Assembly: GCA_015055615.1 (NCBI GenBank)
Contig: SVHT01000001.1
Location: forward strand, 124,001-188,000
Direction: 5' to 3'
Origin: Clostridiales bacterium
Lineage (GTDB): Bacteria > Bacillota > Clostridia > Christensenellales > Borkfalkiaceae
Length of the DNA: 64,000 nt
Shown: piece by piece, positions 1 to 64,000 of the stretch
Layout: every line of letters begins with the position of its first letter
How positions within the stretch are numbered: the first letter of the stretch is position 1
Notes under the pieces: model-generated
What the model saw: the letters and a program-made list of their open reading frames with translations, nothing else
Database searches by the model: none
What the model was told of the DNA's origin: nothing
Translations under genes and position numbers: made by a program

Positions 1-321
1 CCTGCCGTTATAAAAATTGTCGTTGGCGTGTTGATTGTTATTTGCGGTTTTGCAATCGTGCGCGCGGTTATTTACGTCATATCCGCGGTGCTTTTAATTG
101 CGGGTGTTTTGCTTTTGTACGACAAACTGAAAAACGGTTTGCGTTGCATAGAAACTCCGCAACGGATATGTGAAATCGCCATGCCGTCCGTGTGTATTCT
201 AATCGGCGTTTTATTGCTGTTCCATAACGCAAAAATGATGAACGTAATTCTTATCCTATGCGGGATTTTGTCCTTCATAGAGGGCGGTTTAATTTTGTTT
301 AATGCTTTTGTAGAAGATTGA
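1..321 (+). CDS. DUF308/HdeD-like small membrane protein, 5' truncated
   Basis: The frame is open from base 1, so the listed start at 28 is probably internal and the gene begins outside the window. The visible 106 residues are mostly hydrophobic, with about four membrane segments arranged as two hairpins separated by a short charged stretch (around KLKNGLRC). Repeated short helices with Gly-rich turns (ILCGILSFIEGGLILF) resemble the DUF308/HdeD family of inner-membrane proteins of unclear function. An intrinsic terminator follows, so it is not transcribed with the next operon. Family assignment is tentative. Confidence 0.5.
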   Translation, partial: PAVIKIVVGVLIVICGFAIVRAVIYVISAVLLIAGVLLLYDKLKNGLRCIETPQRICEIAMPSVCILIGVLLLFHNAKMMNVILILCGILSFIEGGLILFNAFVED

Positions 322-349
322 CAAAAAATTGAAAAAATGATATAAAACG

Positions 350-376
350 GCTCCGTGGGTTGCGCGGAGCTTTTTT
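350..376 (+). terminator. Rho-independent terminator after DUF308-like gene
   Basis: A 6-bp GC-rich stem (GCTCCG/CGGAGC) is followed directly by six T. It separates the truncated first gene from the malate/fumarate operon. Confidence 0.8.
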
Positions 377-464
377 CTTATAGAAAAAAAGGGTAAAAAA
401 GCGCAAAAAGATAAAAATTTATCGATTTAGCGATTAAAAAATGATGAACGGAGCGGTTATGCGT

Positions 465-493
465 TTGTGATTGTGAAAGAATTATGATATAAT
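465..493 (+). promoter_or_regulatory. Sigma-A-type promoter of the mdh-fum-hdr-flx-frd operon
   Basis: TTGTGA and TATAAT are separated by exactly 17 bp, 65 bp upstream of the likely start codon. It is the only clear promoter before the 11-gene operon, whose genes are joined by short gaps or overlaps. No palindromic operator was recognised beside it. Confidence 0.75.
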
Positions 494-557
494 AGAATCG
501 TATGATTGCGTGTATTACGCTTAGCAACGAAAAAATAATTCTATGGAGAATAACACA

Positions 558-1508
558 ATGAAAAACAAAGTTACAGTTATCGGCGCAGGTTCGGTTGGTG
601 CAACCGTAGCATACACGTTGGTTGCAACGGGTTCGGTGGCAGAAATCGTCTTAATCGACGTAAACGAAGCGAAAGCTCAGGGCGAAGCGCTCGATATTCG
701 TCAGGCGACTCCCTATTTGCACCCCGTAAAGATTTATTGCGGTACGTATGAAGACGCGGCGGATTCCGACATCGTTATCATTACGTCGGGCGTTGGTAGA
801 AAGCCCGGTCAATCCCGTATCGATCTTACGCAGACGAACGTAAACATTTTAAAGAGCATCGCTCCGCAAATTGTAAAGCATGCGCCTAACGCATTGTATT
901 TGTTTGTTGCAAACCCCGTAGATATTCTTACCTACGTATTCTGCAAAATCACGGGCGTACCCAGAAACCGCGTTATCGGTACGGGTACGACGCTCGATAG
1001 CATCCGTTTGAGAACCCGCCTTTCCGAGCTCTATTCGGTAAACCAAAAACAAGTACACGCGTACGTTTTGGGTGAGCACGGCGATTCTTCCTTCGTGGCT
1101 TGGTCTGCTGCGGATATTTCGGGGGTTCCTTTGGACGAATACGAAAATGCGTTGACGGATAAAGACGCGCTCAAAGTTACGCCGTATACCCACGAAGAAG
1201 TGGAAGAATACGTTAAAAAGTCGGGCGGTCAGATTATCGCAGGCAAGGGCGCGACCTTCTACGGTATCGCGGCAAGTGTAACGCAGATTGTAAACAGCAT
1301 TTATTCCAGCGCTTATACGATTTTGCCCGTATCGACGGTTTTGGACGGCGAATACGGCATTTCCGACGTAGCGCTTTCCACCCTTTGCGCAATCGGTAAC
1401 GACGGCGTTGTGACGACGCTCACGCCGAAACTTTCCGATGATGAGCTTGCAAAAATGCACAACAGCGCAGAAGTTTTGAAAGGCGTTCTTGCGCAAATTG
1501 AAATCTAA
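558..1508 (+). CDS. mdh: LDH-family dehydrogenase, predicted malate dehydrogenase
   Basis: NAD-dependent 2-hydroxyacid dehydrogenase of the LDH/MDH fold, 316 residues. The Rossmann motif GAGSVGA is at the N-terminus and the catalytic loop GEHGDSS carries the active-site His. The substrate loop reads GVGRKPGQSR. LDHs have Gln at the position before KPG (residue 102 in the classical numbering); malate dehydrogenases have Arg, and the Q102R change is known to convert a bacillar LDH into an MDH. With fumarase next and fumarate reductase in the same operon, oxaloacetate reduction to malate is the better call. The start at 558 is chosen because GGAG at 545-548 is well spaced for it, whereas the ATG at 543 overlaps that RBS. 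Lactate dehydrogenase remains the alternative. Confidence 0.8.
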   Translation: MKNKVTVIGAGSVGATVAYTLVATGSVAEIVLIDVNEAKAQGEALDIRQATPYLHPVKIYCGTYEDAADSDIVIITSGVGRKPGQSRIDLTQTNVNILKSIAPQIVKHAPNALYLFVANPVDILTYVFCKITGVPRNRVIGTGTTLDSIRLRTRLSELYSVNQKQVHAYVLGEHGDSSFVAWSAADISGVPLDEYENALTDKDALKVTPYTHEEVEEYVKKSGGQIIAGKGATFYGIAASVTQIVNSIYSSAYTILPVSTVLDGEYGISDVALSTLCAIGNDGVVTTLTPKLSDDELAKMHNSAEVLKGVLAQIEI

Positions 1509-1533
1509 ATAAAAAGAACGGAGAGGAAATAGT

Positions 1534-2910
1534 ATGGAATACCGTATCGAAAAAGACACGATGGGCGAAATGCAAGTCCCCGCAGACAGATATTGGGCGG
1601 CGCAAACGCAGAGAAGTTATCAAAACTTCCGCATCGGCAACGAAATTATGCCTCGTGAAATCACGCATGCGTTCGGCATTTTAAAGAAAGCGGCAGCGCT
1701 TGCAAATAACAAGCTTGGCAAACTTGCAGACGATAAAAAGGACGCAATTTGCGCGGCTTGCGACGAAGTGATTTCGGGTGAGCTGAACGGGCATTTCCCG
1801 CTCGTCGTATGGCAGACGGGTAGCGGCACGCAATCGAATATGAACGCGAACGAAGTTATTGCGAACCGCGGCAACGAAATTGCGGGCAAGAAATTGTTGC
1901 ACCCCAACGACGATATCAATAAGAGCCAAAGCTCCAACGATACCTTCCCCACGGCTATGCACATTGCGGCAGTCATAGCGATTGAGGATAAGCTTTTCCC
2001 CGCAATGGATAAGCTGATTGCAACGCTCAAACGCTTGGAGGCGGAAAACGAAGGGATTGTTAAGAGCGGTAGAACGCATTTGCAGGACGCTGTTCCCATC
2101 GCTTTCTCGCAAGAAATCAGCGGTTGGAGGAATATGATTGAAAAGGCAAAGGCACAGCTTGCGCTTGCATTGCCTGGACTCAAAGAGCTTGCGCTCGGCG
2201 GTACGGCTGTCGGTACGGGCTTGAACGCGCCTAAGGGTTTTGCGGAAGAAGTAGCGGCGCAGGTGTCTGCGTTGACGGGTAAGGCGTTTGTAACGGCGGA
2301 AAATAAATATCACGCATTGACGGCGAAAGACGAACTCGTGTTCGCGCACGGCGCGCTCAAAGCGCTTGCTTGCAACTTGATGAAGATTGCAAACGACGTG
2401 CGTTGGCTTGCTAGCGGTCCGAGAGACGGTCTTGGTGAAATCTTTATTCCCGAAAACGAACCCGGTTCTTCGATTATGCCGGGTAAAGTAAATCCTACGC
2501 AATGCGAATCGATGACAATGGTTGCGGTGCAGGTTATGGCAAACGACGTAGCGGTTGGTATGGGCGCGTCGCAAGGCAATTTTGAACTCAACGTATTCAT
2601 GCCCGTTATTATCTACAATTTCTTGCAATCGGTTAGATTGCTTGCAGACGGTATCACGTCCTTTGAAAGCAACTGCGTAACGGGTATCAAGGCAAATAAA
2701 GAAAAAATGCATCACAATTTGTATAATTCGTTGATGCTCGTAACGGCGCTCAACCCGTATATCGGCTATGAAAACGCGGCAAAGACGGCGAAGAAAGCGT
2801 ATAAGGAAAACATTTCCTTGAAAGAGGCGTGTGTTGCGCTCGGTTTCTTGACGGCGGAAAAATTCGACGAAGTATTCCGTCCCGAAGAAATGGCATATCC
2901 GCAGAAATAA
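1534..2910 (+). CDS. fumC: Fumarate hydratase, class II
   Basis: Oxygen-stable, iron-independent fumarase interconverting malate and fumarate; cytoplasmic homotetramer in the known family. The 458-residue length is typical. The superfamily signature [11 protein letters not shown] is present near residue 318, with the substrate-binding GSGTQSNMN and [11 protein letters not shown] stretches upstream and the TAMH/HLQDA His region intact. A strong RBS (GGAGAGG) precedes the ATG and only 25 bp separate it from the dehydrogenase. In this operon it would feed fumarate to the reductase encoded about 7 kb downstream. Confidence 0.95.
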
Positions 2911-2946
2911 GAAGTAAAAATTATTGCAAAAGGTAGCGTATTTGAT

Positions 2947-3726
2947 ATGAAGATTAGTTATTATCCCGGTTGTACGCTCAGAACCAAAGCAAAGGAGCTC
3001 GACGATACGGCTCGCCTTTGCGCGAAGGCTTTGGGCGTGGAAATGGAGGAAGTAGAAAATTGGCAATGTTGCGGCGCCGTGTATAAAATGGGCACGGACG
3101 AAATCGCAACCAAATTGTCGGCGGTGCGCGCGCTCGATTACGCAAAGCATCACGGCGGTAAGTTGCTTACGCTTTGCTCGGCTTGTCACAACGTCATCAA
3201 GCGTACCAACGAAGATATGAAGGCAAACGGCGATATTTGCTTCCGCGCGAACAATTATCTTAAACTCGACGAACCGTATAAAGGGGAAACGGAAGTACTC
3301 CATTACCTCGAAATGCTGAAAAACGTCGTTGGTTTTGATAACATTAAAAAAGCGGTGGTAAATCCGCTGAATAGAAAAATCGGCGCGTACTACGGTTGTT
3401 TACTCCTGCGTCCTAGCGGCGTAATGGCGTTTGACAATCCCGAAAATCCGACGATTATCGAAGATTTTATCCGCGCAATCGGCGGTACGCCCGTCGTATA
3501 TCCTTTCCGCAACGAATGCTGTGGCGCGTACGTGTCCTTGAAGAACAGCGAGCTCCCGAAAGAGAAATCGCGCAAGGTACTTTCCAGCGCAAAGGAAAAG
3601 GGCGCGGAAGAAGTGATTACGGCTTGCCCGCTCTGTCTGTATAACTTGCAGGTAAACGGCGACGGCATTTTGCCCGTAAGATATTTTACCGAACTTCTCG
3701 CAGAAGCTTTGGGGGTGAACGCATGA
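2947..3726 (+). CDS. hdrB: Heterodisulfide reductase subunit B-like protein (two CCG domains)
   Basis: 259 residues with two cysteine-rich CCG domains: PGC...CCGAVY...CSAC in the first half and YGC...CCGAYV...CPLC in the second. In methanogen HdrB these bind two noncubane [4Fe-4S] clusters that reduce a disulfide. The same fold recurs in succinate dehydrogenase SdhE and in the C-terminus of thiol:fumarate reductase TfrB. Nothing here suggests CoM/CoB metabolism, so the electron acceptor is unknown; the fumarate reductase subunits in the same operon are the obvious partner. The stop codon overlaps the hdrC start. Confidence 0.88.
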   Translation: MKISYYPGCTLRTKAKELDDTARLCAKALGVEMEEVENWQCCGAVYKMGTDEIATKLSAVRALDYAKHHGGKLLTLCSACHNVIKRTNEDMKANGDICFRANNYLKLDEPYKGETEVLHYLEMLKNVVGFDNIKKAVVNPLNRKIGAYYGCLLLRPSGVMAFDNPENPTIIEDFIRAIGGTPVVYPFRNECCGAYVSLKNSELPKEKSRKVLSSAKEKGAEEVITACPLCLYNLQVNGDGILPVRYFTELLAEALGVNA

Positions 3727-4109
3727 CGAAAGCAGAACGTATTGAAAACTTGAACCGTCTCAGCGGTACGGACGTTAAAAAATGCATGAAATGCGGTAAA
3801 TGTTCGGGGCGTTGTCCTGCGTTTAAGGATATGGATATCAAACCTCATCAGTTCGTTTCGATGCTCGGTCAGGGCAGAATTGACGAACTTCTTGAAAGCA
3901 AAGCGATTTGGAATTGCCTTTCGTGTATGGCTTGCGTAGAGCGTTGCCCTCGTGGCGTAGCGCCTGCAGCGGTTATCGAGGCTGTGCGCGATACGGTGGT
4001 TCGTATGCAAGGAGCGAACGGAATCAAGGCAGAAGAAATTCCGCCTATCGTAGACGAATTGATTCCTCAACAGCTCTTGGTTAGCGCGTATAGAAAGTAT
4101 AACAAGTAA
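3723..4109 (+). CDS. hdrC: Heterodisulfide reductase subunit C-like ferredoxin
   Basis: A 128-residue protein with two [4Fe-4S] motifs, CMKCGKCSGRCP and CLSCMACVERCPRG, as in HdrC, which passes electrons from HdrA to HdrB. It overlaps hdrB by 4 bp with a GGGGGTG RBS inside the hdrB end, a sign of translational coupling. It is shorter than typical methanogen HdrC. No membrane segment is visible, which favours a soluble HdrABC rather than membrane-bound HdrDE. Confidence 0.88.
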   Translation: MTKAERIENLNRLSGTDVKKCMKCGKCSGRCPAFKDMDIKPHQFVSMLGQGRIDELLESKAIWNCLSCMACVERCPRGVAPAAVIEAVRDTVVRMQGANGIKAEEIPPIVDELIPQQLLVSAYRKYNK

Positions 4110-4164
4110 CTACCCCGAAATTTTTCGGATAAATAGAAAATCCAAAAGAAAGAGAGTGTAAAAA

Positions 4165-6153
4165 ATGCAAAGAATAGGTGTTTTTATTTGTTGGTGCGGC
4201 AGTAATATCGCGGCGACGGTAGACGTTGAAAAGGTTGCGGAAGTAATCAAAAGCGAACCGGGCGTCGTATATTCCGCCAACTATCAATACATGTGTTCGG
4301 AAAACGGTCAACAGCTTGTAAAGCAGGCGATTAAGGAACACAACCTGACGGGCGTTGTCATCGGCGCTTGCTCTCCCCGTATGCACGAAGCGACTTTCCG
4401 CAAGGCAGCGAGTGAGGCAGGGCTCAACCCCTACATGGTAGAAATTGCAAATATCCGTGAACATTGCTCGTGGATTCACAAGGATAAGGACGAAGCGACC
4501 GAAAAAGCGGTTGTCCTTGTTCGTACGGCGATTGCGAAGGTAAAACTCAACGCGCCTTTGACGGCGGGGGAAAGCCCCGTTGTAAAACGCGCACTTGTTA
4601 TCGGTGGCGGTATCGCTGGTATTCAAGCGGCGCTCGATATTGCAGAGGCGGGCTTTGAAGTCGATATCGTGGAAAAGAACGCAACGATTGGCGGTAGAAT
4701 GGCGCAAATCGACAAGACGTTCCCTACGCTCGACTGTTCCGCTTGTATCCTTACGCCGAAGATGGTGGACTGCGCGCAGCACGAAAAAATCGACATTTTG
4801 TCCTATTCGGAAATCGAAGAAGTAAAGGGCTTTGTCGGTAACTTTAACGTTAAAATCCGTCGTAAGGCAAGATACGTCGATGAAACGAAGTGTACGGGTT
4901 GTAAAATCTGTATGGAAAAATGTCCGTCGAAGAAGGGCTTGAACGAGTTCAATATGAACCTCAATACCCGTCCCGCAATCTATATTCCGTTCGCGCAGGC
5001 GATTCCCAACGTAGCGGTAATCGATCCCACGCAATGTATTAAAATGAAAACGGGCAAATGCGGTATCTGTCAAAAATTCTGCGGTGCAGGCGCTATCGAT
5101 TACGAACAGAAAGATACGTTTATCGAACGTCAATACGGCGCAATCGTCGTTGCGACGGGCTTTAAGCCGATTGAGCTTGACAATTTTAACGAATACGGTT
5201 ACAGCGATAACAAGGACGTTATTACCTCGCTTGAACTCGAAAGATTGATGAACGCGGCAGGTCCGACGAACGGCGTTTTGCTCCGTCCTTCCGACGGCGA
5301 ACACCCGAAGGTTATTACCTTTATCCAATGCGTAGGCTCGCGTGATACCAGCGGTTGCGGTAAACCGTACTGCTCGAAGATTTGCTGTATGTATACGGCA
5401 AAGCACGCCATGCTGATTCGTGAAAAATATCCCGATACCGAGGTGCACGTATTTTATATCGACGTGCGTACGCCTGGTAAAAACTACGACGAATTCTTCC
5501 GCCGCGCGGTAGAACAGTACGGCGTAGACTATATCAAGGGTATGGTCGGCAAGGTTTATAACGAAAACGGCAAATTGATGGTGCAAGGCTCGAATTTGAT
5601 TGATAACGAACAGATTACGATTGAATCCGACCTCGTAGTGCTTGCGGCGGCAATCGAACCCGAACCCTCGGTTAGAAAGATTGCAACTCTTTTGACGACG
5701 AGTATCGATACCAACAATTTCCTTACCGAATCCCACGCAAAACTCCGTCCCGTAGAAAGCCCTACGGCGGGCGTATATCTTGCGGGCGTATGTCAAGGCC
5801 CTAAGGATATCCCCGAAACGGTTTCGCAGGCGTCTGCTTGCGCGGCGAAGGTTATCGGTTTGCTTGTAAAGGATAAACTTAAAACGAACCCTTGCGTAGC
5901 GCAACCCGATGAAATGATGTGTAACGGTTGTAGCCAATGCGCCAACGTGTGCGCGTACGGTGCAATTACGTACGTGGATAAGGAATTTCGCGTCGGTCGC
6001 GGTACGGAAATCCGTCGCGTAGCGTCCGTTAACCCTGCGGTATGTCAAGGCTGTGGCGCTTGTACGGTAACCTGTCCTTCGGGCGCAATGGATCTGAAAG
6101 GATTCAGCTCCAAACAAATTATGTCGGAGGTGGAAGCGATATGCAAGATGTAA
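4165..6153 (+). CDS. hdrA: Heterodisulfide reductase subunit A-like flavoprotein
   Basis: 662 residues. Order: an N-terminal Cys-containing segment (FICWCGSNIA), an FAD-binding Rossmann domain near residue 150 (GGGIAGIQAALDIAEAGF), a Cys-rich insertion with CTGCKICMEKCP and CGICQKFCGAGA, a pyridine-nucleotide-reductase-like body, and two C-terminal [4Fe-4S] motifs (CNGCSQCANVCAYGA, CQGCGACTVTCPSGA). HdrA carries the FAD where bifurcation takes place in the characterised complexes and reduces ferredoxin through its own clusters. It lies between hdrC and the mvhD-type gene, the usual clustering. No selenocysteine codon was seen. Confidence 0.9.
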   Translation: MQRIGVFICWCGSNIAATVDVEKVAEVIKSEPGVVYSANYQYMCSENGQQLVKQAIKEHNLTGVVIGACSPRMHEATFRKAASEAGLNPYMVEIANIREHCSWIHKDKDEATEKAVVLVRTAIAKVKLNAPLTAGESPVVKRALVIGGGIAGIQAALDIAEAGFEVDIVEKNATIGGRMAQIDKTFPTLDCSACILTPKMVDCAQHEKIDILSYSEIEEVKGFVGNFNVKIRRKARYVDETKCTGCKICMEKCPSKKGLNEFNMNLNTRPAIYIPFAQAIPNVAVIDPTQCIKMKTGKCGICQKFCGAGAIDYEQKDTFIERQYGAIVVATGFKPIELDNFNEYGYSDNKDVITSLELERLMNAAGPTNGVLLRPSDGEHPKVITFIQCVGSRDTSGCGKPYCSKICCMYTAKHAMLIREKYPDTEVHVFYIDVRTPGKNYDEFFRRAVEQYGVDYIKGMVGKVYNENGKLMVQGSNLIDNEQITIESDLVVLAAAIEPEPSVRKIATLLTTSIDTNNFLTESHAKLRPVESPTAGVYLAGVCQGPKDIPETVSQASACAAKVIGLLVKDKLKTNPCVAQPDEMMCNGCSQCANVCAYGAITYVDKEFRVGRGTEIRRVASVNPAVCQGCGACTVTCPSGAMDLKGFSSKQIMSEVEAICKM

Positions 6154-6596
6154 GTACCGAAAAGAAAGAATTCGTACCCAATATCGTGGCGTTTTGCTGC
6201 AACTGGTGTTCGTATGCGGGCGCCGACCTTGCAGGTTCCAGCCGTTTGACCTATCCCGCCAACGTAAAAATTATCCGTGTTCCTTGTTCTTGCCGCGTGA
6301 ACCCTATGTTCGTTTTGAAGGCGTTCCAGCAAGGCGCGGACGGCGTAATTTTGTGCGGTTGCCACCCTGGCGACTGCCATTACGTAACGGGCAACTACTA
6401 TACCAGAAGAAGAATGGCGCTTTTGTACAGTTTCCTTAATTATATGGGTATCGAAAAAGAACGTACCCGCGTGGAATGGGTATCTGCGGCAGAGGGCGCA
6501 AAGTTTGCGGCGGTTATGAACGATTTCGTGAAGACCGTTACCGAGCTTGGCGAAAACAAACGCCTTACCGACCTTAGAGTAAAGGAGGGCGAATAA
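6141..6596 (+). CDS. flxD: MvhD/FlxD-type [2Fe-2S] electron-transfer subunit
   Basis: About 151 residues with the MvhD cysteine pattern CCNWCSYAGAD, PCSCRVNP and CGCHPGDCHY. MvhD/FlxD links an electron-donating module to HdrA. The ORF track starts at 6042, but the ATG at 6141 is preceded by GGAGG at a good distance, gives the usual family length and overlaps hdrA by only 13 bp. No [NiFe] hydrogenase genes are present; NADH-module genes follow instead, so FlxD rather than MvhD is the better name. Confidence 0.85.
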   Translation: MQDVSTEKKEFVPNIVAFCCNWCSYAGADLAGSSRLTYPANVKIIRVPCSCRVNPMFVLKAFQQGADGVILCGCHPGDCHYVTGNYYTRRRMALLYSFLNYMGIEKERTRVEWVSAAEGAKFAAVMNDFVKTVTELGENKRLTDLRVKEGE

Positions 6597-6597
6597 G

Positions 6598-7581
6598 ATG
6601 AAAGACGTTGAATTGAAAATGTTAGAACGCGCAAAGGCGCTCCTTGAAAGTGGCGAAGTGGCGCGTGTGGTTGGTTGGAAGAAAGGGGATTTCTATTTTG
6701 ACCCTTCCCCCGCGGTTTTTGAAAGCGTAGAGGAATTGGAAAAGGATTTCGTCTATAATTGGTTCTGCGGAGCAAACCTTTCCAAATATTTGATTCAGAT
6801 TGCAAAAAAGGAAGGCAAAACGGCGGTTTTCTTAAAGCCTTGCGACACGTATAGCTTTAATCAACTCGTCAAAGAACACCGCATCAAGCGTGAAAACGTA
6901 TACGTAATCGCGGTAGAGTGCCTTGCAAAGCTTGACGTTGAAAAGATTAAGGCGCAGGGCGTAAGCTCCGTTGTCAACGTGGAAGTGGTAGAAAAGAAGG
7001 TCTCCGTTACCGATTTGTACGGGGACGTGACCGTGTTGAATAAGCCCGACGTGATTTTGACGAAGTGCGATACTTGCACCAAAACCCATCAGGTTAAGGA
7101 CGAGGAAATTATTCTTCACGAAAGACCGGAAAGGGACGTAGACCGTTTCGCAGAGGTTGCGAAATTGGAAGGGATGACGGAAGACGAGCGTTTTGCGTTC
7201 TGGCGTGAACAGCTCAGCAAATGTATCCGTTGTAACGCTTGCCGTAACGTATGTCCCGCATGCTCTTGCGTAAAATGTGTGTTCGATAACCCCGCGTCGG
7301 GGATTGCGGCAAAGGCGAACGACGATAAGTTTGAAGAACAGCTCTTCCACGTAATCCGCGCGTTCCACGTAGCGGGCAGATGTACCGACTGTGGCGAGTG
7401 TTCGAGAGTATGCCCGCAGAACATTCCTTTGCATTTGTTGAACAGAAAGTTTATCAAGGATATCGACGGATTCTACGGCGAATATCAGGCAGGGGAAACC
7501 TCCGAGGGCAAGACGCCGCTCACCTCGTACACCGAAGGCGACATCGAAGCCAAAGACGTATTTAACGGGGAGGCGAAATAA
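6598..7581 (+). CDS. flxC: FlxC-like iron-sulfur protein (FrhB/FdhB-like N-terminus)
   Basis: 327 residues. The N-terminal two thirds resemble the FrhB/FdhB group (FLKPCDTYSFNQLVKEH). The C-terminal third holds two clusters, CIRCNACRNVCPACSCVKC and CTDCGECSRVCPQNIP. Known Flx complexes contain two such electron-transfer proteins (FlxB, FlxC) between the NADH-oxidising FlxA and FlxD. One base separates it from flxD and its last base is shared with the next start. B versus C is assigned by order only; an annotation as coenzyme F420 hydrogenase or formate dehydrogenase beta subunit would reflect the same family. Confidence 0.7.
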   Translation: MKDVELKMLERAKALLESGEVARVVGWKKGDFYFDPSPAVFESVEELEKDFVYNWFCGANLSKYLIQIAKKEGKTAVFLKPCDTYSFNQLVKEHRIKRENVYVIAVECLAKLDVEKIKAQGVSSVVNVEVVEKKVSVTDLYGDVTVLNKPDVILTKCDTCTKTHQVKDEEIILHERPERDVDRFAEVAKLEGMTEDERFAFWREQLSKCIRCNACRNVCPACSCVKCVFDNPASGIAAKANDDKFEEQLFHVIRAFHVAGRCTDCGECSRVCPQNIPLHLLNRKFIKDIDGFYGEYQAGETSEGKTPLTSYTEGDIEAKDVFNGEAK

Positions 7582-8627
7582 TGTTGAAAATAGCAAAAGA
7601 AAGATTAAACGAGCTGTACGCGAAAATTAACGAAACGATGGGTTTGTTTATCCCCATCAAGCGTGCAGGCGAAGTAAATTATGCGATTTGGAAGGACGGC
7701 AAAGAAGTTTCCTTGGAAACGTTAAAAACCGTTAAATCTCCCAAAAATATGTTCTTCCCGCAGTCCGAAAATTTGATGAAATTCAAAAAGGACGGCAACA
7801 ATCTTGAAGTCATTGACGTTCGTGAAAAGCTTGGTGAAAAAATCGACGAAAGACCCTTTGTTTTGTTCGGCGTAAAGGCATGCGATTACAAAGGTATCGA
7901 GGTTCTTGACAAGGTATTCCTTGCAGACCCCGTAGACAGCTATTATCAGATGAGAAGGGAATCGACCACGATTGTAACGTTGGCTTGTTCCCGTCCCGAA
8001 GAAAGCTGTTTCTGTAATGCTTTCGGCATCGACGCAACCGCGCCTATGGGCGACGTAACGACTTGGCTGGATAGCGAATATCTCTATTGGCAGGCAAACA
8101 CCGAAAAAGGCGAAAAATTGACGGCGATTGTAAAAGAGTTGCTTGTTGACGGCGGTGAAAAGGAAGTGGCGGCGCAGCAAGAAAAGACCAAGGAAATTAT
8201 GGCGAAATTGCCGTATGCAAACCTTGATTTGTCCCGTTTTACGCCCGAAAATCTCAACGAGCTTTTCAATGCGAAAGAGTGGGAAGAAATGAGCGAAGCT
8301 TGTCTTGGTTGCGGTACGTGTACCTTCGTTTGCCCGACTTGTCAATGTTTCGATATTCGCGATTTCAAGACGAATGAGGGCGTAATTCGTTTCCGTTGCT
8401 GGGATTCGTGTATGTATTCCGACTTTACTTTGATGGCGCACGGCAACAGCCGTACGACGCAGATGCAGCGTTTCCGTCAAAGATTTATGCACAAGCTCGT
8501 GTACTATCCTTCGCAGAACGATGGATTGTATTCGTGCGTGGGCTGTGGCAGATGTGTAAACAAATGCCCGCAAAAGCTCAATATTGTAAAAGTAATCAAA
8601 ACGTTAGGGGGTAAAGACAATGATTAA
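7581..8627 (+). CDS. flxB: FlxB-like iron-sulfur protein (sulfhydrogenase beta/AsrA-like)
   Basis: 348 residues. The N-terminal domain resembles the beta subunits of cytosolic sulfhydrogenases and anaerobic sulfite reductase subunit A (FGVKACDYKGIEVLDKVF, TLACSRPEESCFC). The C-terminal region carries two [4Fe-4S] motifs, CLGCGTCTFVCPTC and CVGCGRCVNKCPQ. In those families it relays electrons between the FAD/NAD subunit and the rest of the complex. It overlaps its neighbours on both sides, so coupled expression is likely. No sulfite reductase catalytic subunit lies nearby, which argues against an Asr role. Confidence 0.72.
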   Translation: MLKIAKERLNELYAKINETMGLFIPIKRAGEVNYAIWKDGKEVSLETLKTVKSPKNMFFPQSENLMKFKKDGNNLEVIDVREKLGEKIDERPFVLFGVKACDYKGIEVLDKVFLADPVDSYYQMRRESTTIVTLACSRPEESCFCNAFGIDATAPMGDVTTWLDSEYLYWQANTEKGEKLTAIVKELLVDGGEKEVAAQQEKTKEIMAKLPYANLDLSRFTPENLNELFNAKEWEEMSEACLGCGTCTFVCPTCQCFDIRDFKTNEGVIRFRCWDSCMYSDFTLMAHGNSRTTQMQRFRQRFMHKLVYYPSQNDGLYSCVGCGRCVNKCPQKLNIVKVIKTLGGKDND

Positions 8628-9447
8628 CGAAACTCTTATTCCCAAAGTTGGCGTTGTAACGGATATCCGCAAGGATACGCCCGACGTTAAGACCTTCCGC
8701 GTGGTGGGTACGGACGGCAAAAAACTGTTTAAGCACATGCCCGGTCAATGCGCAATGGTATCTATCCCTGGCGTTGGCGAGTGTATGTTTTCCATTACCT
8801 CTTCGCCTACAAACGAAGAATATATGGAATTTTCCATTAAAAAATGCGGTTGCGTTACCGAAGTTATCCATGCGCTCGAAGTAGGCGCGCAAATTACCGT
8901 TCGCGGTCCTTACGGCAAAAATTTCCCCGTAGAAGAAGATTTTAAGGGTAAAGATTTGCTGTTCATTGCAGGCGGTATCGGTCTTGCGCCTTTGCGTAGC
9001 GTTATCAATTACGTGCGTCATTACCGTAACAATTACGGTAAGGTTGTTATCGTATACGGCGCAAGAAGTAAGGACGACCTCGTTGATATCGATGAAATTC
9101 AAAACGAGTGGATAAACGAGCCGAATACGGAAGTGTATTTGACGATTGACCGCCCGCAAGAAGGTTGGGACGGACACGTCGGTTTCGTACCTGCATACGT
9201 CAAAGAATTGGGCTTAAATCCCAATATGACGGCGGTACTTTGCGGTCCTCCAATCATGATTAAATTCACGCTTGCAGGACTGTTGGAGCTCGGTTTTGAT
9301 AAATCGCGCGTATACACGACGTTAGAGCTTCGTATGAAATGCGGCGTTGGTAAATGCGGCAGATGTAACGTAGGCGACAAATTTGTATGTAAAGACGGCC
9401 CCGTATTCCGTATGACGGAATTGGACGAATTGCCCGACGAATATTAA
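8620..9447 (+). CDS. flxA: FlxA-like FAD/NAD(P)H-binding oxidoreductase
   Basis: 275 residues of the ferredoxin-NADP reductase/PyrK-AsrB superfamily. An N-terminal FAD-binding barrel (MPGQCAMVSIPG, SITSSP) is followed by a nucleotide-binding domain (GGIGLAPLRSVI, CGPPIMI) and a C-terminal [2Fe-2S] motif (MKCGVGKCGRCNVG). In Flx complexes this subunit oxidises NADH and is the entry point for electrons. The ATG lies inside the flxB end and GGGGG gives the RBS. Hydrogenase gamma subunit or PyrK are family alternatives, but there is no pyrD or hydrogenase here. Confidence 0.82.
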   Translation: MINETLIPKVGVVTDIRKDTPDVKTFRVVGTDGKKLFKHMPGQCAMVSIPGVGECMFSITSSPTNEEYMEFSIKKCGCVTEVIHALEVGAQITVRGPYGKNFPVEEDFKGKDLLFIAGGIGLAPLRSVINYVRHYRNNYGKVVIVYGARSKDDLVDIDEIQNEWINEPNTEVYLTIDRPQEGWDGHVGFVPAYVKELGLNPNMTAVLCGPPIMIKFTLAGLLELGFDKSRVYTTLELRMKCGVGKCGRCNVGDKFVCKDGPVFRMTELDELPDEY

Positions 9448-9465
9448 GGAGAACAATAGAAAGCT

Positions 9466-10140
9466 ATGGAAAAAATGGTAAACGTATATCTTTTCGGCAA
9501 ACGTTATCAAGTTCCGGAAAGTCTGACGATTATGAAAGCAATGGAATACGCTGGGTATCAGCTCGTTCGCGGTTGCGGTTGCAGAAACGGTTTCTGCGGT
9601 GCGTGCGCGACGATCTATCGTATCCACGGTCAGCAAGAGCTGAAAAGCTGTCTTGCTTGCCAACAGCAGGTTGAAGAGGGTATGTACGTAGCGACGTTGC
9701 CTTTCTTCCCCTTGGTAAAACAGGTTTACGATATCAATAAAATCAAACCTACGCAGCAGATTATGATGCAGCTCTATCCCGAAATTTATTCGTGTATCGG
9801 CTGTAACGCTTGTACGAAGAGTTGCACGCAGGAACTCAACGTTATGCAGTATATTGCATACGCACAACGTGGCGAATACGAAAAAGCAGCGGAAGAAAGC
9901 TTTGACTGCGTAATGTGCGGCGTATGTTCTTCCCGTTGTCCCGCAGGTATCTCGCATCCGCAGGTTGCGTTGCTTACCAGACGTTTGACGGGTAAATATC
10001 TTGCTCCTAAGACCGAACATCTTATCAACCGCGTTGCAGAAATCGACGCGGGGGATTGCAAAGCGGCTTTGGAAGCGATTATGAATACCCCGCTCGAAGA
10101 ACAGAAAAATCTGTATAATCACAGAGAAATCGAGAAATAA
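9466..10140 (+). CDS. frdB: Fumarate reductase/succinate dehydrogenase iron-sulfur subunit
   Basis: 224 residues. The N-terminal [2Fe-2S] domain has CGCRNGFCGAC and a later SCLAC. The C-terminal part has CIGCNACTKSC and CVMCGVCSSRCPAGI, giving a SdhB/FrdB/TfrB-like layout. The C-terminal CCG domains that extend TfrB in methanogens are absent, and HdrB elsewhere in the operon could supply them in trans. No cytochrome b or membrane-anchor gene is present, so the enzyme is probably soluble. It ends 11 bp before the flavoprotein gene. Confidence 0.82.
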   Translation: MEKMVNVYLFGKRYQVPESLTIMKAMEYAGYQLVRGCGCRNGFCGACATIYRIHGQQELKSCLACQQQVEEGMYVATLPFFPLVKQVYDINKIKPTQQIMMQLYPEIYSCIGCNACTKSCTQELNVMQYIAYAQRGEYEKAAEESFDCVMCGVCSSRCPAGISHPQVALLTRRLTGKYLAPKTEHLINRVAEIDAGDCKAALEAIMNTPLEEQKNLYNHREIEK

Positions 10141-10151
10141 GGAGAGGCGCT

Positions 10152-11756
10152 ATGTACCATTACACGCAAGAACAACTTGAATCTATGAAGAAAGTAGAGG
10201 CAACGCGCGCTTCTCGTATTGAAAAATTGCACGCGCGTATGTCGGCGGAAGAAAAAGATGCCGTTTTGGCTGAGTTCCACCCCGACTATATCACGTCGGC
10301 TTATGAAGAATTGAAAGTCGGCAAAAACAAAGGCGGCAAGGTATTGCACGAACTTGCAGCGCTTTTACAAGGGCATTCCCGAGTGAAAGATATGAAAATC
10401 GACCTTTCCAAAATCGACTACGACGTAGACGTTTTGGTTATCGGCGGTGGCGGCGCAGGCTCGTCTGCGGCTATCGAAGCGCACGAACGCGGCGCAAAGG
10501 TTATGATTGCAACCAAACTCCGTTTGGGCGACGCGAACACGGCAATGGCAGAGGGTGGTATTCAAGCGGCTGACAAGCCCAATGACAGCCCCGCAACCCA
10601 CTATCTCGACGCGCTCGGCGGTGGACATTTCATGAACAAGCCCGAGCTTTTGTATAAGCTCGTAAACGAAGCTCCCGAGGCAATTTTGTGGCTCAACAAC
10701 CTCGGCGTTATGTTCGATAAAGAACCCGACGGTACGATGGTTACCACGCATGGTGGCGGTACTTCCAGAAAGCGTATGCACGCTTGCCGTGACTATTCCG
10801 GTTCGGAAATCATGAGAACGCTCCGTGACGAGGTTTTCAACCGCGGTATCACGGTGGTAGATTTCACGGCGGCTATCGAGCTTATTAAAGACACCGACGG
10901 CAAAATTGCAGGTGCGGTGCTGATGAATATGGAAACGAAAGAAATCTTGGTTGCACGCGCAAAGACGGTCGTTATCGCAACGGGTGGCGCAGGCAGATTG
11001 CACTATCAAGGTTTCCCCACGTCCAACCACTACGGCGCGACGGCAGACGGCTTGGTGCTTGCATACAGAGCTGGCGCAAAATTGCTCTATCCCGAAACGT
11101 TGCAGTATCACCCTACGGGCGCGGCAGAGCCCACGCAGATTTACGGTGCGCTCGTAACCGAAAAGGTTCGTTCGCTTGGCGCACAGCTTGTCAACAAAAA
11201 CGGCGAAGCGTTCGTATATTCCTTGGAAACGCGTGACGTTACCGCATCTTCCATTATTCGTGAATGCAAGCAGAACGGCAACGGTATCAAGACGACGGAC
11301 GGCGAAGGCGTATGGCTTGACACGCCGCTTATCGATATCTTGAACGGCGAAGGCACGATTGAAAAACGTATTCCCGCAATGCTGAGAATGTTCGGTAAAT
11401 ACGGCATTGATATTCGTAAAGAGCCCATTTTGATTTATCCTACGCTCCATTACCAAAACGGCGGTATCGATATCGGCGCAAACGGTATGACGTGCATTGA
11501 AAACTTGTACGTAGCAGGCGAAGCGGTCGGCGGCATCCACGGTACGAACAGACTTATGGGCAACTCCTTGCTCGATATCATCGTATTTGGTAGAAACGCA
11601 GGTCAGCAAGCTGGCGAAAAATATAAGAGTGTAGAACTCAAAGAACTCACGCTCGACCACGTTGACGCGTTTGAAAAGGAACTTAGCGACGCAGGTATTT
11701 CTTCGGACGTACAATCGCCTAAGCTTTTGCCCGATTACAGAAGACAGGCAAACTAA
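10152..11756 (+). CDS. frdA: Fumarate reductase flavoprotein subunit
   Basis: 534 residues of the FrdA/SdhA/TfrA family. FAD-binding GGGGAGSSAAIEAHERGAK is near residue 100. The substrate region shows HGGGTSRKRMHACRD, YHPTGAAEP, TEKVRSLGA (matching the segment with the catalytic Arg of FrdA), HYQNGGIDI and GIHGTNRLMGNSL, so the His and Arg residues expected for a C4-dicarboxylate enzyme appear kept. The N-terminal 95 residues are a charged helical extension. Fumarate reduction is favoured over succinate oxidation by the operon content and the lack of a membrane anchor. L-aspartate oxidase is a related alternative, but nadA/nadC are absent. Confidence 0.85.
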   Translation: MYHYTQEQLESMKKVEATRASRIEKLHARMSAEEKDAVLAEFHPDYITSAYEELKVGKNKGGKVLHELAALLQGHSRVKDMKIDLSKIDYDVDVLVIGGGGAGSSAAIEAHERGAKVMIATKLRLGDANTAMAEGGIQAADKPNDSPATHYLDALGGGHFMNKPELLYKLVNEAPEAILWLNNLGVMFDKEPDGTMVTTHGGGTSRKRMHACRDYSGSEIMRTLRDEVFNRGITVVDFTAAIELIKDTDGKIAGAVLMNMETKEILVARAKTVVIATGGAGRLHYQGFPTSNHYGATADGLVLAYRAGAKLLYPETLQYHPTGAAEPTQIYGALVTEKVRSLGAQLVNKNGEAFVYSLETRDVTASSIIRECKQNGNGIKTTDGEGVWLDTPLIDILNGEGTIEKRIPAMLRMFGKYGIDIRKEPILIYPTLHYQNGGIDIGANGMTCIENLYVAGEAVGGIHGTNRLMGNSLLDIIVFGRNAGQQAGEKYKSVELKELTLDHVDAFEKELSDAGISSDVQSPKLLPDYRRQAN

Positions 11757-11793
11757 AAAATCGATAGGGAAAACTGATGAAATAAACAAGGAC

Positions 11794-11823
11794 AAAACGC
11801 ACGAGGTACGCTTTGTGCGTTTT
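11794..11823 (+). terminator. Stem-loop between frdA and AspT-type carrier
   Basis: A 9-bp perfect stem AAAACGCAC/GTGCGTTTT encloses a 12-nt loop. The T-rich 3' arm forms much of the tract, so this is a plausible but partial terminator that may reduce read-through into the carrier gene. Confidence 0.6.
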
Positions 11824-11849
11824 CGTCCGTAAAAAAGAGGAGAGATGTT

Positions 11850-13145
11850 ATGTATTTTTATGAGGTATTTAACTCGCTGTTAGTACCTTTGTTCGTTGCT
11901 TTTGCCGTTATTGTGCTCGGTCTTTTGATTGGAAGAATCAGCATTAAAGGCATTTCGCTCGGCACGGCAGGGGTTTTACTTGTTGCGATTCTTGTAGGGG
12001 TTATCTTTTCAAAATTCCCTACGATTGAAATTGCGGGGAAACAGATTACCCTTTGGAGTACGCCGAAATCCTTCGTTTCAGGTTCGGGTGTGACGGATAA
12101 AGGTGCAACGGTAATACTTGGCGCCTTTAAGACGTATTCAGTTGAGAGCGTTTTCAATACCATTTCCAGTATCGGTACAATGTTATTTGTAACGGCGGTA
12201 GGCTTGATTGCAGGTCCGAAATTCTTCCGTTCCTTCAACAAGAGTATGATGTCGTACATTGCAATGGGTGCAATCATCGTGTTGGTTGGCGTTGGGATTA
12301 CGATTGGTATTTCCGCGCTTGACAAAAATATGGATATCGGTATGGGTACGGGTTTGTTGTCTGGCTCGCTTACCTCTACGCCCGCTTTTTCGGCAGCAAA
12401 AGGATCCGCGGAAACGATTAGTCAGGCAATGAAAAACCACGTTACGGCTGGGTACGGTATCGGTTATTTGTACGGCGTTTTGGGTGTAGTTTTGTTTGTG
12501 CAGATTATGCCTAAGCTTTTGAAGGTGGATATTGCAAAGGAAAGAGAAACTTTTGTTGCGGCAAACACTTTGGAGATTAAAGACGACGGCAAAAAACGTT
12601 TTTCCGTTGACGAATTTGGATTTTTCCCGTTTATAACAACCATTGTTTTAGGGCTTTTAATTGGTTGCATCAAAGTGCCCATTGGTAAAGGAAACTTTTT
12701 CAGCTTTGGTTCGTCGGGCGGTACGCTGATTGCAGGTTTGATTGTAGGACATTTTGGGCACTTCGGCAAAATTGATATGAAAGTCTCGAAAAAGACCTTG
12801 AATTTCTTCCGTGAACTTGGTTTGATTTTGTTCTTGGTCGGCGCGGGAATTCCTGGTGGTGTGAATTTCATTTCCGCGTTCAAGTGGATTTATATCGTAT
12901 ACGGTATCATTATGGCAACCGTGCCTATGGTGCTTGGGTTTATTCTCGGTAAGTTTGTTTTCAAACTTTCGATTTTCAACAACCTCGGCTCGATTACGGG
13001 CGGTATGACCAGTACGCCCGCGCTCGGTTCGCTGATTAGCGTAGCAGGTACGGACGACGTATCCTCGGCGTATGCGGCAACTTATCCGTTTGCGCTCGTG
13101 CTTATCGTTGTATCATGTAATTTGCTTGTATTGTTACCTTTCTAA
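11850..13145 (+). CDS. AspT/YidE-family carrier, possible succinate exporter
   Basis: 431-residue polytopic membrane protein with about ten hydrophobic segments and two copies of the AspT-Al_ex/YidE-YbjL pattern: GLLSGSLTSTPAFSAAKGSA in the first half and GSITGGMTSTPALGSL in the second. Known relatives are the aspartate:alanine exchanger AspT and the succinate exporter SucE of Corynebacterium; many members are uncharacterised. Its position 94 bp after a fumarate reductase operon suggests export of succinate or exchange of C4-dicarboxylates; that is inference. The TrkA-C regions found between the halves in some members are missing, so this is a compact version. Confidence 0.75.
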   Translation: MYFYEVFNSLLVPLFVAFAVIVLGLLIGRISIKGISLGTAGVLLVAILVGVIFSKFPTIEIAGKQITLWSTPKSFVSGSGVTDKGATVILGAFKTYSVESVFNTISSIGTMLFVTAVGLIAGPKFFRSFNKSMMSYIAMGAIIVLVGVGITIGISALDKNMDIGMGTGLLSGSLTSTPAFSAAKGSAETISQAMKNHVTAGYGIGYLYGVLGVVLFVQIMPKLLKVDIAKERETFVAANTLEIKDDGKKRFSVDEFGFFPFITTIVLGLLIGCIKVPIGKGNFFSFGSSGGTLIAGLIVGHFGHFGKIDMKVSKKTLNFFRELGLILFLVGAGIPGGVNFISAFKWIYIVYGIIMATVPMVLGFILGKFVFKLSIFNNLGSITGGMTSTPALGSLISVAGTDDVSSAYAATYPFALVLIVVSCNLLVLLPF

Positions 13146-13150
13146 AAAGT

Positions 13151-13179
13151 AAAAAGTCGGTGGAAACGCCGACTTTTTT
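13151..13179 (+). terminator. Rho-independent terminator after carrier gene
   Basis: AAAAAGTCGG and its near-complement CCGACTTTTTT form a stem around a short GGAAA-type loop, ending in a T tract. It closes the dicarboxylate region. Confidence 0.88.
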
Positions 13180-13203
13180 CATAAAAAAATCACTTTCAAA
13201 CAT

Positions 13204-13232
13204 TTGACAATTTTTCTAAAAACTGTTATACT
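13204..13232 (+). promoter_or_regulatory. Promoter of riboswitch-ATPase unit
   Basis: TTGACA and TATACT are separated by 17 bp, about a dozen bases upstream of the aptamer. Transcription would begin just before the riboswitch. Confidence 0.82.
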
Positions 13233-13245
13233 TAAAATACAAACA

Positions 13246-13327
13246 GAGGGAGTAGCAAACGCGAAAGCGGTGGCAAGTCAACAATCTCGGCGCGGAAGTG
13301 CGTCTGGCTGCCTTTATTGCAAGACTC
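13246..13327 (+). ncRNA. yybP-ykoY (Mn2+) riboswitch aptamer
   Basis: The conserved 5' block GAGGGAGTAGC and the conserved 3' block GCAAGACTC bracket an inner hairpin region that includes GTCAACAATCTC, matching the layout of B. subtilis and E. coli yybP-ykoY RNAs (GGGGAGUAGC ... GCAAGACC). P1 can form between GAG and CTC. Directly downstream, CTCG can instead pair with CGAG at about 13347 in a competing hairpin, and a strong terminator follows. This RNA class senses Mn2+ and switches on efflux genes. It sits in the otherwise gene-free stretch 13146-13466. Confidence 0.83.
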
Positions 13328-13373
13328 GTCATCGGCATGCGCCGTGCGAGAAACCCGTTTTATACGATTTTTT

Positions 13374-13405
13374 CAAGTACGGCAATCGACCGTACTTGTT
13401 TTTTT
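13374..13405 (+). terminator. Riboswitch expression-platform terminator
   Basis: A perfect 9-bp stem CAAGTACGG/CCGTACTTG with a 7-nt loop is followed by seven T, 62 bp before the ATPase start codon. Its position between aptamer and ORF indicates transcriptional attenuation. Confidence 0.88.
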
Positions 13406-13466
13406 CTTTCGCGGAGTATTATTCGCGTGTAAATATGGAATAAACTATAAAGACGTAGGAGAAGAG

Positions 13467-16118
13467 ATGAAACATTATTGCGAAGACAAACAAGCTGTTT
13501 TACAGGCGTTAAACACGTCGGAAAAGACAGGGCTTAGCAGCGCAGACGCAGGCGAACGCCTTTTGCAAAACGGCAAAAACAAGCTGGTAGCGGCAAAGAA
13601 AAAATCGATTGTCCGTCGGTTTTTAGAACAGCTTATCGACCCGATGATTATAATCTTAATCGTTGCGGCGGTAATTAGCGGTGTTCTTGCTATAAAAAAT
13701 AACGAAGGTTACGTGGACGTAATTATTATCGGCGCGGTCGTTTTGATTAACGCCGTTTTGGGCGTCCTGCAAGAAAGCAAAGCGGAAAAGGCGATAGAGG
13801 CGTTGCAAGAAATGTCAGCGGCGCATTCCAAGGTTTTCCGTGATGGTAGGATACAGGTCGTTCCCAGCGAAGATTTGGTCGTTGGCGATATCGTTATTTT
13901 AGAGGCTGGCGACGCAGTACCTGCGGACGGCAGAATTTTAGAAAGCGCCAGCTTAAAAATAGAAGAGGCTGCGCTCACGGGCGAATCTGTGCCCGTGGAT
14001 AAAACGGCGTCGGTGATAAAGCTTGGCGAAAACGGCAAAGACGTTCCGCTTGGCGACCGTAAAAATATGATTTATATGGGCGGTACGGTTGTATACGGCC
14101 GTGGTATCGCCGTGGTTACGGCAACAGGTATGGATACCGAAATGGGTAAAATCGCAGGCGCTTTGGCGCAGGCGCAGGAAGGTAAAACACCCTTGCAGAG
14201 AAAGCTTTCCCAGCTTTCCAAGGTGCTTACTTGGCTCGTTTTGGGTATTTGCGGCGTAGTATTTGCCGTGGAAATTATTCGTGTCGGTAAATTCACGCTC
14301 GACGTAGGTATCAATTCGCTGATGACAGCCGTTTCGTTGGCTGTTGCGGCGATTCCCGAAGGTCTTGCTACGGTGGTTACCGTCGTGCTTTCTATCGGCG
14401 TTACCAATATGTCTAAACGAAATGCAATTATCCGCAAATTGACGGCGGTGGAAACCCTCGGTTGCGCGCAGATTATTTGCTCGGATAAGACGGGTACGCT
14501 CACGCAAAACAAAATGACGGTTGTTGATTTCTTCGGCGAAGACGAAAATGCAATAGCGCGCGCTATGGCGCTTTGTAGCGATGCGGCAATCGACGAAGAG
14601 GGCTCGGTAACGGGTGAGCCGACGGAAACGGCACTCGTTGTTTGGGCGGATAAATTGGGTATGAAAAACCCTGCTTTAAAGGCAGAATATCCTCGTATCG
14701 GCGAAGCTCCGTTCGATTCTAACCGTAAGATGATGTCGACGGTGCATAATACCGCGGGCAAAATCGTGCAATACACGAAGGGTGCCCCCGACGTGGTTAT
14801 CGACCGTTGTACGCATTACGTCGTTGGTGGAAAGCTTGTGCCTATGACGGCAGAATATAAAGCAGAAATTTTGAAGGCGAACAAGGCAATGGCAGATAAA
14901 GCGCTGCGTGTATTGGCTTGCGCAACCCGCGTTTGGGAACAGTCTCCCGACGAATTCACGCCCGAAAAATTGGAAGAACAATTATGCTTTACTGGTCTTT
15001 GCGGTATGATTGACCCTGTCCGTCCCGAAGTAAAAGTTGCCATAGAACAATGCCGAGAGGCGGGCGTTCGCGCAATTATGATTACGGGCGACCATATCGA
15101 TACGGCGGTTGCGATTGCAAAAGAACTCGGGATTTTGGAGGAAGGTGTGCATGCCGTTTCGGGGTCTCAGCTCGATGAAATGGACGATGAAGCCTTTGAA
15201 AAAGAATTCCGCAATATCAGCGTGTATGCGCGTGTTCAGCCCGAACACAAGACGCGTATCGTCAATGCATGGCGTGGCGCGGGATATATTACGGCAATGA
15301 CGGGGGACGGCGTCAACGACGCACCCTCTATCAAAGCGGCGGATATCGGCGTTGGTATGGGTATCACGGGTACGGACGTAACGAAAAACGTTGCGGATAT
15401 GGTCCTCACCGACGACAACTTTGCTACGATCGTCGGCGCAGTAGAAGAGGGTAGACGTATTTACGATAATATCCGTAAGGCTATTCAATTCTTACTTGCC
15501 TCGAACATGAGTGAGGTTATCGGTGTATTTGTTGCAACCTTGTGTGGCTTTGTTCTGTTAGAGCCCGTGCATTTGCTCTGGATTAACTTGATAACGGACA
15601 CTTTCCCTGCGCTTGCGCTTGGCGTGGAAAAGGCAGAGCCGAACGTTATGAAACGAAAACCGCGTGATCCAAAAGCGGGTATATTCGCCGGTGGATTAGG
15701 CGTAGACGTCGTATATCAAGGCCTATTGGTTGCGGCTCTTACCCTTGGTTCGTATTTCCTTGGCGCGTACGTACTTGCGCCTGCCGCGGGTTTCGCAAAA
15801 GTAGATGCAGCGGGACACGGTATCACCATGGCGTTCTTAACTTTGTCGATGGCGGAAATTTTCCACAGCTTTAATATGCGTTCGCAACGTGGCAGTATCT
15901 TTACGCTCAAAAAACAAAACCTTGTGCTTTGGCTTGCGGCAATCGGTTCGCTTCTTTTGACGACGGCTGTATGCGAAATTCCGTTCTTGGCAAATGCGTT
16001 TGGATTTGAACACGTAGGCATCACGGAATACGCTATTGCGGTTGGTATGGGTTTCTTGGTTATTCCCGTTGTAGAAATCGTAAAATGCATACAAAGAGCG
16101 TGCAAAAAACAAAAATGA
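13467..16118 (+). CDS. P2-type cation ATPase (Ca2+/Mn2+ efflux)
   Basis: 883 residues with all P-type ATPase marks in order: N-terminal cation-ATPase domain, ALTGESVPV (actuator), AAIPEGL in membrane helix 4, the phosphorylation motif CSDKTGTLTQNK, a nucleotide-binding domain with KGAPD, MTGDGVNDAP, and a C-terminal bundle of about six helices. PEGL and the overall layout fit the P2A Ca2+ pump group. The upstream Mn2+ riboswitch points to manganese export, as for L. lactis YoaB; calcium export is the alternative. The track start at 13317 lies inside the riboswitch; the ATG at 13467 with GGAGAAGAG as RBS is preferred. Confidence 0.9.
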   Translation: MKHYCEDKQAVLQALNTSEKTGLSSADAGERLLQNGKNKLVAAKKKSIVRRFLEQLIDPMIIILIVAAVISGVLAIKNNEGYVDVIIIGAVVLINAVLGVLQESKAEKAIEALQEMSAAHSKVFRDGRIQVVPSEDLVVGDIVILEAGDAVPADGRILESASLKIEEAALTGESVPVDKTASVIKLGENGKDVPLGDRKNMIYMGGTVVYGRGIAVVTATGMDTEMGKIAGALAQAQEGKTPLQRKLSQLSKVLTWLVLGICGVVFAVEIIRVGKFTLDVGINSLMTAVSLAVAAIPEGLATVVTVVLSIGVTNMSKRNAIIRKLTAVETLGCAQIICSDKTGTLTQNKMTVVDFFGEDENAIARAMALCSDAAIDEEGSVTGEPTETALVVWADKLGMKNPALKAEYPRIGEAPFDSNRKMMSTVHNTAGKIVQYTKGAPDVVIDRCTHYVVGGKLVPMTAEYKAEILKANKAMADKALRVLACATRVWEQSPDEFTPEKLEEQLCFTGLCGMIDPVRPEVKVAIEQCREAGVRAIMITGDHIDTAVAIAKELGILEEGVHAVSGSQLDEMDDEAFEKEFRNISVYARVQPEHKTRIVNAWRGAGYITAMTGDGVNDAPSIKAADIGVGMGITGTDVTKNVADMVLTDDNFATIVGAVEEGRRIYDNIRKAIQFLLASNMSEVIGVFVATLCGFVLLEPVHLLWINLITDTFPALALGVEKAEPNVMKRKPRDPKAGIFAGGLGVDVVYQGLLVAALTLGSYFLGAYVLAPAAGFAKVDAAGHGITMAFLTLSMAEIFHSFNMRSQRGSIFTLKKQNLVLWLAAIGSLLLTTAVCEIPFLANAFGFEHVGITEYAIAVGMGFLVIPVVEIVKCIQRACKKQK

Positions 16119-16241
16119 TAATACCCGTGTACGCAACGAATAAAAAAGTCGAGGATTAGAGATAAAACCAAAAATAATGTAAAAATAGCAAAAAAAATGC
16201 AAAAAATGGCTGTTTTTGAATAAAAATTTTTCTCTAACCCC

Positions 16242-16270
16242 TTGACCGACCGCGTTTGATGTGTTATAAT
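16242..16270 (+). promoter_or_regulatory. Promoter of the 255-residue unknown protein gene
   Basis: TTGACC and TATAAT are separated by 17 bp, about 110 bp upstream of the ATG. The AT-rich remainder of 16119-16378 shows no other feature I can name. Confidence 0.8.
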
Positions 16271-16378
16271 TATAGTAGTAAAAATAGCAAAATCCGTTTT
16301 ATAGCGATTATGTAACGGATACGTTCAAAACCATTTTTGGTTGGACGGCAAAAAAAACCAAACAACGAGGTGGAAGAT

Positions 16379-17146
16379 ATGGCTGACAACAACGCAATGG
16401 AAAAAGATTTGACGATAGAATCTTTGGCACAAGAAATTCGTTTCGCTTACAAACAGAATCAAAACATTTATACGCAGCTGTCGGCAAGAATTGACGCGCT
16501 TGAAAAAGAGTTGGCTGAACTTAAAAAGAACGGTGCGGCTTGCGCGGCTCCCTGTGAGGCAGAATCTTGCGTATGCGAAGAGCCTTGCGAAAGCGCGGCA
16601 GAAGAAATTGCCGTAGCGGACGAAGAACCCGCAGTAGAAGGGGAGATGGTTACTCGCTATAAGAAGAGTTTTGTTGCAAAGATGAAACAAAGCGACACAA
16701 AACTCAAAGTATATTACAGCGATATTAAAAATGCATTTGATTCTTACAAGAGAATTAATTCGACGATTAGTTTGCAGGGCGACAGATTCAACTTTGGTCG
16801 TGAGACGATTGCGAAGATGACGGTTGTCGGCAAGACTTTAAAGCTCTATCTTGCATTGGACGTAAACGATCCCGAATTGAAAGAAACGGTATATCATCAG
16901 AAATACGTTGGCGATCAGAAAGCGTATGAATCCACGCCTTTCCTTGTAAAGGTTAAGAGCGAGGTTGCTGCAAAGAAAGCCATTCGTTTGGTAAAATATC
17001 TTGCGGCTCAGTTGGATGCGGCGGAAGATAACACGTTTGAACCCGTTGACTACGTAACCGAATTCGCTTATGAAACGGACGAACAGTTAATTGAAAAAGG
17101 GCTTATCAAAGTAACGCAAGGTAAAAAGATTAGCCTTAAATTCTAA
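16379..17146 (+). CDS. Conserved protein of unknown function with coiled-coil N-terminus
   Basis: 255 residues. Residues 1-50 form a probable coiled coil (QLSARIDALEKELAELKK), followed by a Cys/Glu-rich linker (CEAESCVCEEPCE) and a basic-rich domain starting near residue 95 (YKKSFVAKMKQSD). The block YYSDIKNAFDSYKRINS through FGRETIAKM and KTLKLYLALD resembles a domain seen in several Firmicutes proteins without assigned function. No membrane segment or catalytic motif is evident. The start at 16379 is preferred over 16337 because GAGGTGG precedes it. It has its own strong promoter. Confidence 0.6.
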   Translation: MADNNAMEKDLTIESLAQEIRFAYKQNQNIYTQLSARIDALEKELAELKKNGAACAAPCEAESCVCEEPCESAAEEIAVADEEPAVEGEMVTRYKKSFVAKMKQSDTKLKVYYSDIKNAFDSYKRINSTISLQGDRFNFGRETIAKMTVVGKTLKLYLALDVNDPELKETVYHQKYVGDQKAYESTPFLVKVKSEVAAKKAIRLVKYLAAQLDAAEDNTFEPVDYVTEFAYETDEQLIEKGLIKVTQGKKISLKF

Positions 17147-17181
17147 TCATTTAAAACAAAAGATACATACGAATAACGATG

Positions 17182-17219
17182 GAGAGCTGATAATTTCATA
17201 TTTTCGGCTCTCTATTTTA
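17182..17219 (+). terminator. Probable terminator before rnj
   Basis: GAGAGCTGA can pair with TCGGCTCTC (one G-U pair), followed by an A/T-rich tail (TATTTTAT). The loop is long for an intrinsic terminator. Confidence 0.55.
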
Positions 17220-17258
17220 TGAACGGATAAAAACCGTTAAGGAGTAATTTTTAAGAAA

Positions 17259-19247
17259 GTGAACGAAAAGAAAGAAACAAAAAACACAAAAGGCGCAAAA
17301 ACCACGCCTACAAAAAGAGGACGCACGAAAGATAAAAATCCTATGGGGACGGCATTTGACGCGTTGTTCATAGAAAAATCTCTTCCCCCTGCGCCTAAAA
17401 AACAGTCTACGGACAAGCCTCAGAAAACAAAACAGGGGCAAGCAAAAAAGAAGATTACACCCCCGAGAGAGTCTAATAAATCCTTTGAGGCGACAAAACC
17501 TGAAAAAAAGCAAAAAATCGTTCGTGAAGAAAAAACAGGGAAAGGGAAACAATTAGAAAAACCTATTATCAAGCAGACGGCAAAAACCAAAAAAACTTCT
17601 CCCGTTAGGATTGTCTTTTTGGGTGGTGTTGGCGAAATCGGCAAAAATATGACGGCGTTTGAATACGGCAACGACGTTATTATTTTAGACGCAGGCTTAA
17701 CTTTCCCCAACGGCGAGGATATGCCAGGGGTTGACTCAGTTGTTCCCGATATCACGTATTTGGTGCAAAATAAGGACAAGATTCGCGGCGTTTTACTAAC
17801 GCACGGACATGAAGACCATATCGGCGGTCTTCCGTACTTGCTGAAAGAAATCAACGAGGATACGCCCATATACGGCACGAAATTAACCTTGATGCTCGCA
17901 GATAATAAACTGCAAGAGCACAGCATTAAAAACGCCGTGCAAAAGGTCGTGCAGGCAGGTGAACGCATCAAACTCGGTGCGTTTGAAGTGGAATTTATTA
18001 ACGTCAATCACTCTATCTCCGGCGCGTGCGCCTTGGCAATCTACACCCCCAACGGCTTGATTTACCACAGCGGGGATTTTAAAATTGACTTAACTCCCGT
18101 TGCGGGCGAGCCAATCGATTTAAAACGTATTGCGGAACTCGGAAAAGAGGGCGTATTGCTCTATATGAGTGAGTCCACGAATATTGAACGCGCAGGCTAT
18201 ACGATGAGTGAAACGGTCGTTGGTACGACGCTTGACCATTTATTTTCGGAAAACACCAACCGACGTTTGATTATCGCAACCTTTGCGTCCAACGTGCACA
18301 GATTACAACAAATCATTGATTTGGCGGTAAAATACCGCAGAAAAGTAGCGCTCTCGGGGCGTAGTATGTTCAAGGTTGTAGAGGCCGCTGTGAAAATCGG
18401 CGAATTGCTGATTCCCGAAGGCGTTTTGATTGATATTGAAAAGACAAAAAATCTTTTTGACGGCGAACTTTTGATAGTATCGACGGGTTCGCAAGGGGAG
18501 CCAATGAGCGCTCTTACCCGCATGGCGTCGGGAGAATTTAATAAGGTGACGATTGGCACAAACGACACGATTATCATTTCGGCTAACCCGATTCCCGGGA
18601 ACGAAAAGATGATTTACCGCGTAATCAACAACCTTTATAAGAAGGGCGCGCGCGTCGTTTACGAAAGTTTGGAAAAAATCCACGTTTCTGGTCACGCGTG
18701 TCAGGAAGAACATAAGATTTTGCATACGCTGTTAAAACCGAAATTTTTTATCCCCGTACACGGCGAATACCGTCATTTAAAACGTCACGCGCAGCTAGCG
18801 GAAAGCATGGGGATGCCCGAAAATAATATCCTAATTACCGAAATTGGCAACTGTGTCGAACTGACGGCAAAGGAAATGAAATTCGGGGAAAACGTGCAGG
18901 CAGGCACAAGACTTATCGACGGCGAAGGCGTGGAAGATTACGGCACGAGCGAGGTCATGAAAGACCGATTGAAAATGTCGGCTGACGGCGTATGTTCGGT
19001 GGCGCTTGCCGCTGCGGGTAACTACGTTATCAACGACCCCGTTATCGAATCGCACGGTTGCGTGTTTACGGGCAAGGAAATGGAGTGGGAACTCCGTTCG
19101 GTGGTCCAACGCGCCGTGGAAAATTATGATTACGGCGCGGGAAACAAGGAAGAGCTTGTCAACTATATCCGTAAACAACTGAAAAATTATTTCTACAAAA
19201 AGACGAGGCAGGCTCCTTTGATTGTGGTGTCCGTTCTCGACGTGTAA
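17259..19247 (+). CDS. rnj: Ribonuclease J with long basic N-terminal extension
   Basis: 662 residues, against about 555 for typical RNase J. The metallo-beta-lactamase core begins near residue 108 (VRIVFLGGVGEIGKNM) with the zinc motif THGHEDHIGG, then the beta-CASP region (GSQGEPMSAL, SANPIPGNE, HVSGHA, PVHGEYRH) and the C-terminal domain. The enzyme is an endonuclease/5'-3' exonuclease in mRNA turnover and rRNA maturation. The extra 105 N-terminal residues are Lys/Thr-rich, low complexity and probably disordered, perhaps binding RNA. The start is GTG; the RBS AAGGAG is 14 nt away, so the exact start is uncertain. Confidence 0.92.
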   Translation: MNEKKETKNTKGAKTTPTKRGRTKDKNPMGTAFDALFIEKSLPPAPKKQSTDKPQKTKQGQAKKKITPPRESNKSFEATKPEKKQKIVREEKTGKGKQLEKPIIKQTAKTKKTSPVRIVFLGGVGEIGKNMTAFEYGNDVIILDAGLTFPNGEDMPGVDSVVPDITYLVQNKDKIRGVLLTHGHEDHIGGLPYLLKEINEDTPIYGTKLTLMLADNKLQEHSIKNAVQKVVQAGERIKLGAFEVEFINVNHSISGACALAIYTPNGLIYHSGDFKIDLTPVAGEPIDLKRIAELGKEGVLLYMSESTNIERAGYTMSETVVGTTLDHLFSENTNRRLIIATFASNVHRLQQIIDLAVKYRRKVALSGRSMFKVVEAAVKIGELLIPEGVLIDIEKTKNLFDGELLIVSTGSQGEPMSALTRMASGEFNKVTIGTNDTIIISANPIPGNEKMIYRVINNLYKKGARVVYESLEKIHVSGHACQEEHKILHTLLKPKFFIPVHGEYRHLKRHAQLAESMGMPENNILITEIGNCVELTAKEMKFGENVQAGTRLIDGEGVEDYGTSEVMKDRLKMSADGVCSVALAAAGNYVINDPVIESHGCVFTGKEMEWELRSVVQRAVENYDYGAGNKEELVNYIRKQLKNYFYKKTRQAPLIVVSVLDV

Positions 19248-19267
19248 CAAAAGAAAAGGAAAGTAAA

Positions 19268-19900
19268 ATGCAATATACGGCGTCTTTGGTAAAACTGAAT
19301 ATCGACGAGAGAATCATTTCTCGTCGAAAAGACGCTCTTGCGCGCGGTATTCCCGTTGCCGATGACGAAACTTTGCAATTTTTATTGCTCACCCTCGCCG
19401 CGACAAAACCTACGCGTATTTTAGAAATTGGTACGGCGGTCGGGCTTTCGACCGTTGCGATGTTATACGAGTGCAAAGACGCGCGTATAACGACGATGGA
19501 ACTAGAAGAAGAACGTTTTCTCGAGGCAAAGCAAAACTTCGCGGATTTCGGCGTATCCGAGCGCGTAACGGCGCACCTTGGCGACGCGGGAGAAATTCTT
19601 GCGATGATGGACGGGGAATTCGATTTTGTGTTTTTGGACGGACCGAAGGCGCAATACGAAAAATATTTGTTCGATTTGAAACGGCTGATGAAAAAGGGCG
19701 CGGTTTTGTTTGCTGACGACGTACTTTTATACGGATGGGTAAGCGGTGAGGAACCCACCCCGCAAAAACGGCACTCCATCGTAGATAAAATCCGTTCGTA
19801 TCTCGAAACAGTAACGGCGGACAGCGATTTTATCACATCCGTTTTAAACGTTGGCGACGGTGTGGCGCTGTCGGTATACCGTGGCGAAAATAAAGACTGA
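19268..19900 (+). CDS. trmR: tRNA 5-hydroxyuridine methyltransferase-like O-methyltransferase
   Basis: 210-residue SAM-dependent methyltransferase of the catechol/caffeoyl-CoA O-methyltransferase group: ILEIGTAVGLST as the SAM-binding loop, a Glu after the second strand (TTMELEEE), and DFVFLDGPKAQYEKYL with the metal-binding Asp. The closest functional match by context is B. subtilis TrmR (YrrM), which methylates ho5U34 of tRNA and lies beside the U32 proteins that make ho5U. The same pairing occurs here, the two genes being about 15 bp apart. Confidence 0.8.
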   Translation: MQYTASLVKLNIDERIISRRKDALARGIPVADDETLQFLLLTLAATKPTRILEIGTAVGLSTVAMLYECKDARITTMELEEERFLEAKQNFADFGVSERVTAHLGDAGEILAMMDGEFDFVFLDGPKAQYEKYLFDLKRLMKKGAVLFADDVLLYGWVSGEEPTPQKRHSIVDKIRSYLETVTADSDFITSVLNVGDGVALSVYRGENKD

Positions 19901-19915
19901 CAAAAGAGGTTGATG

Positions 19916-21112
19916 ATGAAGGCAGAGCTTTTGGCGCCTGCGGGCAGTTATGCAAAAATGCGTACGGCGCTACATTTTGGCGCAGACGCGGTGTACGTCG
20001 GTGGAAAGCAATTTTCTCTGCGCGCTTTTGCGGATAATTTTTCCGTGGAGGAGTTGCGTGAGGCAACGGCGTATGCGCATGGACTTGGTAAAAAGATATA
20101 CGTAACGGCGAACGTGTTTGCGCGTAACGCCGATTTTTGCGTTTTAGAAAGCTATTTTAAAACCCTTGCAAGCGTTGGCGTAGACGCCGTAATTATCAGC
20201 GATCCTGGCGTTGTATATTTGGCAAAAAAGGTTGCGCCCAATTTAGCAATACACCTTTCCACACAAGCGAATACAACAAATAAATACGCCGTGAAATTTT
20301 GGTTTGAACAGGGCGTTTCCCGCGTGATTTTGGCGCGGGAGCTCTCGATAAAAGAGATTGCGGAGATACACGATTTCGTGCCTGAAATGGAGCTTGAAAC
20401 CTTTGTCCACGGCGCGATGTGTATATCGTACAGCGGAAGATGTCTATTGTCCGATTATTTGGACGGACGTTCGTCCAATCGTGGCGCGTGCGTGCAGTCT
20501 TGCCGTTGGCGGTACGAAGTACGTGCGCTCAACGCAACGAACGGTAAATCGGAATGGTTGCCAATCGAAGAGGACGGGCGCGGGACGTATATTTTCAACA
20601 GCAAGGATTTAAATATGCTCGCATATTTAAAGGAGTTGGAAGACGCGGGCGTTTGTTCGTTTAAGATAGAAGGACGGATGAAGAGCGGTTATTATTTGGC
20701 AACGGTAATAAACGCCTATCGCCGTGCTTTGGACGGCGCGGAATTGTCCGTGTCCGAAAAGGAATTGTTGGCGGTGGCGCACCGTGAATACACGCAGGCG
20801 TATATGCTTGGTAAAAATGTGGAAACTGTCAATTACGAGGACAGTCAAAGTCGTGGCGATTACGTTTATATTGCCGACGTTTTGGGAACGGAAAAGGGTT
20901 TTATTAAGGCGGAAATGCGCAACCGTTTTAAACAAGGCGACCTTTTAGAGGTGCTTTCGCCCGATAATAATTTTGCAAAAACCTTTGTCGCTGACGAAAT
21001 ATACAACAGCAAAGGGGAAAGGACGGACGATGCAAAACTCGTGCAAGAAATTTACGCGATAAAATGTCCGTACGAACTGCAAAAAGGCGATTATCTTCGC
21101 CGTAAAGTCTAA
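19916..21112 (+). CDS. trhP: U32 family tRNA hydroxylation protein (TrhP-like)
   Basis: 398-residue peptidase-U32-family protein. It starts with the typical AELLAPAGS and carries the family signature ETFVHGAMCISYSGRCLLSDYL spread over the middle (quoted in part: VHGAMCISYSGRC), then SCRWRYEV and FKIEGRMKSGYY. Despite the peptidase name, U32 proteins of this type (TrhP, RlhA) are prephenate-dependent RNA hydroxylases; TrhP makes ho5U34, the substrate of the TrmR-type enzyme encoded just upstream. B. subtilis uses two U32 proteins; only one is present here. The ATG at 19916 fits the AGAGG RBS better than the TTG at 19910. Confidence 0.8.
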   Translation: MKAELLAPAGSYAKMRTALHFGADAVYVGGKQFSLRAFADNFSVEELREATAYAHGLGKKIYVTANVFARNADFCVLESYFKTLASVGVDAVIISDPGVVYLAKKVAPNLAIHLSTQANTTNKYAVKFWFEQGVSRVILARELSIKEIAEIHDFVPEMELETFVHGAMCISYSGRCLLSDYLDGRSSNRGACVQSCRWRYEVRALNATNGKSEWLPIEEDGRGTYIFNSKDLNMLAYLKELEDAGVCSFKIEGRMKSGYYLATVINAYRRALDGAELSVSEKELLAVAHREYTQAYMLGKNVETVNYEDSQSRGDYVYIADVLGTEKGFIKAEMRNRFKQGDLLEVLSPDNNFAKTFVADEIYNSKGERTDDAKLVQEIYAIKCPYELQKGDYLRRKV

Positions 21113-21128
21113 TAGGGAAGAAAAAAAC

Positions 21129-22121
21129 ATGAAGAAGATACTCTTAATTGCTACGGGTGGTACGATTGCGTCCTATTCTGGCTCGGAAGGGTTGATACCA
21201 GGGATTGCCGCAGAGGGTTTGTTAAAATGCGTGCCTGAAATTTTTGAATTTTGTCAACCGCACGCCATACAAATCTATAATATTGACAGCACCAACGTCA
21301 CCCCTGCCCATTGGGTACAGCTTGCCACGACAATTCGCGATAATTACGACGACTACGATGGCTTTGTCGTTTGTCACGGTACGGACACGATGTCGTATAC
21401 GGCGGCAATGATTTCGTATATGGTACAACATTCGCCCAAGCCCATTGTATTTACGGGTTCGCAACAGCCGATTGATAAAGAAGATACGGACGGCAGAATT
21501 AACCTTCGCGACAGCTTTTTGTATGCCTCGTCCGATAATGCCGCGGATGTTGTAATCGTATTCCAAGGCAAGGTGATTGCGGGCACAAAAGCAAAAAAAA
21601 TTCGCACCAAGAGCTTTAACGCGTTTACGAGCGTGGATTTCCCTAATCTTGCGGTGATTCGCGACGGGCGTATTATCCAATACATTACCACGCCCAAACA
21701 AGACAAACCCGAGTTTTTCTTGACATTAAACGAGAAAGTTGGTCTTTTGACGCTGACGCCTGGGGCAAGAAAGGAAATCTTAGATGCCTATTTCCGTATT
21801 TACGATGCGGTGGTTTTGTCGGGTTACGGTACGGGCGGTATTCCCGAGGGGGAATATTACGGTTTCTATGAAACGATTGAAAGTTGGGAAAGAAAGGGGA
21901 AAACCTTGGTCGTTACCACGCAAGTACAACAAGAGGGCAGCGATATGAACGTATATCGCGTTGGCAGAGGTTGGAAAAACCGTTTTGATTTACTCGAAAG
22001 CTATTCGATGACGTACGAAAGCATTATCACAAAGCTTATGTGGATTTTAGCGCAAGTGCAAGGGGACGACAACGTACGCGAACTGTTCTATAAGACGGTA
22101 AATTACGATTTGATCGGTTGA
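21129..22121 (+). CDS. ansA: L-asparaginase, cytoplasmic type I
   Basis: 330 residues. The first catalytic Thr motif ATGGTIAS is at the N-terminus and the second, CHGTDTMSYTA, is near residue 80, with the conserved Lys region (GTKAKKIRTKSFNAF) downstream. No signal peptide is present, which favours the cytoplasmic low-affinity form. It releases aspartate and ammonia. It heads a run with two peptidase genes (spacing 20 bp or less), suggesting a peptide and amino-acid catabolism unit. Confidence 0.92.
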   Translation: MKKILLIATGGTIASYSGSEGLIPGIAAEGLLKCVPEIFEFCQPHAIQIYNIDSTNVTPAHWVQLATTIRDNYDDYDGFVVCHGTDTMSYTAAMISYMVQHSPKPIVFTGSQQPIDKEDTDGRINLRDSFLYASSDNAADVVIVFQGKVIAGTKAKKIRTKSFNAFTSVDFPNLAVIRDGRIIQYITTPKQDKPEFFLTLNEKVGLLTLTPGARKEILDAYFRIYDAVVLSGYGTGGIPEGEYYGFYETIESWERKGKTLVVTTQVQQEGSDMNVYRVGRGWKNRFDLLESYSMTYESIITKLMWILAQVQGDDNVRELFYKTVNYDLIG

Positions 22122-22141
22122 TTTAGAAAAGTGGAGAGAGG

Positions 22142-23851
22142 ATGGAAAATCAGTTAAAAACATTTGCGGAAATTGAATACGTTCGCCCCGATTTTGACGA
22201 ATTAAAAAGCTTTTACGAGGTGCTGAACGCGCGCGTTGCGGCGGCAAAATCGTATGAAGAGGTAAAACGTTGTATTTTGGACGAGGAAGAATATTCTTCG
22301 CATATCAACACCATGGCAACCGTGGTGGAAATTCGCCATACCGTCGATACTTCCAACGAGTTTTACGACAAGGAATCGGAATATATTCACCGCGCTTTAA
22401 CCGAGGCGATGCCGAGTATGCAAGCCTTCAATTTGGCGTTGCTGGCTTCGCCGTTTAAGGCAGATATCGATAGAGAATACGGGGAACAATTTCTAAGAGC
22501 AGTCAAGCTCGGCGCAGACAGTTTTTGCGAAAAAAACGTACCGCTACTGCAAGAGGAAAATGAACTTACCAACCGCTATCAAAAATTGACGGCGTCGTGT
22601 AAAATTTCCTTTGACGGCGCGGAGCATAACCTTTTCGGCATTTTAAAATATTTTTCCGATCCCGATAGAGAGGTCCGCAAAAAGGCGGCGAAATTGTACG
22701 CCGAATTTTTTGAAAAGAACGACAAGGAATTGGGCGAAATTTTCGATAGATTGGTAAAAATTCGCCATGAAATGGGCAAAAATATGGGTTTTGCCAACTT
22801 TATTCCGCTTGGATATATACAGCAAGGCCGCATGGACTACGATGAAAAGGACGTTGCGGCGTTCCGTCAGCAAGTCTTGGAAGAAATCGTGCCCTTTTGT
22901 GAAAAGCTCTATAAGGCGCAGGCAAAACGTATTGGTGTGGACAAAATTCGCTATTACGACGAACAGTTGATTTTTTTAGGCGGTAACGCCGTTCCGATTG
23001 GCGATAGTAAATATCTCGTTCAACAAGCGCAAAAAATGTACCGCGATATGAGTGCGGAAACGGGTGAGTTTATCGATTTTATGGTTGCGCACGAGCTTAT
23101 GGATTTGGACAACAAGCCCAACAAGGCGGCGACGGGATATATGACGGCGTTGTGCGATTATAAAGCGCCTTTTGTGTATTCGTGTTTCAACGGTACAACG
23201 GGGAACGTAGACGTGCTTACGCACGAAATGGGGCATGCGTTTGCGGGATATATGGCGATGCGTCATCAGCCCTTACAAGCTCTTTGGAGCGAGCCTACCG
23301 ACATTGCGGAAATTCACTCTATGTCTATGGAGCAGTTTGCCTATCCGTATGCCGAACTTTTCTTCGGGGATAAGGCGGCTCAATACCGTTTTCAGCATTT
23401 GCAGGAGGCAATTACCTTTGTTCCGTTCGGCGTTGCGGTGGACGAATTTCAGCATATTGTTTACGAAAATCCCGATATGACGCCCGAGGAAAGAACGTCG
23501 GCATGGAGCGCGCTCGAAAAGAAATATATGCCTTGGCGTGATTACGGCGAGGAGAACGAGTTTTTTGCCCGAGGCGGTTGGTGGTATCATAAATTGCACA
23601 TTTATCACTATCCGTTTTATTATATCAACTATACGTTGACGACTATGGGCGCAATGGAGTTCAAAAAGAAATTGGCAACGGACAAAACGGCGTGTTGGCG
23701 CGATTATATGACTCTTTGCAAGGTAGGCGGTTCGCTTGGGTATTTGGATACGTTAAAAGCGGCGAATTTGGCAATTCCCTTTGAAAAGGGTGGCGTAAAA
23801 CGCGCGATATCCTATGCAATTAACATTTTAAATAAAGAGATTGAGGAGTGA
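22142..23851 (+). CDS. pepF: M3 family oligoendopeptidase (PepF-like)
   Basis: 569-residue zinc metallopeptidase. The HEXXH motif lies in THEMGHAFAGYMA near residue 362, with the third ligand region DIAEIHSMSMEQF about 27 residues on, as in M3 peptidases. Without a signal sequence it should act in the cytoplasm on short peptides. It is co-oriented with asparaginase upstream and an M29 aminopeptidase whose GGAG RBS overlaps its end, so all three are probably co-transcribed. Confidence 0.9.
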   Translation: MENQLKTFAEIEYVRPDFDELKSFYEVLNARVAAAKSYEEVKRCILDEEEYSSHINTMATVVEIRHTVDTSNEFYDKESEYIHRALTEAMPSMQAFNLALLASPFKADIDREYGEQFLRAVKLGADSFCEKNVPLLQEENELTNRYQKLTASCKISFDGAEHNLFGILKYFSDPDREVRKKAAKLYAEFFEKNDKELGEIFDRLVKIRHEMGKNMGFANFIPLGYIQQGRMDYDEKDVAAFRQQVLEEIVPFCEKLYKAQAKRIGVDKIRYYDEQLIFLGGNAVPIGDSKYLVQQAQKMYRDMSAETGEFIDFMVAHELMDLDNKPNKAATGYMTALCDYKAPFVYSCFNGTTGNVDVLTHEMGHAFAGYMAMRHQPLQALWSEPTDIAEIHSMSMEQFAYPYAELFFGDKAAQYRFQHLQEAITFVPFGVAVDEFQHIVYENPDMTPEERTSAWSALEKKYMPWRDYGEENEFFARGGWWYHKLHIYHYPFYYINYTLTTMGAMEFKKKLATDKTACWRDYMTLCKVGGSLGYLDTLKAANLAIPFEKGGVKRAISYAINILNKEIEE

Positions 23852-23853
23852 AT

Positions 23854-25080
23854 ATGAGAAAAGCACAGCTTAAAAAATATGCAAAATTGATAGTAAAAAC
23901 GGGCTTGAACGTAAAAAAGGGACAAACGGTTTTTGTTGCGGCGGGGCTTGACCAACCGGACTTTATTACCATGGTTGTGGAAGAGTGTTATAAGGCAGGA
24001 GCAAGCGAAGTTTTCGTCGAGTGGAGTCATCAACCCGTTTCCAAGCTCAACGCGCAATATAGAACGTTAGAATCGTTATCACACCTTACTCCTTGGGAAA
24101 AGGCAAAGTGGGAATTCAAAGCTAACAACTATTCTTGTCGGTTGTTTATCGAATCTTCCGACCCCGACGGCATGAACGGCGTTGACCAAGAAAAGATGAG
24201 CAAGGCTCGTCAAGCAACTTATCCCGAAATCAAACCGTTCCGTCAGCAGATGGAAAACAGACACCAATGGTGTATTGCGGCTGTCCCCGGCAAGGCTTGG
24301 GCAAAAAAGGTGTTTCCCTCGCTTTCAGAGAGCAAGGCGGTTGAGGCAATGTGGCAGGCGATTTTGCACGCTTCGCGCGCCGATTCTAAAAACCCTATAA
24401 AAGCATGGAAAGAACACAATTCCGACTTTCGCGCACGCTGTGATTATCTCAACGGCTTGGGTCTGAAATATTTGGAATACAAGAGCGCAAACGGCACCGA
24501 TTTGACGGTGGAACTCCTTCCCGACGGTGTGTTTACGGGCGGTATTGAAAAGACGTTAAAGGGCAGAGCTTTCAACCCGAATATCCCGACGGAGGAAGTC
24601 TTTACTTCGCCCAAAGCGGGCGGAGCGGAAGGGATTGTATATTCGTCCAAACCGCTCTCGTACATGGGCGAACTGATTGACAATTTCTCCTTGCGTTTTG
24701 AAAACGGCAAAGTCGTGGAGGTCAAGGCGGAGCAGGGCGAGGCTTTGTTGCAGAAAATGGTATCGATGGACGAGGGTGCGGGCAAGCTTGGCGAATGCGC
24801 GTTAATTCCATACGATTCGCCAATCAATCAATCGGGTGTCTTGTTCTATAATACCCTTTTCGACGAAAATGCTTGCTGTCATTTCGCGGTTGGTCACGGC
24901 TTTAACGAATGTTTAAAAGGCTTTGAAAAGATGACGGACGAAGAGATTAAGGCGCGCGGAATCAACGACAGTATGATTCACGTCGATTTTATGATTGGTA
25001 CGGCGGACATGTCGATTGTCGGTATCAAGGAAAACGGCGAACGCGTGCAAATTTTTAAAAACGGCGGTTGGGCGTTTTAA
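23854..25080 (+). CDS. M29 family aminopeptidase (AmpS/PepS-like)
   Basis: 408 residues matching the M29 thermophilic aminopeptidase family: N-terminal VKTGLNVKKGQTVFVAAG, and the metal-binding region LGECALIPYDSPI, FDENACCHFAVGHGF and IHVDFMIGTADMSI near the C-terminus, where Glu, His and Asp ligands lie. It removes N-terminal residues from peptides. The ATG at 23854 is chosen over the GTG at 23848 because of spacing to GAGGAG. Confidence 0.9.
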   Translation: MRKAQLKKYAKLIVKTGLNVKKGQTVFVAAGLDQPDFITMVVEECYKAGASEVFVEWSHQPVSKLNAQYRTLESLSHLTPWEKAKWEFKANNYSCRLFIESSDPDGMNGVDQEKMSKARQATYPEIKPFRQQMENRHQWCIAAVPGKAWAKKVFPSLSESKAVEAMWQAILHASRADSKNPIKAWKEHNSDFRARCDYLNGLGLKYLEYKSANGTDLTVELLPDGVFTGGIEKTLKGRAFNPNIPTEEVFTSPKAGGAEGIVYSSKPLSYMGELIDNFSLRFENGKVVEVKAEQGEALLQKMVSMDEGAGKLGECALIPYDSPINQSGVLFYNTLFDENACCHFAVGHGFNECLKGFEKMTDEEIKARGINDSMIHVDFMIGTADMSIVGIKENGERVQIFKNGGWAF

Positions 25081-25128
25081 TTGCCGAAAATTGCGTTATA
25101 AATAATAAAAACAAAGAAGGTATTACCT

Positions 25129-26280
25129 ATGACGAAAATAGATATTTTTTCTGGTTTTCTCGGCGCAGGGAAAACGACTCTTATTAAAAAATTAATCAAA
25201 GAAGCTTATGCTGGCGAAAAGGTTGTTTTAATTGAAAACGAGTTTGGCGAAATCGGTATTGACGGCGGTTTTTTGCAGGATGCGGGCATCAATATTACCG
25301 AAATGAATTCGGGCTGTATTTGCTGTTCCCTCGTCGGCGATTTTTCCAAGGCATTGCAACAGGTTATGGAGCAATACGCCCCCGAACGTATCGTTATCGA
25401 ACCGTCGGGCGTAGGTAAGCTTAGCGACGTTATTAAAGCGGTTAAAAACGCGAAGATTGACGGCGAGCTTAACGCTTTTTGTACGGTCGTTGACGCAGGG
25501 AAATGCAAGATGTACTTGCGCAATTTTGGCGAATTTTTCGGCGATCAGGTCGAAAATGCAAGCTGTATCATTTTGTCGCATACGGACAAAGTATCCGAAG
25601 AGAAGCTTTCTACGGCAGTGGCTTTATTGAAAGAGAAAAACGCTACGGCAACGTTGGTAACCGCGCCTTGGGATAGCTTGGACGGTAAGGCGATTTTGGC
25701 TGCAATGGAGCGCAAAGACAGTTTGCAAGCGGAGCTTGACCGCCTGTCTGCCGAAGTGGAACATGGCCATGAACATCATGAGCATCATCACGACGAGTGT
25801 GACGACCCCGATTGCTGTTGTCACCATGAACATCATCACGAACATCACCACGACGAGTGTGACGACCCCGATTGCTGTTGTCATCACGAGCATCATCACG
25901 AACATCATCACGACGAGTGTGACGATCCCGATTGTTGTTGTCATCACGAGCATCATCACGAGCATCACGAACATAATCATGAACACCACCACGGGCACCA
26001 CCATGCAGACGACGTGTTTACGAGTTGGGGTAAGGAAACGACGAGAAAGTACACAAAGGACGAGCTTTGCGATATTTTGACGGAAATCCAACATGAACAC
26101 GAATATGGCACGATTCTCCGCGCAAAAGGTATTGTAGAAAGCGAAAACGGTTGGTTGCATTTTGATTACGTTCCTGGCGAAATGGACGTACGCGAAGGCG
26201 CGGCGGGTGTAACGGGCAGACTTTGCGTAATCGGTTGTCAGCTCAACGAACGCGAAATCGAAAAACTTTTTAAAATTTAA
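25129..26280 (+). CDS. CobW/COG0523 GTPase with His/Cys tandem repeats
   Basis: 383-residue G3E GTPase. Walker A is GFLGAGKTT near residue 10, the metal-binding CxCC motif is GCICCSL, and SHTDK takes the NKxD position. Residues 205-290 are an exceptional metal-binding insert: His clusters and three copies of a 20-residue unit containing DECDDPDCCCHHEHH. A CobW_C domain (TSWGKETTRKYT ... VIGCQLNE) ends the protein. COG0523 members deliver zinc, cobalt or nickel to client enzymes. The metal is not determined by the sequence; Cys-rich His repeats suggest zinc storage or nickel. A second GTPase follows 19 bp later. Confidence 0.9.
   Translation: MTKIDIFSGFLGAGKTTLIKKLIKEAYAGEKVVLIENEFGEIGIDGGFLQDAGINITEMNSGCICCSLVGDFSKALQQVMEQYAPERIVIEPSGVGKLSDVIKAVKNAKIDGELNAFCTVVDAGKCKMYLRNFGEFFGDQVENASCIILSHTDKVSEEKLSTAVALLKEKNATATLVTAPWDSLDGKAILAAMERKDSLQAELDRLSAEVEHGHEHHEHHHDECDDPDCCCHHEHHHEHHHDECDDPDCCCHHEHHHEHHHDECDDPDCCCHHEHHHEHHEHNHEHHHGHHHADDVFTSWGKETTRKYTKDELCDILTEIQHEHEYGTILRAKGIVESENGWLHFDYVPGEMDVREGAAGVTGRLCVIGCQLNEREIEKLFKI
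25791..25970 (+). repeat. Three tandem 60-bp repeats inside the CobW-type gene
   Basis: Three consecutive 60-bp units begin at 25791, 25851 and 25911, differing at only a few, mostly third-codon positions. Each encodes 20 residues with an Asp/Cys core flanked by His-Glu runs. Whole-codon unit length keeps the frame, so copy number can change without breaking the gene. Confidence 0.95.
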
Positions 26281-26299
26281 ACGATAAGAAGGAAACATA

Positions 26300-27262
26300 A
26301 TGAAACAGAAACTTCCTATGGAAACACCCGTTTATCTCTTTTTAGGCTTTTTGGAATCGGGTAAAACCAAATTTATTCAAGAAACGTTAGAAGATCCTCG
26401 TTTTTCGTCGGGGGAAAAGACGTTGCTCCTCGTTATGGAAGAGGGCGAAGAAGAATACGAAACGATTAAATTTGCCATGCCTGAAAGCGTAGATTTGGTC
26501 GTGATTGAGGATAAAGAACAGCTCACGGAAGAATATTTGACAAACTTGCAAATGCAATGCGGGGCAGAACGCGTCGTTGTCGAATATAATGGTATGTGGT
26601 TGCTTGAAGATTTCTTCAAGGCAATGCCCGAAGGTTGGATGATCAACCAAATGATGACATTCTTTGACGCGCAAACGGTTCTTGGCTACAATGCAAATAT
26701 GCGACAGCTCGTGTTCGACAAAATCGAAAATACGCAACTTGTCGTGTTTAACCGTTACGCCGAGAGTATGGATAAGATGGAACTCCACAAATTGGTACGT
26801 GGTATTTCCCGCCGTTGCGATATCGTATACGAACGCGTGGACGGAAAAGCAGACTTTGACAATATTGAAGACCCATTGCCCTTTGACGTCAATGCTCCGA
26901 TTATTCAAATCGAAGACAAGGATTATGCCTTTTTCTATCGCGACTTGACGGAAAATCTGGAAGAATACGTCGGCAAAACGGTCAAATTCCGCGGTATCGT
27001 AGCAACGGACAAACGCCTTTCGCCACAGGATATCGTGGTCGGCAGACACGTTATGACGTGCTGTGTGGACGATATTCAATATTGCGGCGTGGCGTGCGAA
27101 TTGCCTAAGGAGTTGGGCTTAAAAACGCGCGATTGGATTAGTGTTACGGCGAAAATAGAATTTAAAAAGCACCGCATTTATAAAGGGAAAGGTCCCGTTT
27201 TGGTTGCGGAAAAGGTAATCATTTGCGAGCCTCCCGAAGAACAAGTTGCCGTATTTTATTGA
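26300..27262 (+). CDS. CobW-like GTPase fused to TIGR03943-like C-terminal domain
   Basis: 320 residues. The N-terminal half is a G3E-type P-loop domain (LFLGFLESGKTKFIQETL) with a degenerate nucleotide-specificity loop and no CxCC motif. The C-terminal 110 residues (YVGKTVKFRGIV ... VGRHVMTCCVDDIQYCGV) resemble the conserved C-terminal domain of the TIGR03943/DUF1980 proteins that work with a permease of the YcgR type. That arrangement suggests metal trafficking at the membrane together with the preceding GTPase, but no permease gene is adjacent. Function unassigned. Confidence 0.65.
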   Translation: MKQKLPMETPVYLFLGFLESGKTKFIQETLEDPRFSSGEKTLLLVMEEGEEEYETIKFAMPESVDLVVIEDKEQLTEEYLTNLQMQCGAERVVVEYNGMWLLEDFFKAMPEGWMINQMMTFFDAQTVLGYNANMRQLVFDKIENTQLVVFNRYAESMDKMELHKLVRGISRRCDIVYERVDGKADFDNIEDPLPFDVNAPIIQIEDKDYAFFYRDLTENLEEYVGKTVKFRGIVATDKRLSPQDIVVGRHVMTCCVDDIQYCGVACELPKELGLKTRDWISVTAKIEFKKHRIYKGKGPVLVAEKVIICEPPEEQVAVFY

Positions 27263-27284
27263 TAGAGAATATAGGAGGGGAAAT

Positions 27285-27866
27285 ATGAAAATATGCGTAT
27301 TCGGTGCGGCATCTTCCGCAATCGATAACGATTTTAAAATCAAGGTAGAAGAACTTGGCAAGGAAATGGCGCGTCGCGGGCATTCTTTGGTGTTTGGCGG
27401 TGGCGCGAACGGTTTAATGGGCGCGGTTGCAGACGGCGTGTATGCTATGGGCGGATATATTTTGGGGGTTATTCCTAAATTTTTCGACGATGAAGACGTG
27501 GAAGAAGTTTTTCCGAATTGCAGCGAACTGATTGAGCCCGATACCATGCGCCAACGCAAACAAATTATGGAAGATAATGCAGATGCCTTTATTATCGTGC
27601 CCGGCGGTATTGGTACGTTTGAAGAATTTTTTGAAATTCTTACCTTAAAACAGCTTTGTCGCCACGAAAAACCGATTGCAGTCTACAATTTGCAGGGCTA
27701 TTACGACGATATTCAGACGGTCATGCGTCAAGCAGTCAACAAAGGTTTTGTTCGTGAGGATTGCCTGGGGCTTTATAAGGTAACGGACGATTTGGAAACC
27801 TTGCTTTCGTACGTAGAAGAACCTGCAAAAGTTCATAAGACGGTCAAACAGCTCAAGGACGGTTAA
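27285..27866 (+). CDS. LOG family protein (TIGR00730)
   Basis: 193-residue Rossmann-fold protein with GGGANGLMGAVADG and the family signature PGGIGTFEEFFE; TMRQRKQIM holds the substrate-binding Arg region. Characterised members are phosphoribohydrolases that act on nucleoside 5'-monophosphates (cytokinin activation in plants and actinobacteria); the bacterial role is mostly unknown. The ATG at 27285 has a GGAGGGG RBS, so the track's extra 13 residues are left out. Confidence 0.85.
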   Translation: MKICVFGAASSAIDNDFKIKVEELGKEMARRGHSLVFGGGANGLMGAVADGVYAMGGYILGVIPKFFDDEDVEEVFPNCSELIEPDTMRQRKQIMEDNADAFIIVPGGIGTFEEFFEILTLKQLCRHEKPIAVYNLQGYYDDIQTVMRQAVNKGFVREDCLGLYKVTDDLETLLSYVEEPAKVHKTVKQLKDG

Positions 27867-27870
27867 AAAT

Positions 27871-27905
27871 AATACGCCATTCCGCATTGGAAGGGCGTAT
27901 TTTTA
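27871..27905 (+). terminator. Rho-independent terminator after LOG gene
   Basis: AATACGCC/GGCGTATT with A/T extensions forms the stem, followed by TTTT. It lies just before a new promoter. Confidence 0.85.
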
Positions 27906-27908
27906 CTC

Positions 27909-27937
27909 TTGACATGTGTATGTTTTCGTATTATAAT
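27909..27937 (+). promoter_or_regulatory. Consensus promoter of AlbA_2 gene
   Basis: Perfect TTGACA-17 bp-TATAAT, 22 bp upstream of the start codon. It gives the small gene strong independent expression. Confidence 0.88.
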
Positions 27938-27958
27938 ACAAACAAAGGGGGGCGATTT

Positions 27959-28423
27959 ATGAATTTTTCCTCATTGAATAAATACAGAGAAAACAAGCGC
28001 ATTGAGGCGAAAAAGGCTACGGGCGGACTGCCACGCAGCATTTGGGAAACCTACTCCGCGTTTGCCAATACTTCGGGCGGTGTAATATTGCTCGGCGTTT
28101 TAGAGGATAAAACGGACAGAACGCTATATCCGGTTGATTTACCCGACCCGCAGCGTTTAATTGCGCAATTTTTGGACGGAATCAACGATACGCGTGTGGT
28201 AAATCGAAATATTTTAAAAAAGAGCGACGTTCGCGTGGACGTGGTGGACGGAAAGGAAATTGTGGTGATTCGTGTACCGCGCGCAAAGCGTATTGAAAAG
28301 CCGATTTTTATTGGTGGAAACCCCTTTTCGGGTACCTATACACGTATCAATGACGCAGATATTCGTTGCGATGAAGAGGAAGTAAAAAAGATGCTTTTAG
28401 AGGCAAAAGGCGTAAATATTTAA
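27959..28423 (+). CDS. Stand-alone AlbA_2 (Schlafen-type) domain protein
   Basis: 154 residues containing an AlbA_2 domain: ESK-like start replaced by NKRIEAKKATGGLP, then FANTSGGVILLGV and VVIRVPRAKRIEKPIFI and GTYTRINDADIRC. Most AlbA_2 proteins are 400-500 residues with a C-terminal ATPase-like region and a winged helix and act as putative regulators or defence factors. Here only the first domain exists. Such an ORF could be a shortened relict or a genuine short form. RBS AAAGGGGGG precedes the ATG; the track start is 24 codons upstream, within the terminator and promoter. Confidence 0.75.
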   Translation: MNFSSLNKYRENKRIEAKKATGGLPRSIWETYSAFANTSGGVILLGVLEDKTDRTLYPVDLPDPQRLIAQFLDGINDTRVVNRNILKKSDVRVDVVDGKEIVVIRVPRAKRIEKPIFIGGNPFSGTYTRINDADIRCDEEEVKKMLLEAKGVNI

Positions 28424-28440
28424 CCCGAAAGGCAAAAAAT

Positions 28441-28468
28441 AAAAGGCATACCAAATGGTATGCCTTTT
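28441..28468. terminator. Bidirectional terminator between convergent genes
   Basis: A perfect 12-bp stem AAAAGGCATACC/GGTATGCCTTTT with a 4-nt loop has A/T runs on both sides, serving the AlbA_2 gene (+) and the GH130 gene (-). Confidence 0.9.
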
Positions 28469-28496
28469 CTAATGAAACGTATACGTTTAAAATGTT

Positions 28497-29492
28497 TTAA
28501 TTGAATTTTTTCGCAAATTCCAACAGTTTGTCTACGGTTGTGAAAGCGAGCGCCATATTGGTGTCCGCTGCCCCGTAATAGATAGAAACTCTGCCTTCGC
28601 TGTCAACCAATGCCGAGCAAGGGAACAAGACGTTGGGGGTAAAACCGGTTGTTTCGTAATCGTAGCCGACCTCGGGGGACATCAAATATCGTCTGGCTCT
28701 ATATTTTACTTTGGACGGGTCGTTAAGGTCGAGTACGGCAACGCCAAAACTATATACCAAACCGTTGCAAGTGCTTTGTACGCCGTGATAAATCAAAATC
28801 CAACCTTCGTCCGTTTTGATAGGAGCAGGACCTGCACCGATTTTAATGCGCTCCCAATAATTATTTGCGTGGAAATTTTTCATAAGCAACTTGTGGTTTC
28901 CCCAATACACAAGGTCGGGGCTTTCGCTAAGGTAAATATTCCCAAAGGGTGTATTACCGGTGTCGCTAGGACGGCTGAGCATCAAATACTTGCCGTTGAT
29001 TTTTTCGGGGAAGAGAACGCCGTTTCTATTAAAGGGTAAGAAATTGTTGGGTAACATTTCAAAATATTTGAAATCGGTTGTTTTTGCTGTATAGATAGAC
29101 GGACCTTCGATGTCTGCGCAAAAAACAACGTAATACGCGTCTTCCAATTTAATCAATCGAGGGTCGTATGCATACGGATAGGTAAAACGGCTCCCGTCAC
29201 GGTTATAAAACACGATAGGGGTAGTTTCCAAATTCCATTTTGCGCCGTCTTCGCTTTTTCCAAGGTACAAATCGGGTGCGCCCGTTTTATCTTCACAGCG
29301 GAAAACACCGATATATTTTCCGTCTACGATTGCAGCTGCGCTGTTACAGATATGCCAAAAATGCTTGTCTTTCGACATATCGAAAAGGGGATTTTTGCTA
29401 TAACGCCAAATGTATTCATCTGCGTCAGCAGGTCTTTCTTCCCAAAGCATACCGTCGTTCATCTTGTAATATTCTTTTTCAACTTGTGCCAT
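28497..29492 (-). CDS. GH130 family glycoside phosphorylase
   Basis: 331 residues, five-bladed propeller type. Motifs include AYDPRLIKLEDAYYVVF (catalytic Asp region), NRNGVLFPEKINGKYLMLSRP, GAGPAPIKTDEGWILIYHGV and YYGAADTNMALA, the standard GH130 landmarks. The family phosphorolyses beta-mannosides to mannose 1-phosphate; exact substrate (mannosyl-glucose, mannobiose or N-glycan-derived) cannot be read from this. It is cytoplasmic (no signal peptide) and has a GGAGAAG RBS. It is co-directional with the SDR-like fragment gene and divergent from the AraC/ABC pair. Confidence 0.88.
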   Translation of the reverse strand: MAQVEKEYYKMNDGMLWEERPADADEYIWRYSKNPLFDMSKDKHFWHICNSAAAIVDGKYIGVFRCEDKTGAPDLYLGKSEDGAKWNLETTPIVFYNRDGSRFTYPYAYDPRLIKLEDAYYVVFCADIEGPSIYTAKTTDFKYFEMLPNNFLPFNRNGVLFPEKINGKYLMLSRPSDTGNTPFGNIYLSESPDLVYWGNHKLLMKNFHANNYWERIKIGAGPAPIKTDEGWILIYHGVQSTCNGLVYSFGVAVLDLNDPSKVKYRARRYLMSPEVGYDYETTGFTPNVLFPCSALVDSEGRVSIYYGAADTNMALAFTTVDKLLEFAKKFN

Positions 29493-29518
29493 ACGTCTTC
29501 TCCTATTATTCGTAGTGT

Positions 29519-29887
29519 TTAGCGTTGGGTGTCAGTTGCCCACATAACCGTATACGCGCCTTTAGTATAAGTGCGCATCTTAATTTTTGCAGGGATCATA
29601 TTTATAAATTCAAATTCCGTCGCGTTGATTAAATAATCAAAAACTCCGTATTCTTCTTTCAATTCGTTGGACAAAATCAACGTCGCGCCCAAATCTGCGG
29701 GGTTGCATTTTCTAACGGATACTTGTCCGCCAACTTTGCGCACCTGTGCAAAAACGTCGTCGAGGAAATCTTGGTTATTGCCAATAAGCAAGATATTTGA
29801 CGCGCCTTGTTGGACAATGCTTACTGCAAATTTTGCGATAGCAACGTCGTCTGATACGACAAGTATTACTTTTTTCTTCTCAAACAT
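29519..29887 (-). CDS. Short SDR-like Rossmann protein, probably truncated or degenerate
   Basis: 122 residues. The pattern KKVILVVSDDVAIAKFAVSIVQQGASNILLIGNN, then NPADLG and DYLINATEFE, follows the N-terminal half of short-chain dehydrogenases (strand-loop-helix, NAG-like LINATE). But the glycine-rich TGxxxGIG loop is replaced by VSDDVAIAK and the catalytic YxxxK half is absent (SDRs are about 250 residues). It has a good RBS (GAGGGAAC) and an open frame, so it may be expressed; catalysis is unlikely. It ends 27 bp before the GH130 gene. Confidence 0.55.
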   Translation of the reverse strand: MFEKKKVILVVSDDVAIAKFAVSIVQQGASNILLIGNNQDFLDDVFAQVRKVGGQVSVRKCNPADLGATLILSNELKEEYGVFDYLINATEFEFINMIPAKIKMRTYTKGAYTVMWATDTQR

Positions 29888-29982
29888 GTGTTCCCTCTGC
29901 GTTTAAAAGATCAGCCGTTGCTTTACGCTTGACGATAAGTGTTTGTAAAATCTAACAATAGTCTGTCCGTTACGCAAGAGGT

Positions 29983-30011
29983 ATTATAGCACGTGCCTAA
30001 AACTATTTCAA
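29983..30011 (-). promoter_or_regulatory. Promoter of the GH130 operon
   Basis: On the - strand TTGAAA and TATAAT are 17 bp apart, about 95 bp upstream of the SDR-like start. The divergent AraC promoter is 40-70 bp away, so one regulator could control both. Confidence 0.75.
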
Positions 30012-30052
30012 TACCAAAATCTATCTATTTCTTTTGTTTTTTGCTCATTTTG

Positions 30053-30080
30053 TTGACTTTTTCGGCGGATATGTTATAAT
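30053..30080 (+). promoter_or_regulatory. Promoter of araC-type gene and ABC exporter
   Basis: TTGACT and TATAAT are separated by 16 bp, about 30 bp upstream of the start codon. Confidence 0.72.
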
Positions 30081-30110
30081 ATTTGTAACAATGTTTTTTT
30101 GGAGCGCATA

Positions 30111-30959
30111 ATGGTCGTCTACACAAAACCTTCTTACGCGAACGATTTATTTTTTCATATAAGTTACCAAGCTTATCCGTTTTTGCATTCGCATGATTAT
30201 TGGGAATTTATGGTTGTCTTAAAAGGAACAATTATACATAAAATCAACGGAAAGGTGGAGGAGTTACCGCAAAACAGCTTGTGTTTAATCCGCCCGCAAG
30301 ACGTGCATTCTTTGCATCACAAAAAAAAGCAGCTTTCACAGCATCTCAATTTAGGTGTGGACGCAAAGTATTTTGAAGAATATATGCGCTTAATTTATCC
30401 CACGCTCTACGAGGATATCTTTAAGGGAGAAATGCCAATGGTGATTGGGTTATCCCACGCAAAAGTGAACCGCCTTTATAATGACGCAAACAAAATTTTG
30501 TCTGCGGATAAAGACGAGTACGAACTACAAATGAAACTCCTATTTATGGATATTGTACGGGAATTTTATTCCGAAACAATCAAGAGCGCAGCACAAAGAA
30601 ATTCTTACTCAGCTGTGGTAACTCAGTTGATTATGCTAATGAATAATCCCGAAAATATGAAAAGGGATTTGGTGGAACTTATCGAGGAAACAAATTATTC
30701 TTATTCGCATATAAACCGTTTGTTTAGCAGAGAGGTAGGGGTTACGCCCAGTCGTTTCTTCCGTGATAAAAAGTTTGAATATGCAAAAACGATGATTGCG
30801 GATACGGATATGTCTCTCATCGACGTCGCTCTGGCTATTGGTTACGAAAATTATCCACATTTTTCGACAGCGTTTAAAAAATATACCGGGGTTGCTCCCA
30901 TGGATTTCGACAGAAATCAACGAAATTACTATCAATCGAACAAGAAGGAACAACAATGA
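30111..30959 (+). CDS. AraC family transcriptional regulator
   Basis: 282 residues. An N-terminal cupin-like sensing domain (HSHDYWEFMVVLKG, LIRPQDVHSLHH) precedes two C-terminal helix-turn-helix units (TNYSYSHINRLFSREVGVTPSRFFRDKKF and IDVALAIGYENYPHFSTAFKKYTGVAP, quoted here by position 190-275). Such regulators bind a sugar and activate carbohydrate genes. Divergent placement suggests the GH130 operon as target. ATG 30111 has TTGGAG at 30099; the track start is this RBS region itself. Confidence 0.9.
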   Translation: MVVYTKPSYANDLFFHISYQAYPFLHSHDYWEFMVVLKGTIIHKINGKVEELPQNSLCLIRPQDVHSLHHKKKQLSQHLNLGVDAKYFEEYMRLIYPTLYEDIFKGEMPMVIGLSHAKVNRLYNDANKILSADKDEYELQMKLLFMDIVREFYSETIKSAAQRNSYSAVVTQLIMLMNNPENMKRDLVELIEETNYSYSHINRLFSREVGVTPSRFFRDKKFEYAKTMIADTDMSLIDVALAIGYENYPHFSTAFKKYTGVAPMDFDRNQRNYYQSNKKEQQ

Positions 30960-32686
30960 AAAAGTTGAGTCGTTTTTTTATATATTATAAACCGCACAGA
31001 AAATTGTTTGCAATCGATTTAATCTGCTCATTTTTAATTTCCGTTTGCAACATGTTTTATCCGATGATTGCGCGTGGCATTATGAACGATTACGTGCCCA
31101 ATCGGCAACTGCGCCTTTTGATTACGTGGATAATCGTTTTGGCTGCGATTTATATTCTAAAATGTATTCTGACGTTTATCGTTGGGTATTGGGGGCACGT
31201 GCTTGGCGTTCGCATTCAAGGGGATATGCGCCGAGATTTGTTCCGACATATCGAAACTTTGCCGTTTTCGTATTTTGACGAAAATAAAACGGGTAGCGTT
31301 ATGTCCCGCATTATCAACGATTTGTTTGAGGTTTCCGAATTAGCGCATCATGCGCCCGAAGATTTGTTCAATTCCTTTTTGTCTATTGTGGGCGCGCTGA
31401 TTATGCTTAGCTTTATCAGTCCGTGGTTGACCTTGATAGTCGCGTGTTACGTACCGCTTATGATTTTATTTGCGGCAAAAGCGCGTAGAAAAATGAGCAA
31501 AGCTTTTACCGAATCCCGCAAACAAGTCGCAGAGCTGAACGCAGAAATAGAATCCTCCGTGTCGGGCGTCCGCATTACGAAGGCGTATAACGCGCGTGAA
31601 AAGGAAGAGGAAAAATTTGACGCAGTCAACAGCAAATTTAAAAAAGCAAGGTCGGGCGCATACCGCGCAATGGGTGGTTTTCAGGCGGGTATGTCGCTCT
31701 TTAACGATTTTTTATATTTAATCGCGCTCTTTTCGGGCGGTTTGCTGTTTTATTACAAAATAATTCCCAACGTCGGCGATTTCACGGCATACATTTTATA
31801 CATAACCATGTTATTAACGCCAATTCGCACTTTGATTAATCTGTTCGAGCAGATACAAGACGGTATGACGGGCTTTAATCGCTATTGCGAGGTTATGGAC
31901 ACGAAGTCGGAATACGAGCCGGAAAATCCCGTTGTTTCTGATTTAGACGGCGATATTTGCTTTGAAAACGTTTCGTTTGGGTACGCAAAAGCGGGTGAAA
32001 AAGGCGCAGAGGTATTGAAAAAGATTTCCTTTAAGGTCGAAAAGGGAAAGACGGTTGCCCTCGTTGGTTCGTCAGGTGGTGGAAAGACGACCATTTGTCA
32101 TTTAATTCCCAGGTTTTATTTACGTGACGAGGGAACAATCACGATTGGTGGTACAGATATAAACGACGTGACAACGGAAACTTTACGTGATAAAATTGCG
32201 CTCGTGGCGCAGGACGTTTTTCTCTTTTCGGGTAGTATACGCGACAATATTATGTATAGCGCGCCCGATAAAACGGAGGAGGATATGTTGCTTGCGGCGA
32301 AACGTGCGAATATTCACGAGTACGTGATGAGTTTGCCAAACGGTTACGACACCGAAGTGGGCGAGCGTGGAGTCAAGCTTTCGGGGGGGCAAAAGCAACG
32401 CATATCCATTGCGCGTGCCTTTTTGAAAAATCCGCCGATTTTGCTCTTAGACGAAGCAACCAGCGCGCTCGATAATATGACGGAAATGCAGGTGCAAAGC
32501 GCCCTTTCCGAGCTTTCCGAGGGGCGTACGACGATCGTAGTGGCGCACCGTTTATCCACAGTCAAAAATGCGGATGAGATTTTGGTGCTCACGGACGGCG
32601 AGATTACAGAACGGGGCACGCACGAACAGCTTGTGGCGCTTGGCGGGCTGTATGCAGAATTATACCGCTATCAATTTAAAGAATAA
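30956..32686 (+). CDS. ABC transporter, fused permease-ATPase (MsbA/multidrug type)
   Basis: 576-residue half-transporter. Residues 1-310 form the six-helix membrane domain, followed by an ATPase domain with Walker A GSSGGGKTT, signature LSGGQKQR, Walker B ILLLDEATSALD and the switch His in VVAHRL. It would work as a homodimer exporting a lipid, drug or peptide; substrate unknown. ATGA overlap with the regulator shows translational coupling, so export may respond to the same signal. Confidence 0.9.
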   Translation: MKKLSRFFIYYKPHRKLFAIDLICSFLISVCNMFYPMIARGIMNDYVPNRQLRLLITWIIVLAAIYILKCILTFIVGYWGHVLGVRIQGDMRRDLFRHIETLPFSYFDENKTGSVMSRIINDLFEVSELAHHAPEDLFNSFLSIVGALIMLSFISPWLTLIVACYVPLMILFAAKARRKMSKAFTESRKQVAELNAEIESSVSGVRITKAYNAREKEEEKFDAVNSKFKKARSGAYRAMGGFQAGMSLFNDFLYLIALFSGGLLFYYKIIPNVGDFTAYILYITMLLTPIRTLINLFEQIQDGMTGFNRYCEVMDTKSEYEPENPVVSDLDGDICFENVSFGYAKAGEKGAEVLKKISFKVEKGKTVALVGSSGGGKTTICHLIPRFYLRDEGTITIGGTDINDVTTETLRDKIALVAQDVFLFSGSIRDNIMYSAPDKTEEDMLLAAKRANIHEYVMSLPNGYDTEVGERGVKLSGGQKQRISIARAFLKNPPILLLDEATSALDNMTEMQVQSALSELSEGRTTIVVAHRLSTVKNADEILVLTDGEITERGTHEQLVALGGLYAELYRYQFKE

Positions 32687-32718
32687 GGCTTTTTGGATAA
32701 AAAAAATTCCCTTCGGTA

Positions 32719-32747
32719 TTGACAAGGAAGGAAAAATATTATATAAT
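32719..32747 (+). promoter_or_regulatory. Promoter of mgtC-like gene
   Basis: TTGACA and TATAAT are separated by exactly 17 bp, 40 bp upstream of the ATG. Confidence 0.82.
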
Positions 32748-32787
32748 ACTTCATATTATATAAAAAGCTTTGTTTTAGGTATAGAAA

Positions 32788-33443
32788 ATGTTACCATATA
32801 GAGAAGAATTAAGAATATTATTAGATTTGCTTTTATCGGTGGTACTCGGTTTTGCCATCGGTTTTGAACGGAAAATTCGTTCAAAAGAGGCGGGGATTCG
32901 GACGCACACAATCGTGTGTATGGGCTCGGCGTTGATGATGATTGTTTCCAAATACGCGTTTGGCAACAATGCGGATACAGCGCGCGTAGCGGCGCAGATT
33001 GTAACGGGTATTGGTTTCCTTGGCGCGGGGATTATCGTCTATAAACGTCACGAAGTTCGCGGTTTGACGACGGCGGCTGGCGTATGGGCAACCGCTGGCG
33101 TTGGTATGGCTTGCGGTGGTAGACTTTATATTATCGCGATAGGCGCAACCTTGTTAATGATTGCGGCGCAGTTGCTTTTTCATCTGCATTTTTAGGCATA
33201 TTCCGCAGCAAACGTTATTATTCCGTCAAGATAGAATTCTTACAGACACACGAAGAAAATATGATTATCAAACGCTTGTTCGGTACGGACCGTTTTAATC
33301 AGCTTACTATCAAACGTGAAGAGGACAGAGTAACGTACAGCGCAACTTTGAATACGGATAAGGAATTCTCTTCAACACGGCTCAACGAGATTATGGCGGA
33401 GCATCCGTTTATTCTTTCCATTGAGCGTTGCGACCAAGAATAA
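32788..33443 (+). pseudogene. mgtC: MgtC/SapB family membrane protein, frameshifted
   Basis: The first ORF (135 residues, ending at 33195) holds the MgtC membrane domain: VLGFAIGFERK, GIRTHTIVCMGSA, GIGFLGAGIIV and GLTTAAGVWATA. It stops at HLHF-TAG. In the -1 frame translation continues without a gap as FLGIFRSKRYYSVK and on into the listed 60-residue ORF (33261-33443), which is the usual cytosolic C-terminal domain. Joined, the product is about 218 residues, the normal family length. The break is at a run of five T (33189-33193) directly before TAG. It may be a mutation, a sequencing error or -1 slippage. Family roles include Mg2+ homeostasis. Confidence 0.8.
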
Positions 33444-33460
33444 TATTAAAAAACGGCAAG

Positions 33461-33493
33461 AAAAAACGCCTTGACTAAGTCAAAGCGTTTTTT
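33461..33493. terminator. Terminator between mgtC and tRNA-Trp (both directions)
   Basis: AAAAAACGC/GCGTTTTTT with inner CTTGAC/GTCAAAG pairing, T-rich on both strands. It serves the tRNA on the - strand and the mgtC-like gene on the + strand. Confidence 0.82.
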
Positions 33494-33566
33494 GGCAGGG
33501 GCTATAAGAATTGAACTCATCTCATTGGTTTTGGAGACCAAGGCACAACCACTATACCAAACCCCT
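33493..33566 (-). tRNA. trnW: tRNA-Trp (anticodon CCA)
   Basis: The - strand folds into a cloverleaf: acceptor AGGGGTT/AGCCCCT, D-arm with AGTGGTT loop, anticodon stem TTGGT/ACCAA with loop CTCCAAA (anticodon CCA), T-arm ATGAG-TTCAATT-CTTAT, discriminator G and an encoded CCA end. The anticodon reads UGG. The single-gene transcription unit has its own consensus promoter and terminator. Confidence 0.95.
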
Positions 33567-33579
33567 AAACAACGAGCCT

Positions 33580-33608
33580 ATTATATAACAAAAAAAAGAG
33601 TTTGTCAA
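33580..33608 (-). promoter_or_regulatory. Promoter of tRNA-Trp
   Basis: On the - strand, perfect TTGACA-17 bp-TATAAT ends 14 bp before the mature tRNA 5' end. Confidence 0.9.
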
Positions 33609-33672
33609 TTGTTTTTGCGCGTATAGCGTGGAAAATTTCGCAAAGATAACAAATATTTTCAGGCAGAGAATT

Positions 33673-34170
33673 ATGATCGAGAAGAAACGTGTAACTTTAT
33701 ATACCGACGGCGCGTGTTCGGGGAATCCTGGGCTGGGCGGTTACGGTGGAATCTTAATTTACGGCGACGTAAAAAGGGAATACAGCGGATCCGAAAAACA
33801 AACCACCAATAATCGTATGGAGTTAATGGCGGTTATCGTGGGGTTAAAACGCCTGAAATATCCCTGTGCGGTGGACGTGTACAGCGATTCGGCGTACACG
33901 GTCAACGCATATCTCAACGGTTGGATATACGGTTGGAAGAAAAACGGTTGGAAAAAAGCGGATAAGAAGGCGGTACAAAACGTGGATTTGTGGGAAGAAT
34001 TGTATGCGCTTACGCAAACACACGAGGTCACCTTTCATAAGGTGGCGGGGCATGCTGATAACGAGCTGAATAATCGCTGCGACGAATTGGCGCGCGGCGC
34101 GATTACGGAACTTAGAAAAACCTTGCCCCCCGAAGAGCTGTTAGAATCGGACCATACCGATGACGAATAA
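33673..34170 (+). CDS. rnhA: Ribonuclease HI
   Basis: 165 residues. Active-site residues are in place: Asp in YTDGACSGNPG, Glu in NNRMELMAV, Asp in VYSDSAYTV and the C-terminal Asp in VAGHADNELNNRCDELA. It cleaves RNA in RNA-DNA hybrids, removing primers and R-loops. The basic stretch GWKKNGWKKADKK is the handle region of E. coli-type RNase HI. The ATG at 33673 is chosen because the core begins right after it; the track extends to a GTG at 33628 without support. Confidence 0.93.
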   Translation: MIEKKRVTLYTDGACSGNPGLGGYGGILIYGDVKREYSGSEKQTTNNRMELMAVIVGLKRLKYPCAVDVYSDSAYTVNAYLNGWIYGWKKNGWKKADKKAVQNVDLWEELYALTQTHEVTFHKVAGHADNELNNRCDELARGAITELRKTLPPEELLESDHTDDE

Positions 34171-34230
34171 AAACAAACCTTTGGGCAATACTATATAGAA
34201 CGAATACGTTTAATATATAGTAGGGGAACA

Positions 34231-35151
34231 ATGGCGAAAATAGAGAGCGAAAACAAAGACAGAGAAAAGAGCCGCGTGCTTTTTTGCTCCGTCTTTTTTC
34301 TTTTGTCCTTAGCGTGTATCGTGTTTGGCGTACTATTAATTGCGGAATATCACGTCGAATGTTCACGCTTTTTGTTTTGGACCATATTATTCACCGTACT
34401 CATTTGTATTGGGTATCTTTTTTCCGTGCGGTTTGTGATACGAAGAAAAGAAACGTTGGCAAAAACGCTGTTAAGCTTGTATATTTTTGCCCTTTTCGTC
34501 TTGATATTACTATATATATTGAAAAGGACGGGTTTCTTTGCCGTTTTGCGCGATGAAAAACTTCTTCAAGCCTATCTGCAAGGGGCGGGGGTGTGGATGC
34601 CGCTGCTCTATATACTCTTGCAATTTTTGCAGGTGGTTATTTTGCCAATTCCAAGCATTGTAAGTACGATTGCAGGAATAGCGCTTTTTGGCGCTTTAAA
34701 AACGCTAATTTACAGTTTGATTGGGATAATGCTCGGTTCGTTTTTGGCGTTTTATATTGGGCGAAAATTGGGGAATAAAGCGGTTTCTTGGATGGTAGGC
34801 GCAGAAACGTTAAAAAAGTGGCAACGTAAATTAAAAGGCAAGGATAATCTCTTTTTATCGTTAATGTTTCTTTTACCCTTATTTCCCGACGATATTTTAT
34901 GCTTTTTGGCGGGACTTTCCACAATGTCTTGGGGATATTTCTCGGTAATTATTATAATATCACGCGTTTTAGCGCTCTCACTTACCTGTTTTTCGATAGA
35001 TTTTATACCGTTTAATACTTGGTGGGGGATTACGCTTTGGTGTGTTTTTGTGGCTTTGTTGACGACGTTATTTATAATCGTCTATAAAAATTTGGATAAA
35101 ATCCAGAAAAAAATTAATGATATCAAAGCAAAGCGACGCGCAAGAAAATAG
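34231..35151 (+). CDS. VTT-domain (TVP38/TMEM64, DedA-like) membrane protein
   Basis: 306 residues, about seven membrane segments. After two or three N-terminal helices comes the VTT domain: VVILPIPSIVSTIAGIALFG, then GSFLAFYIGRKLGNKAV and FLLPLFPDDILCFLAGLSTMSW. DedA/VTT proteins are linked to lipid scrambling and flipping (undecaprenyl phosphate, phosphatidylethanolamine) in known cases. It ends with a Lys/Arg-rich tail. Substrate not inferable; no operon partner. Confidence 0.82.
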   Translation: MAKIESENKDREKSRVLFCSVFFLLSLACIVFGVLLIAEYHVECSRFLFWTILFTVLICIGYLFSVRFVIRRKETLAKTLLSLYIFALFVLILLYILKRTGFFAVLRDEKLLQAYLQGAGVWMPLLYILLQFLQVVILPIPSIVSTIAGIALFGALKTLIYSLIGIMLGSFLAFYIGRKLGNKAVSWMVGAETLKKWQRKLKGKDNLFLSLMFLLPLFPDDILCFLAGLSTMSWGYFSVIIIISRVLALSLTCFSIDFIPFNTWWGITLWCVFVALLTTLFIIVYKNLDKIQKKINDIKAKRRARK

Positions 35152-35198
35152 GGTGCGGAAAAATTTTTTAAAATGAAAAATATTTTTTGGTAAAATCC

Positions 35199-35227
35199 TT
35201 GCAATTTACGTGGTTTTACTGTATAAT
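35199..35227 (+). promoter_or_regulatory. Promoter of the sodium-pump decarboxylase operon
   Basis: TTGCAA and TATAAT are 17 bp apart, 84 bp before the first start codon. The adjacent palindrome at 35244-35261 covers the region just downstream of the transcription start. Confidence 0.8.
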
Positions 35228-35243
35228 GTTAATTGGTCGAAAG

Positions 35244-35261
35244 TTGGCAAAATTTTGCCAA
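35244..35261. promoter_or_regulatory. 18-bp perfect palindrome, candidate operator
   Basis: TTGGCAAAATTTTGCCAA is fully self-complementary and starts 17 bp after the -10 box, the place where a repressor would block transcription. No regulator gene is adjacent, so the binding protein is unknown. A small RNA hairpin is the other reading, but there is no T tract. Confidence 0.6.
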
Positions 35262-35310
35262 AAATGAAAAATTTTAGGAAAGAAAGTGAATTTTTCTTGG
35301 AGGATAGAAA

Positions 35311-36684
35311 ATGGATAAAATTCAGTTGCTGCAAGAAAGAAAAATGAAGATTGCCGAGGCGGGTAAGGATATTCGCGCAGATATTGCGGCAATCGTGGAC
35401 GAAGAAAGCTTTGTCGAGCTTTCCGCGTTCAGTTTTTCTAAAAACGAATTTTATGGGGAAAATGCTGAGGGTGAAGGCGTCGTAACCGGCTACGCGACCA
35501 TCGACGGGTATCCCTATTATATCGTTGCGCAGAATTTTAAGGTACTCGACGGCGGTATGTCCAAAGCAAGCTGCGATAAAATCGTAAAATGCTTGGACGT
35601 TGCGGAAAAGAACGCGGTTCCCGTTGTGTATCTTCTCAACACGCACGGCGTTCAGGTCGGCGAAGGCGTTACGGTGCTCGAAGGCTTGGCAAACGTGCTG
35701 ATGAAGGCAACGCAGCTCGACGTAAACGGCGGGGTTTCGCAATACGTGATTGTAAACGGCGAAGTATACGGCGCGGCGGCGATGCTTGCGGCAATTGCTG
35801 ATTTTACATTCTTTGTTAAGAATAAGAGCGTTCTGGCAATCAACAGTCCTTTTGTTTTGTCTGCAAAAGCAGGGAAAAACTTAACAAAGGAAGAAGTCGG
35901 CGGTGCAAAAGCGCTCGATAAGACGGGCGTTGTTTCACTCGAAGTAGAAGACCTTGCGGATGCGCGTGATAAGATTGTTGCGTTGTCCGATATGCTCCGC
36001 GTTGGTATGGTAGACGCAGAATTGAACGAATGCGCGCCTATCTTAAACGAAAGCGTGGCGGTTGAAAACTTGCTTTCGATCTTTGAAAATTATATTGAAA
36101 TCAATGCGAATTACGAACCTGAGATTAAAACGGTCATTGCTAGAATCGGCGGTATCTCGATTGCGGCGGCAATTTTTGACGGCGGCGACAACGGCGTTGA
36201 AATGACGGTTGCAAAAATGGATAAAATGAACGCGTTTGCCTCGCTTGCTAATGCGCACGGTTTGCCTTTTGTTACGTTTACAGATACAAAAGGACTTTGC
36301 CCTTGCGCTTGCGCAAACAACAGCCGTTTGTTGAAAGCGACGGCGGAATATCTTGAAAATTTCAATTATATTACTGCGCCGAAGATTTCGGTTGTGTATA
36401 AAAAGGCAATCGGTCTTGGGTATTCGCTGTTTGCGTCCAAATCCGTTGGGTTTGATTATACCTGCGCGTTTGCAAACGCAAAAATTGCACTCTTTGACAG
36501 CGTACAGGGTGCGCAGATTGAGCTTGGCAACGAAAAAGCGGACAAAGCAGCGCTTGTGGCAAAGTATGCGGACGAAAATTCCGACCCGATCAATGCGGCA
36601 AAAGACGGCTATATCGACGCGATTATCGAACCGCAGTTCGTTAAACAATATTTGATTTCTTCCTTGCAGATGTTGGCAAGGTAA
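35311..36684 (+). CDS. Divergent acyl-CoA carboxyltransferase-like protein (MmdA/PccB fold)
   Basis: 457 residues against about 510 for MmdA/PccB. Both crotonase-like halves align by pattern (ELSAFSF ... ADFTFFVKN ... EEVGGAKALDKTGVVS ... FVTFTDTKG ... KKAIGLGYSLFASK). But key glycine motifs are changed: the usual SGGARxQEG is THGVQVGEG, PCAGGAVY becomes VYGAAAM, and KAYGGAY becomes KAIGLGY. These build the oxyanion holes and CoA pocket, so ordinary methylmalonyl-CoA carboxyltransfer is doubtful. It heads the oadG-BCCP-oadB-oadA operon and may have a changed substrate or a structural role. Confidence 0.75.
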   Translation: MDKIQLLQERKMKIAEAGKDIRADIAAIVDEESFVELSAFSFSKNEFYGENAEGEGVVTGYATIDGYPYYIVAQNFKVLDGGMSKASCDKIVKCLDVAEKNAVPVVYLLNTHGVQVGEGVTVLEGLANVLMKATQLDVNGGVSQYVIVNGEVYGAAAMLAAIADFTFFVKNKSVLAINSPFVLSAKAGKNLTKEEVGGAKALDKTGVVSLEVEDLADARDKIVALSDMLRVGMVDAELNECAPILNESVAVENLLSIFENYIEINANYEPEIKTVIARIGGISIAAAIFDGGDNGVEMTVAKMDKMNAFASLANAHGLPFVTFTDTKGLCPCACANNSRLLKATAEYLENFNYITAPKISVVYKKAIGLGYSLFASKSVGFDYTCAFANAKIALFDSVQGAQIELGNEKADKAALVAKYADENSDPINAAKDGYIDAIIEPQFVKQYLISSLQMLAR

Positions 36685-36694
36685 GGGGGCGCGT

Positions 36695-37039
36695 ATGACG
36701 TTAAATTTATTAGCAGGCGCGGCAGATAAAACCCGTGAATTTAGCAACGTTGGCGAGGCTGCGTTGTATGCACTTCTCGGTTTCCTCGTTGTTTTTTGCG
36801 GTATCGCGTTTTTGATTTTCGTTGTGTGGATTGTGGGCAAAATTATGTCCCAAGCAACGGGAAAGACGGTGAAGAAACAACCTAAAGAAAAGGTAAAAGA
36901 GGCGCAACCTACACCTAAAATAGATAACGACGAAATCGATGACGAAACGGTGGCGGTTATCACAGCGGCTATTATGGCATATTATCAGCAGAACAATCCG
37001 AAATGTGAATTTACGGTCAAGAGAATTAAGAGAATTTAA
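36695..37039 (+). CDS. oadG: Sodium-pumping decarboxylase gamma subunit (OadG/MmdD-like)
   Basis: 114 residues: one membrane helix (residues 24-50, ALLGFLVVFCGIAFLIFVVW), a Lys/Gln/Pro-rich linker and a C-terminal segment (DETVAVITAAIMAYY). This is the normal OadG layout; the subunit anchors and assembles the alpha and beta parts and may bind zinc. Spacing of about 10 bp on both sides supports the operon. Confidence 0.85.
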   Translation: MTLNLLAGAADKTREFSNVGEAALYALLGFLVVFCGIAFLIFVVWIVGKIMSQATGKTVKKQPKEKVKEAQPTPKIDNDEIDDETVAVITAAIMAYYQQNNPKCEFTVKRIKRI

Positions 37040-37051
37040 GGAGAAAAAATC

Positions 37052-37441
37052 ATGCGTAATTTTGTTATCACGGTAAATGGTAAAACTTATGAAGTAGGCG
37101 TAGAGGAAGTTGGCGCAGTAGCGTCCGCTCCCGTAGTAACGACGGTAAAAGCAGCTCCCGCGGCAACGCCCGTAGCAGCTCCCGTGTCGGCTCCCGCTCC
37201 CGCGGCGCCTAAGGCGGCAGCACCTGCAAACGGTGAAAAGGTTCTTTCTCCGTTCCCCGGTCTTATTAAAAACTTGCTTGTTGCAGAGGGCGCAAGCGTT
37301 AAGAAAGATCAGCCTATTCTCGTGCTCGAAGCAATGAAAATGGACAATGATATCACCGCGCCTTGCGACGGCGTAGTTAGTTTCCAGGTTGTAAAGGGCG
37401 CAAACGTTGAATCGGACGCAGTTTTGGCTGTAATCGGTTAA
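37052..37441 (+). CDS. Biotin carboxyl carrier protein of decarboxylase
   Basis: 129 residues with an Ala/Pro-rich flexible linker (residues 30-65) and a lipoyl/biotinyl domain holding the biotinylation motif LEAMKMDND, Lys being the biotin site. It carries the carboxyl group from the carboxyltransferase to OadB. In Klebsiella OadA this domain is fused to the alpha subunit; here it is a separate gene, as in methylmalonyl-CoA decarboxylase MmdC. Confidence 0.92.
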   Translation: MRNFVITVNGKTYEVGVEEVGAVASAPVVTTVKAAPAATPVAAPVSAPAPAAPKAAAPANGEKVLSPFPGLIKNLLVAEGASVKKDQPILVLEAMKMDNDITAPCDGVVSFQVVKGANVESDAVLAVIG

Positions 37442-37465
37442 GTAATAGAATAAGGAGTTTCTATT

Positions 37466-38887
37466 ATGTTGAATAATTTACTCGCGAATTTCGGGGATAT
37501 GTTTAAAAACTTATGGAATTCGTTGGGCTTTAACAGCGGGTCGTTTGCAAGTACGTGGCCGAACTACGTAATGCTTCTCATTTCGTTCGTGCTTATGTAC
37601 CTTGCAATCGTGAAAAAATTTGAGCCGTTGCTGTTGTTGCCTATCGCGTTCGGTATGTTTTTGATTAATCTTCCCGGCGCATATAACGTTGTTTGGGGCA
37701 CGTATCCCGATGCAAGTACAGTAACCCTTGAAGAGTTTCAAGAAATGAGTATCGTACTTCCCGAAGGTTGGCAGTTTATCGACGGACAGTTATGGACAAT
37801 TCAAAGCGGTGAATTGCAACTTGTTACACAGGAAATGTTTAACGTAGAATTGCAAGCAGGGGGGATTCAGCTACCCGTAGGCGTTTGGTTTAGTGATGGT
37901 ACGCTGTTACGACAGGTTGCCCATACCTATGAAAATGTTCAAAACAAGGGGCTTTTGTGGTATCTCTTCTACGGCGTACAAAACGTTATTTACCCGCCGC
38001 TTATCTTCCTTGGTATTGGCGCGATGACCGACTTTGGTCCGTTGATTTCCAATCCCAAGAGCATGATTATCGGTGCGGCTGCGCAGCTTGGCGTGTTCTT
38101 AACGCTCATTGCGGCTAGTCTTATTGGTTTCAACGTTGCGGCGGCTGCCTCGATTGCGATTATCGGTGGGGCGGACGGTCCTACGGCGATTTACGTTACG
38201 CAAAAAATGTCGGCTTGGTCGATGTTTAACGGAAAATCGATAGATTTGCTTTCGGCGATTGCGGTTGCGGCGTATTCGTATATGGCGCTTATTCCTATTA
38301 TTCAAAAGCCGATTATGCGTTTACTCGTTCCCAAAAAAGAACGTCAAATTAAAATGAAACCGCTCCGTACTGTCAGCAAAGTAGAAAAGATTATTTTCCC
38401 GATTTTGGTTACCCTTGTCGTGGGGATATTGTTGCCCGATGCGGTGCCTTTGCTTGGTATGTTAATGCTTGGTAATTTGCTTAAAGAATGCGGGGTATGC
38501 GACAGACTTTCTTCGCAAGCGCAGAACGGTTTGATGAATACCGTTACGATTTTCTTGGGCGTTTCCGTAGGTTGTAAGGCATACGGTGGTACGTTCTTGC
38601 AGCTTAGTACGCTCGGTATTATCGGGCTTGGGTTGGTTGCGTTTGCGTGTGGTACAATCGGCGGTTTGTTGGTTGCAAGATTGATGTGCAAACTTTCGGG
38701 TGGTAAAATTAACCCGTTGATTGGTAGCGCAGGTGTTTCGGCGGTGCCTATGGCGGCGCGTATTTCCGAGGACGTAGGACGAGAATCAGACCCTAGCAAC
38801 CATTTGTTAATGCACGCAATGGGACCCAACGTAGCGGGGGTTATTGGCTCGGCTATTGCAGCAGGCTTCCTGCTGGCAATCATTTAA
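37466..38887 (+). CDS. oadB: Sodium-pumping decarboxylase beta subunit
   Basis: 473-residue integral membrane protein with about ten helices. The functional core motif IGGADGPTAIYVTQKM contains the Asp known to be essential in OadB; the C-terminal helices include GSAGVSAVPMAARI. It decarboxylates carboxybiotin and exports Na+. Residues 75-150 form a hydrophilic insert (TLEEFQEMSIVLPEG ...), longer than in the classical protein and of unknown function, which makes the protein about 40 residues longer than usual. Confidence 0.93.
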   Translation: MLNNLLANFGDMFKNLWNSLGFNSGSFASTWPNYVMLLISFVLMYLAIVKKFEPLLLLPIAFGMFLINLPGAYNVVWGTYPDASTVTLEEFQEMSIVLPEGWQFIDGQLWTIQSGELQLVTQEMFNVELQAGGIQLPVGVWFSDGTLLRQVAHTYENVQNKGLLWYLFYGVQNVIYPPLIFLGIGAMTDFGPLISNPKSMIIGAAAQLGVFLTLIAASLIGFNVAAAASIAIIGGADGPTAIYVTQKMSAWSMFNGKSIDLLSAIAVAAYSYMALIPIIQKPIMRLLVPKKERQIKMKPLRTVSKVEKIIFPILVTLVVGILLPDAVPLLGMLMLGNLLKECGVCDRLSSQAQNGLMNTVTIFLGVSVGCKAYGGTFLQLSTLGIIGLGLVAFACGTIGGLLVARLMCKLSGGKINPLIGSAGVSAVPMAARISEDVGRESDPSNHLLMHAMGPNVAGVIGSAIAAGFLLAII

Positions 38888-38905
38888 CCTAAGAGGTAAA
38901 AGAGT

Positions 38906-40339
38906 ATGGATATTAAATTTGAAAATAGAAAAGTAATGCTTACCGAAACGATTCTGCGTGACGCGCACCAATCGCAAGCGGCTACGCGTATGAAAATCGA
39001 GGAAATGCTCCCTGTCCTTGAACAGCTCGACGATATCGGTTATTATTCGATTGAGGCGTGGGGCGGGGCAACCTTTGACAGCTGTCTTCGTTTCTTAAAT
39101 GAAGACCCTTGGGAAAGATTGAGAACGTTAAAGGCGCATTTAAAAACGCCTATTCAGATGCTCCTTCGCGGTCAAAACTTGCTTGGTTACCGTCATTATG
39201 CGGACGACGTAGTGGAAAAATTCGTTGCGAAATCCGTTGAAAACGGCGTAGGGGTTATTCGTGTATTCGACGCGTTGAACGATCCTCGTAACTTGGAAGT
39301 TTCCATGAAAGCCATCAAAAAATACGGTGGCGTGTGCGAAGCGACGATTTGTTATACCAGCGCGGTTGTTGACGGTCAAGAAGTTTTCACGGACGACTAT
39401 TTTGTAAAACTTGCAAAGCAGCTTGAAGAACGCGGTGCTGATAATATCTGTTTGAAAGATATGGCAAACTTGCTGTTGCCTTTCCGTGCGTATACCTTGG
39501 TTAGCGCATTAAAGAAAGCCTTAAAACCTACCACAAAATTGCATTTGCATACCCATAATACGACGGGTACAGGCGATATGATGTATCTTATGGCAATTTT
39601 GGCGGGTGTAGATATTGTAGATACGGCGTTGTCGCCTCTCGGTAACGGTACGTCGCAGCCCGCAACCGAACCCTTGGTTGCAACCCTTAAAGGTACGCCG
39701 TACGATACGGGTATTGATATCAACAAATTATTGCCGATTGTAAAACACTTCAAAACAGTAGAAAAACGTCTTAAGGATGAGAAAATCCTCAACGAAAAAT
39801 CGAAAGGAATCGACGTTAATACGCTCTTGTATCAGGTTCCCGGCGGTATGCTTTCCAACCTTATCAATCAGCTTGAAAAGGCGGGTAAAGCGGATAAATT
39901 GATGGAATGTCTTGCTGAAGTTCCTAACGTCAGAAAGGATTGCGGTTATCCGCCTCTGGTTACGCCGTCGTCGCAGATCGTCGGTACGCAGGCGGTTATG
40001 AACGTTGTTATGAATCAGCGCTATAAAATGGTTACCAAAGAAACCAAAGATTTGTTTGCGGGCAAATACGGTACGTTGCCGATGCCCTTAAATGAGGAAG
40101 TAGCGGCGAAAGTCTTAAACGGCGCTGAACGTATTACGTGCAGACCTGCTGACTTGTTACAACCTGAATATGAAGATATCAAAAAGAAAGTTATCGAGCT
40201 TGGCTATTATGAAAAGGAAGAGGACGTACTCTCGTATGCAGTCTTTGAACAAGTTGCCGAGAATTTCTTTAAATGGCGTGAAGCTCAGAAAAACGGTGTA
40301 GATAGAGATCTCGCAAAAACCAATGTCTATCCCGTTTGA
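38906..40339 (+). CDS. oadA: Oxaloacetate decarboxylase alpha / 5S carboxyltransferase subunit
   Basis: 477 residues. TIM-barrel carboxyltransferase: LRDAHQSQAATRM at the N-terminus (metal-binding Asp), CLKDMANLL with the Lys that becomes carbamylated in the family, and LHLHTHNTTG with the two metal His; the C-terminal conserved domain follows. It has no biotinyl domain, which is supplied by the separate carrier gene. It transfers the carboxyl of oxaloacetate to biotin, releasing pyruvate. Pyruvate carboxylase subunit B is the family alternative, but no biotin carboxylase gene is nearby. Confidence 0.92.
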   Translation: MDIKFENRKVMLTETILRDAHQSQAATRMKIEEMLPVLEQLDDIGYYSIEAWGGATFDSCLRFLNEDPWERLRTLKAHLKTPIQMLLRGQNLLGYRHYADDVVEKFVAKSVENGVGVIRVFDALNDPRNLEVSMKAIKKYGGVCEATICYTSAVVDGQEVFTDDYFVKLAKQLEERGADNICLKDMANLLLPFRAYTLVSALKKALKPTTKLHLHTHNTTGTGDMMYLMAILAGVDIVDTALSPLGNGTSQPATEPLVATLKGTPYDTGIDINKLLPIVKHFKTVEKRLKDEKILNEKSKGIDVNTLLYQVPGGMLSNLINQLEKAGKADKLMECLAEVPNVRKDCGYPPLVTPSSQIVGTQAVMNVVMNQRYKMVTKETKDLFAGKYGTLPMPLNEEVAAKVLNGAERITCRPADLLQPEYEDIKKKVIELGYYEKEEDVLSYAVFEQVAENFFKWREAQKNGVDRDLAKTNVYPV

Positions 40340-40347
40340 TAAAAAGC

Positions 40348-40372
40348 GATTGTGAAACAATATTTGTGAAAC
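40348..40372 (+). repeat. 25-bp direct repeat, copy 1
   Basis: GATTGTGAAACAATATTTGTGAAAC matches a second copy at 40469-40493 in 23 of 25 positions. Each copy contains two TTGTGAAAC units. The copies bracket the terminator after oadA. Confidence 0.75.
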
Positions 40373-40376
40373 GTGG

Positions 40377-40412
40377 TTACGCAACCGATTTATTTCGGTT
40401 GCGTAATTTTAA
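40377..40412 (+). terminator. Rho-independent terminator after oadA
   Basis: An 11-bp stem TTACGCAACCG/CGGTTGCGTAA with 8-nt loop is followed by TTTTAAA. Confidence 0.88.
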
Positions 40413-40468
40413 ATCAAAAATATTTTATCCGTGATAAAAGTCTTGCTTTAACATATGAAAATATGGTC

Positions 40469-40493
40469 AATTGTGAAACAATAATTGTGAAAC
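40469..40493 (+). repeat. 25-bp direct repeat, copy 2
   Basis: Second copy of the unit at 40348-40372, upstream of the flavoprotein gene. TTGTGAA resembles a Rex half-site, but the Rex inverted-repeat partner TTCACAA is missing. Confidence 0.72.
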
Positions 40494-40525
40494 AAAAATA
40501 TTTATAAAATAATGCAGGGGAATGG

Positions 40526-41845
40526 TTGAGCCTAAAAAATGGGCTTTTAATAACAAAGATAATGAAAAAGGTATGTGTTATCGGTGGAGGCGCCGCAGGG
40601 CTTATGGCGGCGTATGCAGCCGCCGAAAAAGGACATTTTGTCACCTTGTTCGAGAAAAATGAAAAACTCGGCAAGAAAATATACATTACAGGGAAGGGGC
40701 GTTGTAACTTTACCAATGATGTTCCCGCGGAAGATTTTTTGCAAAACGTAGTGCGTGGTAAAAAGTTTTTGACGGGAGCTATTTATGCTTTTTCTCCACA
40801 AAAAACGATTAATTTGTTGGAAAACTATGGTTTATCAATCAAAATTGAGCGTGGAAACCGTGCTTTTCCTACGTCCGACCATGCCAGCGACGTTACCAAA
40901 ACCTTAGAAAAAGCTTGTAAATCGGCAGGGGTTTCTATTCATTTAAATGAAAAAGTAGAAAAAATTATCACTTCTATGTCAGACATAATACCCATGTCTG
41001 ACATAGCTGAACATACTACGCCAGACATAGGTATTATGCCACGCGTAGTAAAAGTAAAAACAGAAAAGAACGAATATGACTGCGACGAAGTGATTGTTGC
41101 AACGGGCGGTATCAGTTATCCTTCTACCGGTTCGACGGGGGACGGCTATCTTTTCGCGCAGGAATGCGGTCATACGGTTACAGACCTTAAAACAGGGCTT
41201 TGTGGCTTAAATTTACACGGCTCCGCGCATACTTCCTTGCAAGGCTTAGCGTTAAAAAACGTAACTTTCACAGTTAAAAACGGCAATAAAACGGTGTACG
41301 AAGAATTTGGCGAGATGTTATTTACGCATTTTGGCGTATCTGGTCCAATTATTTTATCTGCATCGTCTATGATCAACCGTTTACCCCTCGAAAAATTGAC
41401 GGCAACGGTGGATTTAAAGCCCGCTTTGGATGAGCAAACGTTGGATAAACGCCTTTTGCGTGATTTTGAAAAGTATAAAAACAAGCAAATTTCCAATGCT
41501 TTCGTCGAATTGTTACCGCAAAAGCTTATTCCCGTAGTATTATCCGTTGCGTCTGTTTCCGCAAACAAAGCAGTCAACGCAATAACGAAAGAGGAGCGCG
41601 CTCGGCTTGTCAAAACTTTGAAGGCTTTCCCCTTAAAACTCCGCAGTTTGCGTGGTTTTGAGGAGGCGATTATCACGTCGGGGGGCGTGGAACTTTCTGA
41701 AATCAACCCCAAAACGATGGAGAGTAAAAGGGTAAAAGGCTTACGTTTTTGCGGCGAAGTTTTGGACGTGGACGCATTTACAGGCGGTTTTAATATGCAG
41801 ATCGCCTTTGCAACCGGCTACGCGGCAGGGAAAAATATTGAATAA
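40526..41845 (+). CDS. HI0933/BaiN-type FAD-dependent oxidoreductase with palindromic insertion
   Basis: About 427-439 residues. FAD-binding GGGAAGLMAAYAAAEKGH opens the protein; GKGRCNFTN, ATGGISYPSTGSTGDGY and the C-terminal TSGGVELSEINPKTMESK with FCGEVLDVDAFTGGFN are hallmarks of the HI0933/BaiN flavoprotein family (poorly characterised reductases). Between EKVEKII and VVKVKTEKN lies an extra stretch of about 20 residues (SMSDIIPMSDIAEHTTPDI) encoded by a palindromic element, in frame. Start: the TTG at 40526 has an AGGGG RBS; the ATG at 40562 lacks an RBS but fits usual family starts. Confidence 0.87.
   Translation: MSLKNGLLITKIMKKVCVIGGGAAGLMAAYAAAEKGHFVTLFEKNEKLGKKIYITGKGRCNFTNDVPAEDFLQNVVRGKKFLTGAIYAFSPQKTINLLENYGLSIKIERGNRAFPTSDHASDVTKTLEKACKSAGVSIHLNEKVEKIITSMSDIIPMSDIAEHTTPDIGIMPRVVKVKTEKNEYDCDEVIVATGGISYPSTGSTGDGYLFAQECGHTVTDLKTGLCGLNLHGSAHTSLQGLALKNVTFTVKNGNKTVYEEFGEMLFTHFGVSGPIILSASSMINRLPLEKLTATVDLKPALDEQTLDKRLLRDFEKYKNKQISNAFVELLPQKLIPVVLSVASVSANKAVNAITKEERARLVKTLKAFPLKLRSLRGFEEAIITSGGVELSEINPKTMESKRVKGLRFCGEVLDVDAFTGGFNMQIAFATGYAAGKNIE
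40974..41050. repeat. Palindromic element inserted in a coding sequence
   Basis: CTATGTCAGACAT and ATGTCTGACATAG form a perfect 13-bp hairpin around a 7-nt loop. A second set of complementary arms (TACTACGC/GCGTAGTA, CATAATACC/GGTATTATG) makes a larger alternative fold. A related palindrome lies at 59957-59989. In-frame insertion of a palindrome recalls the Rickettsia palindromic elements. Confidence 0.7.
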
Positions 41846-41889
41846 AGGCATACAATCACGCCGTTTAAGACAATTTTTTGTGTAAAGAC

Positions 41890-41918
41890 TTGACGAACGG
41901 CAAAAATTTTCGTATAAT
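41890..41918 (+). promoter_or_regulatory. Promoter of aroH-cmk-plsC-ispH operon
   Basis: TTGACG and TATAAT are separated by 17 bp, 53 bp upstream of the ATG. Confidence 0.8.
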
Positions 41919-41970
41919 GATAGAAAAAATGATAAAATATATCCATATTTGGATATAAAACGGAGAAAAT

Positions 41971-42984
41971 ATGACGATTATACGTGGCGCCACTACGGTT
42001 GCGCAAGATAACAAAGAGGAAATTTCCTTTGCCGTCAAAGAACTTCTGGATGAGGTTTTTGCATTAAACGACTTACAAAAGGACGAGGTAAAGGGGTTTG
42101 TCTTTTCTTTGACGACGGATATTCATTCTTATCATCCCGCAAAAGCCGCAAGGGAATGCGGATATGATTTTGCGCCGTTGTTCGCGGCGATTGAGCCCGA
42201 AATCAACGGTGGATTAAAGCTGTGTATTCGTTTGATGCTTTTGACGGAGCTTTCCGACGATAGAAAGGCGAAACACGTATACCAAAAGGGGGCGAAAAAT
42301 TTGCGTAAAGATATATCCGAAATCTTAAATATTGCGTTGGACGGCCCTGCCGGCAGCGGTAAGAGTACGGTAGCGAAAATTCTAGCGAAAGATTATAATA
42401 TTTTGTACCTTGATACAGGCGCTATGTACCGTGCTTGCGGCTTAAAGGCGTTGCGTTTGGGTATCGATACGAAGGACTGTGAAAAGGTGACGGAAATGTT
42501 GCCGTTGCTTGACGTTAAGGTGGAATATAAAGACGGTAAACAACATACGATATTGGACGGCGAAGACGTTTCGCTCGCAATTCGTGAAAACGCCGTGTCT
42601 ATGGCGGCATCCAACGTTTCCGCGCACCCTGCCGTGCGCATCAAAATGGTGGAAATGCAACGCGAAATCGCGGGGAATATGTCCTGCGTTTTGGACGGGC
42701 GGGATATCGGCTCAACTGTGTTGCCGAACGCAAAATATAAGTTCTTTATAACAGCAGACAGTAAGGTACGCGCAATGCGCCGATTTAAAGAATTGCAAGC
42801 GCGTGGCGAAACGGTTGATTTCGATAAATTACACGAAGAAATAAAGGCGCGTGACAAGCAGGACAGCGAACGAGAATTTTCGCCCTTAAAATGCGCCGAC
42901 GACGCAGTTGTGGTCGATACGTCGACAATGGATATTGACGAGGTAATTTCGACAATTAAAAAGCATATTCAATCAAAAATCTAA
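41971..42984 (+). CDS. cmk: Chorismate mutase (AroH)-cytidylate kinase fusion
   Basis: 337 residues. Residues 115-337 are cytidylate kinase: P-loop DGPAGSGKSTVAK, YLDTGAMYRA, LDGRDIGSTVLPNA and ARDKQDSEREFSPLK; it phosphorylates CMP/dCMP. Residues 1-112 match monofunctional AroH-type chorismate mutase: IRGATTVAQDNKEEI, VFSLTTDIHSYHPAKAARE and CIRLMLLTE followed by KHVYQKGAKNLR, which correspond to the trimer active-site Arg/Glu and tail. The kinase usually stands alone at about 220 residues. The next genes (plsC, ispH-rpsA) are the usual cmk neighbours. Confidence 0.9.
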   Translation: MTIIRGATTVAQDNKEEISFAVKELLDEVFALNDLQKDEVKGFVFSLTTDIHSYHPAKAARECGYDFAPLFAAIEPEINGGLKLCIRLMLLTELSDDRKAKHVYQKGAKNLRKDISEILNIALDGPAGSGKSTVAKILAKDYNILYLDTGAMYRACGLKALRLGIDTKDCEKVTEMLPLLDVKVEYKDGKQHTILDGEDVSLAIRENAVSMAASNVSAHPAVRIKMVEMQREIAGNMSCVLDGRDIGSTVLPNAKYKFFITADSKVRAMRRFKELQARGETVDFDKLHEEIKARDKQDSEREFSPLKCADDAVVVDTSTMDIDEVISTIKKHIQSKI

Positions 42985-42999
42985 CGGATAGAGGACGTT

Positions 43000-43773
43000 A
43001 TGGAAGAAAAGAAAGACAACGAAATGCAGGCAACGCCTCAGGAAGCGAAGACAAAGCGCAACGAGGACAAAACTGCTGCAAAAAAGAAGAAAAAAGACAA
43101 GCCTATCACGACAAAGGCGAATAAAAAAGGCCGTCACATCAGTAAATTTTTAAATTTTTTACGTGTTATGCTGTTGCCTTTGGCGCATATTTTAAGACCG
43201 TTCCGCTATTATGGAAACAAAAAGGTAAAAGACGGCGCTTACGTATACGTTTGCAATCACTATTCGATTTTTGACCTTGTTTATCCTGGCGCTACAACTT
43301 GGGAAATTATCCATTTTATAGCAAAAAAGGAGAATTTTGAAACACCGATTTTGGGCAGTGTAGCACGAAAGGTTAAGGCGATTTGCGCAAATCGTGACGG
43401 TAGTGACGTTCGCACGATGCTCGATTCGATGAAATGCCTGAAAAACGGTGAAAAAATTTGCATTTTTCCTGAGGGAACAAGAAACAAAACAAATGAAGCA
43501 ATGTTGCCTTTTCATCATGGCGCGGCGGTTATGTCCATAAAGACAAAAACCCCCATTATTCCTATGGTAATTTACAAAAAACCGCGTTGGTTTAGGGTGG
43601 CGCATATTTTAATCGGTGAACCGATAGAATTCAGCGAATATTACGGCAAAAAAATGACGGAAGAGGAGATTGCGTCGGTGGATGACCGCTTACGTGAGCA
43701 CATGCTCAATATGCGCAAAGAACACGCGGAATTTTTAGCAAACAAAAAAGCTGGTAAAAAGAAGGCGAAATAA
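43000..43773 (+). CDS. plsC: 1-acyl-sn-glycerol-3-phosphate acyltransferase
   Basis: 257 residues. The HX4D catalytic box is NHYSIFDLVYP near residue 86 and the second motif is IFPEGTRNKTNE; IPMVIYKKPRW follows. It acylates lysophosphatidate in phospholipid synthesis at the inner membrane. The first 50 residues are a Lys/Glu-rich, low-complexity extension (AAKKKKKDKP) absent from most PlsC proteins. It overlaps the next start by one base. Confidence 0.88.
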   Translation: MEEKKDNEMQATPQEAKTKRNEDKTAAKKKKKDKPITTKANKKGRHISKFLNFLRVMLLPLAHILRPFRYYGNKKVKDGAYVYVCNHYSIFDLVYPGATTWEIIHFIAKKENFETPILGSVARKVKAICANRDGSDVRTMLDSMKCLKNGEKICIFPEGTRNKTNEAMLPFHHGAAVMSIKTKTPIIPMVIYKKPRWFRVAHILIGEPIEFSEYYGKKMTEEEIASVDDRLREHMLNMRKEHAEFLANKKAGKKKAK

Positions 43774-45851
43774 TGGAATTTATAATAGCAAAAAGCGGTG
43801 GATTCTGTCGCGGGGTAAAATACGCCGTCGATACCGCGCTTTCGATTGACCCTAAAAACACTTATATTTTCGGCGAAATCATACACAATGAAATTGTGGT
43901 TCAAAAGATTGCGGAGCGTGGAATTAAGACGGTTGAACGCTTGGATGACGTGCCGAAGGGCGCGACGTTGATTATCCGTTCGCACGGTGTGGGCAAGCGA
44001 ATATACGAAGAGTGTGAAGCGCGAGAAATAAAAGTAGTGGATTGCACCTGTGTGTTTGTCCGTCGTACACAAACAATCGTGCGCGAGGAACACGAAAAGG
44101 GGAAGACGATTGTAATCGTCGGCGAGAAGACGCACCCCGAAGTCGTCGGATTAAACGGTTGGTGTAACGACGAAGCGTATATATTTTCCTCAGAAGACGA
44201 AGATTTTTCAATTTTACCCGAAAAAGATTGCTGTGTAGTGGCTCAAACGACCTATTCACAGGAAAAATTTGAAAAAATAATTAAAAATCTTAATAATATC
44301 CGTCGAAAAACAGTTGAAGTTTTTAAAACAATTTGCTATACTACTATAGGACGGCAAAATGAGGCGGACGAAATATCCAGACAATGCGACGCAATGTTGG
44401 TTATCGGTGGCTTAAACAGCAGCAACACAAATAAGCTGTACGATATCTGCGCGAAGAATTGTCCAAACGTATTTCGTTTGGCGAGTGCTGCCGATCTCGA
44501 ATATAAAAAAATCAAAAGATTTAGAAAGGTAGGTATTGTTACGGGTGCAAGCACCCCTAACGCGCAAACTCAGGAGGTTCTATTAAAGATGGAAATGGAA
44601 ACAGAAGCAAAAGCAACGAGCATGGCAGACATCGTTGCAAACATGGACAGTCAACCCCGTTTTAAAAAAGGACAGTTGATTAAGGCTACGATTTCGTCGG
44701 CGGACGATTCGGGTGTTGCAGTATTGCTCCCCCTTGCAAAGAAGGAAGTAATTCTCGACAAAGAAGAAGTAGACTGCGAAGTTTACAATAAGGATGATTT
44801 CAATGCAAAACTTGGCGAAGAAATCGAACTTATGGTTGTTGCTGTAAACCCCGTAAAGCTTTCCCAAAAGCAAATCAAGAAGTTGAAGGAAGAAGAAGCT
44901 GCAATCGCTGAAATTCAGGCTGGTAAGGAATTTGAAGTAGTATGTACCGGCAGCAATAAAGGCGGTTTGACTGCAGAATTCGGTTCTTATATCGTATTCG
45001 TTCCCGCACGTGAAATTCGTTCGGGTTACGTAAAAGAACTCGATAAATACGTTGGCAAGAAATTGCGTCTTCGTATGATCGAGCTTAAAACCGAGAAGAG
45101 AAAGGAAATCATTGCTTCGCAACGCGTAATTATTGAAGAAGAAAAAGCAGCGAAAGAAGCTGCAAGAGCTGCAAAAGAAGCAGAATTCTTCGCATCTATC
45201 CACGTTGATGACGTGGTAGAGGGTAAAGTAGAAAGAGTAACGTCTTTCGGCGCGTTCGTTTCCGTAAACGGTTTCGATTGCCTTGCGCACATCTCCGATT
45301 TGTCTTGGACGGGTGTTAAAGCTGTATCCGACGTATTGGAAATCGGCAAGAAATACGAATTCAAGGTATTGAAGATTGACGAAGAATCCAAGAAGGTTTC
45401 GATTGGTTACAAGCAGTTGCAACCTCAGCCTTGGGATCTCGCAGCTGAAAAATATATGGAAGGCGATATCATCCACGGTAAAGTCGTTCGTATGTTGCCC
45501 TTCGGCGCGTTTGTAGAAGTAGAAAAAGGTATTGACGGTTTGGTACACGTTTCCCAGATTTCGCACCAATTCCTTGAAAATCCTACGGCTGCGCTTACGA
45601 TTGGCCAAGAAATCGATGCTAAGATCTTGAAACTTGACTGCGCCGAAAAGAAGATGACTCTTTCGATTAAGGCGTTGGAACCCAAGCCCGAAGTTGAAAG
45701 AAAGCCTCGCGAAGAACAGACTGAAGACGGCGAAGTTAAAGAAAAAACCAGAAAGCCCAGAGCGGCTAAACCCGTTGACGAAGTTACCGAATGGAATGAA
45801 GGTGGCGTTGGCGGTGTATCCATCGCAGATCTTTTGAACAAGAACTCCTAA
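43773..45851 (+). CDS. ispH: IspH-ribosomal protein S1 fusion
   Basis: 692 residues. Residues 1-280 are HMBPP reductase (last MEP-pathway step): the [4Fe-4S] Cys ligands lie in GGFCRGVKYAV, VDCTCVFV and the region YDICAKNCPNVF, with the substrate HG motif in SHGVGKRIYEECE and HPEVVGLNGW. Residues 300-690 hold four S1 domains; the last two are the clearest (VERVTSFGAFVSVNGFDCLAH, quoted in part, and VVRMLPFGAFVEVEKGIDG). This fusion is known in Clostridia. A Glu/Lys-rich helix separates S1 domains 2 and 3. Terminator follows. Confidence 0.94.
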   Translation: MEFIIAKSGGFCRGVKYAVDTALSIDPKNTYIFGEIIHNEIVVQKIAERGIKTVERLDDVPKGATLIIRSHGVGKRIYEECEAREIKVVDCTCVFVRRTQTIVREEHEKGKTIVIVGEKTHPEVVGLNGWCNDEAYIFSSEDEDFSILPEKDCCVVAQTTYSQEKFEKIIKNLNNIRRKTVEVFKTICYTTIGRQNEADEISRQCDAMLVIGGLNSSNTNKLYDICAKNCPNVFRLASAADLEYKKIKRFRKVGIVTGASTPNAQTQEVLLKMEMETEAKATSMADIVANMDSQPRFKKGQLIKATISSADDSGVAVLLPLAKKEVILDKEEVDCEVYNKDDFNAKLGEEIELMVVAVNPVKLSQKQIKKLKEEEAAIAEIQAGKEFEVVCTGSNKGGLTAEFGSYIVFVPAREIRSGYVKELDKYVGKKLRLRMIELKTEKRKEIIASQRVIIEEEKAAKEAARAAKEAEFFASIHVDDVVEGKVERVTSFGAFVSVNGFDCLAHISDLSWTGVKAVSDVLEIGKKYEFKVLKIDEESKKVSIGYKQLQPQPWDLAAEKYMEGDIIHGKVVRMLPFGAFVEVEKGIDGLVHVSQISHQFLENPTAALTIGQEIDAKILKLDCAEKKMTLSIKALEPKPEVERKPREEQTEDGEVKEKTRKPRAAKPVDEVTEWNEGGVGGVSIADLLNKNS

Positions 45852-45880
45852 TTGCGGCGAATACCAATTAAATAAATGAT

Positions 45881-45914
45881 AAAAACATCTTTCCAAACGG
45901 AGAGATGTTTTTTT
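45881..45914 (+). terminator. Rho-independent terminator after ispH-rpsA
   Basis: ACATCTTTCC and GGAGAGATGT pair (one G-U) around AAAC, followed by seven T. The ATG at 45905 listed by the track lies inside this stem and is not a plausible start. Confidence 0.88.
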
Positions 45915-45925
45915 GTTTGGTCTAT

Positions 45926-46810
45926 ATGGACAAGCAGACGCATACAATAGAACAAATGCTTGATTTTTTGCCGAATGAGATAAAAGACGGGCTGTCGCAC
46001 GTCAACATGAAGGATGTCTACGAGATACGATTGCGGGCGGATAAACCAACGACAATCAATTTTAGAGGCGAGTACCGTTTTTTGGGGGCATATGGCTTGA
46101 CTAATAGGCCGGAACAGTCAATTATATGTACAATTTATGACGTTGCCGATTGTGTATATAAGGCAGGAGAATACTCCGTATATTCGGTGGAAGAACAGCT
46201 TAAAAAAGGATTTATAACCGCGCGAAACGGCGAAAGATTGGGGTTGGCTGGCGAGTACGTCTTTGAAAAGGGGCAACCGCTTGCTATGCGAAATTTTTCT
46301 TCGCTGTGTATTCGTATTCCGCATGAAATATACGGAAGCGGACGAGAGGTTTATCGACGTTGTCTTGCAAACGGCTTACAAAATTGCCTAATTTCGTCGC
46401 CGCCTGGGTTAGGAAAAACGACGATTTTGCGGGATCTTGCTCGGCTAATTGGTGAAAACACGGATAAAAACGTGTTAATATGCGACGAACGAGGTGAAAT
46501 TTCTTGCGGGGATTGCGGAAAAAGGAGCGACGTTTTGAAGTTTGCCGATAAAAATACAGCGTTTGAGGCAGGAATTCGGGCTATGCGCCCGGACGTTATT
46601 ATTACGGACGAGCTGTCCGCCGTCGATTGCGAGGGGGTAAAAAAGGCAATCTATGCGGGAGTTACTGTTCTCGCCTCGGCTCATTTTTCAAAAATGGAGC
46701 ATATCAAAGAGCCGTTTTTTGGTTTGTTTGAGCGTTACGTCTTGTTGGACGCCCACAAGGTTGGAAAAATAGTGGGAATTTACGATGCCTTGGGGAGAGA
46801 TTGTATATGA
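45926..46810 (+). CDS. spoIIIAA: Stage III sporulation ATPase SpoIIIAA
   Basis: 294 residues. Walker A SSPPGLGKTTILRDLAR, ICDERGEI and a DVIITDEL Walker B-like segment define the AAA-type secretion ATPase of the mother cell channel that feeds the forespore. VYEIRLRADKP near residue 30 is typical. It heads an eight-gene spoIIIA operon. Starts: ATG at 45926 (no good RBS) or 45956 (MLDFLPNEI, closer to known N-termini). CATACAAT at 45941 with TCTATAT 13 bp upstream resembles a SigE promoter, which would favour the later start. Confidence 0.9.
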   Translation: MDKQTHTIEQMLDFLPNEIKDGLSHVNMKDVYEIRLRADKPTTINFRGEYRFLGAYGLTNRPEQSIICTIYDVADCVYKAGEYSVYSVEEQLKKGFITARNGERLGLAGEYVFEKGQPLAMRNFSSLCIRIPHEIYGSGREVYRRCLANGLQNCLISSPPGLGKTTILRDLARLIGENTDKNVLICDERGEISCGDCGKRSDVLKFADKNTAFEAGIRAMRPDVIITDELSAVDCEGVKKAIYAGVTVLASAHFSKMEHIKEPFFGLFERYVLLDAHKVGKIVGIYDALGRDCI

Positions 46811-47304
46811 TGCAAAAGTTTATCATTGGAGTCGCCCTGGTTGCTTTTACGAGCTTTTGTGGCTATTTTTTAGCAAGAAAATACCGTCAAAGAAAGCTCT
46901 TTTTTAAGCAATTTCAAGAGTTTAACGAGCGATTTCTAAGCGAAATTGCCTATTATCGACGTCCTATTCGTGAATTTGCCTCCAAATATACGTACAAAGG
47001 AGAATTTGACATGCTGTTGAAAGATTTCTTTACGACGTTAGAAAATCGCGCAATAATGCAAGCAGAATTCTTGGACTTACCCGTCTATTCCTTTTTAAAG
47101 AGCGAAGAAAAACGGATTGTAGAAGATTATTTTCTAATGCTTGGAAAGGGGGACAGCGCCTCACAAAAGGGCTACTTTTCTTCGGTAAAAGAATCGCTTG
47201 CACGTCTACAAAAAGAATCCGAAGAAACGTGTAAACGATATGGAGATTTATACATAAAAATTGGTTTTTTATGCGGTCTATTGATTTTAATTTTAATACT
47301 TTAA
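46807..47304 (+). CDS. spoIIIAB: Stage III sporulation protein SpoIIIAB
   Basis: 165 residues: N-terminal membrane helix, a long alpha-helical cytosolic region and a C-terminal membrane helix (LYIKIGFLCGLLILILIL). Known SpoIIIAB resembles GspF-type platform proteins and works with SpoIIIAA. It overlaps spoIIIAA by 4 bp with GGGGAGAG as RBS. Confidence 0.88.
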   Translation: MMQKFIIGVALVAFTSFCGYFLARKYRQRKLFFKQFQEFNERFLSEIAYYRRPIREFASKYTYKGEFDMLLKDFFTTLENRAIMQAEFLDLPVYSFLKSEEKRIVEDYFLMLGKGDSASQKGYFSSVKESLARLQKESEETCKRYGDLYIKIGFLCGLLILILIL

Positions 47305-47319
47305 GCGGGGAACTTTTCG

Positions 47320-47514
47320 GTGGATATATCGGTACTTTTTAAGATGGCGGCGATAGGGATTATCATCACCATCATATGTCAAATTTTAAAAAAATCCGAC
47401 CGCGACGATATTGCAACTCTTGTGAGTATTGTCGGTCTTGTCATTGTTTTGGCGGTGGTCGTTGGTATGATAGGCGATTTATTTTCGCAAATCAGAACGG
47501 TTTTCAATTTATAG
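47320..47514 (+). CDS. spoIIIAC: Stage III sporulation protein SpoIIIAC
   Basis: 64 residues with two membrane helices, the normal size for this small channel subunit (MAAIGIIITIICQILKKSDRD is the typical N-terminal pattern, quoted in part as IGIIITIICQILKKSDRD). GTG start with GGGGA upstream. Confidence 0.9.
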   Translation: MDISVLFKMAAIGIIITIICQILKKSDRDDIATLVSIVGLVIVLAVVVGMIGDLFSQIRTVFNL

Positions 47515-47535
47515 ATAAGAGGGCGAAACGAGGAA

Positions 47536-47931
47536 ATGACAGAGCTTTTCAAAATTATCGGTGTTGCGTTTATTACGACGTTTGCCGCCGTACTTCTCAA
47601 ACAAACCAAACCCGAATTGTCTTTTGCCGTAACGGTTACAGGTGTTATTATTATCTTACTTTTTATTGTGGAAGCCCTGCAAAATACGTTGGCTGTTTTC
47701 TCGTCGATCGTAGCTATGACTGGGATCGAAAACGGACTTCTTAAAATCCTTATCAAAATCGTAGGCGTGGGGTATTTAACGGAGTTTGGCGCAGGGATTC
47801 TACAGGATTTCGGCAGTAATTCGCTCGCTGATAAAGTCTTAGTTGGCGGAAAAATCACAATCGTTCTTTTATCCTTACCCGTAATTGAAGGATTGTTGAG
47901 CATGATGAAAGGTTTTTTACAATTAGTATGA
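47536..47931 (+). CDS. spoIIIAD: Stage III sporulation protein SpoIIIAD
   Basis: 131 residues, four hydrophobic segments, related to SpoIIIAC in its first half; TKPELSFAVTVTGVIIILL and YLTEFGAGILQDFG are typical. Part of the mother-cell membrane complex. Its end overlaps the spoIIIAE start (ATGA). Confidence 0.92.
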   Translation: MTELFKIIGVAFITTFAAVLLKQTKPELSFAVTVTGVIIILLFIVEALQNTLAVFSSIVAMTGIENGLLKILIKIVGVGYLTEFGAGILQDFGSNSLADKVLVGGKITIVLLSLPVIEGLLSMMKGFLQLV

Positions 47932-49151
47932 GGTTGCGTGAAAAAAATAAAAGAAAAACAATCTTACTTTGCGCTGTTATTTTTATAAGTTTATGCATAC
48001 TATTTTTTATATTTTTTCAACCTAAAACGCGGGCGTATGCAACTGAAACAAGCGTGCAACCAACGGCAATGGAAACAGACACTTCTCTTCAAGAAACCAT
48101 TGAAGAACAGTTGGAGAATCTCGATTTAAAAGCTTTGGAAGAATATCTGCGCTCTATTGGACAATTATCCAACGAAACGCTTGCGCAACGACTTTCCACC
48201 TATGTTAAAGGCGCAAAATTTGATTTTTCCGATTTTGGCAACGCACTTTTAGACGCTTTTTTATCAAAAGTCACTTTATTGTTGCCGTCATTTGCTGTGA
48301 TTGCGGCGATTACGTTGTTGGCAGGAGTAATGTCAACCATTAAGAGTAACGCTGGTGGACAAACAGCCTCGGAAATGATATTCCTGATCACGTACGCCGC
48401 GTCGATGATACCGATATTTGCCGTCCTTTTAGAATGTTTTCGCGATACGATACAATGCGTGGGGCAAATGCGTGAACAAATGCAATTAATTTACCCGATA
48501 ATGCTCACGTTAATGGCGGCGAGCGGGGGCTCGGTTTCCGCATCCGTCTGCCGTCCTGCGGTCGGTTTTTTCAGCACCTCAATCGTGTCGATTATCAGCG
48601 GAGTCGTTTTTCCTTTAACCATTGCGATTATTGTGCTTTCCATGGCGGGAAATCTCACGAAAGAACTAAAAATCGGCAAATTCAGCACATTTTTCAAAAG
48701 TATTAACAAATGGATTATCGGGATATGCGTATCCGTGTTTGGGATATTTTTCACTCTGCAAGGGATAACGACCGCAATTTACGACGGCGTGGTTCGACGA
48801 GCGGCAAAATATGCAATCGGTAACGGGATTCCCATTGTCGGTGGCTTTTTATCGGGCGGTTTTGACTTGGCGGTGGCGGGCAGCGTACTCATTAAAAATT
48901 CTCTTGGCAGTATGGGGATTGTTATGATGCTTACGGTACTAATCGAGCCCTTAGTGTTATTGATATCCACTACCGTGCTTTTGCGCCTAATATCCGCCGT
49001 TACACAACCGTTTGGGGACAGCCGTATTTCCGATTTTTTAGGGGAAACGGCAGATAATTTGCAATATTGTACGGCAGGGCTACTCATCACGGCATTTTTA
49101 TATTTTTTGACGATAGTCTTGATGATTTACTCCACGGAGGCACTATTTTGA
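47928..49151 (+). CDS. spoIIIAE: Stage III sporulation protein SpoIIIAE
   Basis: 407 residues: an N-terminal signal-like helix, a soluble helical region (about residues 40-110) and about eight membrane helices with GICVSVFGIFFTLQGITT and GGFLSGGFDLAVAGSVL. It is the large polytopic subunit of the feeding-tube channel. Confidence 0.94.
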   Translation: MRLREKNKRKTILLCAVIFISLCILFFIFFQPKTRAYATETSVQPTAMETDTSLQETIEEQLENLDLKALEEYLRSIGQLSNETLAQRLSTYVKGAKFDFSDFGNALLDAFLSKVTLLLPSFAVIAAITLLAGVMSTIKSNAGGQTASEMIFLITYAASMIPIFAVLLECFRDTIQCVGQMREQMQLIYPIMLTLMAASGGSVSASVCRPAVGFFSTSIVSIISGVVFPLTIAIIVLSMAGNLTKELKIGKFSTFFKSINKWIIGICVSVFGIFFTLQGITTAIYDGVVRRAAKYAIGNGIPIVGGFLSGGFDLAVAGSVLIKNSLGSMGIVMMLTVLIEPLVLLISTTVLLRLISAVTQPFGDSRISDFLGETADNLQYCTAGLLITAFLYFLTIVLMIYSTEALF

Positions 49152-49645
49152 ACGGATATTTAGCGAGTATTATCGGTACGGTATTGCTATGCGCCGTGCT
49201 GACGGCGATTCTACCGCAAGGAAAAACTTCGGGTCTTATCAAAGGCATTGCAAAACTTGCGTGCGTTCTTGTGATTGTATCGCCCGTTTTGCACTTTTTT
49301 AAGACGGGGGAGATCGGCGGAAATTCAGCAGAAGATTCTTTTACGTTTTTTCCGCAAACGGGCATACAAACGGACGAGTCCTTCATACACTATTACAGTG
49401 AAATGCGAGTGCGTGAAACAGAAACGCTACTAAAAAGCGAGCTGTTGGACCGTTACGCTGTGGAAACAGAAGTTACGTTGCTTTGGGAAGAAGAAACGGA
49501 GCAAGTTGGAAAATATTATGAATCTGAGCGTATAAAAATCAATCAAATCCATATAAAATGCGAGGAAGAACCCTCTAAGGAGTTGAAAGAAAATATGTGG
49601 GAATACTTAACGAAAAATTATTGCAGCGAGGTGTTAATTGAGTAA
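49148..49645 (+). CDS. spoIIIAF: Stage III sporulation protein SpoIIIAF
   Basis: 165 residues. Two N-terminal membrane helices (YLASIIGTVLLCAVLTAILP, LACVLVIVSPVLHF) precede a soluble ring-building-like domain ending in YCSEVLIE. The start is TTG at 49148, overlapping the spoIIIAE stop; GGAGG lies 7 bp upstream. The track start at 49067 is inside spoIIIAE and has no RBS. Confidence 0.9.
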   Translation: MNGYLASIIGTVLLCAVLTAILPQGKTSGLIKGIAKLACVLVIVSPVLHFFKTGEIGGNSAEDSFTFFPQTGIQTDESFIHYYSEMRVRETETLLKSELLDRYAVETEVTLLWEEETEQVGKYYESERIKINQIHIKCEEEPSKELKENMWEYLTKNYCSEVLIE

Positions 49646-50021
49646 AATTGGAAAAGATATTTCGGCGTTGGGAACGTCGGTAAAGGGGTTTTTACGCGGA
49701 AAATGGAAAGAACTGCTCTTGATTGGTGTTTTAGCGGTGGTTTTACTCTTTGCAATTTCCCGTGTTTTTCGGGGTAACGAAACAAAAACCGTTTCAACAC
49801 AAATGACGGATTTGGAAATAAAGGTTGCGCGTCTTTTACAGGAAATAGAAGGGGTTGGTAGCGCGGAAGTTATCGTCTGTGAAACGGAAGAGGGCGCAAA
49901 AAACGTTGTAATCGTCTGCGACGGAGCCAAAAATATCCGTGTGGTTATGAACGTACGCGAAGCGGTTGCCGCCGCGCTTAACACAGAGGAAAAATCCATA
50001 AAAATCTATCAGAAAAAATGA
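49638..50021 (+). CDS. spoIIIAG: Stage III sporulation protein SpoIIIAG
   Basis: 127 residues: one membrane helix (ELLLIGVLAVVLLFAISRVF) and a ring-building motif domain (EIEGVGSAEVIVCETEEG, VVMNVREAVAAALNT). SpoIIIAG forms the large ring of the channel in the intermembrane space. TTG start overlaps the spoIIIAF stop. Confidence 0.9.
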   Translation: MSKIGKDISALGTSVKGFLRGKWKELLLIGVLAVVLLFAISRVFRGNETKTVSTQMTDLEIKVARLLQEIEGVGSAEVIVCETEEGAKNVVIVCDGAKNIRVVMNVREAVAAALNTEEKSIKIYQKK

Positions 50022-50043
50022 AAAAAAATAAGGAGATAAAATT

Positions 50044-50532
50044 ATGTCGAACAAAAAGAAACTCATTATCATGTCCTCGTTGGTGCTGTTGCTTGCGGTT
50101 ACTGCAATCTTCAATTTTGTGTTTGCAAACACAGGCACAACTGCGGTGGTAAACGGCGGGGTAACGCCCGCAAACTATTTCACGACCTATCGAACCGAGC
50201 GTACGACGACGAGAAACGAAGCTCTTGTGCAACTGGACAGCGTGATTGCCCTTTACGACGAAGGGGACGAACGGTATGAAGAGGCAACGGAAATGAAGAT
50301 GGAAATCGTTGCCGCTATGGAAAAAGAACTCATCTTGGAAAACATGGTAAAATCGCTTGGTTTTTCGGATGCAGTCGTATCCGTTTCGTCCGATTCCGAC
50401 AATGTAAACGTGTTTATAAACTCCGCTGAACTCAACTACGACACAGCGCTTTCGATATACAATATGATGAAAGAGGAAACGGGCGTTGTGGCAGGAAACG
50501 TCATTATCATGCCCGTTTACGCAGAAAGCTGA
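50044..50532 (+). CDS. spoIIIAH: Stage III sporulation protein SpoIIIAH
   Basis: 162 residues: N-terminal membrane anchor and a C-terminal ring-building domain (LILENMVKSLGFSDAVVSV ... GVVAGNVIIMPVYAES). In the forespore-facing channel it binds SpoIIQ. It is shorter than the Bacillus protein (218) because the linker is short. SpoIIQ is not in the window. Confidence 0.9.
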   Translation: MSNKKKLIIMSSLVLLLAVTAIFNFVFANTGTTAVVNGGVTPANYFTTYRTERTTTRNEALVQLDSVIALYDEGDERYEEATEMKMEIVAAMEKELILENMVKSLGFSDAVVSVSSDSDNVNVFINSAELNYDTALSIYNMMKEETGVVAGNVIIMPVYAES

Positions 50533-50584
50533 AAAAATCCGCAAAAATATTCGTAAAACAGTAGAATTATTCAAAAAAATATGC

Positions 50585-50590
50585 TATAAT
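50585..50590 (+). promoter_or_regulatory. Extended -10 promoter of asp23-nusB group
   Basis: TGCTATAAT is an extended -10 box 34 bp before the asp23-like start; the -35 region (TAGAAT at 17 bp) is weak. Confidence 0.6.
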
Positions 50591-50622
50591 GTAAAGGACA
50601 GAAAATAAGGAGAACTTTTCGT

Positions 50623-51003
50623 ATGTCCAACATTAAATTGACGGCTAACAACAAACAGAGCGGAAAAACGGTATATACGAGCGCAATCGTGCAAAATATC
50701 GTAGAGATTGCCGTTACGGAAGTAGAGGGCGCAATGCCTTTACAAGACAAGAAAAAGGGCGTATCTTTGTATATTTTAGGCGACAACATTTACGTGAGCG
50801 TATCCGTTGCGGCAAAATTGGGGTATAGCGTACCGGAATTGGCGTACCATATCCAAAAATCGGTAAAACAAAGCGTAGAAAATATGACGCGTTATAAAAT
50901 TGCCGAGGTAGACGTACACGTTGCGGACGTCGTGCCTTGCGACGCGCCCGCTTCTTCGGTCAAAGAACAAGAGCGCATTGACGAGGCCGAAGAAAAAAAC
51001 TAA
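50623..51003 (+). CDS. Asp23/Gls24 family protein
   Basis: 126 residues with the DUF322 pattern: YTSAIVQNIVEIAVTEVEGA, VSVSVAAKLGYSVPELAYHIQKSV and VADV near the end. Such proteins are envelope-stress associated in staphylococci and enterococci; in Clostridia one copy regularly precedes nusB, as here. Specific role unknown. Confidence 0.88.
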   Translation: MSNIKLTANNKQSGKTVYTSAIVQNIVEIAVTEVEGAMPLQDKKKGVSLYILGDNIYVSVSVAAKLGYSVPELAYHIQKSVKQSVENMTRYKIAEVDVHVADVVPCDAPASSVKEQERIDEAEEKN

Positions 51004-51019
51004 ATGAGAACGTACGAAA

Positions 51020-51047
51020 TACCCTTCGCAGTAATGCGTAGGGTTTT
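51020..51047 (+). terminator. Weak stem-loop between asp23-like and nusB
   Basis: ACCCTTCGCA and TGCGTAGGGT pair with one mismatch, followed by TTTTC. Weak terminator or processing hairpin. Confidence 0.45.
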
Positions 51048-51071
51048 CGCGCTATATACACGGAGAGTACT

Positions 51072-51467
51072 ATGAGAAACGCAGCAAGAGAAGCAGCCTT
51101 AAATATCATTTTCGCTAAACAATTTAATAGCGATTGTATGGACGCATTAAAAAAGAAGATTTATAAACAATTCGCCTTAGACAACGACGACGATTTGCTG
51201 TTTGCAACCGATTTGGTAGCAACGGTAGAGGAACATTACGAAGAACTGATTAATGGCATTGAAGACTCTTGTCATCATTACCGCGCAGACCGTATCAACC
51301 CTACCGATAAAAGCATTTTGTTGATTGCTATGGCGGAAATTAAGTATTTTGACGATATTCCGCCCGTAGTATCCGTTTCGGAAGCGACGGGTTTAGCAAA
51401 GAAATATTCAACGGAAACGAGCGCTGATTTCGTAAACGGCGTTCTTTCGGGCGTTATCAATAAATAA
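51072..51467 (+). CDS. nusB: Transcription antitermination protein NusB
   Basis: 131 residues: MRNAAREAALNIIFAKQF N-terminus, RINPTDKSILLIAMAEI and PPVVSVSEATGLAKKYSTE with the C-terminal FVNGVLSGVI. It is an all-helical RNA-binding factor for rRNA antitermination. folD follows 14 bp later. Confidence 0.93.
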   Translation: MRNAAREAALNIIFAKQFNSDCMDALKKKIYKQFALDNDDDLLFATDLVATVEEHYEELINGIEDSCHHYRADRINPTDKSILLIAMAEIKYFDDIPPVVSVSEATGLAKKYSTETSADFVNGVLSGVINK

Positions 51468-51481
51468 ATTGGGATAAGGTT

Positions 51482-52312
51482 ATGGAAATTATGGACGGAA
51501 AAGCTCTTGCGGCGGAAATTCGCGCAGAGCTCAAAGTAAAAATTGAAAAAATGCAGCAAAAACCTGGTCTTGCCGTGGTAATTGTCGGGGAGGATCCCGC
51601 TTCGCAAATTTACGTTCGCAATAAAATTAAGGCTTGCGCTGAGCTTGGTATTCGTTCGTATTCTTATGAATTGCCCGAAACGGCGTCTCAAGCGGAATTG
51701 GAAGAACTTTTGGACAAGCTTGCCTTAGATAGCGATGTAAACGGCATTTTATTGCAAATGCCCTTACCAAAAAATTTTGACGAAGATTCCGCAATGGCGC
51801 ATATTCCCGTTGAAAAGGACGTAGACGGTTTTACGGCGACGAATTTAGGGTTATTGATGCAGCACAAAGAAAAAATCGTGGCTTGCACGCCGCTTGGGGT
51901 CATGAAAATGCTTGAAAAATACGGCATTGACCCTGCAGGCAAAAACGCGGTGGTTTTGGGGCGAAGCGAAACGGTAGGGAAACCCATGGCAATGCTGCTT
52001 TTAAATGCAAACGCAACGGTTACCGTATGCCACAGCCGTACGCAGAACTGCAAGGAAATTTGTAAAAAGGCGGATATTTTGATTGCAGCGGTTGGCAAGC
52101 CGAAGTTTGTTACCGCAGATATGGTGAAAGATGGCGCCGTTATTGTTGACGTAGGTATCAATCGTGACGAAAACGGCAAACTCTGCGGCGACGTAGATTT
52201 TCAAAACGTAAAGGAAAAAGCCTCGTATATCACGCCCGTACCCGGTGGGGTTGGACCGATGACGATTGCGATGCTGATGTATAATACATATTTAACCGCT
52301 TGTAAGGAGTAA
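51482..52312 (+). CDS. folD: Bifunctional methylenetetrahydrofolate dehydrogenase/cyclohydrolase
   Basis: 276 residues. Signatures: YVRNKIKACAELGI with the active-site Lys, GILLQMPLPKNFDED, VVLGRSETVGKPMAMLLL and the C-terminal PVPGGVGPMTIAMLM. It interconverts methylene-, methenyl- and formyl-THF. xseA/xseB, which often follow folD in Firmicutes, are absent here; ispA follows 7 bp on. Confidence 0.95.
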   Translation: MEIMDGKALAAEIRAELKVKIEKMQQKPGLAVVIVGEDPASQIYVRNKIKACAELGIRSYSYELPETASQAELEELLDKLALDSDVNGILLQMPLPKNFDEDSAMAHIPVEKDVDGFTATNLGLLMQHKEKIVACTPLGVMKMLEKYGIDPAGKNAVVLGRSETVGKPMAMLLLNANATVTVCHSRTQNCKEICKKADILIAAVGKPKFVTADMVKDGAVIVDVGINRDENGKLCGDVDFQNVKEKASYITPVPGGVGPMTIAMLMYNTYLTACKE

Positions 52313-52319
52313 AAGAAAA

Positions 52320-53201
52320 TTGACCGACTTTGATGTTCGTTACAGGGAGTATTTAACGCAATTTGAAGCGTATTTAGAAGAATACGTGGATAAATTACAG
52401 ACAAAGCCCGCCGTGCTTGGGGAGAGTATGCGATACAGCCTACAAAGCGGCGGAAAACGCATCCGTCCCGTGCTAATGCTTGCTTGCGCGGAAGTGCTTG
52501 GCGTGCCTGCGGAAGAGGTGTTACCTTTTGCGCTTGCGTTGGAAATGATTCATACGTATTCGTTGGTGCACGACGATTTGCCTGCCATGGATAACGACGA
52601 TTTCCGACGTGGAAAACCCTCTAATCATAAGCAATTCGGCGAAGCAAACGCCATTTTGGCGGGCGACGCGCTCTTAAACGAGGCATACGCAATCTGTTTT
52701 GCGCAATGTATGAAGGGGGAGAAATATGCGCTCGCATCTAGCTTTCTAAACGAATGCGCAGGGATGCACGGCATGATTGTCGGACAGTCCGCCGATTTGT
52801 ATTTTTCAGAGAGCGACGGCGACGTATCTGCTGAGGATTTGTTTTATATCTACGAGCATAAGACGGGCAAGCTGTTGCTCGCGCCCGTTGCGATTGCCAG
52901 CATTTTAGCGGGCAATAAATATTATTTGCCTTTCGAAAGCTTTGGTAAATTATTAGGCAGACTTTTCCAAATGACGGACGATATTTTGGACGTCACGGCA
53001 AGCAGCGAAACACTTGGAAAAACTGCGGGAAAAGACGAAAAAGAGAACAAACTGACCTGCGTGAAGGTGTACGGCTTAGAAAGCGCAATGGTGCGCGCGG
53101 ATATGTGCGCGCGTGACTGCTACGGCGTATTAGAGGGTATTGACGGTGACGTTTCGTTTTTACACGATTTGGTCGATTACGTCTTGCACCGCGCAAATTA
53201 A
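52320..53201 (+). CDS. ispA: Polyprenyl (farnesyl) diphosphate synthase
   Basis: 293 residues. First Asp-rich motif DDLPAMDNDD, second DDILD within FQMTDDILDVTASS, with GGKRIRPVL and KTGKLLLAP between and around. The spacing of the first motif is the bacterial short-chain (FPP) type. Start is TTG with GGAG about 11 bp upstream; no ATG fits better. The group ispA-dxs is a typical isoprenoid operon. Confidence 0.9.
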   Translation: MTDFDVRYREYLTQFEAYLEEYVDKLQTKPAVLGESMRYSLQSGGKRIRPVLMLACAEVLGVPAEEVLPFALALEMIHTYSLVHDDLPAMDNDDFRRGKPSNHKQFGEANAILAGDALLNEAYAICFAQCMKGEKYALASSFLNECAGMHGMIVGQSADLYFSESDGDVSAEDLFYIYEHKTGKLLLAPVAIASILAGNKYYLPFESFGKLLGRLFQMTDDILDVTASSETLGKTAGKDEKENKLTCVKVYGLESAMVRADMCARDCYGVLEGIDGDVSFLHDLVDYVLHRAN

Positions 53202-53271
53202 CAGATTTGGCATCGCGTAAAACTTGCGCGTTGTAAATCATCGATAAGGTTAAAATGGGGACTTATAGCAT

Positions 53272-55014
53272 ATGTCTATTTTGAAAAAATTAACCCCCAA
53301 AGGGATAAAACAATATACGAAAAGCCAATTAAACGTCCTTTGTGACGAATTGCGCGCAACGATTCACGATACGGTTATGCGTTGCGGTGGGCATTTGGCA
53401 TCCAACCTCGGCTCGGTAGAATCGACCGTTGCGATGTTTTACGTCTTTGATTTTCCAAACGACAAAGTGGTCTTTGACGTAGGACATCAGTGCTATCCGT
53501 ATAAATTGCTCAGCGGTAGAGCGGATAAATTCTCTACGCTCCGCCAAGCGGGCGGTATTTCGGGCTTTCCTAAGCGCACGGAAAGCGAATACGACGCGTA
53601 CGACACAGGGCATGCAGGTACGTCCGTTTCTGCGGCAATCGGATTGGCGAAAGCGCGTGATTTAAAAGGGGAAGAACGCGCGGTAATCGCTTATATTGGC
53701 GACGGTTCATTCAATAACGGGCTTGTTTACGAAGCGCTTAACTCCTTGAAAATACTCGACACGAAGATATTAATCGTGCTCAACGACAACGGTATGTCGA
53801 TATCCCCGACGGTGGGTGGTATGTACGATATTATCACCGAAATAAAAACTGGGGATAAGGCAGAGGGGATTCGCCTTTTAGAGAGCTTTGGTCTGACCTA
53901 CGTCGGCGTAAAAAACGGCAACGACCTTGACGAAATGCTCGATGCTATGTCGCAGGCAAAAGAAATGCTGAAAAACGGCTCGGTTTTACTCCATATTGCA
54001 ACCAAAAAAGGCAAGGGGTATGAATTTAGCGAAGACCACCCGACGAACACGCACGGCGTTCCGCCCGTTGGCTCGCCGAAGGATAAAGAATATTCTGAGG
54101 TTTTAGGGGAAAGTCTTTGTGCTTTGGCAGCCAAAAACCCCAATATTACCGTTGTTTCTGCGGCGATGAAAGAGGCGTTGGGGCTTAGCGAGTTCTTTGA
54201 AAAATACCCCGAAAGAGCGTTTGACGTGGGGATTTGCGAAGAAAATGCAGCGGTGCTTTGCGCGTCTATGGCAGCAGGCGGTTTAAAACCGTACTACACG
54301 ATTTATTCCACGTTTTTACAGCGCGCTTTCGATGAAATTATTCACGACGTATGCGCGCAGAATATGCCCGTTACCTTCTGCATTGACAGAGCGGGGATTT
54401 CCGGGGCGGACGGGGAAACGCATCAAGGCGTTTTTGACCTTTCATACCTTTCCTTGATTCCCAATTTGGCAATCGCTACGCCAAAAGATACCGTAGAATT
54501 GACCAAATTGTTAGAGTTTAGCGAAACCTACAATCATCCTTTGGCAATTCGTTATCCACGCGCGGGTAGAGTGATTTTTCCTACCGATGACAAGCCTATT
54601 GAACTTGGCAAATGGGAATATTTGCATAAGGCGAACGTAGAAAACAGTGCAAAAGTTACCGTTTTGGCTGCGGGCGAACGTTGTATAATTTTGGCAATGA
54701 AAGCCTTAAAGGAATTGCAAGCAGAAGGCTTAGATTGCGATATTGTCAACGCGCGGTTTATCAAGCCTTTGGACGAAGAATTTTTGCAAAACACCGACAG
54801 CAAATACGTCGTTACCTTAGAGGACAACGTTTTTAACGGCGGTTTTGGCTCTGCGGTTACAAACGCATTGTTACGATTGCAAAAAGGATGTAAAATCAAA
54901 AATTTTGCCTATCGCGACGAATTTATCCACCAAGGAAACGTCGGTGCATTGCAAAGCGAATACGGTGTAGATTGGCAAGAAATTAAGGCGTATATCAAGA
55001 GCGTACTTGTATGA
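53272..55014 (+). CDS. dxs: 1-deoxy-D-xylulose-5-phosphate synthase
   Basis: 580 residues, slightly short compared with about 620. Thiamine-diphosphate site IGDGSFNNGLVYEA, GHQCYPYK with the conserved His, FCIDRAGISGADGETHQG in the pyrimidine domain, and a transketolase C-domain (EDNVFNGGFGSAV). First step of the MEP pathway, whose last enzyme IspH is in this window too. A 4-bp overlap couples it to tlyA. Confidence 0.93.
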   Translation: MSILKKLTPKGIKQYTKSQLNVLCDELRATIHDTVMRCGGHLASNLGSVESTVAMFYVFDFPNDKVVFDVGHQCYPYKLLSGRADKFSTLRQAGGISGFPKRTESEYDAYDTGHAGTSVSAAIGLAKARDLKGEERAVIAYIGDGSFNNGLVYEALNSLKILDTKILIVLNDNGMSISPTVGGMYDIITEIKTGDKAEGIRLLESFGLTYVGVKNGNDLDEMLDAMSQAKEMLKNGSVLLHIATKKGKGYEFSEDHPTNTHGVPPVGSPKDKEYSEVLGESLCALAAKNPNITVVSAAMKEALGLSEFFEKYPERAFDVGICEENAAVLCASMAAGGLKPYYTIYSTFLQRAFDEIIHDVCAQNMPVTFCIDRAGISGADGETHQGVFDLSYLSLIPNLAIATPKDTVELTKLLEFSETYNHPLAIRYPRAGRVIFPTDDKPIELGKWEYLHKANVENSAKVTVLAAGERCIILAMKALKELQAEGLDCDIVNARFIKPLDEEFLQNTDSKYVVTLEDNVFNGGFGSAVTNALLRLQKGCKIKNFAYRDEFIHQGNVGALQSEYGVDWQEIKAYIKSVLV

Positions 55015-55802
55015 GAGCCGACAAATTTTTTGCCGATAAATTTGGTTCGCGTACCAAAGCCGCAGAGGCGATTGAAAAGGGTTTAGTCCTTATCAACGGC
55101 AAACCGATAAAGCCCAAAACGGAAATAAACGACGCGGACGCGATTACCTTTATCGAGGCGCAAGAGCAATTTGTTTCCAACGGCGGTTATAAATTGGAAA
55201 GGGGAATAAAAACCTTCAATTTTGACTGTAAAGATAAAATTTTTGCGGATATTGGCGCGAGTACGGGCGGGTTTACCGATTGTCTTTTGCAACGCGGAGC
55301 GGCAAAGGTGTACGCAATCGACGTCGGGGAAAGCTTGTTGCACGAGAGCTTGCTTAATTGCGATAAAATCGTGCGCATGGAAAACACGAACGCACGTTAC
55401 TTAAAAAAGGCAGATTTTTCAGAGGATATAGACGGCGTGGTAACGGACGTCAGTTTTATATCTCTGCGCTTGATTTTTCCCGTAATTAAAGAGATTTTAA
55501 AGGAAGACGGGCATGCCTTTGTATTGATTAAACCGCAATTTGAGTGCGAAAAGAAACACATAGGCAAGAGCGGTATCGTCACACCGTCCGCGCATGCCGA
55601 TATCGTTAAAAAGGTCCTTGGTTATTTAAACGAAAACGGCTTATATGCGCACGGAATTATCAATGCGCCCGTTCGGAAAGGGAAAAATATCGAATATATT
55701 TTATATATTCGGCCGACTTGGCAAGGCGCTAAATCTGAACGAGAAATCCTCGATATAATAAAAGAACTTGTAAAGAAAAATTCCCTTGGGGAATTGATAT
55801 AG
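55011..55802 (+). CDS. tlyA: TlyA family rRNA (cytidine-2'-O)-methyltransferase
   Basis: 263 residues: N-terminal S4 RNA-binding domain (RADKFFADKFGSRTKAAEAIEKG) quoted here by its ends only, and an FtsJ-type methyltransferase domain (ADIGASTGGFTDCLLQRGA; DVSFISLRLIFP; LIKPQFE). In Mycobacterium TlyA modifies 16S and 23S rRNA; hemolysin naming is historical. It follows dxs as in many Firmicutes. Confidence 0.85.
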   Translation: MRADKFFADKFGSRTKAAEAIEKGLVLINGKPIKPKTEINDADAITFIEAQEQFVSNGGYKLERGIKTFNFDCKDKIFADIGASTGGFTDCLLQRGAAKVYAIDVGESLLHESLLNCDKIVRMENTNARYLKKADFSEDIDGVVTDVSFISLRLIFPVIKEILKEDGHAFVLIKPQFECEKKHIGKSGIVTPSAHADIVKKVLGYLNENGLYAHGIINAPVRKGKNIEYILYIRPTWQGAKSEREILDIIKELVKKNSLGELI

Positions 55803-55835
55803 GTACGTAAAGACAAAAGCGAAAGGGAGTACAAT

Positions 55836-56642
55836 ATGAAAATAGGGGTACTTGGAAACAGTTCGAAGATAAAAACCGTAGAAAGTATGCAAGAAATCGT
55901 ACGGTTTCTGCAAGATTGCGGACACGAAACCGTTGTGTTTTCTTCGGATAAAGAGATAGATGACGTAGACGTTGTGCTCGTTTTAGGCGGCGACGGCGCT
56001 ATTTTGCACGCGGCGGTAGTTGCGGCACAAAAAAATATAAAAATCGTCGGTATAAATTACGGTAATCTCGGCTTTTTAACCGAATACGAAAAGGACGAAC
56101 GGGAACAGGTAAAGGAACTTCTTTCCGCTTTGGAAAAGGGAACTTGCCGTATCGTCAAGCGCAGTCTTTTACAGCTTACAATCAAAAATAAGACCTATTA
56201 TGCGCTCAACGAAATTTCCGTGCAAAGAGATTACGGCTTACTTTCCACGGAATCCACGCAGATTTTACGCTTGCAAGTCGAGGCGAAAGAGGGTGTAGAC
56301 GTCATTGCGGGCGACGGATTGCTAATTTGCACCCCGACGGGCTCCACGGCGTATTCACTCTCGGCGGGTGGCGCGATTTTGACGCCCGAAGTTCCCGTGA
56401 TTATGATGACGCCGATTTGCGCCTTTTCAATGCGCGCTCGGCCCATTGTCTTTTCGGATACAGACGAATTTAAAATTACCATTAACAAAGGAAAATCGAT
56501 GGTTTTAGCCGACGGAAAAGTAATCGCCGCGCTCCCTGAGGGTGAGGAAATGACGATTAAAAAGGCAGATTTCACGGCAGATTTCCCTGTGAAAGAAAAT
56601 AGTGACTTTTTTGCAAGAGTACGGAATAAACTTAACGGATAA
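55836..56642 (+). CDS. nadK: NAD kinase
   Basis: 268 residues. GGDGAILHAAVVA holds the NADK catalytic Asp/phosphate motif; GINYGNLGFLTEYE, DGLLICTPTGSTAYSLSAGG and PICAFSMRARPIV are the conserved substrate sites. It makes NADP from NAD and ATP. The tlyA-nadK-argR-recN order is standard for Clostridia and Bacilli. Confidence 0.93.
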   Translation: MKIGVLGNSSKIKTVESMQEIVRFLQDCGHETVVFSSDKEIDDVDVVLVLGGDGAILHAAVVAAQKNIKIVGINYGNLGFLTEYEKDEREQVKELLSALEKGTCRIVKRSLLQLTIKNKTYYALNEISVQRDYGLLSTESTQILRLQVEAKEGVDVIAGDGLLICTPTGSTAYSLSAGGAILTPEVPVIMMTPICAFSMRARPIVFSDTDEFKITINKGKSMVLADGKVIAALPEGEEMTIKKADFTADFPVKENSDFFARVRNKLNG

Positions 56643-56656
56643 AAAGGGGTAAGAAG

Positions 56657-57109
56657 ATGTTACGATCAGCAAGACACGCGAAAATTTTAGAGATTATTTC
56701 GCAAAATGAAATTGAAACGCAGGAAGAACTCTGCGCTGAATTGAATAAACTCAATTACGTTGTAACGCAAGCGACGATTTCGCGCGATATCCGCGATTTA
56801 CGCTTGTTCAAAGTCGCAGGTATTGAAAAGAAATACCGCTATGCGTACATAAACGAAGGCGAGGGGGAAATTTCGCCGAAAATGAAGAGCTTGTTCCGCG
56901 ATTGCGTGCTTTCGGTAAAAGCGGCGCAAAATCTCGTCGTGATAAAAACGTTGAGCGGTAACGGCGCAAACGCTGGTACGGTAGTAGATAAATTGAACCA
57001 CGAGGAAATCGTCGGTTCAGTTGCGGGCGACGATACGTTGCTCGTTGTGTGCGCGGATAACGTCGCTGCGGAAAAGGTTGTAGATAAGATTTTGGAGTTT
57101 ATCAAATAA
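56657..57109 (+). CDS. argR: Arginine repressor
   Basis: 150 residues: winged-helix N-terminus (RHAKILEIISQNEIETQEEL, VTQATISRDIRDL) and C-terminal arginine-binding domain with GNGANAGTVVDKL and GSVAGDDTLLVVC, where the Asp pair contacts arginine in the family. It represses biosynthesis and may activate catabolism; target operators cannot be judged from the window. Confidence 0.93.
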   Translation: MLRSARHAKILEIISQNEIETQEELCAELNKLNYVVTQATISRDIRDLRLFKVAGIEKKYRYAYINEGEGEISPKMKSLFRDCVLSVKAAQNLVVIKTLSGNGANAGTVVDKLNHEEIVGSVAGDDTLLVVCADNVAAEKVVDKILEFIK

Positions 57110-57142
57110 ATTTCTACGTTTTGTAAATAAAGGATAAAAACT

Positions 57143-58843
57143 ATGCTGCAAAGGCTGACCATTAAAAACGTTGCGTTAATTGAAAATGCGGATATAACGT
57201 TCGCGGAAGGATTGAACGTCCTTTCGGGCGAAACGGGGGCGGGGAAATCGGTAATTCTGGACTCCGTCAATTTCGTTTTAGGCGCAAAAGCCGACCGTTC
57301 TATGATTCGCTACGGCGAAACGGAATCTATGGTTAAGGCTGAGTTTTTCGTGCCCGAAAACTCGAAAGCGGTGGCGGCTTTGCGTGAAATGGATATCGAT
57401 TCGGACGGGGAGATTATCATTTCCCGAAAGTTTACGGAAAACGGTAAAAACGCCATAAAAATCAACGGAAACACCGTGACTGCGGCGATGTTGCGTCAAG
57501 TCACCGATTCGCTTGTAGACGTGCATGGGCAAAGCGAGCATTTCTTTTTGCTCAAAGAGAGCAATCAACTGAAAATGCTCGACGACGTGATTGGCGAGGA
57601 AATATCGCAAGCAAAGGAAAAGCTGTCCGCGCTTTTAAAAGAAAACCGCCACGTCGAAGAACAAATAGAGAAATTGGGCGGGGATGAACAGGAACGCAGT
57701 CGCCGTTTGGATATTTTGCGTTTTCAAATCGATGAAATCGAGGCAGTCAATTTGCAGGACGGTGAAGAGGAAGAACTGCTTGTAAAACGCAACAAAATCA
57801 ATAATTTAGAAAAAATTATTTCCGCCCTTAAAGACGCTTTGTCTGTATTGGAAAGCGAGGGGGGCGTATCGGACGGCTTGCGTATGGCCAACCGTAGCCT
57901 TGCAAATATTGCGCGCTTGGACGAAGAATATTCGGCGATTTGCGACCGTTTAGAAGGCTTGGCGGGCGAGGCAGAGGATATTTCTGCAACCTTGTCGGAT
58001 ATGGGCGAGGAATTGTATTTTGACGAAAACGAGGCGACGGAAGTTGAGTCGAGATTGGATGCGATTCGCGCGTTAAAGCGTAAATACGGGGCTAATAAAG
58101 AGGCTATCGACGAATATTTGCGTATAATCAGCGAGGAATATGCGTTGTTGTCCGATTGCGAGGGAAAATATGCAGAATTGACCGCGGAAAAAGCAAAAAT
58201 CGAGGAAAAAATATATAAAATCTGCCGTGAGATAACCGCTATGCGCCAAAAACACGGCGAGGCTTTTTGTGCCCGTGTAACAAACGAGCTAAAAACCTTA
58301 AATATAGCCAGCGCGCAATTTGCTATTGATTTTAAAGCATACAGCAAAGAGGACGTTCACCGCGCAAATACAAACGGTTTGGACGAAATTTGTTTTCTTT
58401 TCTCGGCGAACGCAGGCGAACCGATGAAACCGCTTGGAAAGATTATCAGCGGCGGTGAAATGAGCCGATTTATGTTAGCGGTTAAAACACAGCTTTCGCA
58501 GGTAAACGAGATTTGTACTTATATTTTCGACGAAATCGACGCTGGTATTAGCGGAAAAACGGCGAAGGTCGTCGGGGAAAAGCTTGCGCGCATTGCAAAC
58601 AATACGCAAATTTTGGCAGTTTCCCACTTGGCGCAAATTGCCGTCATGAGCGATAAAGAATTCCTTATTCAAAAAGAAGAACAAGACGGAAAGACCTTGA
58701 CAAACGTTCTGCCTTTAAATGAAGAGCAAAAAACGCTGGAAATCGTGCGTCTACTTGGTGGCGAAGGCGGAGACGAGTATGCCTATAAACACGCTGAGGA
58801 GTTAATAAAGCAGGCAAAAGAATACAAAAATTCCATAAAATAA
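57143..58843 (+). CDS. recN: DNA repair protein RecN
   Basis: 566-residue SMC-like ATPase: Walker A GETGAGKSVILDSV near residue 30, long coiled coil (residues 150-370), and C-terminal ABC signature SGGEMSRFMLAVK with Walker B YIFDEIDAGISGKTAKVVG. It takes part in double-strand break repair. Followed by spoIVB as in other endospore formers. Confidence 0.94.
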   Translation: MLQRLTIKNVALIENADITFAEGLNVLSGETGAGKSVILDSVNFVLGAKADRSMIRYGETESMVKAEFFVPENSKAVAALREMDIDSDGEIIISRKFTENGKNAIKINGNTVTAAMLRQVTDSLVDVHGQSEHFFLLKESNQLKMLDDVIGEEISQAKEKLSALLKENRHVEEQIEKLGGDEQERSRRLDILRFQIDEIEAVNLQDGEEEELLVKRNKINNLEKIISALKDALSVLESEGGVSDGLRMANRSLANIARLDEEYSAICDRLEGLAGEAEDISATLSDMGEELYFDENEATEVESRLDAIRALKRKYGANKEAIDEYLRIISEEYALLSDCEGKYAELTAEKAKIEEKIYKICREITAMRQKHGEAFCARVTNELKTLNIASAQFAIDFKAYSKEDVHRANTNGLDEICFLFSANAGEPMKPLGKIISGGEMSRFMLAVKTQLSQVNEICTYIFDEIDAGISGKTAKVVGEKLARIANNTQILAVSHLAQIAVMSDKEFLIQKEEQDGKTLTNVLPLNEEQKTLEIVRLLGGEGGDEYAYKHAEELIKQAKEYKNSIK

Positions 58844-58886
58844 TCAATTTTTCGACAAAAACACGGGCATTTTTAAGAATAGAAAG

Positions 58887-58939
58887 ACCTGGCTTACGCA
58901 AACTACCTTTTAACGGAGGAAAAAATGCGTAAGTCAGGT
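58887..58939 (+). promoter_or_regulatory. Hairpin masking the spoIVB start codon
   Basis: ACCTGGCTTACGCA (58887-58900) pairs with TGCGTAAGTCAGGT (58926-58939), 14 bp with one G-U. The RBS ACGGAGG lies in the 25-nt loop, and the second arm starts inside the ATG (58925-58927). The second arm is followed by TATTTTTG, so it could also act as a weak terminator. Confidence 0.55.
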
Positions 58940-59950
58940 ATTTTTGTTATTAGCGCGGCGATGTCGTTGGTGTGTATTTACGGCGGCCACACCGCGAAAG
59001 ATATAATCAGCGTTTCTGCGGCTGAAAAAATTGAAAAAACGGTATACGTCGGAGGTATGTCGGCGGGTTTTACCCTTAAAACAGGCACAGCACAAGTGAT
59101 TGGAACGTGCGAAGTGATTACAGAAAACGGTTTTTGTGCGCCTGCGGCAAGGGCAGGGCTTCGCGCGGGCGACAATATTAAAAAAGTAGGCGGTATAACC
59201 GTTGAAACAGTAACCGAACTCAATGAGGTGATCAATGAAAGCAAGGGAAAATGCTTGGATTTTGAAATTGAAAGAGGCGGGAAAGTTTTTAATATTTCCA
59301 TACAGCCCGTTTTGGATAAAAATACGGCGCGTTATAAAATCGGCGTACTGGTCCGCGATTGCGTTTCGGGAATTGGTACGGTAACGTATATCGAAAAGGA
59401 TAGCGGACGGTTTGGTTCGCTTGGGCATTCGGTTACAGGAGAAAACAACCATGAAATGACCGTTTCCGACGGCTCTGTTTATGAATGCAGTATTGTGGGC
59501 GTAAGCAAGGGAATACGCGGTAAAGCGGGCGAGCTTCGCGGTATGTTTTTGACGGATAAAAGTATCGGAAATGCAGAAAAACTCTGCGATTGCGGTATTT
59601 TCGGTCAAGTAAGCGAAGAGTTTATGATGGACGATTTAATGCGTACGGTTGCAAGCTCTGACGAGGTAAAACCAGGGAGCGCGTGCATTTATTCGACCAT
59701 CAATGGATTAGAACCAAAACGCTATGAAATCGAAATTGTAAAGGTCGATAAACGCAATAAAGAGCATAAAAATTACGTGATAAGAATTGTTGACGACGAG
59801 TTAATTGCTGAAACGGGGGGAATCGTGCAAGGTATGAGCGGTAGCCCAATATTGCAAAACGGTAAGCTTGTTGGAGCGGTAACGCACGTCTTTTTAAACG
59901 ACCCAACGCGAGGCTATGGTATTGATATTGACGTAATGTTGCGAGAATAA
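58925..59950 (+). CDS. spoIVB: SpoIVB serine protease (S55, PDZ)
   Basis: 341 residues: N-terminal signal/anchor, PDZ domain (residues 70-125: PAARAGLRAGDNIKKVGG) and the S55 peptidase domain with a His motif FGSLGHSVTGEN and the nucleophile GMSGSPILQNGKLVGAVTH. It signals from forespore to mother cell in sigma-K activation. spo0A, the common next gene, is not present; a dacF-like gene follows instead. Length is shorter than the Bacillus protein (426). Confidence 0.92.
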   Translation: MRKSGIFVISAAMSLVCIYGGHTAKDIISVSAAEKIEKTVYVGGMSAGFTLKTGTAQVIGTCEVITENGFCAPAARAGLRAGDNIKKVGGITVETVTELNEVINESKGKCLDFEIERGGKVFNISIQPVLDKNTARYKIGVLVRDCVSGIGTVTYIEKDSGRFGSLGHSVTGENNHEMTVSDGSVYECSIVGVSKGIRGKAGELRGMFLTDKSIGNAEKLCDCGIFGQVSEEFMMDDLMRTVASSDEVKPGSACIYSTINGLEPKRYEIEIVKVDKRNKEHKNYVIRIVDDELIAETGGIVQGMSGSPILQNGKLVGAVTHVFLNDPTRGYGIDIDVMLRE

Positions 59951-59956
59951 TGAAAA

Positions 59957-59989
59957 CTATGTTACACATAATAATTATGTCAGGCATAG
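59957..59989. repeat. Second, imperfect copy of the palindromic element
   Basis: Two 16-nt arms, CTATGTTACACATAAT and ATTATGTCAGGCATAG, face each other around one base. Each arm (in the same orientation) matches CTATGTCAGACATAAT of the copy at 40974 in 13 of 16 positions. It lies between spoIVB and dacF. Confidence 0.6.
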
Positions 59990-60013
59990 CAGTCGGGCGA
60001 TGAGGAGTGGAAT

Positions 60014-61249
60014 ATGAAGAAAAAGTTAGGTATTGTTGGGTTTGTTAGTACGGCAGTTTCTCTTTGTTGTATATGCGCAGGTAGCGTTTTTCAAAAAACG
60101 GTGAAAGTGGACGCAAAAGAAATGCCTTTCTGCGTGCAGAATTGTGCTGAAACGCAGGAAAATAAAGGGAAAAAGGACCATTTGAACTTGCGCGCAAAAT
60201 CGGCTTACGTCATGGATTTTGGAACGGAAACACCGATATATTCGCAAAATGAAAAGTCACGTTTGCCGATTGCGAGCATGTGTAAAATTATGACGTTATT
60301 GCTCTCGTTTGAGGCGATTGACGAAGGGATTTTGGATATAAACGAAGAGATTGTCGTCAGCGAACGCGCGGCGTCTATGGGCGGTTCGCAGGTTTTTTTA
60401 GAAGCGAACGCAAAATATTCTGTCAATGAACTGATAAAAAGTATCGTAGTTTGTTCCGCAAACGACAGTTGTGTGGCTATGGCAGAACGAATCGCGGGGA
60501 GTGAAGACGTTTTCGTGGAAAGAATGAACGAAAAAGCCAAAGAAATTGGCGCAAACGACACTTTGTTTGCAAATTGTACGGGCTTGCCAAAAGAGCCGCA
60601 ATATTCCTGTGCTAAGGACGTCGCGATTATACTAAAAAACCTTTTAAAACACGAGGATTATTACACGTTTAGTAAGGTTTGGATGGATAATTTTCAACAT
60701 CCGAAGGGGCGACACACAGAGATAACGAACACAAATAAATTGGTGCGTTTTTACGACGGCTGTGACGGTGGAAAGACGGGCTTTACGAACGAGGCGGGCT
60801 TTTGCCTTGCGGCAACCGCAAAACGCGGAGATATGCGCATTATTTCCGTGGTAATTGGCGAAGAAAGCAGTCAAAATCGTTTTGACGACGTTCGCACGAC
60901 TTTTGATTATGCTTTTGCTAATTATGCAGTAACCCCCGTAATCGAACAAGAAAAACCGCTTGAACAAACGGTTATGGTAAGCGGTGGCAAGCAAAAATTT
61001 TTGCGGGTATATCCCAAGGACACTTACTATGCTTTTTCTCGTCGAGGCGAAAAGGGAAATATCACCTTAGAAACCCGTTTGTTTAACGTAAAAGCTCCGA
61101 TAGCGAAAGACCAACAAGTAGGGGAAATGATTGTATATAACAACGGCGTAGAAGCGCAAAAAATCCCTTTGTTTGCGTATGAAAAAGTGGAAAAAGCAAA
61201 CTTCTTCGATTGTATTCAAGACGTTGCAAAAGATTGGAACGCTCGCTAA
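60014..61249 (+). CDS. dacF: D-alanyl-D-alanine carboxypeptidase (DacF-like)
   Basis: 411 residues, S11 family. Signal peptide (residues 1-32), SxxK motif in IASMCKIMTLL, SxN in CSANDSCVAMA, KTG in GGKTGFTNEAG, and a C-terminal beta-rich domain (GNITLETRLF). It trims peptidoglycan peptides; in endospore formers DacF acts in cortex maturation, and the neighbouring spoIVB supports that. A general DacA-type housekeeping role is the alternative. Bacillus dacF is followed by spoIIA genes; here lysA follows. Confidence 0.88.
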   Translation: MKKKLGIVGFVSTAVSLCCICAGSVFQKTVKVDAKEMPFCVQNCAETQENKGKKDHLNLRAKSAYVMDFGTETPIYSQNEKSRLPIASMCKIMTLLLSFEAIDEGILDINEEIVVSERAASMGGSQVFLEANAKYSVNELIKSIVVCSANDSCVAMAERIAGSEDVFVERMNEKAKEIGANDTLFANCTGLPKEPQYSCAKDVAIILKNLLKHEDYYTFSKVWMDNFQHPKGRHTEITNTNKLVRFYDGCDGGKTGFTNEAGFCLAATAKRGDMRIISVVIGEESSQNRFDDVRTTFDYAFANYAVTPVIEQEKPLEQTVMVSGGKQKFLRVYPKDTYYAFSRRGEKGNITLETRLFNVKAPIAKDQQVGEMIVYNNGVEAQKIPLFAYEKVEKANFFDCIQDVAKDWNAR

Positions 61250-61265
61250 AAACGAATAAACCAAA

Positions 61266-61316
61266 CAAAAAATCCGTCAATTTCCGAAAAAACAGGGAAA
61301 AGGCGGATTTTTTTTA
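61266..61316 (+). terminator. Rho-independent terminator after dacF-like gene
   Basis: AAAAAATCCG and CGGATTTTTTTT form the outer stem, with a further TTTCC/GGGAAA inner pairing. Ends in a long T tract. Confidence 0.85.
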
Positions 61317-61346
61317 TAAATTTATGTAAAAAAAGGGACTCAGCCG

Positions 61347-61375
61347 TTGCATTTTTTGTGGAAATCTGTTACAAT
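61347..61375 (+). promoter_or_regulatory. Promoter of lysA
   Basis: TTGCAT and TACAAT are separated by 17 bp. A second TATAAT box at 61390 may give a further start. Confidence 0.68.
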
Positions 61376-61420
61376 AATTATAACTATGTTATAATTCCTT
61401 ACAAAAGAAGGTTGAGAATT

Positions 61421-62758
61421 ATGAACGAGAGAGAAACGTTAAAAATAAACGCGAAAGGGCATTTGGAAATTGGCGGGGCAGATTGCGTTGCGCTCGCCCA
61501 GGAATTTGGCACGCCCTTATACGTATTTGACGAAAAATATATTCGCAAAATGATGTCTGTTTATCGGGATACGCTTGCGACTTATTACGATGGAAAGGGC
61601 ATGGTTTTGTATGCCTCAAAGGCCTTTTCTTGCAAAGCGATTTACCGCATAGCAGACGAAGAAAATATCGGCATTGACGTCGTATCGGGCGGTGAACTTT
61701 ATACCGCAACACAAGCCGGTTTCCCCGCTCAAAATATCTGTATGCACGGCAATAATAAACTTGATTACGAGCTTGGCGAAGCGTTGGATGCAGGGGTGGG
61801 CTATATTGTTGCGGACGCCTATTCCGAAATCGATAAAATCGACGCAGAGGCGGCAAAGCGCGGCATCGTGCAGAAAATCTTGCTTCGTATTAACCCTGGC
61901 GTTGAGGCGCATACGCACGCGTTCGTGCAGACGGCGACGACGGATAGCAAGTTCGGTTTTTCCTTGCAGAACGGAACGGCGGAAGCGGTTACTGCGTATG
62001 CTTTAACGAAAAAGAACGTACAACTCGACGGGTATCATTGTCATATCGGTTCGCAAATTTTTGAAAAACAATCGTTCGTACTTGCGGTGGAAAAATGCCT
62101 TGATTTTGCCGCGGAAATGCAGAAAAAGCTTGGATTTACCTTAAAGACCTTAAATATGGGCGGTGGATTCGGCGTATGGTACACGGACGAAGACAAGAAA
62201 ATTCCGCCTGAGGGGTATGCGGAATATTTGATTGCGCTGATTGAGGCTGTAAAAGCTAAAACAGCGGAACATAAATTGCCCTTACCGTATCTTCTTTTGG
62301 AACCTGGACGTTCGATTATCGGCGAGGCGGGAATTACGCTTTACACGGTGGGCGCGATCAAGGATATCCCCGGCGTTAGAAAATATCTTGCAGTGGACGG
62401 CGGAATGTTTGATAATCCTCGTTATGCCTTGTACCAGTCTAAATACACACCGATTTTGGCAAACCGCGCGTCGGAAGAGCCGACGGAAATCGTTTCTATT
62501 GCGGGAAAATGCTGTGAAAGCGGCGATTTGATTGCCGTCAACGTCAATCTGCCCAAGGCAGAAAGCGGGGATATTTTGGCGATTTTGTCGACGGGCGCTT
62601 ACAACTACTCCATGGCAATGAATTACAATCGCAACAAAATACCGCCTTGCGTACTTGTCAAGGACGGAAAGGGAGAATATATCGTAAAACCGCAAACCTA
62701 CGAAGATATTGCGCGTAACGACGTCATTCTCGAAAGATTGTCAAAAAAGACAAAATAA
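61421..62758 (+). CDS. lysA: Diaminopimelate decarboxylase
   Basis: 445 residues, PLP-dependent fold III. Lys for PLP in YASKAFSCKAI, HCHIGSQI, NMGGGFGVWYT, LLEPGRSIIGEAG and CCESGDLIA mark the active site, which includes residues from both subunits. It converts meso-DAP to lysine. The track begins at 61358 inside the promoter; ATG 61421 is preferred because AGAAGG precedes it. Confidence 0.94.
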   Translation: MNERETLKINAKGHLEIGGADCVALAQEFGTPLYVFDEKYIRKMMSVYRDTLATYYDGKGMVLYASKAFSCKAIYRIADEENIGIDVVSGGELYTATQAGFPAQNICMHGNNKLDYELGEALDAGVGYIVADAYSEIDKIDAEAAKRGIVQKILLRINPGVEAHTHAFVQTATTDSKFGFSLQNGTAEAVTAYALTKKNVQLDGYHCHIGSQIFEKQSFVLAVEKCLDFAAEMQKKLGFTLKTLNMGGGFGVWYTDEDKKIPPEGYAEYLIALIEAVKAKTAEHKLPLPYLLLEPGRSIIGEAGITLYTVGAIKDIPGVRKYLAVDGGMFDNPRYALYQSKYTPILANRASEEPTEIVSIAGKCCESGDLIAVNVNLPKAESGDILAILSTGAYNYSMAMNYNRNKIPPCVLVKDGKGEYIVKPQTYEDIARNDVILERLSKKTK

Positions 62759-62803
62759 ACGAAAAACTACGCTGATTTTCCGCAAAACGTTCACAAGACG
62801 ACC

Positions 62804-62832
62804 TTGTATTTATCGGAAAATTATGGTATAAT
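62804..62832 (+). promoter_or_regulatory. Promoter of M50 protease-scpA unit
   Basis: TTGTAT and TATAAT are 17 bp apart; -10 ends 9 bp before the first possible ATG (62842), so the leader is very short. Confidence 0.65.
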
Positions 62833-62841
62833 TTTATCATT

Positions 62842-63553
62842 ATGGAATATGCAGTTTCACTTTTAGCCAGTTTGTTGGCTGTAATACTTAATCATTACGT
62901 TGCACGAATTTGCGCACGCGTTCGTCGCCTATAAATGCGGCGACCCGACGGCAAAATTCGCAGGACGTATGACCTTAAATCCCATTAGGCACTTCGACCC
63001 GATTGGGGTGGTTATGTTTGCCTTGGCAGGTTTTGGTTGGGCAAAGCCCGTTCCCGTGAACCCAAATAACTTTAAAAATTACAAATGGGGCTCGTTTTGG
63101 ACGTCAGCAGCAGGGGTTATCGTCAATTATATAACGGCGTTTTTGTTTTGTCCTTTGCTCGCATTGGTGCATATGTACGTACTGCCCGAAGTGAAAGGTA
63201 CGTACGCGTATTATTTCTTAGACACCTTCTTTTGGACAATGCTTTTAAGCTCGCTGAGTTTTTGCGTATTCAATCTTTTGCCCTTTTATCCGCTTGACGG
63301 CTTTCGCATGGTGGACGCGTTCAATAAACGCCGTGGCAATGTATTTTGGTTTTTATACAAATACGGACGTTTTATTTTACTCGGCTTGATTTTAGTGCAT
63401 TGGTTGGCGTCAATGGTACCAATGCTTGCCGTTGTTGACGTGCTTGGTTACGTGATGGAATACGTTGTAAATTTGTTTTCGATGCCGATTACAGCATTTT
63501 GGGAATGGATATTCGAGCTTTTCGGTAAACGTATACATTTTCAACTTTTTTAA
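62842..63553 (+). pseudogene. M50 site-2 protease family protein, frameshifted near the N-terminus
   Basis: From the ATG at 62842 the frame reads MEYAVSLLASLLAVIL and then goes out of register; the zinc motif is in the next frame as IITLHEFAHAFVAYKCGD. The track's TTG start at 62900 lies inside the motif (HEXXH: HEFAH). The second metal site is NLLPFYPLDGFRM. Joined, the N-terminal helix and HEXXH stand where family members have them. So one base seems to be inserted (or two deleted) near 62885-62891. Four to six membrane helices; rhomboid-like housekeeping S2P or sporulation SpoIVFB-like roles are possible. A product from the TTG would lack the first helix. Confidence 0.75.
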
Positions 63554-63565
63554 CAGGAGTTTTCA

Positions 63566-64000
63566 ATGGAAAAGGAAAAACTGACAATAAATTCGGTCAA
63601 AAATTTCGAAGCGGAAGTAGATTATACGACCGTTCTCGACAATTTTGAAGGACCGCTCGACCTTCTTTTGTATTTGATAAAGCAGGAAGAAATTGAGATT
63701 AAGGATATTTTCGTTTCGCAAGTAACCGAGCAATTCTTAGAGTATATGAAAGGTTTGCCGAGCTTGGATTTAGAAAAGGCGAGCGAATATCTCGATATTG
63801 CGGCTACGATAATCGATATTAAGGCGAGACGATTGGTACCGCCACCCGATTACGAAGAGGACGGCGATTACGATTCGGACGATTTCGGCTATGGCGATTA
63901 CAACCCCGAACGCGAATTGATTCAAGCCCTTGAAGAGTATCAGACGGCAAAAAAACTGAGGGAACGTGAAACGGTCGGTTACATTTTCAAAGCGCCCGAT
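63566..64000 (+). CDS. scpA: Segregation and condensation protein A, 3' truncated by window end
   Basis: The ATG at 63566 has AGGAG upstream; 145 codons are open to the window end (the ORF track omits it). VLDNFEGPLDLLLYLIKQEEIEI is the classical ScpA start (quoted in part: FEGPLDLLLYLIKQ), followed by ITEQ-like VSQVTEQFLEYM and AATIIDIKARRLVPPPD, then an Asp/Tyr-rich acidic loop. ScpA is the kleisin of the SMC-ScpAB condensin. It is 12 bp after the M50 gene, the usual neighbour. Confidence 0.93.
   Translation, partial: MEKEKLTINSVKNFEAEVDYTTVLDNFEGPLDLLLYLIKQEEIEIKDIFVSQVTEQFLEYMKGLPSLDLEKASEYLDIAATIIDIKARRLVPPPDYEEDGDYDSDDFGYGDYNPERELIQALEEYQTAKKLRERETVGYIFKAPD

Follow-up and report, generated by a model that had tools for sequence, protein, structure and literature searches.

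Palindromic boxes clustered around the replication terminus of gut Clostridia as putative binding sites of a terminus-organising system

In a family of gut Clostridia, 13-bp palindromic boxes are clustered within about 50-150 kb of xerS and dif and are kept at orthologous loci, and we consider it probable that they are the protein-binding sites of a system that organises the terminus domain. The clustering and the positional conservation themselves are held with high confidence, and the conserved core is a pair of boxes, TATG-YSWSR-CATA, placed 18 bp apart, rather than a hairpin. The boxes are likely to be bound by a membrane protein with a PadR domain and a coiled coil, as suggested by the boxes in its promoter, the geometry of the operator, the location of its gene and the co-occurrence of the two. 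For the fuller picture, in which this membrane-spanning protein would act on about ten to twenty boxes around dif, tie the terminus to the membrane and form an independent counterpart of MatP/matS in Gram-positive-type bacteria, we would put the chances as even.

The window, that is, the whole stretch of 64,000 nucleotides that was analysed (C5:124001-188000, from a genome of 1.69 Mb that is split into 12 contigs), contains the units and host genes that are listed in Table 1. Unit 1, CTATGTCAGACATAATACCCATGTCTGACATAG, codes for MSDIIPMSDI in baiN; its 13-bp arms are 100% complementary and its host gene matches TIGR00275, which agrees with an earlier note on this DNA that described a perfect 13-bp palindrome in frame in a flavoprotein gene. 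The insert was correctly placed between two conserved strands, where it lies in a loop; the palindrome stood as described, whereas the insert proved to be longer than stated and to include a second, diverged unit 42 bp downstream of unit 1. The related palindrome that had been reported downstream of spoIVB is real as well, though its own fold is weak (z -1.8). The open reading frame that follows baiN (41971-42984 of the window) resembles, by eye, a fusion of an AroH-type chorismate mutase with a CMP kinase. Within the window, 13-mer matches with at most three mismatches were barely above chance (12 vs 7.9 expected). The search of the genome for further copies that the earlier note had proposed was carried out with a covariance model built from the first ten copies (E < 1e-6 for full units), and it found ten full 33-bp units, with a clear gap below them, in seven places, six on C5 and one on C6. 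The copies form, as had been suggested, a repeat family specific to the lineage and occur both between genes and in coding DNA (BaiN, ArgS), with one unit lying in frame in argS.

Table 1. Coordinates of the boxes, units and genes discussed in the text; positions are those of the window unless a contig is named.
Feature	Position	Strand	Details
Two-box unit 1	40974-41006	+	covariance model 52.7 bits, E 2.8e-10
Boxes of unit 1	40975-40987 and 40993-41005		TATGTCAGACATA and CATGTCTGACATA
Two-box unit 2	41016-41048	-	boxes 41017-41029 and 41035-41047; 46 bits, E 1.9e-8
Two-box unit 3	59957-59989	+	between spoIVB and the dacF-like gene; 42 bits, E 2.5e-7
Boxes of unit 3	59958-59970 and 59976-59988		TATGTTACACATA and TATGTCAGGCATA
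BaiN/HI0933-like flavoprotein gene	40562-41845	+	host of units 1 and 2; TIGR00275, E 5.8e-130
spoIVB-like gene	58925-59950	+	unit 3 begins 7 bp past its end
dacF-like D-Ala-D-Ala carboxypeptidase gene	60014-61249	+	downstream of unit 3; named from sequence
XerS-like tyrosine recombinase gene	C5:194069-195160		190 bits, short of the 267 bits of the curated cut-off
Unit places on C5 (kb)	165.0 (doubled), 184.0, 204.4, 267.5, 274.5, 303.5 (doubled)		-30, -11, +10, +73, +80, +109 kb from the terminus
Unit place on C6 (kb)	275.1 (doubled)		contig not joinable to the terminus contig C5
Candidate binder gene	C5:294527-297331		934 residues, about 100 kb from dif
Orthologous unit loci			BaiN, spoIVB-dacF, coaE-glgC, miaA-aminotransferase, sigma factor-pyruvate kinase, CAAX-protease/solute-binding-protein junction, argS (G008, G052)
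Boxes of G151 relative to xerS (kb)	-131, -102, -98, -61, -31, -9, +0.9 (two), +57, +67		

On C5, the GC skew and the gene direction switch at about 190-195 kb (about 193 kb for the skew), at a tyrosine recombinase gene that is most like XerS. The terminus, 7 kb past the right end of the window, is marked by this switch, by the recombinase gene and by a difSL-like sequence, TTTTCCGAAAAGTT, at C5:195208 (195.2 kb). Five genomes of the genus have such a sequence at a distance of about 50 bp from the start of xerS. The difSL site has been described together with XerS from streptococci and lactococci (PMC5357621); here, an uncultured Clostridia genome carries a XerS-like single tyrosine recombinase with an adjacent difSL-like sequence at its terminus. 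The genes scpA and an scpB-like gene, partners of SMC that were named by eye, are found at C5:187566-189075, less than 8 kb from the terminus, with scpA starting at about position 63566 of the window. All of the copies on the main contig, C5, which make up six of the seven places, flank the terminus, and the skew switch likewise falls among the units in genomes G014 and G005. In a genome from another genus, G151 (g9, 55% GC), xerS at 219.2-220.3 kb is exactly on the skew switch, 10 of the 11 exact boxes are between -131 and +67 kb of it, and the next 88 kb leftward contain no boxes. Similar observations were made in three genomes of g7 that had been picked for their few contigs; G115 has six of its 12 boxes no more than 50 kb from xerS (p 2.8e-5), the count being still six at 75 kb, and five of seven are within 75 kb in both G187 and G165 (p 8e-4 and 1.1e-3, respectively, each reckoned for 110 kb), with several boxes of these genomes less than 2 kb away. 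Moreover, G208 (g9) has 9 of 17 boxes within 110 kb of xerS (p 4e-5). A minority of the boxes are farther out, at 120-270 kb from xerS. Origin-proximal sites of the parS or RBM kind were rejected because dnaA is on contigs other than those that bear units, and the boxes were not taken for the dif site itself, since they are multi-copy and a separate difSL-like sequence exists near xerS.

The numbers of boxes in the relatives were obtained by counting exact matches to the consensus TATGYSWSRCATA with the mirror-image pattern as a control, and 181 genomes were included in the wide count; the analysis covered 17 genera. Genomes of the box-bearing genera mostly have 5-24 exact boxes (genus medians 4-16) compared with 0-4 in the mirror controls, while a few among the 181 reach 27-79. 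There were 10-24 exact boxes per genome in g9 (sampled), 19 in g10, 16 in g11 and 5-11 in g7 (mirror control 0-2), and 0-1 in g2, g8, g13 and g16. The unusually box-rich relatives were G082 with 79 exact boxes, G233 with 57, G228 with 42, G234 with 38, G191 with 35 and G249 with 32.

The best candidate for the binder is a protein of 500-950 residues that is predicted to consist of a PadR winged helix, followed by a long coiled coil and, at the C-terminal end, four transmembrane helices. Its N-terminal PadR domain was recognised both in Pfam (E 7.7e-17) and through PadR-s2 proteins in the PDB (E to 1e-25), and the AlphaFold model of residues 1-165 (mean pLDDT 71), in which the winged helix is confident, resembles PadR/LmrR. 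The coiled-coil-like middle stretch has no proline in 554 residues and is followed by four hydrophobic C-terminal helices, and the homologue from G151 shows the same layout in 672 residues. Wherever the candidate gene and xerS share a contig, they are about 40-140 kb apart. A box is found 64-109 bp before the start codon in all 13 of the g7, g9 and g10 genomes that have the upstream region (nine exact, four with one mismatch); where this was inspected, it usually stands immediately before a TTGACA -35 element. The genomes of the window's genus have a pair of boxes that lies ahead of the start codon or overlaps it, and this pair is a weak one in G000, the genome of the window itself (two boxes with two mismatches each). 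The symmetric extended box that was derived from 28 boxes, AGTAYTATG-YSWSR-CATARTACT, shows the TACT(N11-12)AGTA geometry; both halves of TAYT(N11)ARTA are present in 8 of the 28 and at least one half in 25. The binding of TACT(N11-12)AGTA by cdPadR1 in its own promoter was demonstrated experimentally (PMC5050560).

When compared with the G000 protein, the N-terminal parts of the homologues are 65-78% identical in g4, g7, g9 and g10, which are rich in boxes, 49-59% in g6, which has a median of four boxes, and 44-50% in g2, g13 and g16, in which there are typically 0-1 boxes; none of the eight g8 genomes, with 0-1 box each, has the protein. Within g17, a genome with a close homologue has seven boxes and one with a distant homologue has none. 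At the genus level, the number of boxes correlates with the protein (Spearman rho 0.54, p 0.03; 0.77 without g11), a value that is uncorrected for phylogeny and confounded by shared ancestry. There are exceptions: G066 (g11) lacks a long PadR coiled-coil protein in spite of its 16 exact boxes, which may reflect an assembly gap or another binder; G180 has 18 boxes but only a weak protein match, possibly due to gaps in a metagenome assembly; and in G073 (g18) the protein is present while exact boxes are lacking. The diverged PadR coiled-coil proteins of g2, g13 and g16 (L342-L344), which occur without the box, may read a different palindrome.

In the explanation that we propose, the PadR winged-helix protein would bind the boxes and would also control its own gene through the upstream box, both of which are well supported. 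It is plausible that a membrane-sited protein that binds scattered boxes would gather the terminus and tether it to the membrane or the division site, and that the terminus would thereby be held until dif recombination and septation finish; the in-frame copy in BaiN would be one such site, tolerated in a surface loop. Judging from the architecture of the protein and from the MatP, RefZ and RacA analogues, we are evenly divided on whether the candidate acts by compacting the terminus or by anchoring it at the membrane or the site of division. An ordinary PadR regulon, in which the boxes would be operators of a self-regulating transcription factor and the target genes would be near the terminus by chance, is unlikely. 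The family of the candidate, the box directly upstream of its own promoter and the position of some boxes in divergent or upstream regions are what such a regulon would predict; however, it does not fit sites inside coding sequence (BaiN, ArgS), in the narrow gaps of co-directional gene runs and between convergent genes, the flanking genes are without a common function, and the clustering around dif, the coiled coil and the four transmembrane helices would be left unexplained.

The presence of about ten sites per genome on both sides of the terminus is also consistent with sites of replication fork arrest that are similar in function to Tus-Ter or RTP-Ter, a reading that we consider very improbable. 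A polar fork trap was hinted at by the window's genome, where 8 of the 10 units point along replication, and the subset with an ATACC core is biased over all of the genomes (36/51, p 0.005, the copies not being independent), but it was dropped when the orientation over 91 units turned out to be 50 co-oriented vs 41 anti-oriented (p 0.4). In contrast to the Tus and RTP systems, no polarity across the replichores was seen; moreover, the boxes are symmetric palindromes, whereas the known fork traps are polar.

Across 96 units, the skeleton TATG-N5-CATA-N5-TATG-N5-CATA is invariant, and the N5 inside each box is approximately YSWSR. The boxes of the window's genus are usually doubled at the 18-bp spacing and sometimes quadrupled, while the other genera of the family have single boxes. 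In the same 96 units, the matches at most of the stem pairs are as frequent as independent columns would give, the exceptions being positions 1/33 and 9/25. The pairing was weakly covariant, and the wide search was therefore made with a model of the sequence only; since some pairs covary beyond shuffles (66 vs 42 cells, relatedness uncontrolled), the paired arrangement may nevertheless have a role. Hairpins that act at the RNA level, in stability or processing, and that have built up near the terminus would agree with this excess covariation and with the strong fold of the BaiN mRNA (z-score -6.7 for 40960-41060, with none of 200 shuffles folding equally well), but we hold them to be scarcely credible because 22-45% of the copies have mismatches at the five central pairs, which covary little, single boxes in other genera have no long hairpin and Rfam returned no match above the gathering score, the best being a plant microRNA at E 0.14, that is, chance.

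Of the 57 genomes of the genus, 49 have units, among them each of the 12 that are near-complete, and the numbers are always small (about ten per near-complete genome), and eleven further genomes of the genus have them at orthologous loci (Table 1). The BaiN units were found in all ten relatives within the genus whose locus was examined, and for miaA and BaiN the positions are orthologous even across genera. The BaiN homologues from other genera are without the full insert; several have a single 13-bp box at identical codons (L208, L212 and L214; in L208, ACT ATG TCA GAC ATA ACT) and the rest have nothing. The single box at identical codons in other genera indicates that the site predates the genus and grew by the addition of boxes. 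Coding copies are in the single open phase in 20 of 21 cases. This common frame (MSDIIPMSDI) is stop-free in 95-99% of units vs 1-43% for the other frames and, being the only one that is regularly without stops, needs no special cause.

The earlier note had read the palindromes as a small mobile repeat family, and a mobile palindromic element or MITE that is mobilised in trans and inserts into genes would be suggested by the repeated palindromes, the two-unit copies and the in-frame copies in BaiN and ArgS; the lineage-specific family was retained, but mobility was rejected as extremely improbable on the orthology of the loci throughout the genus and the single boxes in the BaiN outgroups, together with about ten copies per near-complete genome, their clustering on both sides of the terminus, the lack of target duplications at the units and the lack of a clean empty site among the BaiN homologues examined, which have units, one box or nothing. 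The comparison with BaiN homologues free of the insert, which the same note had suggested, showed that all homologues within the genus carry the segment, an outcome that it had itself named as counting against its reading. Its analogy to the Rickettsia palindromic elements did not survive the low copy number and the genus-wide orthology: both are palindromic and in frame in unrelated genes, but the Rickettsia elements are about 150 bp long, numerous and mobile (PMC10969869), whereas the units are of 13 or 33 bp, few and positionally conserved.

The reading of the boxes as binding sites of a terminus-organising system invites comparison with known systems. MatP/matS is found in Enterobacteria and Vibrio, and the sequence of matS is GTGACRNYGTCAC. 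The boxes are similar in being 13-bp palindromic sites with about 10-25 copies in the terminus region, although a minority of them are outside it, but they differ in sequence (TATGYSWSRCATA) and are often paired in one genus; additionally, the candidate matches PadR and not MatP in Pfam and is predicted to have a coiled coil and its own transmembrane helices. There are 23 matS sites in 800 kb, and MatP connects the terminus with the division machinery (PMC3330122). The RBMs of Bacillus are a few near-palindromic sites that are bound by RefZ and whose positions are conserved over a genus (PMC6657595). The small number of near-palindromic sites, their genus-wide conserved positions and the repurposed transcription-factor family have parallels in the box system; however, the RBMs are around oriC and RefZ is of the TetR type and soluble, whereas the boxes are around xerS and the terminus and the candidate is of the PadR type and predicted to span the membrane. 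The box system would thus resemble MatP/matS and RefZ/RBM in its way of working, but with a site of another sequence and a protein of another family it is a member of neither. In RacA/ram and RocS, a single protein that anchors the chromosome has a DNA-binding domain and a coiled coil and associates with the membrane, as is predicted for the candidate, but RacA is of the MerR type and acts at the origin, in contrast to a PadR-type integral membrane protein at the terminus. With cdPadR1 of Clostridioides difficile and the PadR-s2 proteins, the candidate shares a homologous winged helix (PDB 5dym, E 1.2e-17), the TACT(N11)AGTA geometry and a site in its own promoter; those proteins, however, are soluble regulators of about 110 residues, whereas the candidate has an additional 300-600 residues of coiled coil, four predicted transmembrane helices and terminus-clustered sites.

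Beyond the MatP group, no organiser of the terminus domain is known to us; in the papers searched, none was found for the Firmicutes, nor was anything relevant found on fork traps in clostridia or on PadR coiled-coil membrane proteins, or any description of such a protein or site. The boxes and their candidate binder are possibly a separately evolved terminus-anchoring system, and this reading leads to clear predictions for one named gene and one defined site of 13 bp. A word of caution follows as well: palindromes that are in frame need not be mobile and may be conserved sites of protein binding for which a gene has made room. If true, it would represent an independent solution to the organisation of the terminus, in which the tether is contained in one protein that combines a DNA reader, a long arm and a membrane anchor.
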